From: a virus
Reading direction: 5' to 3' (one strand)
Virus record (IMG/VR): IMGVR_UViG_3300037042_003004
Coordinates: 1 to 47,735 of that record
DNA length: 47,735 nucleotides
The translations under genes were made by a program, and so were the position numbers. The stretch's first letter is position 1. Every line of letters starts with the position of its first letter. The notes under the pieces are model-generated. The model was given only the letters and a program-made list of their open reading frames with translations. It was not told where the DNA came from and ran no database searches. Shown piece by piece: positions 1 through 47,735 of the stretch.

Positions 1-17
1 GAAACTAACCAAATGAT

Positions 18-47
18 GGGGGGAGCGAAATCTTCCCCCTTTATTTT
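18..47 (+). terminator. Rho-independent terminator-like hairpin
   Basis: GGGGGA at 19-24 pairs with TCCCCC at 34-39 around a short loop and is followed by TTTATTTT. It should end transcription of the gene left of the window (expected to be a capsid gene) or attenuate read-through into the first gene here, whose ATG is only 13 bases downstream. Confidence 0.6.
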
Positions 48-59
48 AAAATTAAAAAC

Positions 60-839
60 ATGAAAATTAAAGAAACAAAAGATGCGCCTATTTCAACTGA
101 AAAATCAGTATTTGATGAGACGCACGACATTATTGCAAATGATATTGTAGTAGAAGAAAATGTAGTAGAGGAAAAAGAAGAATTACTACCTATGTCTTTA
201 GTTCGTAAGCTTCTATTGGAAGTTGAGGAAAGATTGACAAAGAAATTCACTGCAGCAAATAAAAAAGCAGCTAGTCAAGAGTATCTTAGTGAAGAAGAAG
301 ACTATGTAAGAGAGCTTGAAGAGGATTGGTTAGATACTCCTGTAGTATTCTTTGCATTCTCATTTAACTTCGCTATACATGGAGATAAAAAGAGAGGAGT
401 AGAAACTGAGCCACCACATGGAGCTATTAAGTTTAAGCCTTTAATTAGAACAAAGAAGAAAGGGTTAAAAGGTATTCAAGTAGTATCTGTTTCATCTGTA
501 AAGATTAATTCTAAGGTTGAGGCTGAATACGTTAGAAGCCATAGTCAATTTGGAATTGCTTTTTATGAGAACATGGAGTCTGCTCTTAATGTTGATTCTA
601 CCTGGGCGCAAAAAATGGTTGAGGCTCAACAGTCTATTTCAAGATTGTCTGACATGCAGATAATTGCTAGAGCAAAACAGGAGGGAGTTTCTGTATCACA
701 AAGCCCTGAAGGAATGAGAAGACAATTAGTTGAATTAGTAGCTAAGAGGTCAATCAAAAGAGAGGACGAGTTGCTTTACGGAGCGATGAGAAAATCTAAC
801 TTAACAAAAGAGGGAAGAACCTTGATTGAAACGAAATAA
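60..839 (+). CDS. Uncharacterised head/neck-associated phage protein (259 aa)
   Basis: I do not recognise this family. The first 100 residues are charged and acidic and probably disordered or helical. A more globular, beta-rich part follows (about 110-185, with FFAFSFNFAIHGDKK and PHGAIKFKPLIR), and the C-terminus is helical and basic. It is the first gene after a terminator hairpin and lies 10 bases upstream of the ring-protein genes, so a role in the virion head or neck is likely by position. The ATG follows an A/T-rich leader (TTTTAAAATTAAAAAC) with no Shine-Dalgarno, as is usual in Bacteroidota. No membrane segment or catalytic motif is visible. A scaffold or head-completion role is possible but not shown. 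Confidence 0.75.
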   Translation: MKIKETKDAPISTEKSVFDETHDIIANDIVVEENVVEEKEELLPMSLVRKLLLEVEERLTKKFTAANKKAASQEYLSEEEDYVRELEEDWLDTPVVFFAFSFNFAIHGDKKRGVETEPPHGAIKFKPLIRTKKKGLKGIQVVSVSSVKINSKVEAEYVRSHSQFGIAFYENMESALNVDSTWAQKMVEAQQSISRLSDMQIIARAKQEGVSVSQSPEGMRRQLVELVAKRSIKREDELLYGAMRKSNLTKEGRTLIETK

Positions 840-849
840 ATAATATATT

Positions 850-1608
850 ATGATTTTAGTGCAGGATTTACGAAATCAGTTAGCATTTGCTTTAGACGCA
901 GAGGGTTCAGACCATTATCGAGATGATGAAGATTATATCCCAGCGATTAACGCTGCGATGAAATGGCTAACTAGTCTTGTAAATTCTGCCTACGGTCAAA
1001 ATAAAATAGGAGAAGAGATTTTCCGAGAATTATCATATTCAGGTGTTTTCAGAACGAACAATAACTCAAGGGTTTCTTTAAATTCATTTCCATCTGAGGT
1101 TTGGAGTATTCTTGCAATATATCCAAAGCCTAAAGTAGAAGTAAATCCTTTAGTGCCAATTCCTGCAACCCCTGATAATAGCCTTAGTTATTACCTTCCA
1201 AATTTTATTCATATAGAATCAGACCTTGATTGTAAAAGACTAACGTTAGAAGAATGGGCTAGAAACAAAAGAAACCCATTAGAGCAAGGATATGATGGAG
1301 ACCAAACATGTGAAGAATTAAAGATGTATGCTTACCTCAATCCTATAAATTACAGTACAGCAGGCGTGTCTAACTCTCTTCAATACCTGGAAGTTAGACC
1401 TAAAATTGTAAACGATAACATAACTATTTTTTGGGCAAAAAAACCTGATGCTGTTGTTTCAATGACAGATGTTATAGATTTTCCAAATAGTGTTTTTCAA
1501 TTGCTTTTTGATAAAGCTCTTAATTATATTGCATACAAGCAAGGAGACCAAACTAATTTATATACGGTGTCTTCTGCTGATATTACTCAACTTCTAACAA
1601 CATTATAA
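850..1608 (+). CDS. Putative neck ring/adaptor protein 1 (252 aa)
   Basis: This is the first of three consecutive proteins of 242-262 residues that probably form stacked rings between portal and tail. The N-terminus is helical and contains the AINAAMKWLTSLVNSAYG segment typical of head-tail connector proteins. It is followed by beta-strands and loops (SEVWSILAIYPKPKVEV) and a C-terminal helix with FDKALNYIAYKQGD. Its architecture (helix bundle, beta insert, C-terminal helix) and its place between head genes and a giant tail protein resemble connector proteins of short-tailed phages. The stop is one base from the next ATG, so expression is coupled. The ring role is inferred from size and order, not from a decisive motif. 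Confidence 0.6.
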   Translation: MILVQDLRNQLAFALDAEGSDHYRDDEDYIPAINAAMKWLTSLVNSAYGQNKIGEEIFRELSYSGVFRTNNNSRVSLNSFPSEVWSILAIYPKPKVEVNPLVPIPATPDNSLSYYLPNFIHIESDLDCKRLTLEEWARNKRNPLEQGYDGDQTCEELKMYAYLNPINYSTAGVSNSLQYLEVRPKIVNDNITIFWAKKPDAVVSMTDVIDFPNSVFQLLFDKALNYIAYKQGDQTNLYTVSSADITQLLTTL

Positions 1609-1609
1609 G

Positions 1610-2338
1610 ATGACCTACAGATATGTTGTGTACGACCTACAGAAAAATTTTAATGCGTCATTTGATGATGCTAATTTTACTTTTAACCAAATACTTTATT
1701 GGGTACAAGTTGTAGCGAACAGACTTCGTGCTCAAGAGCATGAGTTAACTAATTCAGATTTATATACCTCTACATTTAGCTCTGTACCCGTTCTTACGGA
1801 CAGTAATGGAATGTCATACATTGACCTTCCTGTTCAGATAATGGATTTGCCAAATAATGCAGGTGTAGTATTTGTTACTTACAATGTTGAGTCTTGCAAG
1901 TGTGAAGGTCCGACATTTGCTCAAGTATGGTTTCAAAGCGTTAATCTTGGGGCTGTTCAGCATTTATATCTTGATGAATATACGAAGCCTAGTGTAACAA
2001 ATCCATACTTCTACAGAATCGGAAGTCATGTTGATGGAGCAGCAGTTAATAGATTGTATCTTCTTGGTATAGAATGTATTAAGGTTGAAGATGTATCAAT
2101 TGCTGTAAAGTCTAGTTTAGACCCTACGACAATATGTAATTTAGATGAGCAAATATCTTTGCCTGATGAATTAATCCAAGAATTAATTATGCAGGTATTA
2201 CAGCTTGGAAGATTCATAATGCTTATGCCTAATGAGTCTGTTAATGACGGTCAAGATGGTGGAGAGTTAGATACTCAAATTTATGCAAATAGAGCCGTAA
2301 ATTTACCTGATGCAGCTGCTCAAGAAAGTACACAATAA
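1610..2338 (+). CDS. Putative neck ring/adaptor protein 2 (242 aa)
   Basis: It starts one base after the stop of the previous gene. The N-terminal helix has FNQILYWVQVVANRLRAQEHE, and a beta-rich middle and a C-terminal helix (SLPDELIQELIMQVLQLGRF) follow. The pattern 'N-terminal helix - beta insert - LPDELIQELI helix' is common to connector/ring proteins of Bacteroidota podophages. The C-terminal tail is polar and probably flexible. A structural role in the neck is inferred from its two neighbours of equal size. It has no enzymatic motif. Confidence 0.6.
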   Translation: MTYRYVVYDLQKNFNASFDDANFTFNQILYWVQVVANRLRAQEHELTNSDLYTSTFSSVPVLTDSNGMSYIDLPVQIMDLPNNAGVVFVTYNVESCKCEGPTFAQVWFQSVNLGAVQHLYLDEYTKPSVTNPYFYRIGSHVDGAAVNRLYLLGIECIKVEDVSIAVKSSLDPTTICNLDEQISLPDELIQELIMQVLQLGRFIMLMPNESVNDGQDGGELDTQIYANRAVNLPDAAAQESTQ

Positions 2339-2349
2339 AAACATAAAAA

Positions 2350-3138
2350 ATGACTTCAAACGACTTTGTATCTGTAGACCATTTATTGGGAGAAATAACA
2401 TCTACTGTTAATGACATGGAATTTAAAAGGGGTTTCGCTAAAGGTTGGTATATATCAAGAATACAGGATGCTCTACAGGAATTGTCATTAGACACTTTTT
2501 GGTTGCAAGAGAAGCATGACTTTGTTATTCCTTCTAATTGCAGAATCCCTATGCCTAAGAACGTATTTAATCTTCGTGAGATTTATCTATACAATGATGA
2601 AATATGTAACCCTGGAAAGACTGTAAACGTTTATTGGAAAAGATTGTTTGATAATAGTTATGATGGTCAAGGGTATACTGCAAAGGTAAAAGATGACGGT
2701 AGTAATAATAATGACCCTTTTCAACCAAATCAAAGCTTTAGAAGTAGAGGTGGAGGATTCAATAATTCTTTTAGAGGACCTAAATACTATTACAATATCT
2801 CAGATGATTCCAACAAAATTGTCATGTTAAGCAGAGAATGTGCTTCATACAAACATGTTAGAATGATATTTAACGGAATGGGTGTTTCTAATGGAGATAT
2901 GCCTACTGTTCCTAGATTTTTTGAAAGAGCAGTTGTTGATTATGTTGAAGAGAGATTTTATAACGCAATGAAATCAAGAGATGTAAGAACTTATCGCCCT
3001 TTATGGACTGATTCATTTTCAAAGCTTAACGACTTAACAACAGGTAGTTGGAATAAAGCTAGAAAGAGAGTTAAAGCAATGGATTCAGCTGAAAAGGAAT
3101 CTATGGAGGAATATATCTCATCTATGTACCATAAATAA
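2350..3138 (+). CDS. Putative neck ring/adaptor protein 3 (262 aa)
   Basis: This is the third protein of similar length and plan. An N-terminal helix (YISRIQDALQELSLDTFW) leads into strands (KHDFVIPSNCRIPMPKNVF, LREIYLYND). Then comes a Gly/Asn/Ser-rich loop at about 118-140, more strands, and a C-terminal helical region beginning VPRFFERAVVDYVEERFY. The gene overlaps the next ATG by one base (TAATG), so translation is coupled. A ring or gatekeeper protein of the portal-tail interface is the best guess from context. The Gly/Ser-rich loop could be a flexible lumen loop. Confidence 0.6.
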   Translation: MTSNDFVSVDHLLGEITSTVNDMEFKRGFAKGWYISRIQDALQELSLDTFWLQEKHDFVIPSNCRIPMPKNVFNLREIYLYNDEICNPGKTVNVYWKRLFDNSYDGQGYTAKVKDDGSNNNDPFQPNQSFRSRGGGFNNSFRGPKYYYNISDDSNKIVMLSRECASYKHVRMIFNGMGVSNGDMPTVPRFFERAVVDYVEERFYNAMKSRDVRTYRPLWTDSFSKLNDLTTGSWNKARKRVKAMDSAEKESMEEYISSMYHK

Positions 3139-3407
3139 TGGAAAAGCCAAAAATACTAATTAGACTTACCTCTCAATTAAGAGGTCAAGGAGATAAGACC
3201 CCTGCAATTAATGCTCTCAAATATTTGCGTAAATTTGGACTAATAGAGTCAGATTCTTTAAAGCTTACGGAAAAAGGCAAAATTAGAAATGCTATGAGTC
3301 CAGGTGACAGAGCCAAAGACAGAGCTTCTAAAGAGTCAGGTCATTCAACAAGCGACTATAGTTATGACAAGCGAACAAATAGAGCAACATTAAAGTATGG
3401 TAAATAG
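3138..3407 (+). CDS. Small conserved phage protein, NRATLK family (89 aa)
   Basis: A small, very basic protein. A predicted helical N-terminal half (LRGQGDKTPAINALKYLRKF) leads to a C-terminal block with MSPGDRAKDRASKESGH and YDKRTNRATLK. This C-terminal block is one I associate with small proteins in Bacteroidota phages, where the function is unknown. It sits between ring and nozzle genes and overlaps both neighbours (1 base upstream, 11 bases downstream). Its charge suggests nucleic-acid contact or a packaged DNA-binding protein, which is inference only. Confidence 0.75.
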   Translation: MEKPKILIRLTSQLRGQGDKTPAINALKYLRKFGLIESDSLKLTEKGKIRNAMSPGDRAKDRASKESGHSTSDYSYDKRTNRATLKYGK

Positions 3408-3600
3408 TTTAAATAATAAGATTGTTTCTAGGGGATTTGGAGACACTATAGCTAAAATGACAAGGAAAACAGGTGTTGCTAGTGCAGTAAAAGGTATTAG
3501 TAAAGCTGTGGGAATAGAAGATTGTGGCTGTGATGGAAGACAAGAAGCGCTTAATGACCCTAAACTTTTAGTTAATAAACTATTTTATAAAAAACAATAA
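3397..3600 (+). CDS. Small CGC-motif phage protein (67 aa)
   Basis: The protein has a helical, basic N-terminal part (GFGDTIAKMTRKTGVASAVKG) followed by EDCGCDGRQEALN and a KLFYKK end. I associate the pattern 'DTIxKxTKxTGI...CGCDxRxExLN' with small proteins of Bacteroidota phages. The function is unknown. The two cysteines spaced by one Gly could bind metal or form a surface disulphide. The start lies 11 bases inside the previous gene, and the stop is one base before the ATG of the giant protein, so this is a tightly coupled unit. Confidence 0.75.
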   Translation: MVNSLNNKIVSRGFGDTIAKMTRKTGVASAVKGISKAVGIEDCGCDGRQEALNDPKLLVNKLFYKKQ

Positions 3601-3601
3601 A

Positions 3602-6600
3602 ATGAAGCAACAGCACCACCCTATAGATGTAAGAACTTATGAAAAGGGAATTTCATCTGATATAAATGATGAATTAGCTTCTCAATCACAAGAAGGAGTT
3701 CATGTTGATGCATTGAATATGCGTAGCATGCCTATGGATGGAGATAACCTTGCTAAGAAGAAAATAAAAGGTGAGGTTGTTAAATTTGACAATATAGACA
3801 ATAGATGTTTCTTGCCTGTTCCTGGAACAATTAGCCCTAGTTATGAGTGCATGATGACATTAGAGGTTAATGGCTTTATTGTAGAGTCTTGGGCTTCTAG
3901 CAATAATTTAACAGAGCCTCCTTTTATTCGTATTGATGGTAAGATAGTTTGTATGAGCTTTCTACTTCCTTTTGAGTTAAGTCACCCATTACAGTATGAC
4001 AAGAATGAAAACTGTGTAAGTGGAGAAATGTACATAACAAATAACAACACTCCTCCAATCGTATTATCTGTTAAAGATTTAATGGATAATTCAGGCATGA
4101 CTCCAGGCAGTTCTTGTACTCAAGTATATTTTGATGATTTTAATTTAGATGAATACGTTATACAAACTACAGGTACACTTTTTAAACCTGCATTTATAAA
4201 GCAAGTTGCAGGGGCATCCCCTTCTACTTTTGATGCTGTATTTGGTGCTAATGGATTATCTGTAGGCAGTTATTCATATTCATATAGATATGTTTCTACC
4301 GCAGGAGATAGGACTCCATTTTCACCTATTACTGAATTGATTCCTGTTGTTATGAATAATAGTTCTCAGTTTGACCCATACTTTCCTAATAGCCGAACAT
4401 TTTCTGCTGAACCAAATATTACATCTTCATCTCCTTATGGAAATCATATTAGAATAAAGTATGATAATAATAATGAGTTTTCTTTTATTGAAGTAAGAAG
4501 AGATGCATGGTACGCAGGAGATACGGTAGATACCCCTCCTATATCAGAAATAATTGGAAGTTTTAGTATATTAGATGGTTTAAACATTGTTGATGTATTA
4601 GATAGGGCTGACCCTTTATTTGAAGGTTCTGTCATACTTACTCTTGAAGAACAAACAGAACAAACTTCATCTATAAAAAGAGCTAAATCTCTTCGTTATT
4701 TTAATGAGAGATTATATCTAATGAACATAGGGTACGTTTCAAGAGACCTTGGTGGAGAGATTGGATTTGTAGATTCTATTAATCCTATATTTCCTACAAT
4801 ACAGAAAATAGGAAAACAAGGGCATAAGCACGTTTATAACGCAGCTATGCACAAAAGTAATATGAGAGGTGAGCGAACAGGATTTGCTGTCGTCTTACAC
4901 GATAAAAGTAACAACACTTCTTTTGCTGTAGAAATACCTAACTCATCTAATATAGAGTTTCCAAACAGAAGAGATATTGTTTCTCCTGAAACGCTAGGAA
5001 CTTCTTACTTTGGTGTAGTTCAAGCATCAACAGTTGATGGTACTATTGATTTAACTCATGAGGTATTTGACCATTATGATGCGACTAGAAGAACAGAGCA
5101 GGGACTGCCTGGAAATGATGGTCTTATTTCTTTTCGACAAACTGACCCTTATGCTACATTAAATCCAACTTCTCAGCTTGATACAAATAGCACATATCAA
5201 TATCAAATTAATGGTAAGGCTGCTATTGGTGGTCAGACTAGTGGTTCAGCCTTATATAACCCAAAAGGATTTGGATTAGATTACTACGCTCAAGGTGTTG
5301 CTTTTAAAGGAATTACTACTTACCCTGCTGCTTGGGCAGAAGGATTCTCTGTGATACAAACAGAACCTGCAAAAAGAGTTGTTGCTCAAGGATTAGGTTT
5401 TTATAATTTGACAGAAGCTGATGATGGTTTTGGTGTGGACGCATCTAAATCAACTACAGCTTTTAGCGCATATTTCCCTGATTTGGAGTTATTGTTTCCT
5501 GATGTTTATGAAGATTTTATAAATAATCCATCTACATTTAAGCTTCAGTTGGTATCTCCGTTGGGATATTTTACGGAAGTTTATTCACATGAAAACCCAT
5601 TATCATTAAGAGATTCGGGGGCAGACATGATAACCTATGCACGCATACTAAGAGATGGAACAAATTTTGCAGAACTTCCAATACAAGCTGAATTTAACCC
5701 TGCAATATCAGGTTTAGGTAAAGCAGGTATTCCTTTTCCAGGTCCAAGTGATGATTTTGATTATGTTGCTTACGGTAGATATTCAAATTTTATAACTCAA
5801 GATTCTCCTGCGTTTCCATCTAATGCTCAAGGGAATAGAATTTTTGATATAATTGATGCTCAAAATATGGCTACATACTCAGGTATTCAATCATATCTTA
5901 GAGTTGAAACTGACCCTACAACTTGGGGAACTATATATAATACAAGTGGTCCTAATAGCTTTCCTAGTGCTAATTTAGATGCAAATGAGGATGGAGTAAT
6001 GGAATGGAGAGAGCCAATGTATGTAATCAACCTAATTAAAGAGGATGCTAATATAAATCCAGGGCTAACTACTCAATACAAATATTCATCTGCATATACT
6101 AAATTTAAATCTCGCATACTTGAATCTTCAGGTCAGCTTAATCAAACTGTCTTATTAGTTTCAGAACGATGGGAAGATTGTATTCCAAGAATTACAGGTC
6201 AAGTATTTAATGCTTATTCTTCGTTATATAGATTTGTTTCTGTTGTTGATTTAAATGGATTAGAAACTAAATGGTTGAACGTGACATTTGAATCTGCTCC
6301 TTTTGTATCTACATTGCTAGCTAACATGGCTTTAAATGGATTTGATACAGTTACGGATGCGTCAGGGTCGTATGTGGTACATGGCATATATAGAAGTCAA
6401 CAGACAGCTGATAATTTATGTCCAATATTTTCATTAATATTTAATAATACTTTAGGATATACACAGTTTACAGTTCCTGCATTTGGTTCTAATGTTTATG
6501 TTTTGTATGACAATAGAATACCTGTAAGAGTATTTTGTGGTGATACATATATTAACGAATCTGTTTGGGCTGTAATGGACAATGAGTTTGGGAATAATGG

Positions 6601-8140
6601 AAACCCTAAAGATTCTCAAGCAGAGTTTAAGATGAATATACCGTTTCCAATGAAACTGTATGAGTACGCTGCAGGATATAGAGTATGGGAAAATTCTGAC
6701 CCATATAACTATACTACTGATGAATTTAAGTTTAATGTAGGTGGAGTGGCATCTGCATTGATTAGACAGTTAATTACTATGTGGACAGCTGAGACTAGAA
6801 TAAACTTGTCTTTCGCATTTAATACAGAAGCTCCCGATAAAGCTGTTTCCAACCAATTCTTTCCATTGGTAAACTACATTCCTAGACCTCATAAATGGAA
6901 GCCAGGAAGTGAAGATGATAGAGCTGCGTTTGAAGGTAATAACAACCTAAATCCTTTATACTATGATGATTATGGTTTTGAGTGGAATCTATGGAATTAT
7001 GGTGGGTTTAGATTTAAGCCACAAGTTAATTTAGATTATTCAAAATCACAAACAACAATTATATACACTACTGTTCCATTACTTGGTTTTGAGGAGCAGA
7101 CTCAATTTTGTACTAGAATACTATGGTCAGAAAAGAGACCTATAAATGTTCAGAATACACCTACGGTAAAAACGTTTCCTCCATTGAACTTATATGATAT
7201 ATCTGATGATACAGGGGAAATAAAATTTGCTTGGAGTGCTTTATCTCAAGATAAGGGTAACAACTTATACGCTTTTACTAATAGTGGAGTATGCTTACTT
7301 CTTGTTGATAAGAGAATTATACATGAGATAAATGCAAATGAACTAGCTACAATAGGTTCTGACGTAGGAGGGATATTAAATCAGCTATGGATAGATAGAA
7401 CTATTGGTATGACTGACGAGACATGGCGAAGTTGGGGTGAATACTCAAATTCAATATTATTTGTGAATGATGTTTCTGCATATGCTTTTAATAACAATGA
7501 GCTTTTAGAGATAGCAAGAACAGGATTCTTTGATTTATTACAAAGAAAATTCATTTCTAAAATAGGAGTTGGATATAGTTCTGAACTATGTGGTGTTTAT
7601 AATTTAAAGAATAAAGAGTATATCTTCAATGTTAAAGACGGAGAAGAATTTAGCACGCTTATTTATGGTATGGACCAAGCTGCTCTTCAGTGCCAAAGTT
7701 CTTATAACTATGATAAATATCTTCAGTTAAAGAACAGATTATTCGGGATGAAGGATGGTGTTACTTACGAATTAGGCATTGGAAATCAATTGAACGGAGT
7801 AGATGTTGAGGCTTATTTAACAGGTTCTTCTGATAAAGAGATTTACTTTGATAAAGAATTTATTAGAATAAGAGTAAATTCAAACTTCAAACCTGAAAAG
7901 ATTTACTTCTATAGTAGCTATAAAGATTACCTCATTGATAACTTTTCATCTGTTGTTGATGCAGTATTGAATCCAATAGCAATAAAAGATTATTTTGGAT
8001 ACGAATGTTACATACCAAGAAAATTAGTAGCCCCTCATTTTAGGGAACAAGGAAGAGTAGTTCTTTTTAAGATAACTAATTCGGCTCAAGAAGAGTTTCT
8101 TGTGACTAGTACAGGAGTGCAATACAAAGCATTAAAATAA
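3602..8140 (+). CDS. Giant tail nozzle/muzzle-like structural protein (1512 aa)
   Basis: A very large beta-rich protein. The N-terminus has DVRTYEKGISSDINDELAS, a motif seen at the start of large tail proteins of Bacteroidota podophages. Repeated Tyr/Asn/Asp/Gly-rich strands and loops follow throughout, for example SYSYSYRYVSTAGDRTPFSP at about 225-245. Late in the protein are segments like beta-propeller blades (DKGNNLYAFTNSGVCLLLVD; SNSILFVNDVSAYAFNNNEL). Placement after three ring proteins and before the internal virion proteins corresponds to T7 gp12 (nozzle) and to the crAss-like muzzle. No tape-measure or sheath genes are seen, consistent with a short tail. There are no signal peptide or membrane segments. 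The role is inferred from order, size and the propeller-like stretches. Confidence 0.65.
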   Translation: MKQQHHPIDVRTYEKGISSDINDELASQSQEGVHVDALNMRSMPMDGDNLAKKKIKGEVVKFDNIDNRCFLPVPGTISPSYECMMTLEVNGFIVESWASSNNLTEPPFIRIDGKIVCMSFLLPFELSHPLQYDKNENCVSGEMYITNNNTPPIVLSVKDLMDNSGMTPGSSCTQVYFDDFNLDEYVIQTTGTLFKPAFIKQVAGASPSTFDAVFGANGLSVGSYSYSYRYVSTAGDRTPFSPITELIPVVMNNSSQFDPYFPNSRTFSAEPNITSSSPYGNHIRIKYDNNNEFSFIEVRRDAWYAGDTVDTPPISEIIGSFSILDGLNIVDVLDRADPLFEGSVILTLEEQTEQTSSIKRAKSLRYFNERLYLMNIGYVSRDLGGEIGFVDSINPIFPTIQKIGKQGHKHVYNAAMHKSNMRGERTGFAVVLHDKSNNTSFAVEIPNSSNIEFPNRRDIVSPETLGTSYFGVVQASTVDGTIDLTHEVFDHYDATRRTEQGLPGNDGLISFRQTDPYATLNPTSQLDTNSTYQYQINGKAAIGGQTSGSALYNPKGFGLDYYAQGVAFKGITTYPAAWAEGFSVIQTEPAKRVVAQGLGFYNLTEADDGFGVDASKSTTAFSAYFPDLELLFPDVYEDFINNPSTFKLQLVSPLGYFTEVYSHENPLSLRDSGADMITYARILRDGTNFAELPIQAEFNPAISGLGKAGIPFPGPSDDFDYVAYGRYSNFITQDSPAFPSNAQGNRIFDIIDAQNMATYSGIQSYLRVETDPTTWGTIYNTSGPNSFPSANLDANEDGVMEWREPMYVINLIKEDANINPGLTTQYKYSSAYTKFKSRILESSGQLNQTVLLVSERWEDCIPRITGQVFNAYSSLYRFVSVVDLNGLETKWLNVTFESAPFVSTLLANMALNGFDTVTDASGSYVVHGIYRSQQTADNLCPIFSLIFNNTLGYTQFTVPAFGSNVYVLYDNRIPVRVFCGDTYINESVWAVMDNEFGNNGNPKDSQAEFKMNIPFPMKLYEYAAGYRVWENSDPYNYTTDEFKFNVGGVASALIRQLITMWTAETRINLSFAFNTEAPDKAVSNQFFPLVNYIPRPHKWKPGSEDDRAAFEGNNNLNPLYYDDYGFEWNLWNYGGFRFKPQVNLDYSKSQTTIIYTTVPLLGFEEQTQFCTRILWSEKRPINVQNTPTVKTFPPLNLYDISDDTGEIKFAWSALSQDKGNNLYAFTNSGVCLLLVDKRIIHEINANELATIGSDVGGILNQLWIDRTIGMTDETWRSWGEYSNSILFVNDVSAYAFNNNELLEIARTGFFDLLQRKFISKIGVGYSSELCGVYNLKNKEYIFNVKDGEEFSTLIYGMDQAALQCQSSYNYDKYLQLKNRLFGMKDGVTYELGIGNQLNGVDVEAYLTGSSDKEIYFDKEFIRIRVNSNFKPEKIYFYSSYKDYLIDNFSSVVDAVLNPIAIKDYFGYECYIPRKLVAPHFREQGRVVLFKITNSAQEEFLVTSTGVQYKALK

Positions 8141-8144
8141 TCAT

Positions 8145-8152
8145 TAACTTTG
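8145..8152 (+). promoter_or_regulatory. Candidate -7 box (TAACTTTG)
   Basis: TAACTTTG fits the Bacteroidota -7 consensus TAnnTTTG and lies 14 bases before the ATG of the 191-residue protein. No convincing TTG is seen at the -33 position, so this is only a half-promoter by the host consensus. Confidence 0.35.
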
Positions 8153-8166
8153 ATAAAAATATAATT

Positions 8167-8742
8167 ATGGCAGACAAAGATAAAGTTGCAGGAGAGAAAA
8201 AGGGAGGTTTAAAAAACATGTTTACTGGAATAGCAGGAAGCACTCCTCAACAAGCAGCAGCAGGTTTTGCGTTAGGTGCAGCACAGACAGGTATTGGAAT
8301 GGCTCAAGAGAAGAAAGCTGAGGCTTTACTCCCTGCTGTAGAAGATAAAATGAGCCGTGATTATTTAGAGCTAATAAGAAGAAAGAGAAGGGCTGCTGAA
8401 ACAGGCACAAGTACTACTGCTGAAAGAGGTAATTTTAGGCAGGTGCTGAAAGATGTTTTAGACAAATCATTTAAAGGTGGAGGTGGTGGAAGCACTAGCG
8501 TTTTATCTCAACTTTTAGCTGACCAAAATGCAGCATTAAGAGATAGAAGAGCGCAAGAGCAGCTAGCATATGCGCAAGAAGAAGGCAAAAAAGTGGAAGA
8601 AATGGCAGGAATTAAAAGAGAGCTTGGTATGTTTAGAGCAAATCAAAAATTCGCTAAAGCTGCTACTAATAAGGCTGCAGGTTCAACAAATATGTTGGCT
8701 TCTATTGGAGGAAAACCAGCAACACCTAAAGACGAAGCGTAA
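8167..8742 (+). CDS. Internal virion/ejection protein, gp14-like by position (191 aa)
   Basis: A small-residue-rich hydrophobic stretch near the N-terminus (QAAAGFALGAAQTGIGMAQ, about 28-47) looks like a glycine-zipper membrane-insertion helix. A long, charged, coiled-coil-like region follows, with a GGGGGS hinge near residue 105 and another helix (DRRAQEQLAYAQEEGKKVEE). T7 gp14, which forms the outer-membrane pore during DNA ejection, has nearly the same length and is likewise the first of three internal core proteins. Here the next two genes are also long helical proteins of increasing size. The stop overlaps the next ATG (TAATG). The assignment rests on order, size and the N-terminal hydrophobic helix. 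Confidence 0.5.
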   Translation: MADKDKVAGEKKGGLKNMFTGIAGSTPQQAAAGFALGAAQTGIGMAQEKKAEALLPAVEDKMSRDYLELIRRKRRAAETGTSTTAERGNFRQVLKDVLDKSFKGGGGGSTSVLSQLLADQNAALRDRRAQEQLAYAQEEGKKVEEMAGIKRELGMFRANQKFAKAATNKAAGSTNMLASIGGKPATPKDEA

Positions 8743-11180
8743 TGATTAAGAACAACTCAGAAAGAATAGCAGCTAGAGAGGCTCGTAAGCAAGATAGGTT
8801 TGCCCGTAAGGAAGATAAATTAGCTTTTAAAGACGAAAAAAAGAACGTTAGAGCTATAGGAAAGGCTGCAGGTATGAATGGAATATCTAGGTTAGGCATG
8901 AGAATGGCTACTAAGGCTGCTGATAATATGGTTAAAGTTGAGGGCAACCCTGAAGGTATTGTTGGGAAAGCTGTTAATTTTGCTAATAAAGTTTTGCCTC
9001 AAGCAGGACAAGCATTAGTAAAAGCTGTAAGTGAAGGTGGTGGAACTCTTAATGAATTATATTCTGCAGGAAAAGATGCTCTTAAATTAACTGACATAGA
9101 AAAAAAGGATTCTGAAATTCTTACCAATACTGTTATTAAAGCAGATGAAGACCTTGATGAAACAATGAAGTGGGCTGGCGACCAATCAGAATATGGAAGT
9201 CCTGGTAATATTGAAGCTAGAGCTAATGCTCAAATAGAAGAAAAGAATATTACTGATGGTGTTGTTGCAGAAGGAGAGGTTAATATTCCTGAAGCTGAAA
9301 AGATAGCTGAAACACCATTACCTGGAAGTGGAGGAACTGCATCTAACGTTATGAATGCAGGTGGGAATAAAACTACTTTTGATGCAGGAATGACTGTTTA
9401 TGATGCTAAAAAAGACATAGCTAGATTAGCATTGAATGGACCTGACGAAATTTCTAATTTAGCATTAGAGAATTTAAATGTACAAGATTACTACCCGAAT
9501 GTAAATAAAGATATTGCTGTTGGAACATACAGTGGTAAATATTTGGGCACATCTACTATTTATGCTGCGCCAGGTGCTATTATTCCTTTAGGTCTATACA
9601 ACGAAAGAAAAAAAGCTTTGGCTAAAGCGGCTATTGAAAAACAAGCTGCTGTTGATAGATTATTAGCTGCACCTGAAACAAGTGCTCAATATCAAGTACA
9701 ATACAATGAAGCTTTCTTTAAAGGTCTTGAGCCTTTTCTTACAAATGTAAAAGATTTAAATAGTCTTAGTGCTAACCCTGAATTTTTAAAATACATGGCT
9801 AACATGAAAGGGAAAGCTAGAGAGATAACTCAATCTGTTACATTTGCTAAAGATATGGTTGACGCTGCTGCTAATGATAAAAATTATGTGCCGAAAGCGA
9901 TGCAACAAACAGCTAGAGATGTACTTCATAATCAAATTAATAATTTAGATGCTATATTGGCAGGTGATGTTAATGCTAACGCTCCATTTAAAGACGCTCA
10001 AGTTTATATAAACATGAGACCTCAAGTAGATGCTTTAGCTAAAGATTTATTAAATCCTGACCGAATGGGTCAATCACCTATAAACCTAAAAACGGGAGGT
10101 GAATTTGATACTGAGGCATGGAATAAAGATAGGTCTGCATTTTTCAATAGAGTTAGAAGTGGTATAGGATATGAAGAATATGCTAGTGGTATCGTTAAGT
10201 TTTTTACGGGAGACCATATTGCGCTTATTGATAATTTAATTGCGAGTCAGCCAGGCGCAACTGCTGAGCAAGCTGAAGCTCTTCAAAAGTATTTTGCAGC
10301 GCAAATTCAGCCACAAACTATATTGAAATACGATACTGTTAACACTGATGAAGTAGCTATGGCTAACTTAGCATTTCAAAGAAAGAAATGGGAAACTGAA
10401 AGAGAAGATGCTAATTTTTGGGGTCAGATTCATAATTTTTCTACAACTGATATAAATCCTAAAACGAAGAAAAGCTTTAATCAGGAGGTTTCAGAACTTA
10501 ATAAAAAAAATTATACAGCTGCTCAGAAAGCTGCTAAATTTGAAGAGATAAGTATGGCTTATGGTGTAGGTCCAGTATATAAAGACCCAGCTACAGGTTC
10601 TTGGGTAAACTATGTTGCAGCAAATGCTAGTCAAGTAGCTAAAGACGCTACCCCTGCTGATATTAATACCTTGACATATTTTATGAAATATAAAGATGAC
10701 AAAGGTATAGAAGTAGAAAGAAACGTTACAATGAATGAAGCCGCTTATATATCAAGGACTAGAGACTTTACTGTTAATGGTAAGACATACAAGAAAGGTA
10801 AGGAGGATACAAAAACTTTCGCTAGCAATGTACAATCAGCCAAAACAAATGGTATCTACACTAAGGAAATAGGAACACAAATACAAAGAGGATATTACGA
10901 TGGAGATAAATTCTTTGCTTTAACTAGCGAGAATAGTGCTAAATATGAGGCTAGTAATCGTAAAGCAAATTTAGCTATACCTATATTACAACCATACACT
11001 AGAACTACTACATTCGTACCTGGCGATAAGGGAACTGCTGTAGAAGCAACTTATGAAGATAAGTCTGTTGGAGGAACTGTTTTTGGTCCTGCTGTAGATA
11101 TATCAGAAAAAGGTGGTCAACAAGTGTACAACAATATGACAGGGATGAGTGTTGAAAAAGCAGCTGGAACTACTAACTAA
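8742..11180 (+). CDS. Internal virion/ejection protein, gp15-like by position (812 aa)
   Basis: A long, mostly helical protein. The first 45 residues are strongly charged (EARKQDRFARKEDKLAFKDE). The middle is rich in Ala/Lys helices, including one moderately hydrophobic stretch (STIYAAPGAIIPLGLY). There is no signal peptide and no recognisable enzyme motif. It starts within the stop codon of the preceding 191-residue gene and is followed by a strong promoter for the 2720-residue gene. Helical proteins of this kind are packaged in the capsid and ejected with the DNA (T7 gp15, crAss-like cargo proteins). That role is inferred from position and composition. Many Ala, Lys, Asn and Asp residues suggest a solvent-exposed, partly unfolded state suited to passage through the tail. 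Confidence 0.55.
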   Translation: MIKNNSERIAAREARKQDRFARKEDKLAFKDEKKNVRAIGKAAGMNGISRLGMRMATKAADNMVKVEGNPEGIVGKAVNFANKVLPQAGQALVKAVSEGGGTLNELYSAGKDALKLTDIEKKDSEILTNTVIKADEDLDETMKWAGDQSEYGSPGNIEARANAQIEEKNITDGVVAEGEVNIPEAEKIAETPLPGSGGTASNVMNAGGNKTTFDAGMTVYDAKKDIARLALNGPDEISNLALENLNVQDYYPNVNKDIAVGTYSGKYLGTSTIYAAPGAIIPLGLYNERKKALAKAAIEKQAAVDRLLAAPETSAQYQVQYNEAFFKGLEPFLTNVKDLNSLSANPEFLKYMANMKGKAREITQSVTFAKDMVDAAANDKNYVPKAMQQTARDVLHNQINNLDAILAGDVNANAPFKDAQVYINMRPQVDALAKDLLNPDRMGQSPINLKTGGEFDTEAWNKDRSAFFNRVRSGIGYEEYASGIVKFFTGDHIALIDNLIASQPGATAEQAEALQKYFAAQIQPQTILKYDTVNTDEVAMANLAFQRKKWETEREDANFWGQIHNFSTTDINPKTKKSFNQEVSELNKKNYTAAQKAAKFEEISMAYGVGPVYKDPATGSWVNYVAANASQVAKDATPADINTLTYFMKYKDDKGIEVERNVTMNEAAYISRTRDFTVNGKTYKKGKEDTKTFASNVQSAKTNGIYTKEIGTQIQRGYYDGDKFFALTSENSAKYEASNRKANLAIPILQPYTRTTTFVPGDKGTAVEATYEDKSVGGTVFGPAVDISEKGGQQVYNNMTGMSVEKAAGTTN

Positions 11181-11189
11181 TATCCAATA

Positions 11190-11218
11190 TTTGCATAGGC
11201 TTATTATTGCTATATTTG
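11190..11218 (+). promoter_or_regulatory. Strong Bacteroidota-type promoter of the giant cargo gene
   Basis: A -33 box TTTG (11190-11193) and a -7 box TATATTTG (11211-11218) are separated by 17 bases. Both match the consensus of the primary Bacteroidota sigma factor, and this is the best promoter in the late region. Transcription should start near 11225, which leaves a leader of about 15 bases before the ATG at 11240 and argues against the upstream in-frame TTG at 11207. Confidence 0.75.
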
Positions 11219-11239
11219 TTAAAAATATTCAGTATTGCT

Positions 11240-14200
11240 ATGAAAGATTTCATGTCTACACAAACGGGAGGAGAAGGGCAAACATTACAAATGTCCCCTT
11301 CTTCATCTCAATTACCAAGCGACTTTGAAGTGAATATACCACCTGTAAATGTGGAAGCGCCTTCTGCTCCACAGCCACAGCCCATAAATTCAGTTGAAGC
11401 ACCAATAACAAAGAAAGAAGTTATCAATGAAGTTGTTGATAATCAAATAGCTCAATCTATTGATAATTCTGTAGCTGAAACTACAGTAGATGACAATCCT
11501 TTAGGACTTACTGCTGTTGATGTTCCTACTTATGATTCTTTATTCCCTGCTATTACCCCAAAAGAGTCCCCTATACTTGAGAGCGAGCAGTCATCAATGC
11601 TTGCAAAAGAAGAAGAGGTTCTTTCTACATCTACAGGCATACCTATGTATAAGCAGAATATTGATTCAATGTTAAATATTCAGCCTTCAATTCCTGAATC
11701 AGAGACTGAGAATTTGACTCCAAACTATTCTATGAAAACTTCTACAGGCATTCCTATGTATGACCTGAATCAAGAAAATAGAGTTCAAATAGAAAAGACT
11801 AACTTAGAGTATAAAGGAACTGAGGCATCTATTAGCCCTGACAATAAAGTAAAACTTGCCCCCGTATCAAAAGGAGACCCTATTAAACAAGGGGTTGTTT
11901 ATAGACTTCCAGGTGGAGATGATAACTATAAATTTGAATCTGATGGTTGGTATAAAGATGCAAACGGTAAGGGCAGTTGGATTAAGTTGGCAGATAATAA
12001 ACAGTTAGAGAAGAGAACTAAGTTTCTTAATGAAAATGCTGTTTATTTCAAGACTGTAAAGCCTAATAGCCCAGGTTCAGAGGCTATATATAATATTCCT
12101 GGAAGTGCTGTTAAGTATAAGAGGGTAAATAATAAGTGGCTAAGAGAAACAGAGAATGGTACATATAAAGAGATAAGTCAAGGAGATGTTGCTAAGAGAA
12201 CAGCTTACTTAAACAAAGTTGCAAAACCTGTTTCTTCTACAGTTATGGATAAAGCTAGTGCTTTGGTAGTTCCTAGTATGGGCGAGTTAAGAGTTGAGGA
12301 TGAAAATAAGTTGTTGACAGGTGGCGGAGATGCTGTTGTTGCTGATGGTGCTAGTTTCCAATCATTAACAAGAGGGAATCAAGGTTCTGAATCTGAGCCA
12401 TTCAATCAAGATGGTACTAAGAATTTTAATTATGACCCTAAAACAGAAAATCCTTTATACATAAAAGGAAAAGAAGATGGATTCTACGCTATAAAAGGCT
12501 CTAGTAATTCTTATAAAAAAGAGAATGGTAAGTGGTACGCTGCTGTTAAAGGAAGTAAAGAATATAGACCTATAACTACAGGAAACATTGAAGAGAGAAT
12601 TAATCAGCTTGAATTAAAAGCTTTTAAACCTGTAAAAATATCAGAGGCTTCTGCTTTATATCAAAATAATATTTCATCTAATTTAATAGCTAATCCTATT
12701 GAAGCTTCTAGAAAAATAGTAAGTGACTTCAGTAAAGATGTGTTAGGTAGTGGAGAGGCTAAAAAATTAGCTGATGCTGAAACTTCTTTTAATAATGCAT
12801 CTGAATTTGTTAAGAAGGATATCAATCTAATACTTAAGGACAACTTAAATGAAACTCAAAAAAGTGATATTCAATCTTTCCAAAGTCAAGTAAAAGAAAT
12901 TATAGGTAATGGTGAGTACACTACAGCTAAAGCTCTAGCTGTCTCTAAGGTGATGAAGCAAGCTGAAACTTATTTTGATGAAGCTAAAACTATAAATAAA
13001 GAGATAAACGAAGCTTTTCAAGAAGGAAAGAGTTTGAGCAGAGTATCTTTTGATAAGAAATTAGCTTCATACAAGGACAATTTAGGGGCAGGTGGAGCTA
13101 TTTCACAAGGAGACTATCAAGAGCAGTCTGTGGCTTTGTTTGAGGCTACATCTGAAATGGCTTCATTCATTATTGATAATGTAGATAATGGGAATATGCG
13201 TTTTGATAATCAAACAAAAAAATATTTATTCTCGCCTAACATTAGCCAAAAAGAAAAAACTTATCTTGAGGAAAAGCTTAATGGATTTATTACTGAGTAC
13301 GATGCTATTCAAAAAGAAAAGTATGCTCAGACAAATCAAAAAGTACAAGAGCATAAAAATAAATTATCAGCTTTATACACAAATATTGATAAGATTGAAA
13401 AAGCTATCTCTATTATGGAGAAAGATGGTGTTTCTGCTGATGATGCCATGTATAAGAGTTATATTGCTTTACTAAAACAGGAAAAAGGTAAGATACCTGT
13501 ATTGAAATCAATGATACATAAGACTGAAATGTCTAAAAGCACTGTTTTCCTTACTAAGCCTAAATCTGTTGCGGCAGAAGCTGCTAAAAATTTGTCAAGC
13601 GATAGTAAAACAATACTTAGTGCAATACCTAAAGATATTACTCCTAAACAAAGATTTGATTTATTCTATGAGAGATTAATGGCTCAAAATGATAAAATTG
13701 CTGTTGACAATGATATATCTACTACGGGTTTAGGTCTTGTAAATCAAAGTTTAAAAGACTTGCTTGATTGGGAAGGGTTCTATTCTTTATCTAAAGCTGA
13801 AAAGAGATACCTTAAAAATCAGGCTACATTAAATCAATTAGCGCCACTATATTATAATAATGATATTGGAATAACTGAAGAGGAGACAGGATTCTTTGAA
13901 TCTTTCATGAATTCTTTTTATACTTCATTATTCCCTAATAAAGCTGCTGCATTAGGTTATGTGACTCAATCTACAGCTGCCGCAACTATAGATGAAACTT
14001 TAGCAAGAGAAGGATATGGTCCTGATGATTTTGTTGATGAAAATGTTATTGGTAAGTTAAAGGAAAAAGCAGTAGTAGATACTCTTTCTAGTAAAGAGGG
14101 TTGGGGCAGAATGTTTGGCAGTACAGCTGCCGTTGTGTCTAAATTAGTTTTAACTAAGGGAGTTCCAGCATCATCAACAAAATTTATTGTTGGTATGGAG

Positions 14201-17200
14201 AAGTTATTACTAGGAAAAAATTCTGCTATAGCCTTAGAATTAATTAATAATGCTTCAAAAGTATATAACGCAACATTAAAGTCAACAAAGATTGGTAGGT
14301 TTATCGCTCCTGCTGTTGAGCAAGGGATTAGCTTTGAGAGAGCAGGAAGACTTATGGGTGGTGATGACCTTTATTTTGCGGCAGGATTTGCTGGAGGTAT
14401 TGCAAGCGAGTTATTTGTTGGATTAACTGATAAGTTGCCAAAAGAACAGATGTATGCTTTTATTTCTAATATTTTTGGAAGTAAGACAAATGTTGCTGTG
14501 CAGGCTCTTGTTAAGTCAGGTAAAATGGCTGCTCAAGGTACTGCTGAAACAGCAGAAGAATTTACTGAAGAGTTAACTAATATATACCGTGATACAGACA
14601 ACTTTAAGGAAATGATGGTTGAGCTGTCTAATAGGTTTGGAGCGTTTGACCAAGTTCAAGAATTTGTTGTTTCTTCGTTTATTATGGGTGCAGGATTTGG
14701 ACTAGCTAATAATTCTCAAACTCAAAAGGCATTAGATACTCTTTCGCCTGAAAAGAAAGCTGCAACAATTAAAGTTTTAGCTGAAATAAACAATGATATA
14801 AATACTGCTAAAAATGCTAAAGATGAATTTGTTTCTAATAAATTAGAACAAGAATCAATAGAAAAAACTGCTAAAGAGGATGATAAAAAAGACAAAACAG
14901 GGGTATCAGGTGAAGTCGCAAAAGGGGAAGAATCTATCCAAGCCGAACCTATCGTTGAGGCAAGCCAAGAAGCGCCTAGCCTTAGTGGAGTGGTTCAAGA
15001 AACACCCATAGAAGTAACACCTACGACAGTTAAGGCTACTTCATTAGAAGAAGCTACAAAGCTATTTAACGAAGGGTATAGACCTGTTATTAATGGTAAA
15101 GTTCAAGAGGGAAACTTAGTGGGTCTTGAGGCATTATTCAATACTATGCCTGAGGTTGAAATGCAGAAAGAAACTAAAAATGAAGCTATAAGCACTCCAT
15201 TAACGGCAGAAGAAACTGCAGGAAAGGAAGAGGTAGAATCATCTACAGGTATTATAACAACTAAGAATCCTATTAAAATATTGAAGGGGTTATTCGGAAA
15301 AAGAAATGCCGATGGAAGTGTTCGTACTGCTCATCCTGATGTAAAAGGTACTTGGGGGGCATTAGATGAAAATATTGCTAAGAGATATAAAGGAGATGAG
15401 GAAAAAACATTAACTGAATTTTCTATTCCTGCAGGAACAACTGTTGAAACTATAGAGATACCTGATACTAATATACCTGTTAGCGAATTAAGACAAGCTG
15501 AGACTGACGCTGTAAACAGCTCTACTGCTCAAGTAGTTAGACTTATTACTATGGATTCAGGCTCTTCCAAGAAGGAAAGTCAGATAATAATTAAGGATGC
15601 TAATTTAGCTAAAGTTCCTGAAGCTACAACTACAGCTGAAGAAATTATAACTCCTGAAGAAAGAATTTCCCTAGCCGATAAGATTCGTTCAGGTAAAATA
15701 GGGGTGGATGGTATGGCAATGTCTTCTATACCTGGATTTAAAGAAGCATGGAATATCTCATTGGAGATAGTTGCTAAAGCAGTTGAGGGAGGTGCTAGTA
15801 TAGCAAATGCTATAAGTCAAGGATTTGATGAAATGCAAAAATCTAAATGGTATGTAAATTTAACAAAAGAGCAAAAAACACAAGCTTTTACTGATTATGA
15901 TAAAGCAATAAATGAAAGGGCAGCTAAGAAGCGAATTTCCAAAGCTGAAAGAGATGCTGCTAAAGAATTTAAAGGAAGAGTAGATGAAGCTACAGGAACA
16001 TTAAAGCCTGATAAAGTTGTGCTGTTAACATCTAGTGCAGCTTTAAAAGAATATATTAAAGCTCAAGATAAAGCAGCTAAAACGACTATAAAGGATTTAC
16101 AAGCAGTAAAAGCTAAAGTTGCTAGATACATAACAGAAACGCTTCCTTCTGATAAATATTCTAAAACAGAAATAAGAGTAATAACAAGCGCTCTTGAAAA
16201 GGCAGATTTTAAAAATGTAGATAAAATTATTGATAGGGTAGATAGGCTTGTTGCTAAAAAACAAAAACAAAGAGTTGTTGCAAAGGCTAATCAGATAAAA
16301 GAAATAATTAAAAATAAGAAAACATTATTTGCTAAGAAAGGGACTAAATGGATAGGTAAAGGAACTATTGAGTCTCAAGAGGAATATATGTCTTTTGTTG
16401 ATGGAATTGATGTTGATACCTTAACAGAAAGAACGGAAGAGGAGCTTGATGCTATCATTGAAATAATTGATGGTATTGTAACAACGGGAATCGCTGATAA
16501 AAGAATCTTGGTTAAAGCTGAAGAAAAGGCTTCAAGAAAACGTGCTGCACTATTAATCATGGGATTAGCTGGTGAGCCTGATGCAGTATTAAACTCATTA
16601 AGTGAGGCTGAAGCATTTATTAATGATGGAGGAACTGTTATAATTAATGGAGAAGCATTTTCAAAGTCTACTCTTAAAGAATTTTCTTATGCATATAATA
16701 AGCAAAATAAATTAGGTGAAGATTTAGAAAAAGCAGAGAATGATTTAACAAACTTAAGTGAGCAGGTTAAAGAAAGGGTTTCAGAAATGATTTCTTCAGG
16801 TATAAGCTTAGATAGCAACAAAGAATTAATATCTCTTCAAAAGCAGTTAGACACAGCAAAAAGAAAGAGAGATAATATCCTATTAGAATCATCAAAAGAA
16901 TCAAAAGCTATTGAGATTACAGAGCCTATATATGCCTATGAGTATCAGAGTTCAAATCTAGCGAGAATAAGCTCTGATAACTTAAGTAAAAACAAACTGA
17001 TGAGGTTAGCCTTAAGGGGTAAGGCAATTGTCAATCCATTTAATGCTATGAATAATATTTATTCATTATTAAAAGATGCAGGTGTTAAAAATAGTAATGT
17101 CTATAAATTCGTTCAAGAACGTATAAGCAAACCTATATCTGATGCTTATTTTAATAGAAATGAAAATTATGCTAATATTGTAGCGACATACAATCAGCGT

Positions 17201-19402
17201 GTAGATGAGATTTTTGGTAAAAATATTATTGATAAAAAGGGAGAGAAAGGTGTAAGAAAATTAGGAGCAATACTAGATGCAGAACAATTTCTAACTTCTA
17301 AAACTGCTAAGAACTTTCCTTTAACTAATGGTCATATTGTTGATTGGTATAATCTTTCATTAACAAGAAATGGTGCTGAAAGATTAACAAAGTCAAAAGT
17401 AAATGTTGAGGCTGTTCAAGAATATATGGCTTTAGATGAAAATAAAGATTTAAAAGAATACTCTGATTTTATAATGGAATCCTACAAATTAGCAGGGCTA
17501 AACTATGAATCAACTTTTGAGTCTGTAACTGGTACTAAGTTCCCTAAAGACAAAGAGTATCCATACTATCCTTCTTATTCTGAGTCTTATCAAATAGACG
17601 CAGTAAATGAGAACTCTTTATTGAATGGTGATGGTACGTTTAGGTCAATGGACGCTATGTCTAAAAATATGGAACAGAGAACAGATTTTTCAGGTACTCT
17701 TAATCTTTCTATAGATGCCCATACTAAATTTCTTGATTATATAAAAACAATGGAACATGCAAAGCAATTTCTTCCTGTTGCTAAAAGTGTAAATGAATTG
17801 TTTAGTAGAGCAAATACTCCATACTTAATTGACAAGATGGGGACAAGAGCTTATAATGAGTTAAGAACACATCTTAGTGTAATATTATCTAATCAACCTG
17901 TATCATCATTTAATAACACTACTAGTAAAGGTATGGGGTGGCTATTAAACTTACAGGTATTAACTACATTAGGACTTAAACCTGCTTCAGTAATAAAGCA
18001 ATTTAGCTCTTTTACGCATTATTGGGTAGCAGGTATAGATGAAGGTCTTAATCCGTTAATTGTAATGACCTCTATTCCTAAAAGTAAGGAAGAAATATTA
18101 TTTGCTTCTAAAATAATGCACAGCAACTATGTTAAAGATAGATTTAGTGGAGAAGGATTAGATTACGAATTAAAAAGGCTACAAGAAGAAGCTAAAACTA
18201 GTAAAGCTTCAAAAGCATTTAGAACAGGAGCAAAAGCATCTATGATTTTTGTTAGGGCAGGAGATATATCTGTAATGTTAGGTCCTGGAGGTGGAATAGC
18301 TTACGCTATTGCAATGCGTAACCTGAAAATATCTCAAGGAATGAGTGTTAAAGATGCTGAATCATATGCTTATAAATCATTAGTAAAAGAAACAGAATCT
18401 GTTATGCAAACTTCTAGAGAAGATGAAACAAGTAATGTTCAAAGAGACCCTATATATCGTATGATAGCTACATATAGAACAGCTCAAACAGCAGTAGTTA
18501 AAAGAATAATTAATGGATTTAAAGTTTTAGATTCAGCTAAAGCTATGCAAAAAAATGAAGGGATAGAAGCTAGGAGAGAGGCTATATCTGATAGAGATAT
18601 GACACAAGCTGCTACAGATATCATATATTATTCTTTATTATCATCAATATTTTTCTACGCTGTTTCATCAGGAGCTTTGGCTATGTACTCATCAATGACT
18701 GATGACGAAAAGAAAAGAGTAAAATTTGATTTAGCAGCAGAGCAAGGAGGTTCTTTACTCCAAGGTTTAGGATTTATGGGACTTTTAATAGACCATGGTA
18801 TTAATTACTCAAGAGGTAACGTATGGAAAAATATGATTCCTGTAGTCAAATATATGACATCGTTAACATCTTTATTAGGCTCTTACTTTGAGCTTTCAAA
18901 CAGAGAATTTAAAGATTTAGAGAAATCAGACAAAACTAAGTTGTTAAATGAAGAGATGGGAGTAAGTTATGCTCAAACACAAGAGGCTATGGATAAAATG
19001 CAAGCTGTTATAGATGACTTTAACAGTTCTATTGCTTGGGCTAAAATGACAGAATCAGAATCAGATGCCGCAATTAAAACCGTAGGATTAGGTAACGCTC
19101 AGACATTCAAGGATAATTTGTATAAGTGGATTGATGGAGATAAGGAAACAATGGACGTTATAATGAATTATGATGACGACTATTTCCAAAAAGCTCGTGA
19201 ATCAGGAAGAGAAGACCATTTATATCAATGGCTTATGGATGAACCGTACATATCTCCTAAAATGAAATCTATATCAACTCCTGACTTAATTACAGGTGAT
19301 GAAATTAAAGTAAATGATTTAGTTCCTAATTTAGTTGCTCCATTATCAAATACTGAGAATCCAAATAGAAGAAAAAAGGCTACAAAACCTAGATTTAATT
19401 AG
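11240..19402 (+). CDS. Giant internal virion/cargo protein with polyvalent-type domains (2720 aa)
   Basis: The start is set at ATG 11240 (MKDFMSTQT) because a promoter overlaps the upstream in-frame TTG at 11207. The region to about residue 200 is Pro/Ser/Glu-rich with two STGIPMY repeats. Three imperfect repeats of about 50 residues follow (near 217-269, 280-329, 404-463) with a W/Y, Tyr, R-LN-A pattern. A long helical region comes next. Near 1355-1460 is a possible ADP-ribosyltransferase-like segment (TAHPDVKGTWGALDENIAKR). At about 1475-1560 is a segment with ADKIRSGKIGV and GGASIANAISQGFDEMQKS that I associate with phage polyvalent proteins. Coiled coil and a hydrophobic stretch near 2460-2490 (IIYYSLLSSIFFYAVSSG) lie toward the end. 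It is the third and largest of a T7 gp14/15/16-like trio and is probably ejected into the host. No transglycosylase motif was recognised. Confidence 0.6.
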   Translation: MKDFMSTQTGGEGQTLQMSPSSSQLPSDFEVNIPPVNVEAPSAPQPQPINSVEAPITKKEVINEVVDNQIAQSIDNSVAETTVDDNPLGLTAVDVPTYDSLFPAITPKESPILESEQSSMLAKEEEVLSTSTGIPMYKQNIDSMLNIQPSIPESETENLTPNYSMKTSTGIPMYDLNQENRVQIEKTNLEYKGTEASISPDNKVKLAPVSKGDPIKQGVVYRLPGGDDNYKFESDGWYKDANGKGSWIKLADNKQLEKRTKFLNENAVYFKTVKPNSPGSEAIYNIPGSAVKYKRVNNKWLRETENGTYKEISQGDVAKRTAYLNKVAKPVSSTVMDKASALVVPSMGELRVEDENKLLTGGGDAVVADGASFQSLTRGNQGSESEPFNQDGTKNFNYDPKTENPLYIKGKEDGFYAIKGSSNSYKKENGKWYAAVKGSKEYRPITTGNIEERINQLELKAFKPVKISEASALYQNNISSNLIANPIEASRKIVSDFSKDVLGSGEAKKLADAETSFNNASEFVKKDINLILKDNLNETQKSDIQSFQSQVKEIIGNGEYTTAKALAVSKVMKQAETYFDEAKTINKEINEAFQEGKSLSRVSFDKKLASYKDNLGAGGAISQGDYQEQSVALFEATSEMASFIIDNVDNGNMRFDNQTKKYLFSPNISQKEKTYLEEKLNGFITEYDAIQKEKYAQTNQKVQEHKNKLSALYTNIDKIEKAISIMEKDGVSADDAMYKSYIALLKQEKGKIPVLKSMIHKTEMSKSTVFLTKPKSVAAEAAKNLSSDSKTILSAIPKDITPKQRFDLFYERLMAQNDKIAVDNDISTTGLGLVNQSLKDLLDWEGFYSLSKAEKRYLKNQATLNQLAPLYYNNDIGITEEETGFFESFMNSFYTSLFPNKAAALGYVTQSTAAATIDETLAREGYGPDDFVDENVIGKLKEKAVVDTLSSKEGWGRMFGSTAAVVSKLVLTKGVPASSTKFIVGMEKLLLGKNSAIALELINNASKVYNATLKSTKIGRFIAPAVEQGISFERAGRLMGGDDLYFAAGFAGGIASELFVGLTDKLPKEQMYAFISNIFGSKTNVAVQALVKSGKMAAQGTAETAEEFTEELTNIYRDTDNFKEMMVELSNRFGAFDQVQEFVVSSFIMGAGFGLANNSQTQKALDTLSPEKKAATIKVLAEINNDINTAKNAKDEFVSNKLEQESIEKTAKEDDKKDKTGVSGEVAKGEESIQAEPIVEASQEAPSLSGVVQETPIEVTPTTVKATSLEEATKLFNEGYRPVINGKVQEGNLVGLEALFNTMPEVEMQKETKNEAISTPLTAEETAGKEEVESSTGIITTKNPIKILKGLFGKRNADGSVRTAHPDVKGTWGALDENIAKRYKGDEEKTLTEFSIPAGTTVETIEIPDTNIPVSELRQAETDAVNSSTAQVVRLITMDSGSSKKESQIIIKDANLAKVPEATTTAEEIITPEERISLADKIRSGKIGVDGMAMSSIPGFKEAWNISLEIVAKAVEGGASIANAISQGFDEMQKSKWYVNLTKEQKTQAFTDYDKAINERAAKKRISKAERDAAKEFKGRVDEATGTLKPDKVVLLTSSAALKEYIKAQDKAAKTTIKDLQAVKAKVARYITETLPSDKYSKTEIRVITSALEKADFKNVDKIIDRVDRLVAKKQKQRVVAKANQIKEIIKNKKTLFAKKGTKWIGKGTIESQEEYMSFVDGIDVDTLTERTEEELDAIIEIIDGIVTTGIADKRILVKAEEKASRKRAALLIMGLAGEPDAVLNSLSEAEAFINDGGTVIINGEAFSKSTLKEFSYAYNKQNKLGEDLEKAENDLTNLSEQVKERVSEMISSGISLDSNKELISLQKQLDTAKRKRDNILLESSKESKAIEITEPIYAYEYQSSNLARISSDNLSKNKLMRLALRGKAIVNPFNAMNNIYSLLKDAGVKNSNVYKFVQERISKPISDAYFNRNENYANIVATYNQRVDEIFGKNIIDKKGEKGVRKLGAILDAEQFLTSKTAKNFPLTNGHIVDWYNLSLTRNGAERLTKSKVNVEAVQEYMALDENKDLKEYSDFIMESYKLAGLNYESTFESVTGTKFPKDKEYPYYPSYSESYQIDAVNENSLLNGDGTFRSMDAMSKNMEQRTDFSGTLNLSIDAHTKFLDYIKTMEHAKQFLPVAKSVNELFSRANTPYLIDKMGTRAYNELRTHLSVILSNQPVSSFNNTTSKGMGWLLNLQVLTTLGLKPASVIKQFSSFTHYWVAGIDEGLNPLIVMTSIPKSKEEILFASKIMHSNYVKDRFSGEGLDYELKRLQEEAKTSKASKAFRTGAKASMIFVRAGDISVMLGPGGGIAYAIAMRNLKISQGMSVKDAESYAYKSLVKETESVMQTSREDETSNVQRDPIYRMIATYRTAQTAVVKRIINGFKVLDSAKAMQKNEGIEARREAISDRDMTQAATDIIYYSLLSSIFFYAVSSGALAMYSSMTDDEKKRVKFDLAAEQGGSLLQGLGFMGLLIDHGINYSRGNVWKNMIPVVKYMTSLTSLLGSYFELSNREFKDLEKSDKTKLLNEEMGVSYAQTQEAMDKMQAVIDDFNSSIAWAKMTESESDAAIKTVGLGNAQTFKDNLYKWIDGDKETMDVIMNYDDDYFQKARESGREDHLYQWLMDEPYISPKMKSISTPDLITGDEIKVNDLVPNLVAPLSNTENPNRRKKATKPRFN

Positions 19403-19429
19403 TAAAAAAAAAGCAATAGATAAAAACAT

Positions 19430-19437
19430 TAAATTTG
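19430..19437 (+). promoter_or_regulatory. Candidate -7 box (TAAATTTG)
   Basis: TAAATTTG fits TAnnTTTG but ends only four bases before the ATG of the tail-fibre operon. No -33 TTG is evident. If used, it would give a leaderless or near-leaderless transcript. In such AT-rich DNA chance is a real possibility. Confidence 0.3.
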
Positions 19438-19441
19438 TAAC

Positions 19442-20962
19442 ATGGCAACAATTAAAACGCATGACTTAATAAAATGTAATAGGATTTATCCAACATTAAA
19501 CTCTGTCAATCCTGCAGGCTTATCTGCATTTAATGGTCTTATTGTTAAGTTTGACAATGATGTGGCTAGAACATATACTGTAAAGAAAAATGTTCAGGGT
19601 AGATTTATAGATGCTAGGTTTCCGTCAGGGGGTGATGAGGGCGCTCCTTTAGGTGTTAATACTAGGTATTCCTTAACTTCCATGAAGTTTAACGGTGTAG
19701 AACAAATTATATCTCCAAACAACTTAACTTTAAATCTTGCAGAATCTTTATTTACTTCTTTTCCTTTATATACTATGGGGAACGAGTATTTATATACTTC
19801 AAATGTTGCTAATGCAGTTGTTGTAGGAACAAGTGTTCTTGACCTAGGGTTAGGTATTAATAATTTTTATCAATTCATTGAATCAATTATTAATGCTAAT
19901 GCTTTACCTATAAAAGTTTCTAAAAGCCCTGATTTATGGTGGAGTAATGATGAATTTCCAAGAATAAGAAATTTTATTCTTGAAAAATACTACAATGATA
20001 ATTTTGAATTTACATATATAGATACACTTATTGATAATTCTACTCTTGTAGAGACAAGTGAAACAAGAAGACATGTATTTAATGGAGAAACTGTAGAGAG
20101 TTATGTTGATGGTATCTTAATTGTTGCTCCAACAGAAGAGCCTCAATTTAGTGATTCATTTTCATTCTTTTCATACAATTATTTGTATGATACAGTAATT
20201 GAAGTACCTAATTGCCCTATTTTTAATGGGTTTAATGCTTCTATCTCTACAGCAGATAATTGTCCTACAATTAATGTGTCTTGTGATTGTAAGGTCATAA
20301 CTTTTTCTGATACTTCTAACTATGAAACTAATGGGTATCCAGGTCATGACCCTGAATTGTTTCTTAGTAGAAAGATAACAATGACAAGACCTAATGGGAC
20401 TACTTATATTTGGGGAACATCTGATGTAGTTGGAGCTGATAAAATCATTCAGCCTTATTTAAATTCATCAAATACATTTCAATACACATTAACTAGTGGT
20501 GATAGTGATGGTATTTATGAGTTTCAATTATGTACTTATCCTGAATGGAGTGCTGAAGTTTTTTACGATGCTTTCCTTAATACTATTGTAAGAAGAAATG
20601 GTAAGCTTTATAAAATCATTGCTTCTAACAGTAATCTTGACCCTTCTGATGTTGCGAATATTAATTATTGGGTTGAGTATATTTGTACTAACGACTGTAA
20701 TAACACTCGTTACTGTAACTCATCGAAAATAGTAATACTTTGTATTTCATTACTTAAATGCTATAAGAATTTAGTAGCTAGTGCATTTTGTAGTATGGAG
20801 TTAAATCCTTGCAAGCCAATGTGTGATAATCTTCAATTCCTTAACGCTATGAAATTTAGGGTTACAATGGATGCTCTTGAGTTTTCTGTATGTGCAGGTG
20901 ATTGGGTTTCAGCACAAAAACAGATAGATATTTTAAATAAAATATGTTGTTGCAATGGGTAA
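19442..20962 (+). CDS. Tail/fibre-module structural protein with Cys-rich C-terminus (506 aa)
   Basis: The first gene of the fibre block. The N-terminal 270 residues are beta-rich (IVKFDNDVARTYTVKKNVQG; NFYQFIESIINANALPIKV). A middle segment looks like an immunoglobulin-type or receptor-binding beta domain (SRKITMTRPNGTTYIWG). The C-terminus is unusually rich in cysteine (CTNDCNNTRYCNSSK; FCSMELNPCKPMCDN; ending ICCCNG). The Cys pairs suggest metal binding or cross-links that stabilise an assembled tail part. The gene overlaps the next by eight bases, and the next protein begins with MGKCC. I do not recognise the family. A baseplate-like or fibre-anchoring role is inferred from the collar protein two genes on. 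Confidence 0.55.
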   Translation: MATIKTHDLIKCNRIYPTLNSVNPAGLSAFNGLIVKFDNDVARTYTVKKNVQGRFIDARFPSGGDEGAPLGVNTRYSLTSMKFNGVEQIISPNNLTLNLAESLFTSFPLYTMGNEYLYTSNVANAVVVGTSVLDLGLGINNFYQFIESIINANALPIKVSKSPDLWWSNDEFPRIRNFILEKYYNDNFEFTYIDTLIDNSTLVETSETRRHVFNGETVESYVDGILIVAPTEEPQFSDSFSFFSYNYLYDTVIEVPNCPIFNGFNASISTADNCPTINVSCDCKVITFSDTSNYETNGYPGHDPELFLSRKITMTRPNGTTYIWGTSDVVGADKIIQPYLNSSNTFQYTLTSGDSDGIYEFQLCTYPEWSAEVFYDAFLNTIVRRNGKLYKIIASNSNLDPSDVANINYWVEYICTNDCNNTRYCNSSKIVILCISLLKCYKNLVASAFCSMELNPCKPMCDNLQFLNAMKFRVTMDALEFSVCAGDWVSAQKQIDILNKICCCNG

Positions 20963-21536
20963 GTGTTGTTTAAATATTGATATATACCAAGGTGGGGAAA
21001 TTATAACTTTAGCTGTTAAGGCTAATTATGACGAATCAGGTGTCTTTATAAATTATACATTCTTTTATTCATATGCAAATGCTTATAGTTTTGTTTATAA
21101 TGAGCTTACTGCTACATGGTTTTTTTATTTAGGCGCATCTTTAATAGCGTCTTACGAGGGACTTGATGCAAATTGTCCTCAATCATATGGTTATGACTGG
21201 ACTTACGAGGGAAGACCTCAGTTTGGTTTTTTTATATTATATGCTGTAGAATGTGATATAAATAATGATGATATTCCTGCTGATGTAGAACCACTTTATT
21301 GTGATATACCATGCACGAATGGTAACTTATTAAAAAAACAAAAGTCAGCTTTATCAAAAGATATTGCAGATATAAGTAAGCGTGAAGTTTTCGGTTTGAA
21401 GTGTGGTGATAATTGGGAAAATATTTTTATGCGAAGCTTAATAATTGATGCGCTGTCATGTATTCCTTATGGTGTTTATTCAAAGGATACAGAGGCATGC
21501 CTTATTAGTAAATTAACAGATAAATGTAATTGTTGA
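20955..21536 (+). CDS. Cys-rich tail-module protein (193 aa)
   Basis: It starts inside the end of the preceding gene (ATG in ...GCAATGGG). The N-terminal half is beta-rich with many aromatic residues (YTFFYSYANAYSFVYN), and the C-terminal half is helical (LKKQKSALSKDIADISKREV). Cysteines cluster at the two ends (MGKCC, CNC) and in PLYCDIPC. The C-terminal helical part of this protein and that of the 506-residue neighbour share an arrangement: Cys-rich segment, two or three helices, Cys-rich end. They may be related or dock onto each other. Function is unknown, and a tail-tip role is inferred from context. Confidence 0.55.
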   Translation: MGKCCLNIDIYQGGEIITLAVKANYDESGVFINYTFFYSYANAYSFVYNELTATWFFYLGASLIASYEGLDANCPQSYGYDWTYEGRPQFGFFILYAVECDINNDDIPADVEPLYCDIPCTNGNLLKKQKSALSKDIADISKREVFGLKCGDNWENIFMRSLIIDALSCIPYGVYSKDTEACLISKLTDKCNC

Positions 21537-21537
21537 T

Positions 21538-22554
21538 ATGAATTGTTCTAGTTGTGGAAATAATAGTCTTACAAGCTGCGGCTGTAGTGATAACTGTCCT
21601 AATCAATCTTCCGAGATTAATTTTGATGGTGTTTTAAATAATATTAATGTACCTGCTGGTTCTAATATTAATGTGGTATTCGCTCTTTTAGAAGAGTATA
21701 TTATCACTACTATATCAGGGCTTGACTTAAGCTATGAGGTTTTGCCAGGCAATTGCCTTGGACTTCCTGTTGGTGTCTTTGGTTACGACCAAATGTTTGA
21801 TGCTTTAAGTGTTGCGCTATGTGCTTTGAATATTGAAGTAGATGGTATCGCTGATGCTTTAGCAGCATTTGAAATTGCTATAAATAGTCAGATATTAAAT
21901 ATCCAAAATGATATTACTGATATTCAAACTGATATAACAAATATCAATATTGCTTTAACAGATAATATGCCTATTGGTTCAATGATGATGTATCCTACAG
22001 CTATAGTTCCAAATTCAAAATGGAATATATGTGAAGGGCAGACTTTAGCAACGGCATTGTATCCTGATTTATTTTCAGTTGTAGGATATTCATTTGGTGG
22101 GGCAGGAGCGTTCTTTAGCTTACCTGACATGAGAAGTAAATTTATTGTAGGTTATGATGCTATAGCAGCACCTGAATATCAAACAATTGGACAAGGTGGT
22201 GGACAGGATTCGGTAACTATTACAAGTTCTGAATCAGGATTAAGACCACATTCACATACAGCTAGTTTCTCAGGGTCATCATTACCTATTCATAGTCATG
22301 GTATTTGGGCTGACCCAGGTGACGGAGTAGGTTCAGGGGCGATAGATTTAACTCCTGAATCAGGGAGTCCATATTATGATGGTGCTAATGGAGGTGGATA
22401 TTCAGGTTCAGGATTATATGTAGAGCCTGTAAGCGCAGGAACTCCTGCAGGTTCAGTAACTGTAAATTCTGTTGCTGCTTTAGATGCTATTGATGCGCAT
22501 GAGAATAGACCTTCATTTGTGGTATTCCCTTGGATGATTAAAGTTTTAAATTAA
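21538..22554 (+). CDS. Tail fibre protein with phage tail-collar domain (338 aa)
   Basis: The first 25 residues are Cys-rich (CSSCGNNSLTSCGCSDNC). A short coiled-coil-like helix at about 105-140 (IEVDGIADALAAFEIAINSQ) follows. A tail-collar domain spans about 142-205, with the characteristic pattern IGSMMMYPTAIVPNSKW...CEG...YPDLFSVVGYSFGG...FSLPDMRSKFIVG. The C-terminus contains the usual His-rich loops (PHSHTASFSG; LPIHSHG) and ends NRPSFVVFPWMIKV, as in T4 gp12-type receptor-binding fibres. Collar-domain proteins bind cell-surface glycans or attach fibres. The gene begins one base after the previous stop. This is the firmest fibre call in the window. Confidence 0.85.
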   Translation: MNCSSCGNNSLTSCGCSDNCPNQSSEINFDGVLNNINVPAGSNINVVFALLEEYIITTISGLDLSYEVLPGNCLGLPVGVFGYDQMFDALSVALCALNIEVDGIADALAAFEIAINSQILNIQNDITDIQTDITNINIALTDNMPIGSMMMYPTAIVPNSKWNICEGQTLATALYPDLFSVVGYSFGGAGAFFSLPDMRSKFIVGYDAIAAPEYQTIGQGGGQDSVTITSSESGLRPHSHTASFSGSSLPIHSHGIWADPGDGVGSGAIDLTPESGSPYYDGANGGGYSGSGLYVEPVSAGTPAGSVTVNSVAALDAIDAHENRPSFVVFPWMIKVLN

Positions 22555-22580
22555 TATCTTTACTTTATAATAAAGAAAAA

Positions 22581-23147
22581 ATGATACAAATAACAAATAC
22601 CAATAACCAACTTAGAATAGTAGATTCAGGTAGAATTGAACTTTATAAGTTTGAAGAGATAACTAATGTGGCTTGGAATAGGTCCGCTGAAAACAAGCAT
22701 TATGTTCTTATAACATTTGATTCTGAATATCTTTTAAGGATAGAGCTAGCTAGAGTAGATAATCAGGTTACATGGACTGATAGTTTGGCAGGAGCGCAGG
22801 CTGCTGTTGAGGACATATCTCTATGGATGGACACTGCTATTTCTGATATTACAGCTATTCTTACAGCTATTGAAGCAGATACAACAGCTATAGAAACTAA
22901 CACTACAGGTGTTGCAAGAACTCCAGGTATTATACGCCCTACAATAGCAGGAAATGTTAACTCAGCAGCAGCTACTTTTTATTCTGTATCTGTAGCTAAT
23001 GTAGGATTAGCAAATGGAATTGTATTAGGCGCAGTTATTAAGCCAGGTGAAGTATTAAACTTTTCAGCAGATGCTTTAAATAATTACTTTACATCATTTG
23101 CTTATGATGCAACAGGTACTGAGTTTGTAATTATATTTGTTTCTTAA
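22581..23147 (+). CDS. Fibre-module protein (188 aa)
   Basis: The N-terminal part is beta-rich (IQITNTNNQLRIVDSGRIEL). A helix at about 75-105 repeats Asp/Thr/Ile (ISDITAILTAIEADTTAIET) like a trimeric coiled coil. A C-terminal beta domain (YSVSVANVGLANGIVLGAVI) follows. The layout 'beta head - short coiled coil - beta head' is that of small trimeric fibre or fibre-tip proteins. I do not recognise the family. The leader contains TATCTTTA, near the -7 consensus, 20 bases before the ATG. The gene is followed by a DUF1566-like protein two bases downstream. Confidence 0.55.
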   Translation: MIQITNTNNQLRIVDSGRIELYKFEEITNVAWNRSAENKHYVLITFDSEYLLRIELARVDNQVTWTDSLAGAQAAVEDISLWMDTAISDITAILTAIEADTTAIETNTTGVARTPGIIRPTIAGNVNSAAATFYSVSVANVGLANGIVLGAVIKPGEVLNFSADALNNYFTSFAYDATGTEFVIIFVS

Positions 23148-23149
23148 TA

Positions 23150-23755
23150 ATGGCTACCACCATACAGTTAGCTAAAGCTTCCACGCTTCCGCCCGTAGGT
23201 GCAACTCTAATGAAAACGGGGCAAACTGTTTCATACAGAACGGGTGACGATGGGGATTTAGAAAAAGGTCGTGCAACTTCATTTCTAGTACTTGCTAGTA
23301 ATAACCCATTTGGAAATACTAATAGATTCACAGATGAGTTAGGTGGTACGGCTTACACGAATAATATTGTGATTGATTGGAGTACATTTGATGGTAGTAC
23401 TGTTTTGGGGTATTATAGATTGGTTTATTCAGATAATTCTACTTGGAATACTGCAATAGATTTAGCATTAACAAAAACAATAGGTGGTTTTTCTTCTTGG
23501 AAAATGTGCAATAGAAGAGAGGCAGAAAATATTTTTAATTTTGGAGTAACATTATCCACTATTTTAAACTATGCGCCATTTAATAATGCTGTAAATCAAA
23601 ATATATGGACTTCCACTACTTCACCTTTAAATACTGCAAATGCTTATTTATTCGCTACTTTAAGTGGAGATTTTGCAGGGTTATTAAAAACAGCAGGCGG
23701 ACCTCGTTATATGGTTTGTAGAACATTCACAGTAACAGGAACAACTTTATCTTAA
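23150..23755 (+). CDS. DUF1566/Lcl-like C-type-lectin fold fibre protein (201 aa)
   Basis: The C-terminal half matches the DUF1566 (Lcl C-terminal) pattern. SSWKMCNRREAENIF corresponds to the 'WRLPTxxEL' segment, NIWTSTTSPLNTANAYLF to the 'YWSST' segment, and RYMVCRTFTV to the final 'R-VR' strand. This domain has a C-type-lectin-like fold and is used by phages and bacteria as a ligand-binding module, also as the variable protein of diversity-generating retroelements. The N-terminus (LMKTGQTVSYRTGDDGDLEKG) is also typical. A receptor-binding protein is likely. No reverse transcriptase or template repeat is visible in this window, so hypervariation is not supported. Confidence 0.65.
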   Translation: MATTIQLAKASTLPPVGATLMKTGQTVSYRTGDDGDLEKGRATSFLVLASNNPFGNTNRFTDELGGTAYTNNIVIDWSTFDGSTVLGYYRLVYSDNSTWNTAIDLALTKTIGGFSSWKMCNRREAENIFNFGVTLSTILNYAPFNNAVNQNIWTSTTSPLNTANAYLFATLSGDFAGLLKTAGGPRYMVCRTFTVTGTTLS

Positions 23756-23759
23756 AATT

Positions 23760-23993
23760 ATGACTTATAAATTTAAACAATTCAAAGTAGAGATTATCAA
23801 TCCAATTGTGGTTATTAATTTAAATACAATCAGTGATAAAGCTATTGACCAATTATTAAGTGTTGATGTATTGCTTACAACAGATACAGCATCATTCGGG
23901 GTTACAGCTGAAGATATGCCCTATTTAAATACTTGGGAAGATTCAGAAGTTCAAGAAATGGTAAATAACTGGTTAACTCAATTTGAAATATAA
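23760..23993 (+). CDS. Small fibre-module protein (77 aa)
   Basis: An uncharacterised small acidic protein. Strand-like segments (KFKQFKVEIINPIVVI) precede a C-terminal segment with EDMPYLNTWEDSEVQEMVNN. It is four bases from both neighbours in a tight run of fibre genes and has the same reading direction and base composition. It may be a fibre chaperone or small tail accessory protein. No motif supports a more precise call. Confidence 0.6.
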   Translation: MTYKFKQFKVEIINPIVVINLNTISDKAIDQLLSVDVLLTTDTASFGVTAEDMPYLNTWEDSEVQEMVNNWLTQFEI

Positions 23994-23996
23994 ATT

Positions 23997-24554
23997 ATGT
24001 CAACTGAAATAACATTATCAGGATTTGTTCCTATACCTGCAAGTTCGCAGGGATTATTTGCTCAAACTGCAACAGGTCCAAGTGTAACGGGCATTGCAGA
24101 ACAAAGTATTGTAGGTACAGGAGTTGGTACTTTATCTGTTCCTGCTAATGCTTTCTCTATAGGAGACAGTTTTACTTGCGCATTAGATGGACTAGTTTCC
24201 TCTTTAAGTTCGGCAACAATACACATTCATGTCAAAACATTAGCAGGAGTAATTCTTGCTGATACTGGAGTAGTTCCAATGGCAGCAGCAACTAATAAAC
24301 CTTGGTTGCTTAACTTATTTTTTACAGTTAGAACATTAGGAGGTCCTGGCACAGCATCAATTTCATCAGGAGGTTTCTTTTCTTATATTAGAAATGGGGG
24401 AAGTAATTTTGAAGGATTTGTATTAAGCACTATTAATACTACTACTTTTGATACCACAGTAAATAATACCTTAGTAATTACTGCTCAATGGAATACAGGA
24501 AGTGCAAGTAATAAAATTCAATCACTAAACTTTATTTTAACTAAAACTTACTAA
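23997..24554 (+). CDS. Beta-rich fibre/head-domain protein (185 aa)
   Basis: The sequence is almost entirely beta-strands rich in Ser/Thr/Gly/Ala (FVPIPASSQGLFAQTATGP; ATIHIHVKTLAGVILADTG; TTTFDTTVNNTLVITAQWNT). The final segment, NNTLVITAQWNTGSASN, is common in phage receptor-binding jelly-roll domains. There are no cysteines after the first third and no helices of note. The gene overlaps the next by one base (TAATG). It is a likely capsid decoration or trimeric fibre-tip domain expressed as a separate chain. Confidence 0.6.
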   Translation: MSTEITLSGFVPIPASSQGLFAQTATGPSVTGIAEQSIVGTGVGTLSVPANAFSIGDSFTCALDGLVSSLSSATIHIHVKTLAGVILADTGVVPMAAATNKPWLLNLFFTVRTLGGPGTASISSGGFFSYIRNGGSNFEGFVLSTINTTTFDTTVNNTLVITAQWNTGSASNKIQSLNFILTKTY

Positions 24555-24955
24555 TGAGCACATTTATACAAATAGCAGGAACAGGTGGAGGAGGAACAGC
24601 AGGTTCAGATAAAGGTTCTTTTGGAGCATCTATTGATATAGCTTCTGTAGGAACAGTAGGATATATTACTATTCCTTACAATGGAACTATAACAGGATGG
24701 CAAGTAATTGGAGATATTTCAGGCAATTGTGTTTTTGATGTATGGAAAAATGCAGCAGGAGTTATTCCTACTGTAGTAGATACTATTGTAGGAACAGAAA
24801 AACCAACTTTATCTACTCAACAAATAAATTCAGACTTAGCTTTAACTACTTGGACAACTGCTGTTAGTGCGGGGGATATTGTAGGAATTGTATTAACTTC
24901 AGCGTCTGTATTAAGTCAAGCATGGTTAACAGTATTCATCACTAAACTACCTTAA
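24554..24955 (+). CDS. Jelly-roll fibre domain protein (133 aa)
   Basis: It contains a motif series widely seen in phage fibre modules: the strand GTITGWQVIGD, then SGNCVFDVWKNAAG, then IVGTEKPTLSTQQ, then LALTTWTTAVSAGDIVGIVL. This corresponds to a lectin-like jelly roll that often ends tail fibres. Here it is a stand-alone gene coupled to the preceding 185-residue one. The receptor-binding role is inferred from the domain and its place in the fibre block. Confidence 0.65.
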   Translation: MSTFIQIAGTGGGGTAGSDKGSFGASIDIASVGTVGYITIPYNGTITGWQVIGDISGNCVFDVWKNAAGVIPTVVDTIVGTEKPTLSTQQINSDLALTTWTTAVSAGDIVGIVLTSASVLSQAWLTVFITKLP

Positions 24956-24956
24956 T

Positions 24957-25226
24957 ATGGACTTTACTTGGATAGTATTAGAAAGAACTGATTTACCTCA
25001 ACAACAAGTTTATTGGGAGTATGATGAGGAAGGTAATCCAATACCAGGAACAGAAACATTTTTTGATTATGTTATGGTATATACTCTAGTTGAATATGAC
25101 TTTCCTACTTATCAAACAAAGGTTACTGTTAAAATAAACCATTTCAATCCTCAATCAGAAGAAGAAATTGATTTAGGTATTTACAATATGGGAGTTACAG
25201 AAGAAAAAAAATTAGCTAATACATAG
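24957..25226 (+). CDS. Small acidic fibre-module protein (89 aa)
   Basis: It begins one base after the preceding stop. The protein is acidic and aromatic (EYDEEGNPIPGTETFFDY; YTLVEYDFPTYQTKVTVK) with a C-terminal EEEIDLGIYNMGVTEEKK. I do not recognise it. It directly precedes the large repeat fibre by five bases, and such small proteins are often fibre chaperones or caps. That role is inference from position. Confidence 0.6.
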   Translation: MDFTWIVLERTDLPQQQVYWEYDEEGNPIPGTETFFDYVMVYTLVEYDFPTYQTKVTVKINHFNPQSEEEIDLGIYNMGVTEEKKLANT

Positions 25227-25231
25227 GAATA

Positions 25232-28216
25232 ATGGCAGATAGATATTGGGTAGCAGGTGGTACAGGGAATTATAATTCTACAACAAATTGGTCAGCAACA
25301 TCAGGTGGTGCATCAGGTGCATCTGTGCCTTCAACAGTAGATGACGTTTTTTTTAATGTTTTAAGTGGAGTTGGTATTGCAATAATAACAAGTGGTGCTA
25401 ATTGCAGAAGTTTAAATCTTACAGGTTTTACAGGAACATTACAGTTTGATAATGCCTTGACTTTAAATACAGGAAGTATATTTAATTTAGGAACAGGAGG
25501 ATATACTCAAACAGGAGCAATTGGTGTAAATGTCGTGGGTACAAGTCTTGCTATCACTTCTAATGGAACAGTATGGTCAAAAAGATTATTTATAGGAAAT
25601 AATGGTATTACTGTTACTATGAATGATACTTTGACTATAACAGGAGAATTTAATTTTAGTAGTGGTGCAATTATAAATGGTTTTACAATTAATATATCGG
25701 GTAATTTTACAACAGCAGGTGGAGGTGCGATAAGTGGTACAACTTCTTTTGTTTTTAATGGTAATACTACTTGGTCAAGCAGTATAGGAGGAGAAGAATT
25801 AAGAAAAAATGTTACCATTAATACCGTAGGAACTATTACAATGTCGGGTATAATGGCTATAACAGGAGGTACATTTACATATATTGCAGGAACAGTCAAT
25901 ACAACTGCATTTACACTTAAAATAGGTAATAATGCCACAACATTTAATTGTAGTGGTATTATATGGGAAAATGTAAGTGGTTTTGTTACATCAAGTACTA
26001 TAACGTTTACAAGCAACTTTAATGTAAAAAACTTTTTACTTTCAGTTACACTTGCTTTTAATAGTAATTCAATTAATATTTCGGGAAACTTAACTGTTAA
26101 TAATGCTATAACAACTTCGGGTACAAGTGTATTTGTGTTAAATGGCACAGGTACTTGGTCGCACTCAAACGCATCTACATTTATTGCAAATCCTTTAACT
26201 ATAAATACCGTAGGTATAATTACTCTTGGTACAAATGTTACTTTTGGTGGTTCTACATTAACATATACCGCAGGAACAATAATAAACACAGGCTCAACCC
26301 TAACGTTAAGTAGTACATCAGCTATGACTATTAACACATCGGGAATGACATGGAATAATATAACACTAGCGAGTAATTCTAATTATACTACTACATTATC
26401 GAGCAATCTAAATATAGGAGGTAATTTAATATTTGCTTCGGGGGGTACTGCAACTATTACATTTAATACTAACACTATATTTATTGGAGGTAACTTTAGC
26501 ATTACAGGTAATAGTACACTTACAGGAACATCTTTGATTGTTTTTAATGGCACAGGAACATGGTCAAATCCAGGTGCAGGTATTTTAAAAAATAATACTA
26601 CAGTTAACACTACGGGAACATTAACAATTAGTGGTAATGTTTATTATAATACAGGTACTTTAACCTACACGGCAGGAACAGTTATTACTACAGGCTCAAC
26701 ATTAAATATTGGAGTTGCAACTACTTTAAATACTAATGGCATAATTTGGAATAATATTTCAACAACCACAGGTGTAGTAATAACATTAGGTAGTAACTTG
26801 ACCTTGACAGGAACATTAAGTTTGGGTAATGGTGTAACAAGTTTTACTTTAGGAGGTTTTAATTTAATAAGTACAAATGCTAATTTAAATATGTTAGCCA
26901 CTAATGCTATTTTTACATTACCTGCAAATCAAACATTTAAAACATTAACCATAACAGGTACTGCAACAATAAATGCAAACACATTAACAATAATAGAAAA
27001 TCTTACTATAAATAATACTGTATCAGGCACAACTTCAATAATTTATGGAGGTACAGGTACTTGGTCAGCTTTAAATTCTTCTTGTCTAATAAGTAATCCA
27101 TTAACAATTAACACAGCTGGAACACTTACTATTTCAGGAATAGTTTATAAGCAATCAGGACTTTTTACTTATACAGCTGGTACAATTATTGACACAACAG
27201 GAACTGTTGCTGTTCAATCCATAACATTAAACCTATCAGGATTTACATTTAGAAAATTACTTGTAAATAATACAATTACTTTATCAAGTAATATTAACGC
27301 AACTACTTTTGGAACTTGGGGTGCTAATGCAATAACTTTTACATTAGCAGGAAACACCTTAAATTTTACTCATTTAGAATTAGGTAATTCAGGGACTACT
27401 ACTTTACCTACAGCTTGGGTATGTCAAAATATAGAATTTACAAATGTTTCAGCAGGTATATTAAACACTAATTCAATTACAATAAACGGTAATATTTTAC
27501 AATCAAGTGTAGGTATTTATAGTGGAACTACATTTTTTACATACGCAGGAACAGGTTCTTGGTCAAGAACGAGTACAGGATATTTTACAAATAGTTTCGT
27601 TATAAATACGGCAGGTATATTGACTTTTAATGGGGGGAATATTGGGGGTGGAATTTTCACCTACACAGCAGGTACAGTAATTACAACAGGTTCAACTTTA
27701 TACATTAGAATAGGAGGAACAACAATGAATGATGGTATTCTTGTATGGGATAACGTTACTTTTGGTAGTCCTTTGGGTGGTTCTGTTTCTGTTGCGAGTA
27801 TTACCTTGAATAATCAACTTGTATGTTTAGGAACTTTATCATTCAGTATTTCTGATACAACTTTTAGTGGTACGGATGGAACATTTGATACTTATAACCT
27901 TTTATTAGGGATAGATTCAGCATCAAGAATAACAACTTTAGTATCAACAAAAACATATAGGGTTAGACAATCGTTAATTTGTACACAACCTACAAACGTA
28001 GCAAGACTTACGGTAAAATCTTCAATTGCAGGTTCAAGAGCGATTTTAACACTTGATGCAGGTGCTACTATTGACGTTGGTTTTGTAAATGCAACAGATA
28101 TAGATTCATCTCTAGGTAGACCAATCTATAGTTATAAGGGAGTATTCAGTAATACATTAAATTGGAATGTACTTCCAACAGATGTTACACCAAAAGTAAA
28201 TACATTTGCTAATTAA
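25232..28216 (+). CDS. Large repetitive tail fibre/adhesin (994 aa)
   Basis: The N-terminus MADRYWVAGGTGNYNSTTNW is one I associate with large fibres of Bacteroidota phages. The body is a long series of Thr/Asn/Gly/Ser-rich beta-strands containing at least five copies of a larger unit: a TWS or SWS segment, then NPLTINTAGTLTISG, then GTFTYTAGTVITTGSTL. These start near 25768, 26153, 26558, 27059 and 27556. This is what a beta-helix or beta-solenoid fibre looks like. The C-terminus (about 900-994) differs and ends with TLDAGATIDVGFVNATDID and GRPIYSYKGVFSNTLNW, possibly the tip or attachment domain. Its strong compositional bias produces long open frames on the other strand, which are not genes. 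It is the likely main host-range fibre. Confidence 0.75.
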   Translation: MADRYWVAGGTGNYNSTTNWSATSGGASGASVPSTVDDVFFNVLSGVGIAIITSGANCRSLNLTGFTGTLQFDNALTLNTGSIFNLGTGGYTQTGAIGVNVVGTSLAITSNGTVWSKRLFIGNNGITVTMNDTLTITGEFNFSSGAIINGFTINISGNFTTAGGGAISGTTSFVFNGNTTWSSSIGGEELRKNVTINTVGTITMSGIMAITGGTFTYIAGTVNTTAFTLKIGNNATTFNCSGIIWENVSGFVTSSTITFTSNFNVKNFLLSVTLAFNSNSINISGNLTVNNAITTSGTSVFVLNGTGTWSHSNASTFIANPLTINTVGIITLGTNVTFGGSTLTYTAGTIINTGSTLTLSSTSAMTINTSGMTWNNITLASNSNYTTTLSSNLNIGGNLIFASGGTATITFNTNTIFIGGNFSITGNSTLTGTSLIVFNGTGTWSNPGAGILKNNTTVNTTGTLTISGNVYYNTGTLTYTAGTVITTGSTLNIGVATTLNTNGIIWNNISTTTGVVITLGSNLTLTGTLSLGNGVTSFTLGGFNLISTNANLNMLATNAIFTLPANQTFKTLTITGTATINANTLTIIENLTINNTVSGTTSIIYGGTGTWSALNSSCLISNPLTINTAGTLTISGIVYKQSGLFTYTAGTIIDTTGTVAVQSITLNLSGFTFRKLLVNNTITLSSNINATTFGTWGANAITFTLAGNTLNFTHLELGNSGTTTLPTAWVCQNIEFTNVSAGILNTNSITINGNILQSSVGIYSGTTFFTYAGTGSWSRTSTGYFTNSFVINTAGILTFNGGNIGGGIFTYTAGTVITTGSTLYIRIGGTTMNDGILVWDNVTFGSPLGGSVSVASITLNNQLVCLGTLSFSISDTTFSGTDGTFDTYNLLLGIDSASRITTLVSTKTYRVRQSLICTQPTNVARLTVKSSIAGSRAILTLDAGATIDVGFVNATDIDSSLGRPIYSYKGVFSNTLNWNVLPTDVTPKVNTFAN
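25768..27710 (+). repeat. Five-copy protein-level repeat in the fibre gene
   Basis: Repeat units of roughly 390-500 bases each encode a TWS segment, an INT-GTLTISG strand pair and a FTYTAGTVITTGSTL strand pair. The copies differ at most nucleotide positions, so the repeat is old. Local DNA identity is highest around the codons for YTAGT. Confidence 0.7.
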
Positions 28217-28224
28217 TATAAAAA

Positions 28225-28662
28225 ATGAAAAGATTAATCTACATAATAGCACTAATTACTTTAATTATTTCTTGTACTCCACAGAGAAGACTAGAAAGAT
28301 TGCTCAGGAAACACCCTGAGCTTACTTCTATTGACTCTATTACTATTCATGATACTATTAGAGTAACAGTTCCTGAAGTACACTTAGACACCGTTGTAAC
28401 GCTTCAACAGTTATATGATACAGTTTACTTAGAGCAAGAACAACTTAAAGTAAAAGTATGGATGGATAGATACCATAAGGTTTATATCCAAGGTAAATGT
28501 GATACTGTATACATTAACAAGATAGTTACAAGGAAGATTCCTATAAGAATATATGAGAAAGTTCCACTATGGAAAAAGATTATCAATTGGATTTTTGTAT
28601 TTTTACTAATCATAACTGTTATCTATACTATATATAAGGTAGCTAAGTCAAAACTTTTATAA
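28225..28662 (+). CDS. u-spanin (single-protein spanin, 145 aa)
   Basis: It has an N-terminal lipoprotein signal (MKRLIYIIALITLIISC, lipobox Cys17). A charged periplasmic middle follows (RRLERLLRKHPELTSIDSIT; TVPEVHLDTVVTLQQLYDTV). A C-terminal membrane helix lies at about 120-139 (WIFVFLLIITVIYTIYKV). A lipid-anchored N-terminus plus an inner-membrane C-terminus is the defining plan of u-spanins, which fuse outer and inner membranes in the last step of lysis. The next two genes are holin and endolysin, completing a lysis cassette. The sequence is not similar to T1 gp11, so the call rests on topology and context. Confidence 0.75.
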   Translation: MKRLIYIIALITLIISCTPQRRLERLLRKHPELTSIDSITIHDTIRVTVPEVHLDTVVTLQQLYDTVYLEQEQLKVKVWMDRYHKVYIQGKCDTVYINKIVTRKIPIRIYEKVPLWKKIINWIFVFLLIITVIYTIYKVAKSKLL

Positions 28663-28664
28663 CA

Positions 28665-29105
28665 ATGAAAAACTATATCTCTGCACATATCATGACTATT
28701 TTGAAAACACTACTTTTATTTTTTGCGCCTATTAATGGAATTATAATACTTGTTATATTATCAGTATTGATAGACACAGGTTTTGGTGTTTGGAGAGCAT
28801 ATAAGACAGGAGAAGATGTCTCCTCTAAAATATTTAGACATGGTTTAATTCCTAAAATGATTTCTTATGTAGTTGCTATAATGTTAGTGTATGCTGCGGA
28901 CTTTCTTATGATAAATGTTATTACGCATTCTGTAATAAGTATAGATTTCTTATTTACAAAAGTAATTGGGCTTGTACTTCTTTCTATTGAAGTAAAAAGT
29001 ATAGATGAGAATTTTACTGCTGTAAAAGGATATTCTTTTCTTAAGAAGGTTATTGATTTAGTAATGAAAGCTAAGAACATAAAAAAGAATCTAAATGAGT
29101 TATAG
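28665..29105 (+). CDS. Phage holin (146 aa)
   Basis: Several hydrophobic segments are present: about 13-37 (LLLFFAPINGIIILVILSVL), about 63-82 (MISYVVAIMLVYAADFL) and a third at about 95-108. The motif DTGFGVWRAYKTGEDVSS and the later IEVKSIDENFTAVKGYS match the Bacteroidota holin family related to Holin_4_1. Holins open the inner membrane at the programmed time so that the endolysin can pass. The gene overlaps the endolysin start by 11 bases. Confidence 0.8.
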   Translation: MKNYISAHIMTILKTLLLFFAPINGIIILVILSVLIDTGFGVWRAYKTGEDVSSKIFRHGLIPKMISYVVAIMLVYAADFLMINVITHSVISIDFLFTKVIGLVLLSIEVKSIDENFTAVKGYSFLKKVIDLVMKAKNIKKNLNEL

Positions 29106-29613
29106 TTTTTTAAATACAGAAAAATCTCCTAAGTTACTTGTAGAAGCAGTTAAACTTATGGGAACAAAAGAAGTTGTAGGTAAGGTACATAATCCAGTTA
29201 TTATGGGTTGGGCTAAATTACTTGAACTTCAAAAAGTTTATACTTCAGATGAGATTCCTTGGTGTGGATTATTTATTGCTCACTGTGCTGATGTAGCAGG
29301 GTTAGAAGTAGTAGATAAACCATTATGGGCTTTATCATGGGCTAAATGGGGAACAGAAGTTAAAGAGCCTATGTTAGGTGATATACTAACTTTTAAGAGA
29401 GATGGTGGTGGTCACGTTGGAATCTATGTAGGTGAAGATAAAGATTGCTATCATGTACTTGGTGGGAATCAAGGTAATGCAGTATCAGTAACAAGAATTG
29501 TTAAATCAAGATTATATAAAGCAAGAAGAACTGCATGGAAAGTTGCACAACCTGCAAATGTCCGTAAAGTGCACTTAGATGCCAAAGGTGTAATCAGTAA
29601 AAACGAAGCATAA
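29095..29613 (+). CDS. Endolysin, TIGR02594/CHAP-like peptidoglycan hydrolase (172 aa)
   Basis: The catalytic pattern of a CHAP/NlpC-type cysteine amidase is present: Cys57 in IPWCGLFIAHC, a GDILTF turn, His107 in GGGHVGIYVG, and HVLGGNQGNAV with Asn125. The N-terminal helix (PKLLVEAVKLMGTKEVVG) is typical of TIGR02594-family proteins. There is no signal peptide, so it depends on the adjacent holin. The C-terminus is short and basic. The start lies inside the holin gene and the stop overlaps the next ATG. Cell-wall degradation at lysis is a firm inference; the exact bond (amide or endopeptide) cannot be told. Confidence 0.85.
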   Translation: MSYSFLNTEKSPKLLVEAVKLMGTKEVVGKVHNPVIMGWAKLLELQKVYTSDEIPWCGLFIAHCADVAGLEVVDKPLWALSWAKWGTEVKEPMLGDILTFKRDGGGHVGIYVGEDKDCYHVLGGNQGNAVSVTRIVKSRLYKARRTAWKVAQPANVRKVHLDAKGVISKNEA

Positions 29614-29915
29614 TGGCTAGGAATAGACTTGCAGGAACAACAGTTGGAACAGGAAGAACAGCTGTGTTTTATCATAATAACGAAGCAAGTCGTGCTAAAA
29701 AGCAACGATATGATGCTAGGTATCAGAAGCACACTCAAAAGAGAAGAGCCGTTTTGCAGGCTATAAATAGAAAGAATGGTACTCATGGTAACTTAGATGG
29801 TAAAGATGTGGCTCACGTCAGTAAAACTAAGACTATAAGTCAAGAACAAAGCAAGAATAGAGCTGACAAGAAAAGAATCTTTTTTAGAGTTGTTAGCAAA
29901 AAGAAAAAGGGGTAA
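29613..29915 (+). CDS. Small basic conserved phage protein (100 aa)
   Basis: A very basic protein with GTTVGTGRTAVFYHNNEASR, KKQRYDARYQKHTQKRRA, and a conserved-looking NRKNGTHGNLDGKDVAH block. I associate the series 'GRTAxFY...KKxxYDxxY...NRKxGTxGNxDGKDxxH' with small proteins of Bacteroidota phages. Function is unknown, though the His/Asp/Gly block looks like a possible nucleic-acid or metal-binding loop. It is the last gene of the rightward block, coupled to the endolysin (TAATG), and is followed at once by a terminator. Confidence 0.75.
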   Translation: MARNRLAGTTVGTGRTAVFYHNNEASRAKKQRYDARYQKHTQKRRAVLQAINRKNGTHGNLDGKDVAHVSKTKTISQEQSKNRADKKRIFFRVVSKKKKG

Positions 29916-29936
29916 CAAAAGCCACCCCATTTTTTA
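29905..29936. terminator. Bidirectional terminator between convergent gene blocks
   Basis: GGGGT (29909-29913) pairs with ACCCC (29924-29928) around a ten-base loop. On the + strand ATTTTTT follows. On the - strand the stem is followed by TTTTTCTTTTT. It therefore can stop both the late rightward and the early leftward transcripts, and both flanking genes end within about 10 bases of it. Confidence 0.75.
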
Positions 29937-30167
29937 ATTTATAAGCTTTACGCTTAATGATATTTCAACTCTACTAAACGTTTTATTTATTTTTCTGAGT
30001 AGTAACATTCCATGTGGACCTTTACCATCTTCAACGTTTATTAAAACCTTTTCTGATACACCAATTTTCTCAGCAAATGGCTGTGAGTGCATCTTTAACC
30101 ATTGTATTCGTATTACAGATACAATTTCTCCTATATCGCTAGGAGTAAGTTCTACTTCGTATTCCAT
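29934..30167 (-). CDS. XRE/Cro-type helix-turn-helix protein (77 aa)
   Basis: The segment WLKMHSQPFAEKIGVSEKVL and the following NVEDGKGPHGMLLLRKI form the five-helix XRE fold. QPFAEKIGVSEKVLINVEDG is the recognition helix-turn-helix and GPHGMLLLRKINKTF the capping helices. An N-terminal strand-helix of about 22 residues precedes it. It is probably a DNA-binding regulator of the leftward operon, in which it is the last gene, downstream of ssb. The operator is not identified, though the six-copy junction motif is an obvious candidate. Confidence 0.7.
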   Translation of the reverse strand: MEYEVELTPSDIGEIVSVIRIQWLKMHSQPFAEKIGVSEKVLINVEDGKGPHGMLLLRKINKTFSRVEISLSVKLIN

Positions 30168-30178
30168 AGATTGTCTAT

Positions 30179-30586
30179 TTAGAATGGAGGCATATCGTCT
30201 TCTGTGATATTAGATATGCCTCCAGCATTATTAGAAACACTTCCAGCGTCCTGATTTGTTTTATTTTTCAAGAATGTTTTAAAGCTAACACAAGAAATCT
30301 CCTTGTTTTCTTTTTTATTACCATCCTTATCTACCCATGAGTTTGTTTTTATGCTTCCTTCAACATAAATTTTATCTCCTTTACCTATCAAGGCTGCTCT
30401 GTCAGCTAATGCAGGGATAGCAAAAATACATTTGTGCCACTCTGTTACATCTACATATTCAGTTCCTTTCTTGTAGCTTTCAGACGTAGCGATAGAAATT
30501 TGCACAAGCTTCTTCCCCATATCAAATTCTTTTACTTCAACGCTTCCTACGTTACCAAGTAATATTACTTTGTTGATTGATGACAT
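30179..30586 (-). CDS. ssb: Single-stranded DNA-binding protein (135 aa)
   Basis: An OB-fold of the bacterial SSB family spans about residues 1-105. It shows the opening NKVILLGNVGSVEV, the KLVQISIATSESYKKG strand pair, DVTEWHKCIF, KGDKIYVEGSIKTNSW and the final strand. A short Asn/Gly/Ser linker leads to the acidic tail ending EDDMPPF, the standard interaction tip for replication and repair partners. It coats single-stranded DNA at the phage fork and probably works with the Rad52-like and DnaB proteins encoded upstream. Its start lies inside the 3' end of the nuclease gene (35 bases overlap). Confidence 0.93.
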   Translation of the reverse strand: MSSINKVILLGNVGSVEVKEFDMGKKLVQISIATSESYKKGTEYVDVTEWHKCIFAIPALADRAALIGKGDKIYVEGSIKTNSWVDKDGNKKENKEISCVSFKTFLKNKTNQDAGSVSNNAGGISNITEDDMPPF

Positions 30587-30968
30587 TTTCTTCTTCTTTT
30601 AGATTAATTAAAAAACTATTTACTTCTTTTTCTGAATGTAGCCAAATGACTACGGTATTACTTTCTTCTTTTATTTTATTCTTTAGCATTTTGTATTTCA
30701 TTTTTGACTCTGCTGTAGCAAATCCTTTTGTGTCGATGTAGATTATTTTTTCTTTGTGTTTAACAACAAAGTCAACTATCATCCCTATTTCTCTTATTGC
30801 CTGCTTATTGTACAAAAACTTATCTACAAGAACTATTTTTTGCTGAAACTCAAATTCAAATTTTAAACGTTTCAGCATATCAAAACAATACTTTTCCAAT
30901 TTAGAATCAAACGATACTCCGTCTGAAACTATTTTTTTATTGCCGTATTTGTTTCTACTTGAAATCAT
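30552..30968 (-). CDS. DUF1064-family PD-(D/E)XK nuclease (138 aa)
   Basis: The N-terminus RNKYGNKKIVSDGVSFDSKL matches the DUF1064 signature, and the nuclease core follows. A Glu in SKLEKYCFD is followed by REIGMIVDFVV (active-site Asp) and IIYIDTKGF (D-x-K type). These families act as phage endonucleases or Holliday-junction resolvase-like enzymes. I chose ATG 30968 (MISSRNKYG) over ATG 31004 because family members begin just before NKYGNKK, and the longer form would overlap the preceding gene by 50 bases. It lies between a gene of unknown function and ssb in the recombination and replication operon. Confidence 0.8.
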   Translation of the reverse strand: MISSRNKYGNKKIVSDGVSFDSKLEKYCFDMLKRLKFEFEFQQKIVLVDKFLYNKQAIREIGMIVDFVVKHKEKIIYIDTKGFATAESKMKYKMLKNKIKEESNTVVIWLHSEKEVNSFLINLKEEENVINQQSNITW

Positions 30969-31521
30969 ATTTCTTCTTGTAAACTTCAACCGAATAGTTT
31001 CCATCTACTGTTTTTGGAAAATTAACCTTCACCTTTTTCTTTAGCGAGGCTTCTATTTTGTCTTGAATCCAAAATTTAATTCTATCAATTAAACTTAAAT
31101 GCTTTACAATATTCTGCTTAACCATCTTTTCTATCCTTTCAGATTCAATAGCTGCAATCTCAATAGCTATACTGTTATGAGCATAAATACTGAAATCTCT
31201 AGCCAATATCGCTTTAAAATTAGGCTTCAAAGGTTTTCCCTGATGCAGGTTTGCTAACTTACACTTTTGAACTTCATCAAATAGCAATATAGCTCTATCA
31301 GCAATTCCATTTTCATGCACTGCAGTAATCGTAGTGTACAAAATATTAATTAAAGCTTCCGATGTTTTTGAAATATTCTTTGCTCTGATTAGTGCTGTAA
31401 CATTATTAGTTAATTCATTAATGTTGCAGTCTTTTTCTTTCTGTGAAGACATTTTTGGAGACGTTGGTAGTCTTTCAAATTGACTCCTAAATGCTCTAAC
31501 TTGTAAAAGTTGTTTTTCCAT
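30955..31521 (-). CDS. Uncharacterised early protein (188 aa)
   Basis: A mostly helical protein with a basic N-terminus (QVRAFRSQFERLPTSPKM) and helices such as SEALINILYTTITAVHENG and DRIKFWIQDKIEASLKKK. A short strand segment closes it. I do not recognise the family. It precedes the DUF1064 nuclease and ssb and overlaps the nuclease by 14 bases, so a role in DNA replication or recombination is likely from context only. Its leader (31522-31571) contains TATCTTTA, close to the -7 consensus, 20 bases upstream of the ATG. This could make it the first gene of a sub-operon. Confidence 0.6.
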   Translation of the reverse strand: MEKQLLQVRAFRSQFERLPTSPKMSSQKEKDCNINELTNNVTALIRAKNISKTSEALINILYTTITAVHENGIADRAILLFDEVQKCKLANLHQGKPLKPNFKAILARDFSIYAHNSIAIEIAAIESERIEKMVKQNIVKHLSLIDRIKFWIQDKIEASLKKKVKVNFPKTVDGNYSVEVYKKKYDFK

Positions 31522-31571
31522 AGTTTGACTTATTAAATTATTAGTAAAGATACAAAAAATTGTGTATAGTA

Positions 31572-31886
31572 TTAATCGTTAAAATTAAATTTATAATTTA
31601 TGTTTGAAGAAAATCTAATATTAGATATAGAGTGTATTACAACCGTGTTAGGTTTAAATCCTACGCTTAAATATGATGTTAATCTTTCTATTAAACTATT
31701 CTCATAATTTTTATTTGGGGGTTTATCATTAATTAATAGCATGGGATAATCATGTATTTTTTTAAATGAGAATAAATCTGTAGTCCTTCCCTTCACAATT
31801 ACCCCTTTCCCTTTTAAGGCATACTTAATTGTAACATCTACAATGTAGAGCTTTGGATTTTGTTTTTCCGCAAATATGTCAAACAT
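31572..31886 (-). CDS. Uncharacterised early protein (104 aa)
   Basis: A small basic alpha/beta protein (PKLYIVDVTIKYALKGKGV; SFKKIHDYPMLLINDKPP; PNTVVIHSISNIRF). No known motif. The start is 49 bases inside the 3' end of the upstream gene. A shorter in-frame ATG is only found late in the protein, so the long form is kept. Base composition is the same as that of its neighbours. Confidence 0.55.
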   Translation of the reverse strand: MFDIFAEKQNPKLYIVDVTIKYALKGKGVIVKGRTTDLFSFKKIHDYPMLLINDKPPNKNYENSLIERLTSYLSVGFKPNTVVIHSISNIRFSSNINYKFNFND

Positions 31887-32311
31887 TCTTTATTTTTTAC
31901 ATCTGTAGTTAATACATAATCAAGCCTAGTTGTATAACCATTAAGTGAAAATTCATTAAGAATTAATTTATTAATACTTTTTGGGTAAAGACCTGATTCT
32001 ATCCATTTTAAATAATTATTTGATACCTCTTCTACAACATGTTTATGATTATTTATTTCTAATAGATGCAGTATAGTGCATGGTTTTTTCCCAAATACCT
32101 TACTTATATCTGACTTGTTTGCTCCAAGTCCTAATAAATAAAAAGCAACTTGTTTTCTCATTTCTACAATATATGTTTGCCTTGAATTATTCACAGGAAG
32201 AAAATACAATGATAGCTCTTCGCATTTTTTCATCATTAATATTTTTTCTTCTAATCTCTGAATTAGAATATTAAAAGGAACTTTTATATTAGGTATATTA
32301 TTTATGCTCAT
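31838..32311 (-). CDS. DnaA-domain-IV-like helix-turn-helix protein (157 aa)
   Basis: Residues about 50-90 (MRKQVAFYLLGLGANKSDIS, then KVFGKKPCTILHLLEINNHK) follow the bacterial DnaA C-terminal domain pattern: 'Rq-A-yL', a turn, 'S---I---FG---CTILH' in place of DHSTV-HA, then the closing helix. DnaA domain IV binds DnaA boxes at origins. Phage proteins that carry only this domain may mark the phage origin or regulate it. The N-terminal helix (ILIQRLEEKILMMKKCEELS) could dimerise. The gene overlaps the HNH gene before it by four bases. The similarity is by pattern only; the key basic loop is KKPC rather than GRDH, so sequence specificity must differ. Confidence 0.5.
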   Translation of the reverse strand: MSINNIPNIKVPFNILIQRLEEKILMMKKCEELSLYFLPVNNSRQTYIVEMRKQVAFYLLGLGANKSDISKVFGKKPCTILHLLEINNHKHVVEEVSNNYLKWIESGLYPKSINKLILNEFSLNGYTTRLDYVLTTDVKNKECLTYLRKNKIQSSTL

Positions 32312-32664
32312 ATATTATTTCTTTTTAATAGTTCACCCCTACTTATAGCTTCCAGGTTTAAGAGAGAATCATTTCGTTTATCTCCATCTATATGATAAAT
32401 TACATGTCCTTTTGGTATAGCTCCATAAGCTTCTTCGTAAACCATCCTTGGCTTTCTTTTCCTTTCACCATTTCCTGTCCAAACATGAGTGCAATCATTT
32501 TTTGGAACTTGCTCTCCACCTTTCCATGATGGATGAGTATTTCCCACATGAGATAGACCTGACTTAAACTCAGTTTCAATAGAAGGTCTAAAGGTTTTAT
32601 CTCCTTTGTTCCAAGGTATTAGTCCTTTTAAGAACTGACCTAGTGTGTTTCTATTGCTACTCAT
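32308..32664 (-). CDS. HNH homing-type endonuclease (118 aa)
   Basis: The N-terminus has RNTLGQFLKGLIPWNKG, the NUMOD3-like DNA-contact motif usual in free-standing homing endonucleases. The C-terminal HNH core shows VIYHIDGDKRNDSLLNLEAI with His91, Asn98 and Asn103. Such enzymes cut alleles that lack the gene and spread it during mixed infections. It overlaps genes on both sides by 4-8 bases, so it has become part of the operon rather than sitting in an intron. No intron ends were recognised nearby. Confidence 0.82.
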   Translation of the reverse strand: MSSNRNTLGQFLKGLIPWNKGDKTFRPSIETEFKSGLSHVGNTHPSWKGGEQVPKNDCTHVWTGNGERKRKPRMVYEEAYGAIPKGHVIYHIDGDKRNDSLLNLEAISRGELLKRNNI

Positions 32665-32857
32665 TTGTAATTGGTTTATTTGCTAATACTAGACTTCCAA
32701 TAGGAACACCAAATTTACTTACTTGTTCTTGAGACATAACTAAAGTTCCTATTATATCGCCTCCTTTAGATATGGCTTCTAGTGATGCTTTATCCATATC
32801 GTCTTCATGAGACATTATCAATAATAGCTGACCATTTTTTCTTATTTCTACTTTCAT
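32657..32857 (-). CDS. Small uncharacterised protein (66 aa)
   Basis: A compact alpha/beta protein (MKVEIRKNGQLLLIMSHEDD; SLEAISKGGDIIGTLVMSQE; FGVPIGSLVLANKP). Not recognised. Its ATG overlaps the stop of the 28-residue membrane protein upstream (ATGA), and its end overlaps the HNH gene by 8 bases. Translational coupling in all three is clear. Confidence 0.65.
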   Translation of the reverse strand: MKVEIRKNGQLLLIMSHEDDMDKASLEAISKGGDIIGTLVMSQEQVSKFGVPIGSLVLANKPITNE

Positions 32858-32940
32858 CTTCCAGTTGTTTTATAGATTAAAAATCCCATTCCTATTCCTG
32901 CTAGGAAATATAATAATTTTTCATAATTCTTATTTTTCAT
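32854..32940 (-). CDS. Micro membrane protein (28 aa)
   Basis: A 28-residue frame: MKNKNYEKLLYFLAGIGMGF, then LIYKTTGR. It has a charged N-terminus, one short hydrophobic helix and a basic end. Its ATG sits inside the last codons of the Nmad1 gene and its TGA overlaps the ATG of the 66-residue gene, so it is coupled on both sides and uses the only gap between them. This context is the evidence that it is real. Function unknown; it is similar in plan to five other small membrane proteins of this phage. Confidence 0.55.
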   Translation of the reverse strand: MKNKNYEKLLYFLAGIGMGFLIYKTTGR

Positions 32941-33658
32941 CTTTACTATTTTTTAAGTAAGACTTTAAAATTGCAGTGTAGTTGATTAAATCCATAAGCG
33001 TATCTTCAATAGCTTCATCCTTAACTTTTGCTTCCTTCTGCAATAATGTTCCAATTCTTGATATTTTATCAGCCATACGAACAACTATTCCTTGTTCAAC
33101 ACTTACTCCTGCAATTGTGGAGTTACGAAAGTTAGCATAAGGGTCTTTGTTGCTCCCTCTATAATCGCTATTCTTTGCTATAGCAGTTTGTAAGCATTGA
33201 CCGAATGTAAACTCTAGGTCTTCTAATAAAATATTCTTTTGAATTGGAGCTGTGCTTATATCCTTAGGAGGATTTATAATATTTCCTGCCCACATCTTGC
33301 CCTCAAGCTTTTTTAATGATGCTATCTGCTCTCTTTCTAATCTTTCCATAAAGGTGTCTTTTTCAGAATCTAACACTTTTTTTACTGTAGCATTTTCTTT
33401 TCCATAATCCAATACTTTGTTCATAGTTTTTTTAGCCATCTGCATATTTGGGGGAACAGATATCCAATCATATTTAACTACCTCTCTACCACCTGATTTT
33501 CTAATTATCTTACCTTCTTGTAGGACAACAGAAGCCATTGTATGTACATGGTGTTTTTTGCATAAAGCACATATCCCAAATTTTTCTTTTGAGCTTATTA
33601 AAGCATGAAGCTCCATAAGGAAATTAAAATAATTTTGTTCAGTCGTTTTATTTCTCAT
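32930..33658 (-). CDS. Nmad1/DUF1599-domain nucleotide-metabolism protein (242 aa)
   Basis: The C-terminal 100 residues match DUF1599 (nucleotide modification associated domain 1): KNSDYRG (162-168), PYANFRNS (173-180), VVRMADKISRIGTLL (192-206) and IEDTLMDLINYTAIL (217-231). This is the all-alpha, acidic-helix pattern of NTP-pyrophosphatase-like proteins found in phages that alter nucleotide pools or bases. The N-terminal part is unusual: CALCKKHHVH (Cys30, Cys33, His36, His37, His39) could bind zinc. Its leader carries a copy of the 14-base junction motif 12 bases before the ATG. Confidence 0.75.
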   Translation of the reverse strand: MRNKTTEQNYFNFLMELHALISSKEKFGICALCKKHHVHTMASVVLQEGKIIRKSGGREVVKYDWISVPPNMQMAKKTMNKVLDYGKENATVKKVLDSEKDTFMERLEREQIASLKKLEGKMWAGNIINPPKDISTAPIQKNILLEDLEFTFGQCLQTAIAKNSDYRGSNKDPYANFRNSTIAGVSVEQGIVVRMADKISRIGTLLQKEAKVKDEAIEDTLMDLINYTAILKSYLKNSKDEK

Positions 33659-33670
33659 GATTTTTGTTTT

Positions 33671-33684
33671 TGTGGAACGTGAAT
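33671..33684 (-). repeat. Junction motif A, copy 6 (14-base core)
   Basis: TGTGGAACGTGAAT on the + strand, that is ATTCACGTTCCACA in the direction of the genes. It lies immediately after the stop of the 105-residue gene and 12 bases before the ATG of the Nmad1 gene. Confidence 0.85.
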
Positions 33685-33685
33685 A

Positions 33686-34003
33686 CTATAAATCTTTAAT
33701 TTGCAACCTTACCTGTTCCGAGATAAGTTTCTTTTCTAACCATACTTCCCCTCTTAATTCGGGGTTTTCTTCTTGTATTTTCTGCCTAACTCTCCTTATT
33801 GATTCAGGCTTTGTAAGCTTTCCTTCTGCTATATTGCGCAATACATCAAGTCCTGTCATGCCTGATGCCATTTTATTCATTTCATTATGCCAAAATGTAG
33901 CAAGTAATTTTGAATCGCTGTCTCTAAGATGTGGATGATTCTTAAGAAGCCACATAACCTTTTCTTTGGCAGTTTTCATTTGTAAAAAGATATTATTTTC
34001 CAT
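33686..34003 (-). CDS. Uncharacterised small phage protein next to dnaB (105 aa)
   Basis: A helical basic protein with VMWLLKNHPHLRDSDSKLLA, FWHNEMNKMAS, and KPESIRRVRQKIQEENPELR. I associate the pattern 'LLKxxPxLRDSDxxLxxxxW...SIxRxRxKxQExxPxLRG' with small phage proteins encoded near replication genes; the function is not known. The gene starts 10 bases downstream of the dnaB stop. It may be a DNA-binding replication accessory protein, by charge and context. Junction motif A follows its stop directly. Confidence 0.65.
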   Translation of the reverse strand: MENNIFLQMKTAKEKVMWLLKNHPHLRDSDSKLLATFWHNEMNKMASGMTGLDVLRNIAEGKLTKPESIRRVRQKIQEENPELRGEVWLEKKLISEQVRLQIKDL

Positions 34004-34013
34004 AATACATTAA

Positions 34014-36428
34014 TTAAAAGGGTTGAGAATTTTGGTAATCAAAATCATTATTCGCTGTTAGTGCTGATTGAGTATATGTCTGCTCATCAGATTCTTCATT
34101 TTGGTTTAACCAAGATGGTATTTGAGGATTGAACTTAAGTAAAATATCTTCTAACTCTCCATCTCTGTGCTTGGCTACTATAACATACCCATCTTCAATC
34201 GTAGGACTAACATCTCTTTCTTCTTGCGACATATAATAATTAGGTCTATAAAGAAACATAACTATGTCAGCATCCTGTTCAATGTCCCCTGACTCTCTTA
34301 AATCAGAAAGGATAGGCTTTCTATCAGTACGATGCTCAACAGACCTTGAGAGCTGCGCTAAAGCTATTACAGGTATCTTCAAATCATTAGCCATATCTTT
34401 TAGCTTTCTTGATACCTCTCCAACCTCATTCGTTCTATTTTGACTTCCAGGTACAGTTATCTTTTGTATGTAGTCTATTATAACGTAATCAAGCCCCTGC
34501 GATAGTTTCGTCTTATAAACCAATGATAATACATCTGCTAGTGTGAAAGCTCCTGCTACTATCTTAAATTCTGCCTTTGATATTCTTTTTCTTGAACGCT
34601 CATACATTCTTGACTCATTAATATCTAGCTTACCTCTTTTGATAGAGTACCCTTTAACCTTGCTGTCTACAGACATTATCCTTTTCATTACTTGCACTTC
34701 ATCCATCTCGCAAGAAATAAATAATCCTTTCTTATCATCATTGATGCTTGCGTTTTTTAGTATGCCAAGTGCGAATTGTGTGTTATGAGTTAATGTACAA
34801 CCATCTGTAACATAAAGACAGTCTTCTGCGTCAACAGATATACACGTCATTTCTTCTTGCGTTCCTAGCTTCTCAATGTTTGTGATAAATTTAGCGTGAT
34901 ACTTTTTTTCAGGGTTGTACTTTGCTAAATGTTTCACTGAGCTTACAGGCGTTATATATTCAGGAAGAGAAAGATACATTCTATATGAATCCTTACAATC
35001 AACTTTTACACCCTCTTTTCTGTAGTGAGTTTTCTTCACTTTAAAAGAAGCTTTCCCACCTAGCCCTCGAACTAACTCAAGAATGTCATCACACAACCTT
35101 TTTGACGAGGTTGAATACTCAATTCCATTTGCACCACTTGTAACGACAAATCCATCTGTATCAATCAATCCTCTTAGCAAAGAAATTCTAACAGTAATTG
35201 TATTGTATAGAAACTCTTTAGGTATAAATTTCTCATAAGAACGTAAGCCTAGTAGCCCAATCTCCTTGATATATTCTTTCATGCCACCTAGGTAGTAGTC
35301 ATATTCGTCTATACGTCTAATAGAACAATCTTCAGGAAGACATAGCTCAACTTTTTGAATCACATCGTTCTCTGAATTTGAAAAACGTATTCCTCCTGAT
35401 GAGAAACCTCCATCACCTATAAGCGCACCTAAAAGATATGGGTCAATAATAGGTTCTTTATACTTGAATTGAAGTGGCTCACACATTCTTATAGAAAAAT
35501 TCTTTCTACCATCATTTAGCATGACATTCCCAATCATTTCGTTTGTAGTTATTACAATTGCTTCCTTTCCTGCCTTCCTTGTGCTTCTAGTTGAAACCTC
35601 CCATTGATGCTCTAGCCCACAATCTACATAAGACCTATCATCAAAATGAATCCTGTAAGTGTCCTTGATTCCTTGAGGGAACACATTAGTAACGTTACAT
35701 TCTTTACCATTGCTTCCTAACACCTTATCTCCTGCTTTTATTTCACCCATTAATTTGTATCCATTAGATGTGTAAACCTTAGCATTGTTTGACAGCTCTT
35801 TACCCATAGCAGGTCTAGCTGCAACAATAATAAAGTTTGTTGGTTGCATACCTGATGTAATCGTATCAATCCTATTGTATCCCATTTTAATACCGTTGAT
35901 GCCCTCATTAGAGGAAGCGCTTACCATTTTAGCATCTAGCTCTACAAGTAAATCATCATTTGAATAATTTTTTTTATTTATTATTGATTTAAATTTATTA
36001 TCTAAAATATGATTCTGTAACGTGTTCAATACATTTTTAGGGTCATAGTCAATTGCTTGAGACATCTTTATTATGTCGCCACCAAGGTCTATATGCTCAT
36101 GCCTAATAGATTCACAAGTCAAAAGAGATATTGCAGAATCTAAATCATTCCTATCTCCATAGGAAAACATTGAGTGAATTTTAGTTAAATCATGCAGAGC
36201 ATTATTCTTATTTAAAGACTTAGCCTTTCCAATCTCTTTGTATGTAGTTATTAAATTTATAGGCTCACCACTTATGTAAAGTGTTTTAATAGCCGTAAAT
36301 ATTAATTTACATTCAGCCGTAACAAACATATCATCAGAGATTACTGACATGATATCATGTATTATAGATGGGCTTAGTAAGATTGAATTAATGATTAACT
36401 GTTCTGAACGCAACTGCATTTTGTCCAT
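34014..36428 (-). CDS. dnaB: Replicative DnaB-type helicase with P-loop class 3 intein (804 aa precursor)
   Basis: The N-terminal domain (about 1-160) is the DnaB primase-binding helical bundle. The RecA-like domain starts with MQPTNFIIVAARPAMGK (194-210). At Lys210 the Walker A is interrupted by an intein of 339 residues (211-549), and the helicase resumes with TQFALGILKN at Thr550. Downstream are the EMDEVQVMKR motif, Walker B LDYVIIDYIQ, ALAQLSRSVEHR and DLRESGDIEQDADIV with the arginine finger region. Removing the intein leaves 465 residues, normal for DnaB. The enzyme unwinds DNA 5' to 3' at the fork and is inactive until spliced, because the intein separates GK from T. The gene starts one base after the stop of the possible loader gene. 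Confidence 0.95.
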   Translation of the reverse strand: MDKMQLRSEQLIINSILLSPSIIHDIMSVISDDMFVTAECKLIFTAIKTLYISGEPINLITTYKEIGKAKSLNKNNALHDLTKIHSMFSYGDRNDLDSAISLLTCESIRHEHIDLGGDIIKMSQAIDYDPKNVLNTLQNHILDNKFKSIINKKNYSNDDLLVELDAKMVSASSNEGINGIKMGYNRIDTITSGMQPTNFIIVAARPAMGKELSNNAKVYTSNGYKLMGEIKAGDKVLGSNGKECNVTNVFPQGIKDTYRIHFDDRSYVDCGLEHQWEVSTRSTRKAGKEAIVITTNEMIGNVMLNDGRKNFSIRMCEPLQFKYKEPIIDPYLLGALIGDGGFSSGGIRFSNSENDVIQKVELCLPEDCSIRRIDEYDYYLGGMKEYIKEIGLLGLRSYEKFIPKEFLYNTITVRISLLRGLIDTDGFVVTSGANGIEYSTSSKRLCDDILELVRGLGGKASFKVKKTHYRKEGVKVDCKDSYRMYLSLPEYITPVSSVKHLAKYNPEKKYHAKFITNIEKLGTQEEMTCISVDAEDCLYVTDGCTLTHNTQFALGILKNASINDDKKGLFISCEMDEVQVMKRIMSVDSKVKGYSIKRGKLDINESRMYERSRKRISKAEFKIVAGAFTLADVLSLVYKTKLSQGLDYVIIDYIQKITVPGSQNRTNEVGEVSRKLKDMANDLKIPVIALAQLSRSVEHRTDRKPILSDLRESGDIEQDADIVMFLYRPNYYMSQEERDVSPTIEDGYVIVAKHRDGELEDILLKFNPQIPSWLNQNEESDEQTYTQSALTANNDFDYQNSQPF
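34782..35798 (-). mobile_element. Class 3 intein with LAGLIDADG endonuclease in DnaB
   Basis: The intein is residues 211-549 of the precursor. Position 1 is Glu (ELSNNAKVYT), not Cys or Ser. The class 3 triplet is present: Trp276 in block B (GLEHQWEV), Cys529 at block F position 4 (MTCISVDAED), and Thr547 before His548-Asn549 in block G (CTLTHN). The +1 residue is Thr550. Two LAGLIDADG motifs, YLLGALIGDGGF (Asp339) and LLRGLIDTDGF (Asp425), keep their acidic residues, so the homing endonuclease may be active. Confidence 0.9.
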
Positions 36429-36429
36429 A

Positions 36430-36843
36430 CTATTCTTTTATATTAAAACGTGGTAGATTAAAACTGCTTGGCTTATCAGCTACAGTGTTAAGCCATTTAT
36501 CTATTTGGTCTGACCTTGAGAAGTACATTAAAGTTAAGTGCTTCCACCCTACACTCTTATGCCATTCATCATTCTTAGCATTCACCATAGCTAAAGTAAT
36601 TTCTTCTAAGGAAAACGTACTTAAAATATTATTGTACTTTTTTAAAAGTGCTGTACTTATAATTCTATTCTTCTTATTGAATATGTTATTGTAAGTAGAA
36701 AGTATCAATGCCGTATCATCTGAAAGACTATTGGCAATTTTCAAATCCTTATGCAATGCTTTTACTATTTTATCCCTATGTTCGTCAGGGAAAAATGGTC
36801 CAAGATAAAGGTCAAGAGCCTTATTGAAATTAGATAAATCCAT
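36430..36843 (-). CDS. Possible helicase loader/replisome organiser (137 aa)
   Basis: A helical protein immediately before dnaB (one base between stop and ATG). The C-terminal part has ITLAMVNAKNDEWHKSVGWK and HLTLMYFSRSDQIDKWLN. The latter resembles the C-terminal module of phage replisome organisers ('W...HLTPxxLFRxxKIexYLN'), which recruits DnaB. The N-terminal part contains FNKALDLYLGPFFPDEHRD. It is a likely DnaB loader by position and this motif; the sequence is too short and divergent for a firm call. Confidence 0.5.
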   Translation of the reverse strand: MDLSNFNKALDLYLGPFFPDEHRDKIVKALHKDLKIANSLSDDTALILSTYNNIFNKKNRIISTALLKKYNNILSTFSLEEITLAMVNAKNDEWHKSVGWKHLTLMYFSRSDQIDKWLNTVADKPSSFNLPRFNIKE

Positions 36844-36931
36844 AGGGGAATTTTTATTTTGTGAATGATTAAATGTTTATAACTAACTATCTTTGTGGAC
36901 GAAGTTAATAATAAATATAAATAAAAAGCTA

Positions 36932-37480
36932 TTAATCGACTGAATTTTCTTTAACAGGTAGTTCATACTTCAAAATATTAAACCCACACTTATCAATATA
37001 TGCGATGAGGTCATTCATTGTTGAGCCTTCCTCATCTTTAATATCTTTTACGAATGGATATTGTTTATCAATTTGCTTTATAACTTTGTCTGTGAAATTA
37101 TTTATAATTATTGGGTATATGTTCAAGTTTGAACTACTCATATAACTTAAATCATTTATAGCGCTTTTAAGTTTAGCATAAAAAAGTATAATCTGTCTCT
37201 TATCTAGGTTTTCTTCGTCAGTAAGGATTGATTCATCTACCGAGTCGAAAGATGAATAAATACTAGCAATTAACTTATCTTCCTGGTCAATTATACCATC
37301 CATTAATGGTTGCATGTGCGTTGAAACCATTAGCTTCCAAGCATCCGTTTCTTTCTTTAAACCGAATCGGATATACTTCTTAAAGAAAACTAATTCCTTC
37401 AAGTTGTTTAGTGCTGATGATACTTTAATCGTTGCTCTAACTAAATTAATGGTATCTCTTTCTGTCTGTTCTTTATCCAT
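36932..37480 (-). CDS. Uncharacterised early protein (182 aa)
   Basis: A predominantly helical, charged protein (NLVRATIKVSSALNNLKELV; RFGLKKETDAWKLMVSTHMQ; RQIILFYAKLKSAINDLSYM). It has no known motif, no cysteine cluster and no signal peptide. Its ATG overlaps the stop of the preceding gene (TAATG), and an 88-base gap separates it from the possible helicase loader. The gap contains TTTGTGGACGAAG, which may be a degenerate copy of motif A. Context suggests a DNA-metabolism function. Confidence 0.6.
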   Translation of the reverse strand: MDKEQTERDTINLVRATIKVSSALNNLKELVFFKKYIRFGLKKETDAWKLMVSTHMQPLMDGIIDQEDKLIASIYSSFDSVDESILTDEENLDKRQIILFYAKLKSAINDLSYMSSSNLNIYPIIINNFTDKVIKQIDKQYPFVKDIKDEEGSTMNDLIAYIDKCGFNILKYELPVKENSVD

Positions 37481-37959
37481 TACTTCTTTATTGTTACAGA
37501 TAGCGTAGTTCCTGCCTCTTTTTTAACATCGGCTTTTGGTATTACCTCTCCATTCTCATCAACAAGATTAGAATATTTTAAGGCATCAATCATTTTAAGC
37601 TCTCTTGCTTTTAGTTTAGCTTTCAATTCATTGATTTCGTTAGCCACAATAACCCACTCTTCATCAGCTGAAAAATCATATAGGGCAGGAGTTCCTTTTA
37701 TTACTATGTCGCACCCTAAAACCTTTTCATCTTTTGAATAATTGTCAGCCTCGGACAAGGCTTCTTCTTTTAGTCCTTCAATAATAATTGAGGCTAACTC
37801 AGCTAAACCTTTTGCTTTGATGTATTCATGGAGGGCATCCGACTCGCCCTCCATTACACTCTTAATAATATCACTAGCAACTTCATTGAGGTATCCCTTT
37901 GAAATTGTAGCTAGGTTTACAATTAAACCTTTGTCAGTTGTTTTAAAAATATCCTCCAT
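37480..37959 (-). CDS. Uncharacterised early protein next to the Rad52-like gene (159 aa)
   Basis: The first half is helical (ISKGYLNEVASDIIKSVMEG; ALHEYIKAKGLAELASIIIE). A strand segment follows (VLGCDIVIKGTPALYDFSAD), and then a coiled-coil-like helix (ANEINELKAKLKARELKMID). Small proteins of this plan often accompany phage annealing proteins, possibly as partners, but I cannot name the family. It is two bases downstream of the Rad52-like gene and overlaps the next gene by one base. Confidence 0.6.
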   Translation of the reverse strand: MEDIFKTTDKGLIVNLATISKGYLNEVASDIIKSVMEGESDALHEYIKAKGLAELASIIIEGLKEEALSEADNYSKDEKVLGCDIVIKGTPALYDFSADEEWVIVANEINELKAKLKARELKMIDALKYSNLVDENGEVIPKADVKKEAGTTLSVTIKK

Positions 37960-37961
37960 AA

Positions 37962-39035
37962 TTATATAATTTTAGAGTAGTGAACATTACACGCTTGTCT
38001 AAACGCTTCTAACACATCTGCCGAATCAATGTCCTTGTATTCAGCTACAAGTCCTTTCGCCCACTGTATGAACTCATCTTTGTCAGAGAATTTATCTATC
38101 TTGTCCATGTGGTTTAGAATAGAATCAAAATCATCTTCTTCTTCTACCTCATCTTCCTCTTCTTCTTTAAGAAATTTTTCTAAATCCTCCTTAACACCCT
38201 CTATTTCTTCTACTTCTACTTCAATGTGAGTGTCAGGGACATTTGCTTCTTCCTCTTCTTTGATTTCTTCCGACAGAACCTCCTTTATTTTCGCCTCGAT
38301 TGTTTTTTTAAGTGTTTCTGTACTCACTTTTTTATTCGGAGCTTTACCAAATAATGCTTTATACTCATCTTGCATTGCTTGTCTTTCCGTGTCTGTCTCC
38401 TCTTCTACAATAGGATTTACAGGACTGGCAACTTCAATTGGAGCTTCTGCTGTATCATCAACAGTATTAGATGCTGCTGTATATACAGGCTCAACTTTTT
38501 TAGGAGCAAGAGTTCCCCATTTAAATCTAACAATACCCTTCTCGTCTTTAGCTGCAATAAATGATATCTTATTGTCTGTAAATTCAGTGTACCATGTCCA
38601 ATCCTTCAGCTTTAATTCATAGGTCTGCTTCACTCTACCACCATCAGATACAAATTCATTAGCGTTAAGCTTCACTGATATTAATGGGTAGTCATATAGC
38701 TCACGACCAATTCCAACATTAAAGCACGCTCTTTTAAATGAGTCAGATGCTTTTCCTTTTTCCTTGTCTGCCATTGATTCAGTACCAACGTCCCACTTCC
38801 AAATCCATTGGTCTGTTTTCTCATTCCAAATTCCTACACCACAGTATAGGTTTCCGTCAATAACTTTGTAGTCTCTCTGCCAACCGTAAGGAGTTAATAC
38901 TTCGTCTAGTCGATTCATGTCAACTCTAGCGTCTTTGTATGCTAATATTGTAGCATAGCCACCTTTATTTATTGACTGAACTCTAAAGTCCACGTCAGAA
39001 ATATCAAGTGGTCTTGATAAACTTTTGTAATCCAT
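37962..39035 (-). CDS. Rad52/Rad22-like single-strand annealing protein (357 aa)
   Basis: The N-terminal 190 residues carry the Rad52-family core: LDISDVDFRVQSINKGGYAT (strand-turn-strand), DARVDMNRLDEVLTPYGWQR, DGNLYCGVGIWNE and KGKASDSFKRACFNVGIGRE. The last is the conserved helix of phage Rad52-like proteins. The remaining 165 residues form an acidic low-complexity linker (EEEDEVEEEDDFD near the end) and a short C-terminal helical tail (DKDEFIQWAKGLVAEYKDID) likely to recruit SSB or a nuclease. It anneals complementary single strands in recombination-dependent replication or repair. Motif A lies 63 bases before the ATG. Length matches phage homologues. Confidence 0.88.
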   Translation of the reverse strand: MDYKSLSRPLDISDVDFRVQSINKGGYATILAYKDARVDMNRLDEVLTPYGWQRDYKVIDGNLYCGVGIWNEKTDQWIWKWDVGTESMADKEKGKASDSFKRACFNVGIGRELYDYPLISVKLNANEFVSDGGRVKQTYELKLKDWTWYTEFTDNKISFIAAKDEKGIVRFKWGTLAPKKVEPVYTAASNTVDDTAEAPIEVASPVNPIVEEETDTERQAMQDEYKALFGKAPNKKVSTETLKKTIEAKIKEVLSEEIKEEEEANVPDTHIEVEVEEIEGVKEDLEKFLKEEEEDEVEEEDDFDSILNHMDKIDKFSDKDEFIQWAKGLVAEYKDIDSADVLEAFRQACNVHYSKII

Positions 39036-39056
39036 AAAAATTAATTTATTTTAGTT

Positions 39057-39347
39057 TTACCAAATGAACTTTTCAGTTGGTTTTTGCTCTTCATGAGCTG
39101 TGGAACGTGAATCGCTTGTTCGTGATGAATACCTCATAAGTATGTCATGCAATTCTACATTCAACATTCTTGATAATACAATAAATACATACGGGTCTTT
39201 TGGAACAATATCTCCACTCATTAAGTTGTAAATATTTTGTACTGCACTCCAATTTCCAGGCGCACCATTATCTATCATAGTCTTGGCTATGTGCTTGGCT
39301 TGAAATCTATCTTTCATCATCAAGTCTTTAATTCCTTTTGCTTTCAT
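39057..39347 (-). CDS. XRE-like small DNA-binding protein (96 aa)
   Basis: Residues about 10-70 (MKDRFQAKHIAKTMIDNG; NWSAVQNIYNLMSGDIVPKD; VFIVLSRMLNVELHDIL) follow the XRE helix pattern: helix 1-2, turn, recognition helix, then two capping helices. It is a likely repressor or activator. The last 20 residues read straight across a copy of motif A (SDSRSTAH) and are probably unstructured. A TATATTTG box lies 17 bases before the ATG, so this may be the first gene of the recombination operon. Confidence 0.55.
   Translation of the reverse strand: MKAKGIKDLMMKDRFQAKHIAKTMIDNGAPGNWSAVQNIYNLMSGDIVPKDPYVFIVLSRMLNVELHDILMRYSSRTSDSRSTAHEEQKPTEKFIW
39099..39112 (-). repeat. Junction motif A, copy 5 (inside 3' end of a gene)
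   Basis: The same 14-base core as the other copies. It is followed on the + strand by CGCTTGTT, where copy 4 has CACTTGTT, so the two share 21 bases with a single mismatch. Unlike other copies it lies inside an open frame, 63 bases before the rad52-like ATG. Confidence 0.85.
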
Positions 39348-39364
39348 TATAAATAATTTACATA

Positions 39365-39372
39365 CAAATATA
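39365..39372 (-). promoter_or_regulatory. Candidate -7 box (TATATTTG)
   Basis: On the - strand TATATTTG matches TAnnTTTG exactly and stands 17 bases before the ATG of the XRE-like protein. It is in a 74-base gap with no other gene. No TTG is seen at -33, so the promoter is incomplete by the host consensus. Confidence 0.45.
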
Positions 39373-39421
39373 TATTAATATTTTAATTCTACCTAATAAT
39401 TTCATAACTATTTTTAATTTA

Positions 39422-39652
39422 TTACCAAGATGTGGTATTAGTTATACAATAATCATTTCCAGGATGTGCATTCATCCAATCACCTTCTGAAAGGTAAAAA
39501 GTTTTATTATTACCTGAGCAATCATTTTTAATTACTACTGAATAGTCAGTAATATTATCACTTTGTATAACTCCACAATTACATGGTGTTACTTCTTTCT
39601 CACAAGACATTGCTAATAAAGCAACTGCCATAATCATTATTACTTCTTTCAT
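39422..39652 (-). CDS. Phage-encoded lipoprotein with four extra cysteines (76 aa)
   Basis: A lipoprotein signal peptide MKEVIMIMAVALLAMSC is followed by a small mature domain with PCNCGVIQSDN, YSVVIKNDCSGNNKTFYLSE and HPGNDYC. The start is set at ATG 39652, directly after the upstream stop (TAAGATG), rather than the ATG at 39676 inside the upstream gene. The pattern 'CNCGxIxxD...Y-IKNxCSxNxKTF...W...GxxYC' resembles small lipoproteins of Flavobacteria. An exported phage lipoprotein made early suggests superinfection exclusion or cell-surface alteration. The mature domain has four cysteines that could form two disulphides. Confidence 0.7.
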   Translation of the reverse strand: MKEVIMIMAVALLAMSCEKEVTPCNCGVIQSDNITDYSVVIKNDCSGNNKTFYLSEGDWMNAHPGNDYCITNTTSW

Positions 39653-39653
39653 C

Positions 39654-39992
39654 TTATTTCTTTTTAAATTGTTCAAACCATTCTTTTACACTTTCAATAT
39701 TTCCATGAGTTTGAGGGTCTAGCATATCTTCAATATATTTTGCAATCATAGCAATAACATATTCATTTTGATGGTCTTGCTGCCATTTAGCACCTTCTAT
39801 AAAAGCATCTTCATTGTAAGGTTGTTTAACCCAATATCTTTCAGCAGCTTCTTCAAGTGTTTCTTTTTTATTAAATACTGAATCAATGAAAAATTTATCA
39901 TCTTCATCTTTTTTAGGTTCTTCTTTTTTCTTATTCTTTTTTACTAAGGCGTCCCATTCTTCAGGTGTACCGTTAAATTGTATATCTCCCAT
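39654..39992 (-). CDS. Small conserved phage protein (112 aa)
   Basis: A Lys/Glu-rich N-terminal half (EEWDALVKKNKKKEEPKKDE) precedes a helical C-terminal half with TLEEAAERYWVKQPYNEDAF, IEGAKWQQDHQNEY and ESVKEWFEQFKKK. I associate the 'AAERY...EDAFxEGAKWQ' pattern with small proteins of Bacteroidota phages; function unknown. The stop is one base from the lipoprotein ATG chosen here. It is probably a small cytoplasmic host-takeover or regulatory protein. Confidence 0.65.
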   Translation of the reverse strand: MGDIQFNGTPEEWDALVKKNKKKEEPKKDEDDKFFIDSVFNKKETLEEAAERYWVKQPYNEDAFIEGAKWQQDHQNEYVIAMIAKYIEDMLDPQTHGNIESVKEWFEQFKKK

Positions 39993-40003
39993 AACTATTT
40001 TTT

Positions 40004-40085
40004 TACAATTTCAATTAACTTTTTACTTGTATACTCCATGAGCTGTCATTTCAGCATTATGCTGTCCTACAATTTCAATTAACTT
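40004..40085. repeat. 18-base direct repeat bordering a C-terminal replacement
   Basis: TACAATTTCAATTAACTT occurs at 40004-40021 and 40068-40085, 64 bases apart. The second copy encodes KLIEIV inside the 132-residue gene. The first lies just past its stop and, in a +1 frame, still reads KLIEIVKK and a stop. Between them is the perfect inverted repeat CAGCAT-T-ATGCTG (40052-40064). Confidence 0.8.
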
Positions 40086-40421
40086 GACCAAACATTCAAG
40101 TTCTGCTTCTTCATAGGTATCAAAATTATCTTGTTCATCATCTGATTCATATAGTTTCTCCCCAGTTATTGTGAAAATATGATTATCTACATCATGTGAA
40201 ATAACAGAAGGATATAACCAATGCTTCTCTCTAAACCATCTAAAGGTTTGTTGGTATAGTGGTGCTTTGGTGATATTTTTTATATTATTATTGCTAAGTG
40301 TATGAGTGTATGATTGGTAAAAATCTTTACTTATATCATCATAAAATCCAAAACAAGGTTCATCAAACCCCAGTTCTTTTAAAGCTAATGCTTCTGTATA
40401 ATCTATAAATTCTGTTTTCAT
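40023..40421 (-). CDS. Conserved small Bacteroidota-phage protein (132 aa)
   Basis: It has the motif series ALALKELGFDEPCFGFYDD, APLYQQTFRWFREKHWLYPS and TYEEAELECLVKLIEIV. I recognise this series as typical of a small family shared by Bacteroidota phages and prophages; no function is known. The last 14 residues (GQHNAEMTAHGVYK) appear to be a recent replacement, since the older end KLIEIVKK-stop survives just downstream in another frame. It lies in the accessory small-gene region. Confidence 0.7.
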   Translation of the reverse strand: MKTEFIDYTEALALKELGFDEPCFGFYDDISKDFYQSYTHTLSNNNIKNITKAPLYQQTFRWFREKHWLYPSVISHDVDNHIFTITGEKLYESDDEQDNFDTYEEAELECLVKLIEIVGQHNAEMTAHGVYK

Positions 40422-40423
40422 AA

Positions 40424-40558
40424 CTATTTATTTTTCCATTCTTTCCATGTGTCAAAGTCCTTGAGCTTTTCAAGTTCTTTCATTATTTCTATCTGAATTT
40501 TTTTTGCTATAGCCCACATGATAAACATGCCTATAAATAATCCTAATCCAAATTCCAT
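40424..40558 (-). CDS. Small membrane protein (44 aa)
   Basis: MEFGLGLFIGMFIMWAIAKK begins the frame: a membrane helix at the N-terminus followed by a charged amphipathic helix (QIEIMKELEKLKDFDTW). It starts one base after the stop of the 26-residue gene and ends two bases before the ATG of the 132-residue gene, so it fills the gap exactly. Function unknown. The plan (one N-terminal helix, cytoplasmic charged tail) fits a membrane-anchored regulatory peptide. Confidence 0.6.
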   Translation of the reverse strand: MEFGLGLFIGMFIMWAIAKKIQIEIMKELEKLKDFDTWKEWKNK

Positions 40559-40559
40559 A

Positions 40560-40640
40560 TCATTTCTTTTTATTTGTAATCATTAAATATACCCCTACGG
40601 TTATTAAAAAACCACTTAAAATTCCTAATGCAAAGTCCAT
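40560..40640 (-). CDS. Micro membrane protein (26 aa)
   Basis: It reads MDFALGILSGFLITVGVYLM, then ITNKKK: one membrane helix and a basic tail. It starts one base before the next upstream gene's stop and ends one base before the next ATG. The tight fit and shared plan with neighbours support it. It resembles the start of the 44-residue protein (MEFGLGLFIGMF against MDFALGILSGFL), suggesting that the two are duplicates. Confidence 0.55.
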   Translation of the reverse strand: MDFALGILSGFLITVGVYLMITNKKK

Positions 40641-40641
40641 A

Positions 40642-40878
40642 CTACTTAATTTTATCTAGTGGATAACTGTTTAGGATTCTTTCTTGTGTTGGATGCTCTA
40701 CATAGTCTCCATCCGCATTTCTAGCTAAAACAATAGTAGCTTTTTTCAATGCTGCTTCTACATGAAGTTTAGCAAATTCAATTAAGTCAATAGGTTGAAC
40801 ATCATTATAAAAATCCTCTACATTTCTAATACAATCTCTTTGCTGTAAAAACTCTTCTGCTGTTGGTGTTTTTTCCAT
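40642..40878 (-). CDS. Small phage protein (78 aa)
   Basis: An acidic helical protein: EFLQQRDCIRNVEDFYNDVQ, then PIDLIEFAKLHVEAALKKA and a C-terminal NSYPLDKIK. I associate the 'LIEFAKLHVEAALKxA...YPLxxIK' pattern with small proteins in Bacteroidota phages. Function unknown. Its upstream junction (40876-40899) is nearly identical to that of the 61-residue gene. Confidence 0.65.
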   Translation of the reverse strand: MEKTPTAEEFLQQRDCIRNVEDFYNDVQPIDLIEFAKLHVEAALKKATIVLARNADGDYVEHPTQERILNSYPLDKIK

Positions 40879-40899
40879 ACTATTTACGTTTTAAAATTA
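40876..40899 (-). repeat. Junction motif C, copy 2
   Basis: A 24-base sequence spanning the start codon of the 78-residue gene and the stop region of the gene before it. It matches 41080-41103 at 23 of 24 positions. The core on the + strand is TTACGTTTTAAAATTA. Confidence 0.75.
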
Positions 40900-41082
40900 T
40901 TTTGAATAATAATATTTAGACAATGCATCCTTTGCTCCTTGCTCAGTGTCATCATCAGAATACACTTCAATCTCTAGTCCATTTACTTTTCCATTTACTA
41001 CAAACTTTTTTCCAGGATAAATAGATGGTCTTATACTTATTATCTCTACATGAATAGAGTTTGAGCTATATCTTAACTGCAT
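40897..41082 (-). CDS. Small beta-rich protein (61 aa)
   Basis: Strands (SNSIHVEIISIRP; KKFVVNGKVNGLEIEVYSDD) are followed by a short helix (EQGAKDALSKYYYSK). Not recognised. It starts two bases after the 177-residue gene and its end overlaps motif C. It could be a small RNA- or protein-binding domain; there is no evidence either way. Confidence 0.55.
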   Translation of the reverse strand: MQLRYSSNSIHVEIISIRPSIYPGKKFVVNGKVNGLEIEVYSDDDTEQGAKDALSKYYYSK

Positions 41083-41103
41083 ACTACTTACGTTTTAAAA
41101 TTA
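41080..41103 (-). repeat. Junction motif C, copy 1
   Basis: A 24-base sequence covering the last codons and stop of the 177-residue gene and the ATG of the 61-residue gene. It differs from the copy at 40876-40899 at a single base. In the gene direction it reads TTTTAAAACGTAAGTAGT followed by ATG. Confidence 0.75.
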
Positions 41104-41617
41104 AACAACCACCTGCATCAAGGAGAGGTACTACGTCATACTCAATCTGTTTCCCTCCATTATATCTAACATTTTCAGATTTCATTTTTATAATAACCTC
41201 CCATTCAGATGGTTGTAGTGATTGGATAATTTGAGTTTCATTATAGTCAAACTCCTTTTCTGTTTCCCACTCTGAAATTCTTGTAACGACAATACCTTCT
41301 CTTGATAATTCAATTGTTTTAAGTATATCCCTCTCACTAAACTTCTTATCACCAAGAATAGATAGTGCTTTTTGGAAGCCTTTTTTTATAAAGTCATCTT
41401 CTATTTTTGAATTACCTCTACAATATTTATCAATCAACTCATCCAAATCATAGCCATGCTCAATTGCTTGGCAGTTTTTGAGGGATAGTTTTCCTAATAA
41501 ATTATCTCTAAATTCTTGCGTTGCGTAGCCTACAAAATCTTCATTTGCAAATGCAACATATTCACCATTTATTTTAAGTGAATAAGCATTTCCATTCTTA
41601 ATTAGTTTTGCTTTCAT
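41084..41617 (-). CDS. Uncharacterised accessory protein (177 aa)
   Basis: The N-terminus is MKAKLIKNGNAYSLKINGEY, then FVGYATQEFRDNLLGKLSLK. A central segment (FQKALSILGDKKFSERDILK) and a C-terminal part with SEWEVIIKMKSENVRYN and LLDAGGCLILKRK follow. I do not recognise a named domain. The start is fixed by junction motif B, which places its ATG directly after an A/T-rich repeat. It is probably cytoplasmic. Confidence 0.65.
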   Translation of the reverse strand: MKAKLIKNGNAYSLKINGEYVAFANEDFVGYATQEFRDNLLGKLSLKNCQAIEHGYDLDELIDKYCRGNSKIEDDFIKKGFQKALSILGDKKFSERDILKTIELSREGIVVTRISEWETEKEFDYNETQIIQSLQPSEWEVIIKMKSENVRYNGGKQIEYDVVPLLDAGGCLILKRK

Positions 41618-41633
41618 CTTATTCTGATTTAAA
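41615..41633 (-). repeat. Junction motif B, copy 1
   Basis: In the gene direction TTTAAATCAGAATAAG then ATG. It is the leader of the 177-residue gene and lies in the short gap after the 24-residue membrane protein. Confidence 0.7.
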
Positions 41634-41635
41634 GG

Positions 41636-41710
41636 TTAATGATTATTATTTTTAATCATCCAAAATAAAAACATCAACTGTGCTGTTATTATTATAATAA
41701 ATGTTACCAT
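41636..41710 (-). CDS. Micro membrane protein (24 aa)
   Basis: The frame reads MVTFIIIITAQLMFLFWMIK, then NNNH: one membrane helix with a short polar end. Its ATG follows junction motif B just after the stop of the preceding gene, and it accounts for the otherwise empty 94-base gap. Function unknown. Confidence 0.5.
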   Translation of the reverse strand: MVTFIIIITAQLMFLFWMIKNNNH

Positions 41711-41726
41711 CTTATTCTGATTTAGA
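41708..41726 (-). repeat. Junction motif B, copy 2
   Basis: TCTAAATCAGAATAAG then ATG in the gene direction. It covers the last codons (KSE, stop) of the 58-residue gene and the start of the 24-residue membrane protein. Confidence 0.7.
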
Positions 41727-41888
41727 TAATTTGATTTCATTAATTCCCCATTCATTAAATCCTTTGATAAATCCTCTTATAATAATATCTTGTGATTCAT
41801 CATCAAATAGTGTAAGTAACTCATCAGCTACGTTATATCCAACATTATAACCACTTTGCTCTAGTTCTTCTTTTTCTTCTTCTGTCAT
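41712..41888 (-). CDS. Small acidic protein (58 aa)
   Basis: MTEEEKEELEQSGYNVGYNV is followed by helices with DELLTLFDDESQDIIIRGFI and KGFNEWGINEIKLSKSE. The start is ATG 41888 after junction motif B. An in-frame ATG at 41927 would extend it 13 residues into the upstream gene, where the extra residues only reflect that gene's 3' end. Not recognised. Highly acidic small phage proteins often act as inhibitors or DNA mimics; that is speculation here. Confidence 0.55.
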   Translation of the reverse strand: MTEEEKEELEQSGYNVGYNVADELLTLFDDESQDIIIRGFIKGFNEWGINEIKLSKSE

Positions 41889-41904
41889 TTTATTCTGATT
41901 TAAA
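41886..41904 (-). repeat. Junction motif B, copy 3
   Basis: TTTAAATCAGAATAAA then ATG in the gene direction. It covers the final codons (KSE, stop) of the 78-residue membrane protein and the start of the 58-residue protein. Confidence 0.7.
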
Positions 41905-42126
41905 TGTTTGATTAAAAATGTCTTCATAATATAATCTTTTCCTTGCTCTCAAATCTGTTAGATTTAGGTCCTTATGTTCTTTGTATTGAAAAACTTTTTT
42001 ATCTTTTTTTTCTTTTGTCTCAACTATATTTACAGTTTTTCTTAAAGCAACCATAGCTGATAATAATACAATAAAAGCTAGTACTAATATTATTTTCTTT
42101 TCAACTTCTTCATTTAGTCTTGCCAT
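41890..42126 (-). CDS. Small membrane protein (78 aa)
   Basis: An N-terminal membrane helix at about 9-27 (KKIILVLAFIVLLSAMVAL) precedes a basic, helical cytoplasmic or periplasmic tail (KEKKDKKVFQYKEHKDLNL; DLRARKRLYYEDIFNQTF). No family is recognised. The gene lies 12 bases downstream of junction motif A copy 4 and ends in motif B. It is one of several membrane proteins in this region, so an effect on the host envelope is plausible. Confidence 0.6.
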   Translation of the reverse strand: MARLNEEVEKKIILVLAFIVLLSAMVALRKTVNIVETKEKKDKKVFQYKEHKDLNLTDLRARKRLYYEDIFNQTFKSE

Positions 42127-42138
42127 AGTATTTATTTT

Positions 42139-42152
42139 TGTGGAACGTGAAT
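42139..42152 (-). repeat. Junction motif A, copy 4
   Basis: The same 14-base core, starting within the stop codon of the 83-residue gene and ending 12 bases before the ATG of the 78-residue membrane protein. Flanking bases CACTTGTT match copy 5 with one difference. Confidence 0.85.
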
Positions 42153-42403
42153 CACTTGTTTATATTCATTATGCGCCTATATTCTTCTGTCGATAAAAAA
42201 TTGTATCCTTTACCATACTGCGCTCTTGCTAATAGCACAGTTAAAGGCTTCTCGTATTCATCAAACTCATATAAGCCATAATTAAACGTATCGTACTCTG
42301 TTTCTGCCATTTCTTTTAGCGTGTCTATTAAAGACTCAAAGCCTAAATCATCTAATATATCGCAAGCTTCATCACCGAATAATATATATACTTTCTTTTC
42401 CAT
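42152..42403 (-). CDS. Small acidic protein (83 aa)
   Basis: An alpha/beta protein (MEKKVYILFGDEACDILDDL; FESLIDTLKEMAETEYDTFN; YGLYEFDEYEKPLTVLLARA) with a C-terminal YGKGYNFLSTEEYRRIMN. The strong negative charge and small size resemble anti-host or regulatory phage proteins, but no family is recognised. The gene lies five bases from the secreted-protein gene and is followed by motif A. Confidence 0.6.
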   Translation of the reverse strand: MEKKVYILFGDEACDILDDLGFESLIDTLKEMAETEYDTFNYGLYEFDEYEKPLTVLLARAQYGKGYNFLSTEEYRRIMNINK

Positions 42404-42408
42404 ACTAC

Positions 42409-42861
42409 TTATTTATTAAGAATATAATTGTAAGCTGAAGTACTTTTTGACATATTGAAATTATAAATCTCATCATCACAATAGCTTTCATTTACCCTTA
42501 TCTTAAGAGATGTACAAGCCTTGAAGTCCTCAAATACATCACTTGTAGTTAAGTCTAGCATAAAGAATAAGCAGGTATTGTCATTTGATTTTACGCAGTT
42601 GAAAGAATATTTTTTACTCTCTCCATTTACCATAAATGCTAAATCAACATTAGGATTTTCATCACAAAAATACCCACCTCTCAAATAGAATAGGATATCT
42701 CCATCTACATTCTCTAACTTGAGGAATCCGTTGTTATTAGTTTCTGTATAGGCAATTCTATACTTCTCATCAAATCCATTATCTACGACTTGATATGCCC
42801 ATTGTGCTGATGAATTAAATCCAACTAGCATAAGACCAACTGTTACGATTAACTTTTTCAT
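42409..42861 (-). CDS. Secreted phage protein of unknown function (150 aa)
   Basis: A signal peptide MKKLIVTVGLMLVGFNSSAQ has the SSAQ cleavage site typical of Bacteroidota. The mature part is beta-rich (RIAYTETNNNGFLKLENVDG; VDLAFMVNGESKKYSFNCVK; CTSLKIRVNESYCDDEIYNF) with several cysteines. It looks like a small periplasmic or surface-exposed beta-sandwich. Its leader follows the structured 310-base gap and includes a 10-base tandem repeat. An exported protein in an early operon suggests envelope modification or exclusion of other phages. Confidence 0.65.
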   Translation of the reverse strand: MKKLIVTVGLMLVGFNSSAQWAYQVVDNGFDEKYRIAYTETNNNGFLKLENVDGDILFYLRGGYFCDENPNVDLAFMVNGESKKYSFNCVKSNDNTCLFFMLDLTTSDVFEDFKACTSLKIRVNESYCDDEIYNFNMSKSTSAYNYILNK

Positions 42862-43171
42862 TTTGTTTTTTTTGATTTGTTACTGTTAATTACTGTTAAT
42901 TATAGCGATGCTATTATACTGCATATATCCTACACAGCATTAATCCCTTGTTTAATAGGGCTATTCCCAACTAATGACACTTCCCTCTGCGACCTTTACT
43001 TATTTATTCTTGCTTTCGCAATAGGCTATTTGGTTTACTTATTAATATCACCTTTCGGTATGCAGTACCCGTTGTTAAGCATTCAAACATTGCGGGATTT
43101 ATTTCTAATAAGCATTCATTATGAGACGTTGATTTTTTTAATGATGTCCAACGGCATACAACACCAATATT
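42862..43171 (-). other. Gene-free structured stretch (possible ncRNA or leader)
   Basis: This 310-base gap holds no convincing frame. On the gene strand it contains two GNRA-loop hairpins, ACC-GAAA-GGT (43059-43050) and TTGC-GAAA-GCAA (43021-43010). The hairpin GGTA-CTGCA-TACC overlaps the first. CCCG/CGGG (43068-43071 with 43093-43096), CCCT/AGGG (42945-42960) and ATAGC/GCTAT (42902-42914) also pair. A perfect tandem repeat TACTGTTAAT fills 42881-42900. It could be a structured RNA, a long regulatory leader of the secreted-protein gene, or an origin. Confidence 0.4.
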
Positions 43172-43268
43172 TAAGGCATAAAAAAGCCCAAACAATGCAT
43201 CCACTCACTATTTGGGCTTAAAATGTTCCCCTTTGAAACATCTAAAATCTTTGTATATGTGGATGAAT
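43172..43268 (-). ncRNA. Candidate ~95-base small RNA with a pseudoknot
   Basis: It would begin just downstream of the TATCTTTG box and end at the terminator. Its elements, in the transcribed direction, are CATCCAC near the 5' end (43265-43259), a hairpin ATGTTTC-loop-GGAACAT (43241-43223), and a 9-pair terminator stem whose 18-base loop contains GTGGATG (43204-43198). GTGGATG is exactly complementary to the 5' CATCCAC. Promoter, hairpins and terminator are all in register, with no open frame. Confidence 0.5.
43180..43219 (-). terminator. Rho-independent terminator, leftward
   Basis: AAGCCCAAA and TTTGGGCTT (43219-43211 and 43192-43184) form a perfect nine-pair stem with an 18-base loop, followed by TTTT A in the transcribed direction. 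It ends the amidoligase-to-129-residue transcript and any small RNA started at the adjacent -7 box. Confidence 0.8.
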
Positions 43269-43274
43269 TTTCAC

Positions 43275-43282
43275 CAAAGATA
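43275..43282 (-). promoter_or_regulatory. Candidate -7 box (TATCTTTG)
   Basis: TATCTTTG on the - strand matches TAnnTTTG. It lies after the stop of the 129-residue gene with no gene start nearby, so its product would be the small RNA. No clear -33 TTG is present. Confidence 0.4.
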
Positions 43283-43300
43283 TAAAATATTTCAAAATAA

Positions 43301-43690
43301 CTAATTTAATAGAGAAAAAATTTGTTCTTTTTTCTTTTGGTCAATGTGTTTGCTTGACAGTTGCACTAAATCTATATCCAATTGGATATGAAGCCCTGTA
43401 TTGGCTATGTTCATTAGTAATAAGGTATTATTTACAGCTAAAATTGACCCAGGTATGTAATCTACGGGTATGGGTAACATGGGAAGTTTCTTATCTTCTA
43501 GCACTGCTTCCAATACATTTTCCCAAAATTGATACCCTTGTTTAGATTCGTCCCAATCAAATAAGCACATTAAATCATGCGCTATACATAGACTTGGATT
43601 ACTTAAATCGTCTGTTTTTCTGACGTTATTAATAACTGCATCTACATATCTAGGAGGTAAATAATTAAGTAAGGATTCTAATATTGTCAT
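43301..43690 (-). CDS. Uncharacterised protein (129 aa)
   Basis: The N-terminal half is helical with aromatic residues (LLNYLPPRYVDAVINNVRKT; SLCIAHDLMCLFDWDESKQG; YQFWENVLEAVLEDKKLPML). The C-terminal half has hydrophobic strands (GSILAVNNTLLLMNIANTGL). Not recognised. Its ATG overlaps the TGA of the 43-residue membrane protein (ATGA), and it is the last gene before a terminator. It therefore belongs to the same transcript as the amidoligase genes upstream. Confidence 0.6.
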   Translation of the reverse strand: MTILESLLNYLPPRYVDAVINNVRKTDDLSNPSLCIAHDLMCLFDWDESKQGYQFWENVLEAVLEDKKLPMLPIPVDYIPGSILAVNNTLLLMNIANTGLHIQLDIDLVQLSSKHIDQKKKEQIFSLLN

Positions 43691-43818
43691 TGTTTTCTGA
43701 ACATTACATTAAAAAAGTAATAAATAATGAAGACTGAAATAAACACTGTAACAGCTACATGGCAAATAACTTCTATCGTACCTGACAATATTATTAAAAA
43801 TTTTTTAATCATAGGCAT
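43687..43818 (-). CDS. Small membrane protein (43 aa)
   Basis: MPMIKKFLIILSGTIEVICH leads into VAVTVFISVFIIYYFFNVMF and RKQ: one long or two short membrane segments with basic ends. It overlaps its upstream partner by 14 bases and its downstream partner by 4 (ATGA). Coupling on both sides supports it as real. Function unknown; a small antiholin-like or membrane regulator is possible. Confidence 0.6.
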   Translation of the reverse strand: MPMIKKFLIILSGTIEVICHVAVTVFISVFIIYYFFNVMFRKQ

Positions 43819-43951
43819 TTGTTTTAGTTAATAAATTAGTTAGTTGAATATTTACACAAAGTTTATAGTTACTCTTAACGCACCTCTGTATATACATTTT
43901 ATTATTAGAATGACTTTCTACAGACTGCCATAGCCTCAACATTTTTTGCAT
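43805..43951 (-). CDS. Small protein (48 aa), first after motif A copy 3
   Basis: The frame starts MQKMLRLWQSVESHSNNKMY and ends LLTKTNAYD. It is basic at the start and polar later, with two cysteines. It begins 33 bases after motif A, the same arrangement as the amidoligase and amidotransferase genes, and its 3' end overlaps the 43-residue gene. No family is recognised, and base composition is not decisive at this length. Confidence 0.45.
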   Translation of the reverse strand: MQKMLRLWQSVESHSNNKMYIQRCVKSNYKLCVNIQLTNLLTKTNAYD

Positions 43952-43984
43952 ATCTATATTGCTTATAGAAGTCTTTATTCCGAG

Positions 43985-44007
43985 TTGTGGAACGTGAATT
44001 ACGCTCC
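43985..44007 (-). repeat. Junction motif A, copy 3 (23-base form)
   Basis: A 23-base match to the copies at 45538 and 46561. It covers the last codons (Gly-Ala, stop) of the 503-residue amidoligase and runs to 33 bases before the next ATG. Confidence 0.9.
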
Positions 44008-45510
44008 TAAAGATAGAGAGTCTTGAAGACCATCTGTAGGCACATCTGTAAGGTCAACAAAGCTTAACTTTTTATGGTTGAAGTTTCTACTAAACGTTAC
44101 AAACATTCCTATCTTATTGATAATTTCAGCTTGAGTATATACCTTTCTTAAGTGTAGATATAACTTAGACTTTTGATTGCATAGCATTTTTAACACATCA
44201 GTCTCTGACTTATTGATGTTGTTACACATAATACGCATTAAGTCTTGTCTCCATAATAGATTCTCTATGCTTTTTACAGCACTGAAGATTCTTATCTCAA
44301 GAACGTTACGTTTGATGAATACTGCAGCGTATTTATCAGCATCAGAAGATAGGTATTGATGCTTCTCTTTAGCCATAGAGTAATGCTTATCAATTCTGCT
44401 CTCATACATAGAGTATAACAAAGGCATGAAGGCACTAAGTCCCTCAAACAATTCTTTAGTATTGTATTCGCTAGAGGCAATATTAATATGCCCTCCACAG
44501 TTGCTAGATGACTTTGCATTTATCAATTGCTGAAGGTCTTCACTGTTACTAATCTCCTTTTCCATTTGATTAGAGAACATGTCAAACGCAGGGGAAACTA
44601 ACTCATACCCTATAGACCTATCAAGGCTAGAGTCAGCCTCTTTAATCCATTCTGTCTCTCTATACAAAACTGTAGCTTCTATACTAGAAGCTTCTTTGTC
44701 TTCCTTCTCAATCTCGAATCCAATAGAGAACTTTGGTGTTTCATGTGAAAATCTGAATACTCTACTAAGTGAGTGGTATCTAGCCGTTGTAACTTGCGTT
44801 CCCCAACTACAAGTTCTATCATTGTACACAAACCCATGAGCCTCTGCTATAGAGCCATTATAATACCAAGTATCATTTTCATCTACATAAACGGCACTAC
44901 AGTTTACAAACCATGATGATTCATCATCTGTATCTTCACTCCAATACCCACAGTGTAAATCATCTTGCTCTCTGTCTATGTAGCAATTATGGTAATCAGA
45001 ATAAACAACAGCGCTTGAGTATAGACTTCTATTACGCTCGTAGTGGCTCTTATGAAAGTAATTTCTTCCATACATAGCTGTAGCATGTGCAATAAGTATT
45101 CTTCCATCAGAGAATCTTGAATTAACAGTAATGTCTGTTATTTCAGCAGCATATTCACCATATACAAGGTAACTCAACATTGATGAGCGATTTCTTGATA
45201 TAGCCTCTAATGATGTTGAAGCAACGTAGTCACTTCCATTATAATCATCATCTGTTAAACAACCTACAGGGTAATATGTAAGCATATTATCGTAGTCTAA
45301 TCCTGTTGCTGTGATTACGATACAATTCATTCCAAGATACTTAGTAATTGTAGCTAAAGGTGACTCATAAGGAATTACTACTGTTCCATTTGGTTCGTAG
45401 CTTCCCCATTGAACTCCAATAGCATTTTCACCCAGGTTATCTAGGATTGATTTAATATGATTGGACGTTAATCCAAATGCTTTAATATAGCATGGTCTAT
45501 TTATTTTCAT
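43999..45510 (-). CDS. Amidoligase-family (COOH-NH2 ligase) protein with long N-terminal domain (503 aa)
   Basis: The C-terminal 245 residues carry the Amidoligase_2 core: FSIGFEIEKED (261-271, metal/ATP-binding Glu residues), EADSSLD (291-297), GYELVSPAFD (301-310) and CGGHINIASSEYN (338-350). They end with a helical part containing VLEIRIFSAVKSIENLLWRQ. These proteins are ATP-grasp/glutamine-synthetase-like ligases that join an amine to a carboxyl group. The first 250 residues are an extra domain rich in Tyr/Asp/Cys, with ILIAHATAMYGRNYFH and repeated Y-x-D/E-Y-H elements, perhaps substrate-binding. It is paralogous to the 378-residue gene and lies directly downstream of the glutamine amidotransferase, which could supply ammonia. 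The substrate is unknown. Confidence 0.82.
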   Translation of the reverse strand: MKINRPCYIKAFGLTSNHIKSILDNLGENAIGVQWGSYEPNGTVVIPYESPLATITKYLGMNCIVITATGLDYDNMLTYYPVGCLTDDDYNGSDYVASTSLEAISRNRSSMLSYLVYGEYAAEITDITVNSRFSDGRILIAHATAMYGRNYFHKSHYERNRSLYSSAVVYSDYHNCYIDREQDDLHCGYWSEDTDDESSWFVNCSAVYVDENDTWYYNGSIAEAHGFVYNDRTCSWGTQVTTARYHSLSRVFRFSHETPKFSIGFEIEKEDKEASSIEATVLYRETEWIKEADSSLDRSIGYELVSPAFDMFSNQMEKEISNSEDLQQLINAKSSSNCGGHINIASSEYNTKELFEGLSAFMPLLYSMYESRIDKHYSMAKEKHQYLSSDADKYAAVFIKRNVLEIRIFSAVKSIENLLWRQDLMRIMCNNINKSETDVLKMLCNQKSKLYLHLRKVYTQAEIINKIGMFVTFSRNFNHKKLSFVDLTDVPTDGLQDSLSLGA

Positions 45511-45537
45511 GATTTTGAATTTAAATTATTAATACTG

Positions 45538-45560
45538 TTGTGGAACGTGAATTACGCTCC
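45538..45560 (-). repeat. Junction motif A, copy 2 (23-base form)
   Basis: Identical 23-base sequence covering Gly-Ala-stop of the amidotransferase gene and continuing into the leader of the 503-residue amidoligase gene, 27 bases before its ATG. Confidence 0.9.
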
Positions 45561-46532
45561 TAAATCGCCTTTGTAACTACCATCTGCATTAAGAAATTCT
45601 TTTGTGCATTTACGGCACATATCCATATTAAATTCAACTGCATATGTTAAATGCGCTTCATACTCTACCTCTTGACAGCAAGAGCATGTCCCAAGTTTCT
45701 CATCTTCAAATCCAAATGCATCTAGGTTTGCTTGAGCAAGAGTTATTTGTTGTTCTATTTTATTTGTAGCTTTTTCTTTATCTATTCTGCATGAATAACA
45801 TTGATAGTCTGCTTTCTCTTTGACTGAGTATAGTTTACTTGAGCATGTATCACAGAACTCGCTGTCTGCTGAATACCATGAATTACCTCCTCTTGCCCAA
45901 GCGTCTGCTTGTCCTGATGTATATCCTGCACTACCACTACCAAAAGACTTGTATTTTTTAACACCACCAAAGTCAACATAGTTATTAACTTTCTCATAGC
46001 TACGGTTAGAGAACCAACAGCCCATATACCAATGACCTGCTTCTTCGTTAACGATACAGTATTCATCTTGAGCATTAAGGAACACAAGCTTACTTCCTTT
46101 GCCAATAAAGTCAGCCAACATATCCATGATATCAGGATTATGCTCGAATCCTGGCTTTAGATTCTTAAGTATATTCTCATTGAACATGTATGTATCGGAA
46201 TGTAACTTAGAGTCTTCTATATTGTAAATCATTCCATTGTGTATGAATCCGATATTATCGTCTACAAGGAACGGATGACAGTTGCTCTCATTTACAAGTC
46301 CATGTGTTGAGATACGGAAGTGAATAAGTATATTATTCTTTTTACCAAAACTTCTCTTGATTTGAATATACGTTTCATAGAAAACATCAAAAGACTTTAA
46401 CTCCTTTGAGGTTTTCATCACTCCATTATCAATATAAAGAATACCTGCACCATCACCATTATTCAACCAACAGTTTTGTAACGCTTCTTTTTTAAGGGTA
46501 GCTACCTTTGTATTTAAAATTGCTATACACAT
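45552..46532 (-). CDS. Class II glutamine amidotransferase with two zinc ribbons (326 aa)
   Basis: The protein starts Met-Cys, so Cys2 becomes the N-terminal nucleophile after Met removal, as in all class II (Ntn) glutamine amidotransferases. The further motifs are HFRISTHG (71-78, glutamine-binding Arg), NCHPF (84-88), FIHNGMI (96-102, the Asn-Gly oxyanion pair) and SDTYMF (112-117). After a Gly/Ser linker come two zinc ribbons: Cys227/230 with Cys245/248, and Cys283/286 with Cys306/309. No synthase domain is fused. It probably hydrolyses glutamine and passes ammonia to the amidoligases encoded on either side. The zinc ribbons could bind the partner, tRNA or the substrate protein. Motif A lies 28 bases upstream of its ATG. 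Confidence 0.9.
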   Translation of the reverse strand: MCIAILNTKVATLKKEALQNCWLNNGDGAGILYIDNGVMKTSKELKSFDVFYETYIQIKRSFGKKNNILIHFRISTHGLVNESNCHPFLVDDNIGFIHNGMIYNIEDSKLHSDTYMFNENILKNLKPGFEHNPDIMDMLADFIGKGSKLVFLNAQDEYCIVNEEAGHWYMGCWFSNRSYEKVNNYVDFGGVKKYKSFGSGSAGYTSGQADAWARGGNSWYSADSEFCDTCSSKLYSVKEKADYQCYSCRIDKEKATNKIEQQITLAQANLDAFGFEDEKLGTCSCCQEVEYEAHLTYAVEFNMDMCRKCTKEFLNADGSYKGDLGA

Positions 46533-46560
46533 TTTATTTTGATTTATTTAGTTTATACTA

Positions 46561-46583
46561 TTGTGGAACGTGAATTACGCTCC
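46561..46583 (-). repeat. Junction motif A, copy 1 (23-base form)
   Basis: The same 23-base sequence, covering Gly-Ala-stop of the 378-residue amidoligase and the leader of the amidotransferase gene. Confidence 0.9.
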
Positions 46584-47711
46584 AAGTTCATTTGAAATAT
46601 TAACACCATTAGACTGAATCTTTTTCAGTTTCTTGATAGCATTTTTTACCTTACTCATTTGCTCGATGTTCTTATCGTTGTACATTTTACTGTACTTAAC
46701 AAAAAGCTCAATCTTTTTTACCATTGTATCTATGGTAAATATTTTACGCATGTGAATGTGTAGCTTACTTTTTGGGTTAGCTATCATCTTAACTACATCA
46801 ATCTCTGATGAGTTAATGTTACTGCACATGATACGCATCAAGTCACGTCTCCATAGAAGATTCCTTACATTCTTTACAGCAGGGAATATTCTAAATTCTA
46901 ATACATGACTCTTAACATATACAGCCGATTGTTTTGTCTGCATTTCGTGATACTTATGCTTTGAATGAGCCTTAGCATAGTACTCTTCAATCCTATTCTC
47001 ATACATAGCATATAGCAATGGTAGGAAAGAACCTAATCCCTCTAACAATTGATTGCTATTGTATTCTGAAGAGCCAAGATTAACGTGTCCGCCACACTTA
47101 CGAGAAGAGTCTGCATTAATCAACTGTTGTAGCGTGTGGCTTGCCTCAATCTCATCTTCTATATGGCTTGAGAATAAATCAAATGCAGGTGATACAAGTT
47201 CATAACCTGTTTTACTGCATAGGCTACTATCATTCTCTTTAATCCATTCTGTCTTGTCATATAGAAAGCGTGCTCTTACGCAATCGTGTGCCTCCCAGTC
47301 TTCCTTCTCAATTTCAAATCCTATAGAAAATTTAGGTGGATTACTTGTGTCAAATCGGAATACTCTATCCATATCTTGATACTCTTCGTTGTAGTCATCG
47401 TCATCATCGTCATCATCGTCATCATCGTCATCATTTTGACCGTAAATTGACTCATGATAAGCTTGGATAATATCCTCTAAATCCAATGTCTTACCTTCTT
47501 CTACAAAGTCAGATGGTGATTCTAGTAATAACAAGAATCGTCCATGGACTATCTTAAAACCATAGTACTCTTGATAAGAGTCACCTGTATAGTTACCACC
47601 TGCTCTATTTAAGAGCCTAATGTATGTATCCCAATCTTGTCCTTGGTCTTCACACTGAATGCCGTACATTCCATCGGCATTGTTTACGAAATTTCTAAAA
47701 AACTGTTCCAT
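46575..47711 (-). CDS. Amidoligase-family (COOH-NH2 ligase) protein with poly-Asp tract (378 aa)
   Basis: The Amidoligase_2 core is clear: FSIGFEIEKED (128-138), ENDSSL (159-164), GYELVSPAFDLF (169-180), CGGHVNLGSSEYN (206-218), VLEFRIFPAVKNVRNLLWRR (260-279). The last corresponds to the IEFR-type helix. The first 110 residues are a different, smaller domain than in the 503-residue paralogue and include 13 consecutive Asp residues (94-106) encoded by a 9-base microsatellite. The two paralogues share about the last 260 residues, so one probably arose by duplication with replacement of the N-terminal part. The gene is adjacent to the glutamine amidotransferase and upstream of it in the same transcript. 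The upstream region lies outside the window. Confidence 0.85.
   Translation of the reverse strand: MEQFFRNFVNNADGMYGIQCEDQGQDWDTYIRLLNRAGGNYTGDSYQEYYGFKIVHGRFLLLLESPSDFVEEGKTLDLEDIIQAYHESIYGQNDDDDDDDDDDDDDYNEEYQDMDRVFRFDTSNPPKFSIGFEIEKEDWEAHDCVRARFLYDKTEWIKENDSSLCSKTGYELVSPAFDLFSSHIEDEIEASHTLQQLINADSSRKCGGHVNLGSSEYNSNQLLEGLGSFLPLLYAMYENRIEEYYAKAHSKHKYHEMQTKQSAVYVKSHVLEFRIFPAVKNVRNLLWRRDLMRIMCSNINSSEIDVVKMIANPKSKLHIHMRKIFTIDTMVKKIELFVKYSKMYNDKNIEQMSKVKNAIKKLKKIQSNGVNISNELGA
47395..47434 (-). repeat. 9-base microsatellite encoding 13 Asp
   Basis: TCATCATCG is repeated without error from 47401 to 47427 with partial copies on each side. It is in frame inside the amidoligase gene and changes only the number of Asp residues when it expands or contracts by 9 bases. 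Confidence 0.85.
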
Positions 47712-47735
47712 AATTTTACTTTTTATTTATTTATT

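Follow-up and report, generated by a model that had tools for sequence, protein, structure and literature searches.

Phage pairs of amidoligase and glutaminase genes have been on record for over ten years with no substrate assigned to them. The locus described here sharpens the question, because it carries a ligase gene on each side of the glutaminase gene: what might such a unit make, and why would it need two ligases? The window analyzed is the whole of a viral contig of 47,735 bases. The cassette forms one leftward run of three minus-strand genes, 41–42 nt apart. Three adjacent genes had been proposed in a preliminary description; their open reading frames lie there on the minus strand and are intact. 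The features are as follows.

46575..47711, minus strand: upstream COOH-NH2 ligase of predicted glutamine synthetase (GS) fold, 378 aa; C-terminus ...SNELGA; Asp-rich run within a short N-terminal region
46662..47339, minus strand: ligase core of the 378-aa protein, approximately residues 125–350; E133, E135, D161, S163, E171, H209, R240, E272 and R274, from an alignment of 122 relatives
46561..46586, minus strand: LGA codons, stop and repeat, copy 1 (CTTGGAGCGTAATTCACGTTCCACAA); predicted to form a hairpin whose loop holds the stop codon
45552..46532, minus strand: predicted class II glutamine amidotransferase (Ntn glutaminase), 326 aa; C-terminus ...KGDLGA
45606..45854, minus strand: zinc-ribbon-like segment in the C-terminal third of the glutaminase; its four C-x2-C pairs are conserved in all nine clade members
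45538..45563, minus strand: LGA codons, stop and repeat, copy 2; hairpin predicted as for copy 1
43999..45510, minus strand: downstream COOH-NH2 ligase of predicted GS fold, 503 aa; C-terminus ...SLSLGA
44740..45510, minus strand: long N-terminal region of the 503-aa ligase; common to single-copy relatives in the alignment, low-confidence model
44071..44739, minus strand: ligase core of the 503-aa protein, approximately residues 258–480; AlphaFold pLDDT mostly 85–95
43985..44010, minus strand: LGA codons, stop and repeat, copy 3; hairpin predicted as for copy 1

The 378-aa gene is complete although the record ends only 24 nt upstream of it, because an in-frame TAA precedes its ATG inside the record. 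The structural and replication genes of the record show the same gene order in relatives of 52–65 kb, and the record is therefore probably part of a phage genome of roughly 64 kb. A comparison of its 1512-aa protein with 50,697 deposited phage records gave no match; therefore the lineage appears to be uncultured.

Amidoligase and class II glutaminase pairs have been published for OM43 phages (MEP401/MEP402; PMC10580990) and for the LUZ24-like phages UFV-P2 and tf, where ATP-grasp and GGCT-type genes are added (PMC3890496). The mycobacteriophage Marvin group also carries the ligase–glutaminase pairing. The novelty first attributed to the cassette thus does not extend to the pairing itself. The window resembles the published PF12224 and PF13522 phage pairs in its adjacent or near-adjacent genes, its early region and its catalytic residues, and its glutaminase is 41% identical to MEP402. 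It differs from them in that its ligases fall below the PF12224 cut-off, in that there are two ligases, in the LGA tails, and in that the record has no ATP-grasp_4, PF14395 ligase or GGCT match. PF06094, PF14395 and PF13535 all gave no match in this record, which is a fragment, and PF13535 was likewise unmatched in two phage records with annotated ATP-grasp-like genes. As far as our searches of open papers reach, three things are new: a divergent ligase family that scores under the PF12224 threshold, a triple that originated more than once, and the common tail.

Family and active sites of the ligases and the glutaminase

The two ligases are 46% identical overall, and both carry GFEIEKE, D-SSL, ELVSP and CGGH together with E-x-R. 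The core motifs earlier reported as common to both (the Glu pair, D-SSL, ELVSP and CGGH) were all found in both, and the cores do appear intact, as the catalytic residues are kept in both copies in an alignment of 122 ligases. In the 378-aa numbering, E133, E135, S163, E171, H209, R240, E272 and R274 are present in 122 of 122 distinct ligases, and D161 has one exception among the 122. E-x-E belonged to the search pattern for some of the loci, but not for the loci found via the glutaminase. The conserved residues probably correspond to the metal- and ATP-site residues of glutamine synthetase (E-x-E, Glu, His and E-x-R).

Family assignment of the ligases depends on the method used. In a direct HMM search with PF12224 (Amidoligase_2), neither window ligase matched, and neither had any Pfam match at all; the best PF12224 score in an HMM search of members of the ligase clade was E=0.01. 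PHROG, NCBIfam and PADLOC gave no convincing family for either ligase, and no solved structure related to the ligase by sequence was found. In contrast, profile–profile comparison by hhalign linked an alignment of the two window ligases and one viral relative to aligned phage amidoligases that for the most part match PF12224 (96.4%, E=1.2e-9, 159 columns). The best PDB match of the AlphaFold core of the 503-aa ligase (from about residue 255 to 480) was YbdK (E=1.4e-4), followed almost only by glutamine synthetases, GmaS and Dop. A slower structure aligner gave YbdK a Z of 8.8, a moderate value, over 188 residues, and its other hits belong to this superfamily too, among them PafA and glutamate-cysteine ligase. 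Foldseek gave low TM-scores (0.24 by query), since half of the 503-aa model is unstructured. The window ligases share with YbdK-type ligases and glutamine synthetases the predicted GS fold and the E-x-E, Glu, His and E-x-R residues of the metal and ATP site, but they have approximately 12% identity to them, other accessory regions and a dedicated glutaminase partner. A link to Amidoligase_2, as assigned earlier, therefore rests on profile–profile comparison and fold and not on the family HMM. Since both proteins miss the cut-off, we place them near PF12224 and not in it, as predicted divergent COOH-NH2 ligases of GS fold. The two paralogues also differ at the N-terminus, as previously described: it is short in the 378-aa copy and long in the 503-aa copy. 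No Pfam family and no confident fold was found for the N-terminal region of the 503-aa ligase.

The middle gene had been described as a class II glutamine amidotransferase with Cys2 and intact Arg, Asn-Gly and Asp motifs, and these residues are present. Cys2, Arg73, Asn99-Gly100 and Asp113 are kept in 122 of 122 glutaminases, GATase_6 (PF13522) is passed by 0.1 bit (27.1 versus a cut-off of 27), and the PDB matches of the family profile are GlmS (3e-12) and PurF. The structure model, built from a narrow alignment, is poor (pLDDT 52), so the fold assignment of this protein rests on sequence. Pfam DZR matched its C-terminal part weakly, in one clade member (E=0.027).

The ligase–glutaminase pair and the ligase–glutaminase–ligase triple

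Two kinds of search for relatives were run, one seeded with the ligases and one with the glutaminase. A same-strand ligase gene directly precedes the glutaminase gene in 67 of the 70 distinct loci that were found with the glutaminase profile only and had enough upstream DNA; the ligase search patterns played no part in assembling this set. One ligase directly upstream of one glutaminase forms the conserved unit. The spacing is wider in a second deep ligase clade, where the glutaminase is 0.4–4 kb downstream of the ligase. A cellular origin of the cassette was considered and set aside, as a pattern-based scan of 84,980 prokaryote genomes (genome_contigs), which detects only sequences sharing short peptide patterns, found no relative. 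The cassette was also rejected as a known defence system, since no PADLOC defence model matches it.

The order ligase–glutaminase–ligase occurs in the window and in four other loci (L024, L164, L151 and L162). In another locus, L099, the second ligase is from the other deep clade and lies 0.8 kb further on. The window ligases group with each other as sisters (SH-aLRT 97 in a tree of 122 rows; 94/92 in a tree of 33 rows), and their duplication is recent on the tree. In L024, L164, L151 and L162, the upstream copies group in one clade and the downstream copies in another. AU tests on 33 ligases rejected a single clade of all upstream copies (p=0.012) and a single clade of all downstream copies (p=0.0004). 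Therefore, the triple evolved independently at least twice, and one ancestral triple common to the window and L024/L151 is ruled out by the same tests. In both origins the upstream ligase is short (378–447 aa) and the downstream ligase is long (500–575 aa). The alignment indicates that the 503-aa window copy retains the N-terminal region of single-copy relatives, and that the 378-aa copy is without much of that region. The recurrence of the triple fits with two ligases using one ammonia source.

A common C-terminal tail

All three window proteins end in LGA-COOH, a feature absent from the preliminary description. In relatives, the ligase and glutaminase ends are QLGA/GLGA, ELGA/YLGA, DLGA/DYGA, EMGA/GLGA, SLGA/FLGA and ELGA/SLGA, so that the pattern of the lineage is [LMVY]GA on both proteins. 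The relatives encode Gly by GGA, GGG, GGT or GGC and Ala by GCA, GCG or GCT, and their downstream DNA differs. Because the codons and flanking DNA vary, the (Leu/Met)-Gly-Ala-COOH tail is conserved at the protein level in this phage lineage, on enzymes that are not homologous. In the glutaminases, 6 to 25 residues of variable sequence separate the last Cys pair from the tail, and GA is still terminal. Across nine genomes, GA or AA ends were found on 15 of 19 cassette proteins versus 4 of 685 other genes. The Fisher p of 4e-24 gives a scale only, as the nine genomes are related and the 15 of 19 are not 19 independent events. The tail is not a general feature of the proteins of this phage, since GA or AA ends occur in the window only on the three cassette proteins, out of approximately 53 genes. 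Some relatives' ligases end in SLAA, DKAA or RKAA. The tail is missing from both proteins of L016 and from the glutaminase of L105 and L108. The four non-cassette proteins with such ends include FRGA in L014, directly downstream of the glutaminase, and KKLGA in L104, approximately 1.6 kb upstream of the ligase.

The common end might instead be a by-product of an RNA or DNA element over the stop codons, such as a processing hairpin or a recombination repeat. Such an element does exist in the window: a 26-nt repeat, identical at 23 bases, spans each of the three stops and is predicted to fold as a hairpin (z -2.9 to -5.0), and its 3' half is also present at other leftward gene junctions. No exact copy of the 23-nt repeat turned up when viral contigs were searched, and Rfam identified no known RNA element in the window. 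Relatives, however, encode LGA by other codons and with other downstream DNA, and so the protein end is kept where the DNA element is absent. We therefore rejected this explanation for the lineage as a whole and give it little credence as an account of the common end.

The tail probably acts as an ssrA-like degradation signal or as a docking signal. Its resemblance to the ssrA/ClpXP signal is suggestive: both are short terminal motifs with a final Ala and a free carboxylate on otherwise unrelated proteins, and some relatives end in SLAA. The Ala-Ala-COO- terminus is the key element of the ClpXP ssrA signal, and a change of the penultimate residue raises the KM with ClpXP (PMC7652416). The window tails are Leu-Gly-Ala, in contrast to the Ala-Ala of ssrA, which occurs only in some relatives, and the degradation reading is weakened for this reason. 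Docking is nearly as likely as degradation. In our search of open papers, a conserved LGA tail seems not to have been described before. A terminal motif on two non-homologous partners gives a concrete handle on the substrate question, as it predicts common turnover, docking or self-modification. The last of these would mean that the Gly-Ala tails are themselves substrates, and that the cassette amidates or extends proteins with a -GA or -AA end at their C-terminal carboxylate, its own enzymes first, thereby switching off carboxylate-dependent signals such as ssrA tags. We consider this very improbable.

A proposed glutamine-dependent amide synthase and its alternatives

We moderately favour the view that the cassette is a glutamine-dependent amide synthase, with two ligases probably for two acceptors and with the LGA tail most likely as a common handling signal. 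In this scheme, the N-terminal cysteine nucleophile of the middle protein would hydrolyze glutamine to release ammonia. The partner GS-fold ligase would use ATP to form an activated carboxylate, most likely an acyl phosphate, and ammonia would displace the phosphate to leave a carboxamide. Because the ligase gene is duplicated around the glutaminase gene, each ligase, with its own N-terminal region, would probably have its own acceptor, and both would draw on one source of ammonia. The (Leu/Met)-Gly-Ala tail may either mark both enzymes for joint removal, as an ssrA-like degradation signal, or dock them to one partner. The class of chemistry proposed earlier, a glutamine-fed and ATP-dependent carboxylate-amine ligation, is well supported, and the active sites are intact; we infer the reaction itself, ammonia as the amine, complex formation and the two acceptors. 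MurT/GatD is similar in that an ATP-dependent ligase is served by a separate glutaminase to give a carboxamide, which in our case is deduced from sequence. MurT is a Mur ligase and GatD is a class I glutaminase, and neither is homologous to the cassette proteins.

Ammonia need not be the amine: the ligase might take an amino acid or some other amine. It would then join an amino acid or peptide to a carboxylate, as PafA, glutamate-cysteine ligase and YbdK do, and the glutaminase would give glutamate or act on glutamine itself, with no ammonia feed. These three enzymes are among the nearest folds and use amines other than ammonia, and the 0.4–4 kb spacing in the other deep ligase clade points to a looser coupling. 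We nevertheless regard this reading as rather unlikely, because a glutaminase directly after a ligase, as in the 67 glutaminase-seeded loci, is the usual sign of ammonia hand-over, and the Ntn site of the glutaminase is fully intact. It is also improbable that the second ligase has no function of its own and is a duplicate in decay or already without catalysis. The tree does place the window duplication recently, and much of the N-terminal region is gone from the upstream copy, but both copies keep all catalytic residues, and an independent lineage likewise retains two copies, short upstream and long downstream.

The candidate products named in the preliminary description are a modified peptidoglycan stem peptide, a host protein and a small peptide for defence or counter-defence, and for the two paralogues it suggested two substrates or a heterodimer. 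The product of the amide synthase might be an altered host surface or peptidoglycan, for example an amidated stem peptide, that blocks superinfection or changes lysis, as proposed for phiEco32-type amidoligases. Cell-wall modification against superinfection has already been suggested for phage amidoligase and glutaminase pairs in PMC10580990 and PMC11318856, which cite Iyer et al. 2009, and MurT/GatD amidates peptidoglycan by an analogous route (PMC3267633). By contrast, the search for wall-binding domains gave nothing significant, and autolysin repeats reached only E=0.4–0.6. We find a wall product doubtful as the explanation of the cassette, and cell-wall modification by these enzymes would be a guess. 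The independent origin of two ligases per glutaminase suggests two acceptors, and provides a natural comparison for finding them. Inspection of eight loci for a peptide-substrate gene revealed no gene of any kind conserved beside the ligase–glutaminase pair; in one relative (G005), a GGCT gene lies just upstream of the ligase.

Repeat at leftward gene junctions

The minus-strand sequence ATTCACGTTCCACAA recurs in six copies in the window, with 1 mismatch in one copy. The copies lie mostly at junctions of leftward genes, approximately 12-29 nt ahead of the following start codon, and the repeat is possibly a leader or regulatory element. In relatives L010 and L019, TTCACnnTCAACA sequences similar to it come after the glutaminase stop.

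Copies of the repeat in the window
33670-33684, minus, outside the cassette
39098-39112, minus, outside the cassette
42138-42152, minus, outside the cassette
43985-43999, minus, at a cassette gene
45538-45552, minus, at a cassette gene
46561-46575, minus, at a cassette gene

Ligase and cassette surroundings

Between the N-terminal region and the core of the 378-aa ligase lies a run of Asp codons (GATGAC repeats; 47387-47435, minus), likely a slippage-prone linker. In relative L014 (genome G005), a GGCT-family (PF06094) gene at 3822-4109 lies immediately upstream of the ligase, a likeness to published amidoligase systems. Small proteins with a W-x-x-S-x-x-G-x-x-Y/F-W motif are grouped around the cassette in several relatives.

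Small proteins, identified by motif
43301-43690, minus, window
L012:5036-5269, relative
L012:7728-8409, relative
L001:7206-7451, relative

Ala-Ala tails and other genes

Proteins of 247-249 aa at G001:33652-34401 and G006:33939-34682 end in LAA. They look homologous, and theirs are the sole other clear Ala-Ala tails within the genomes compared.

The DnaB-like replicative helicase (34014-36428, minus) is split by an in-frame insert with homing-endonuclease domains (LAGLIDADG_3, Hom_end), apparently an intein; in the BLAST comparison, matches to relatives' copies span only about 250 aa. For the gene at 32930-33658 (minus), DUF1599 (nucleotide modification associated domain 1) matched weakly, with a score below the threshold.
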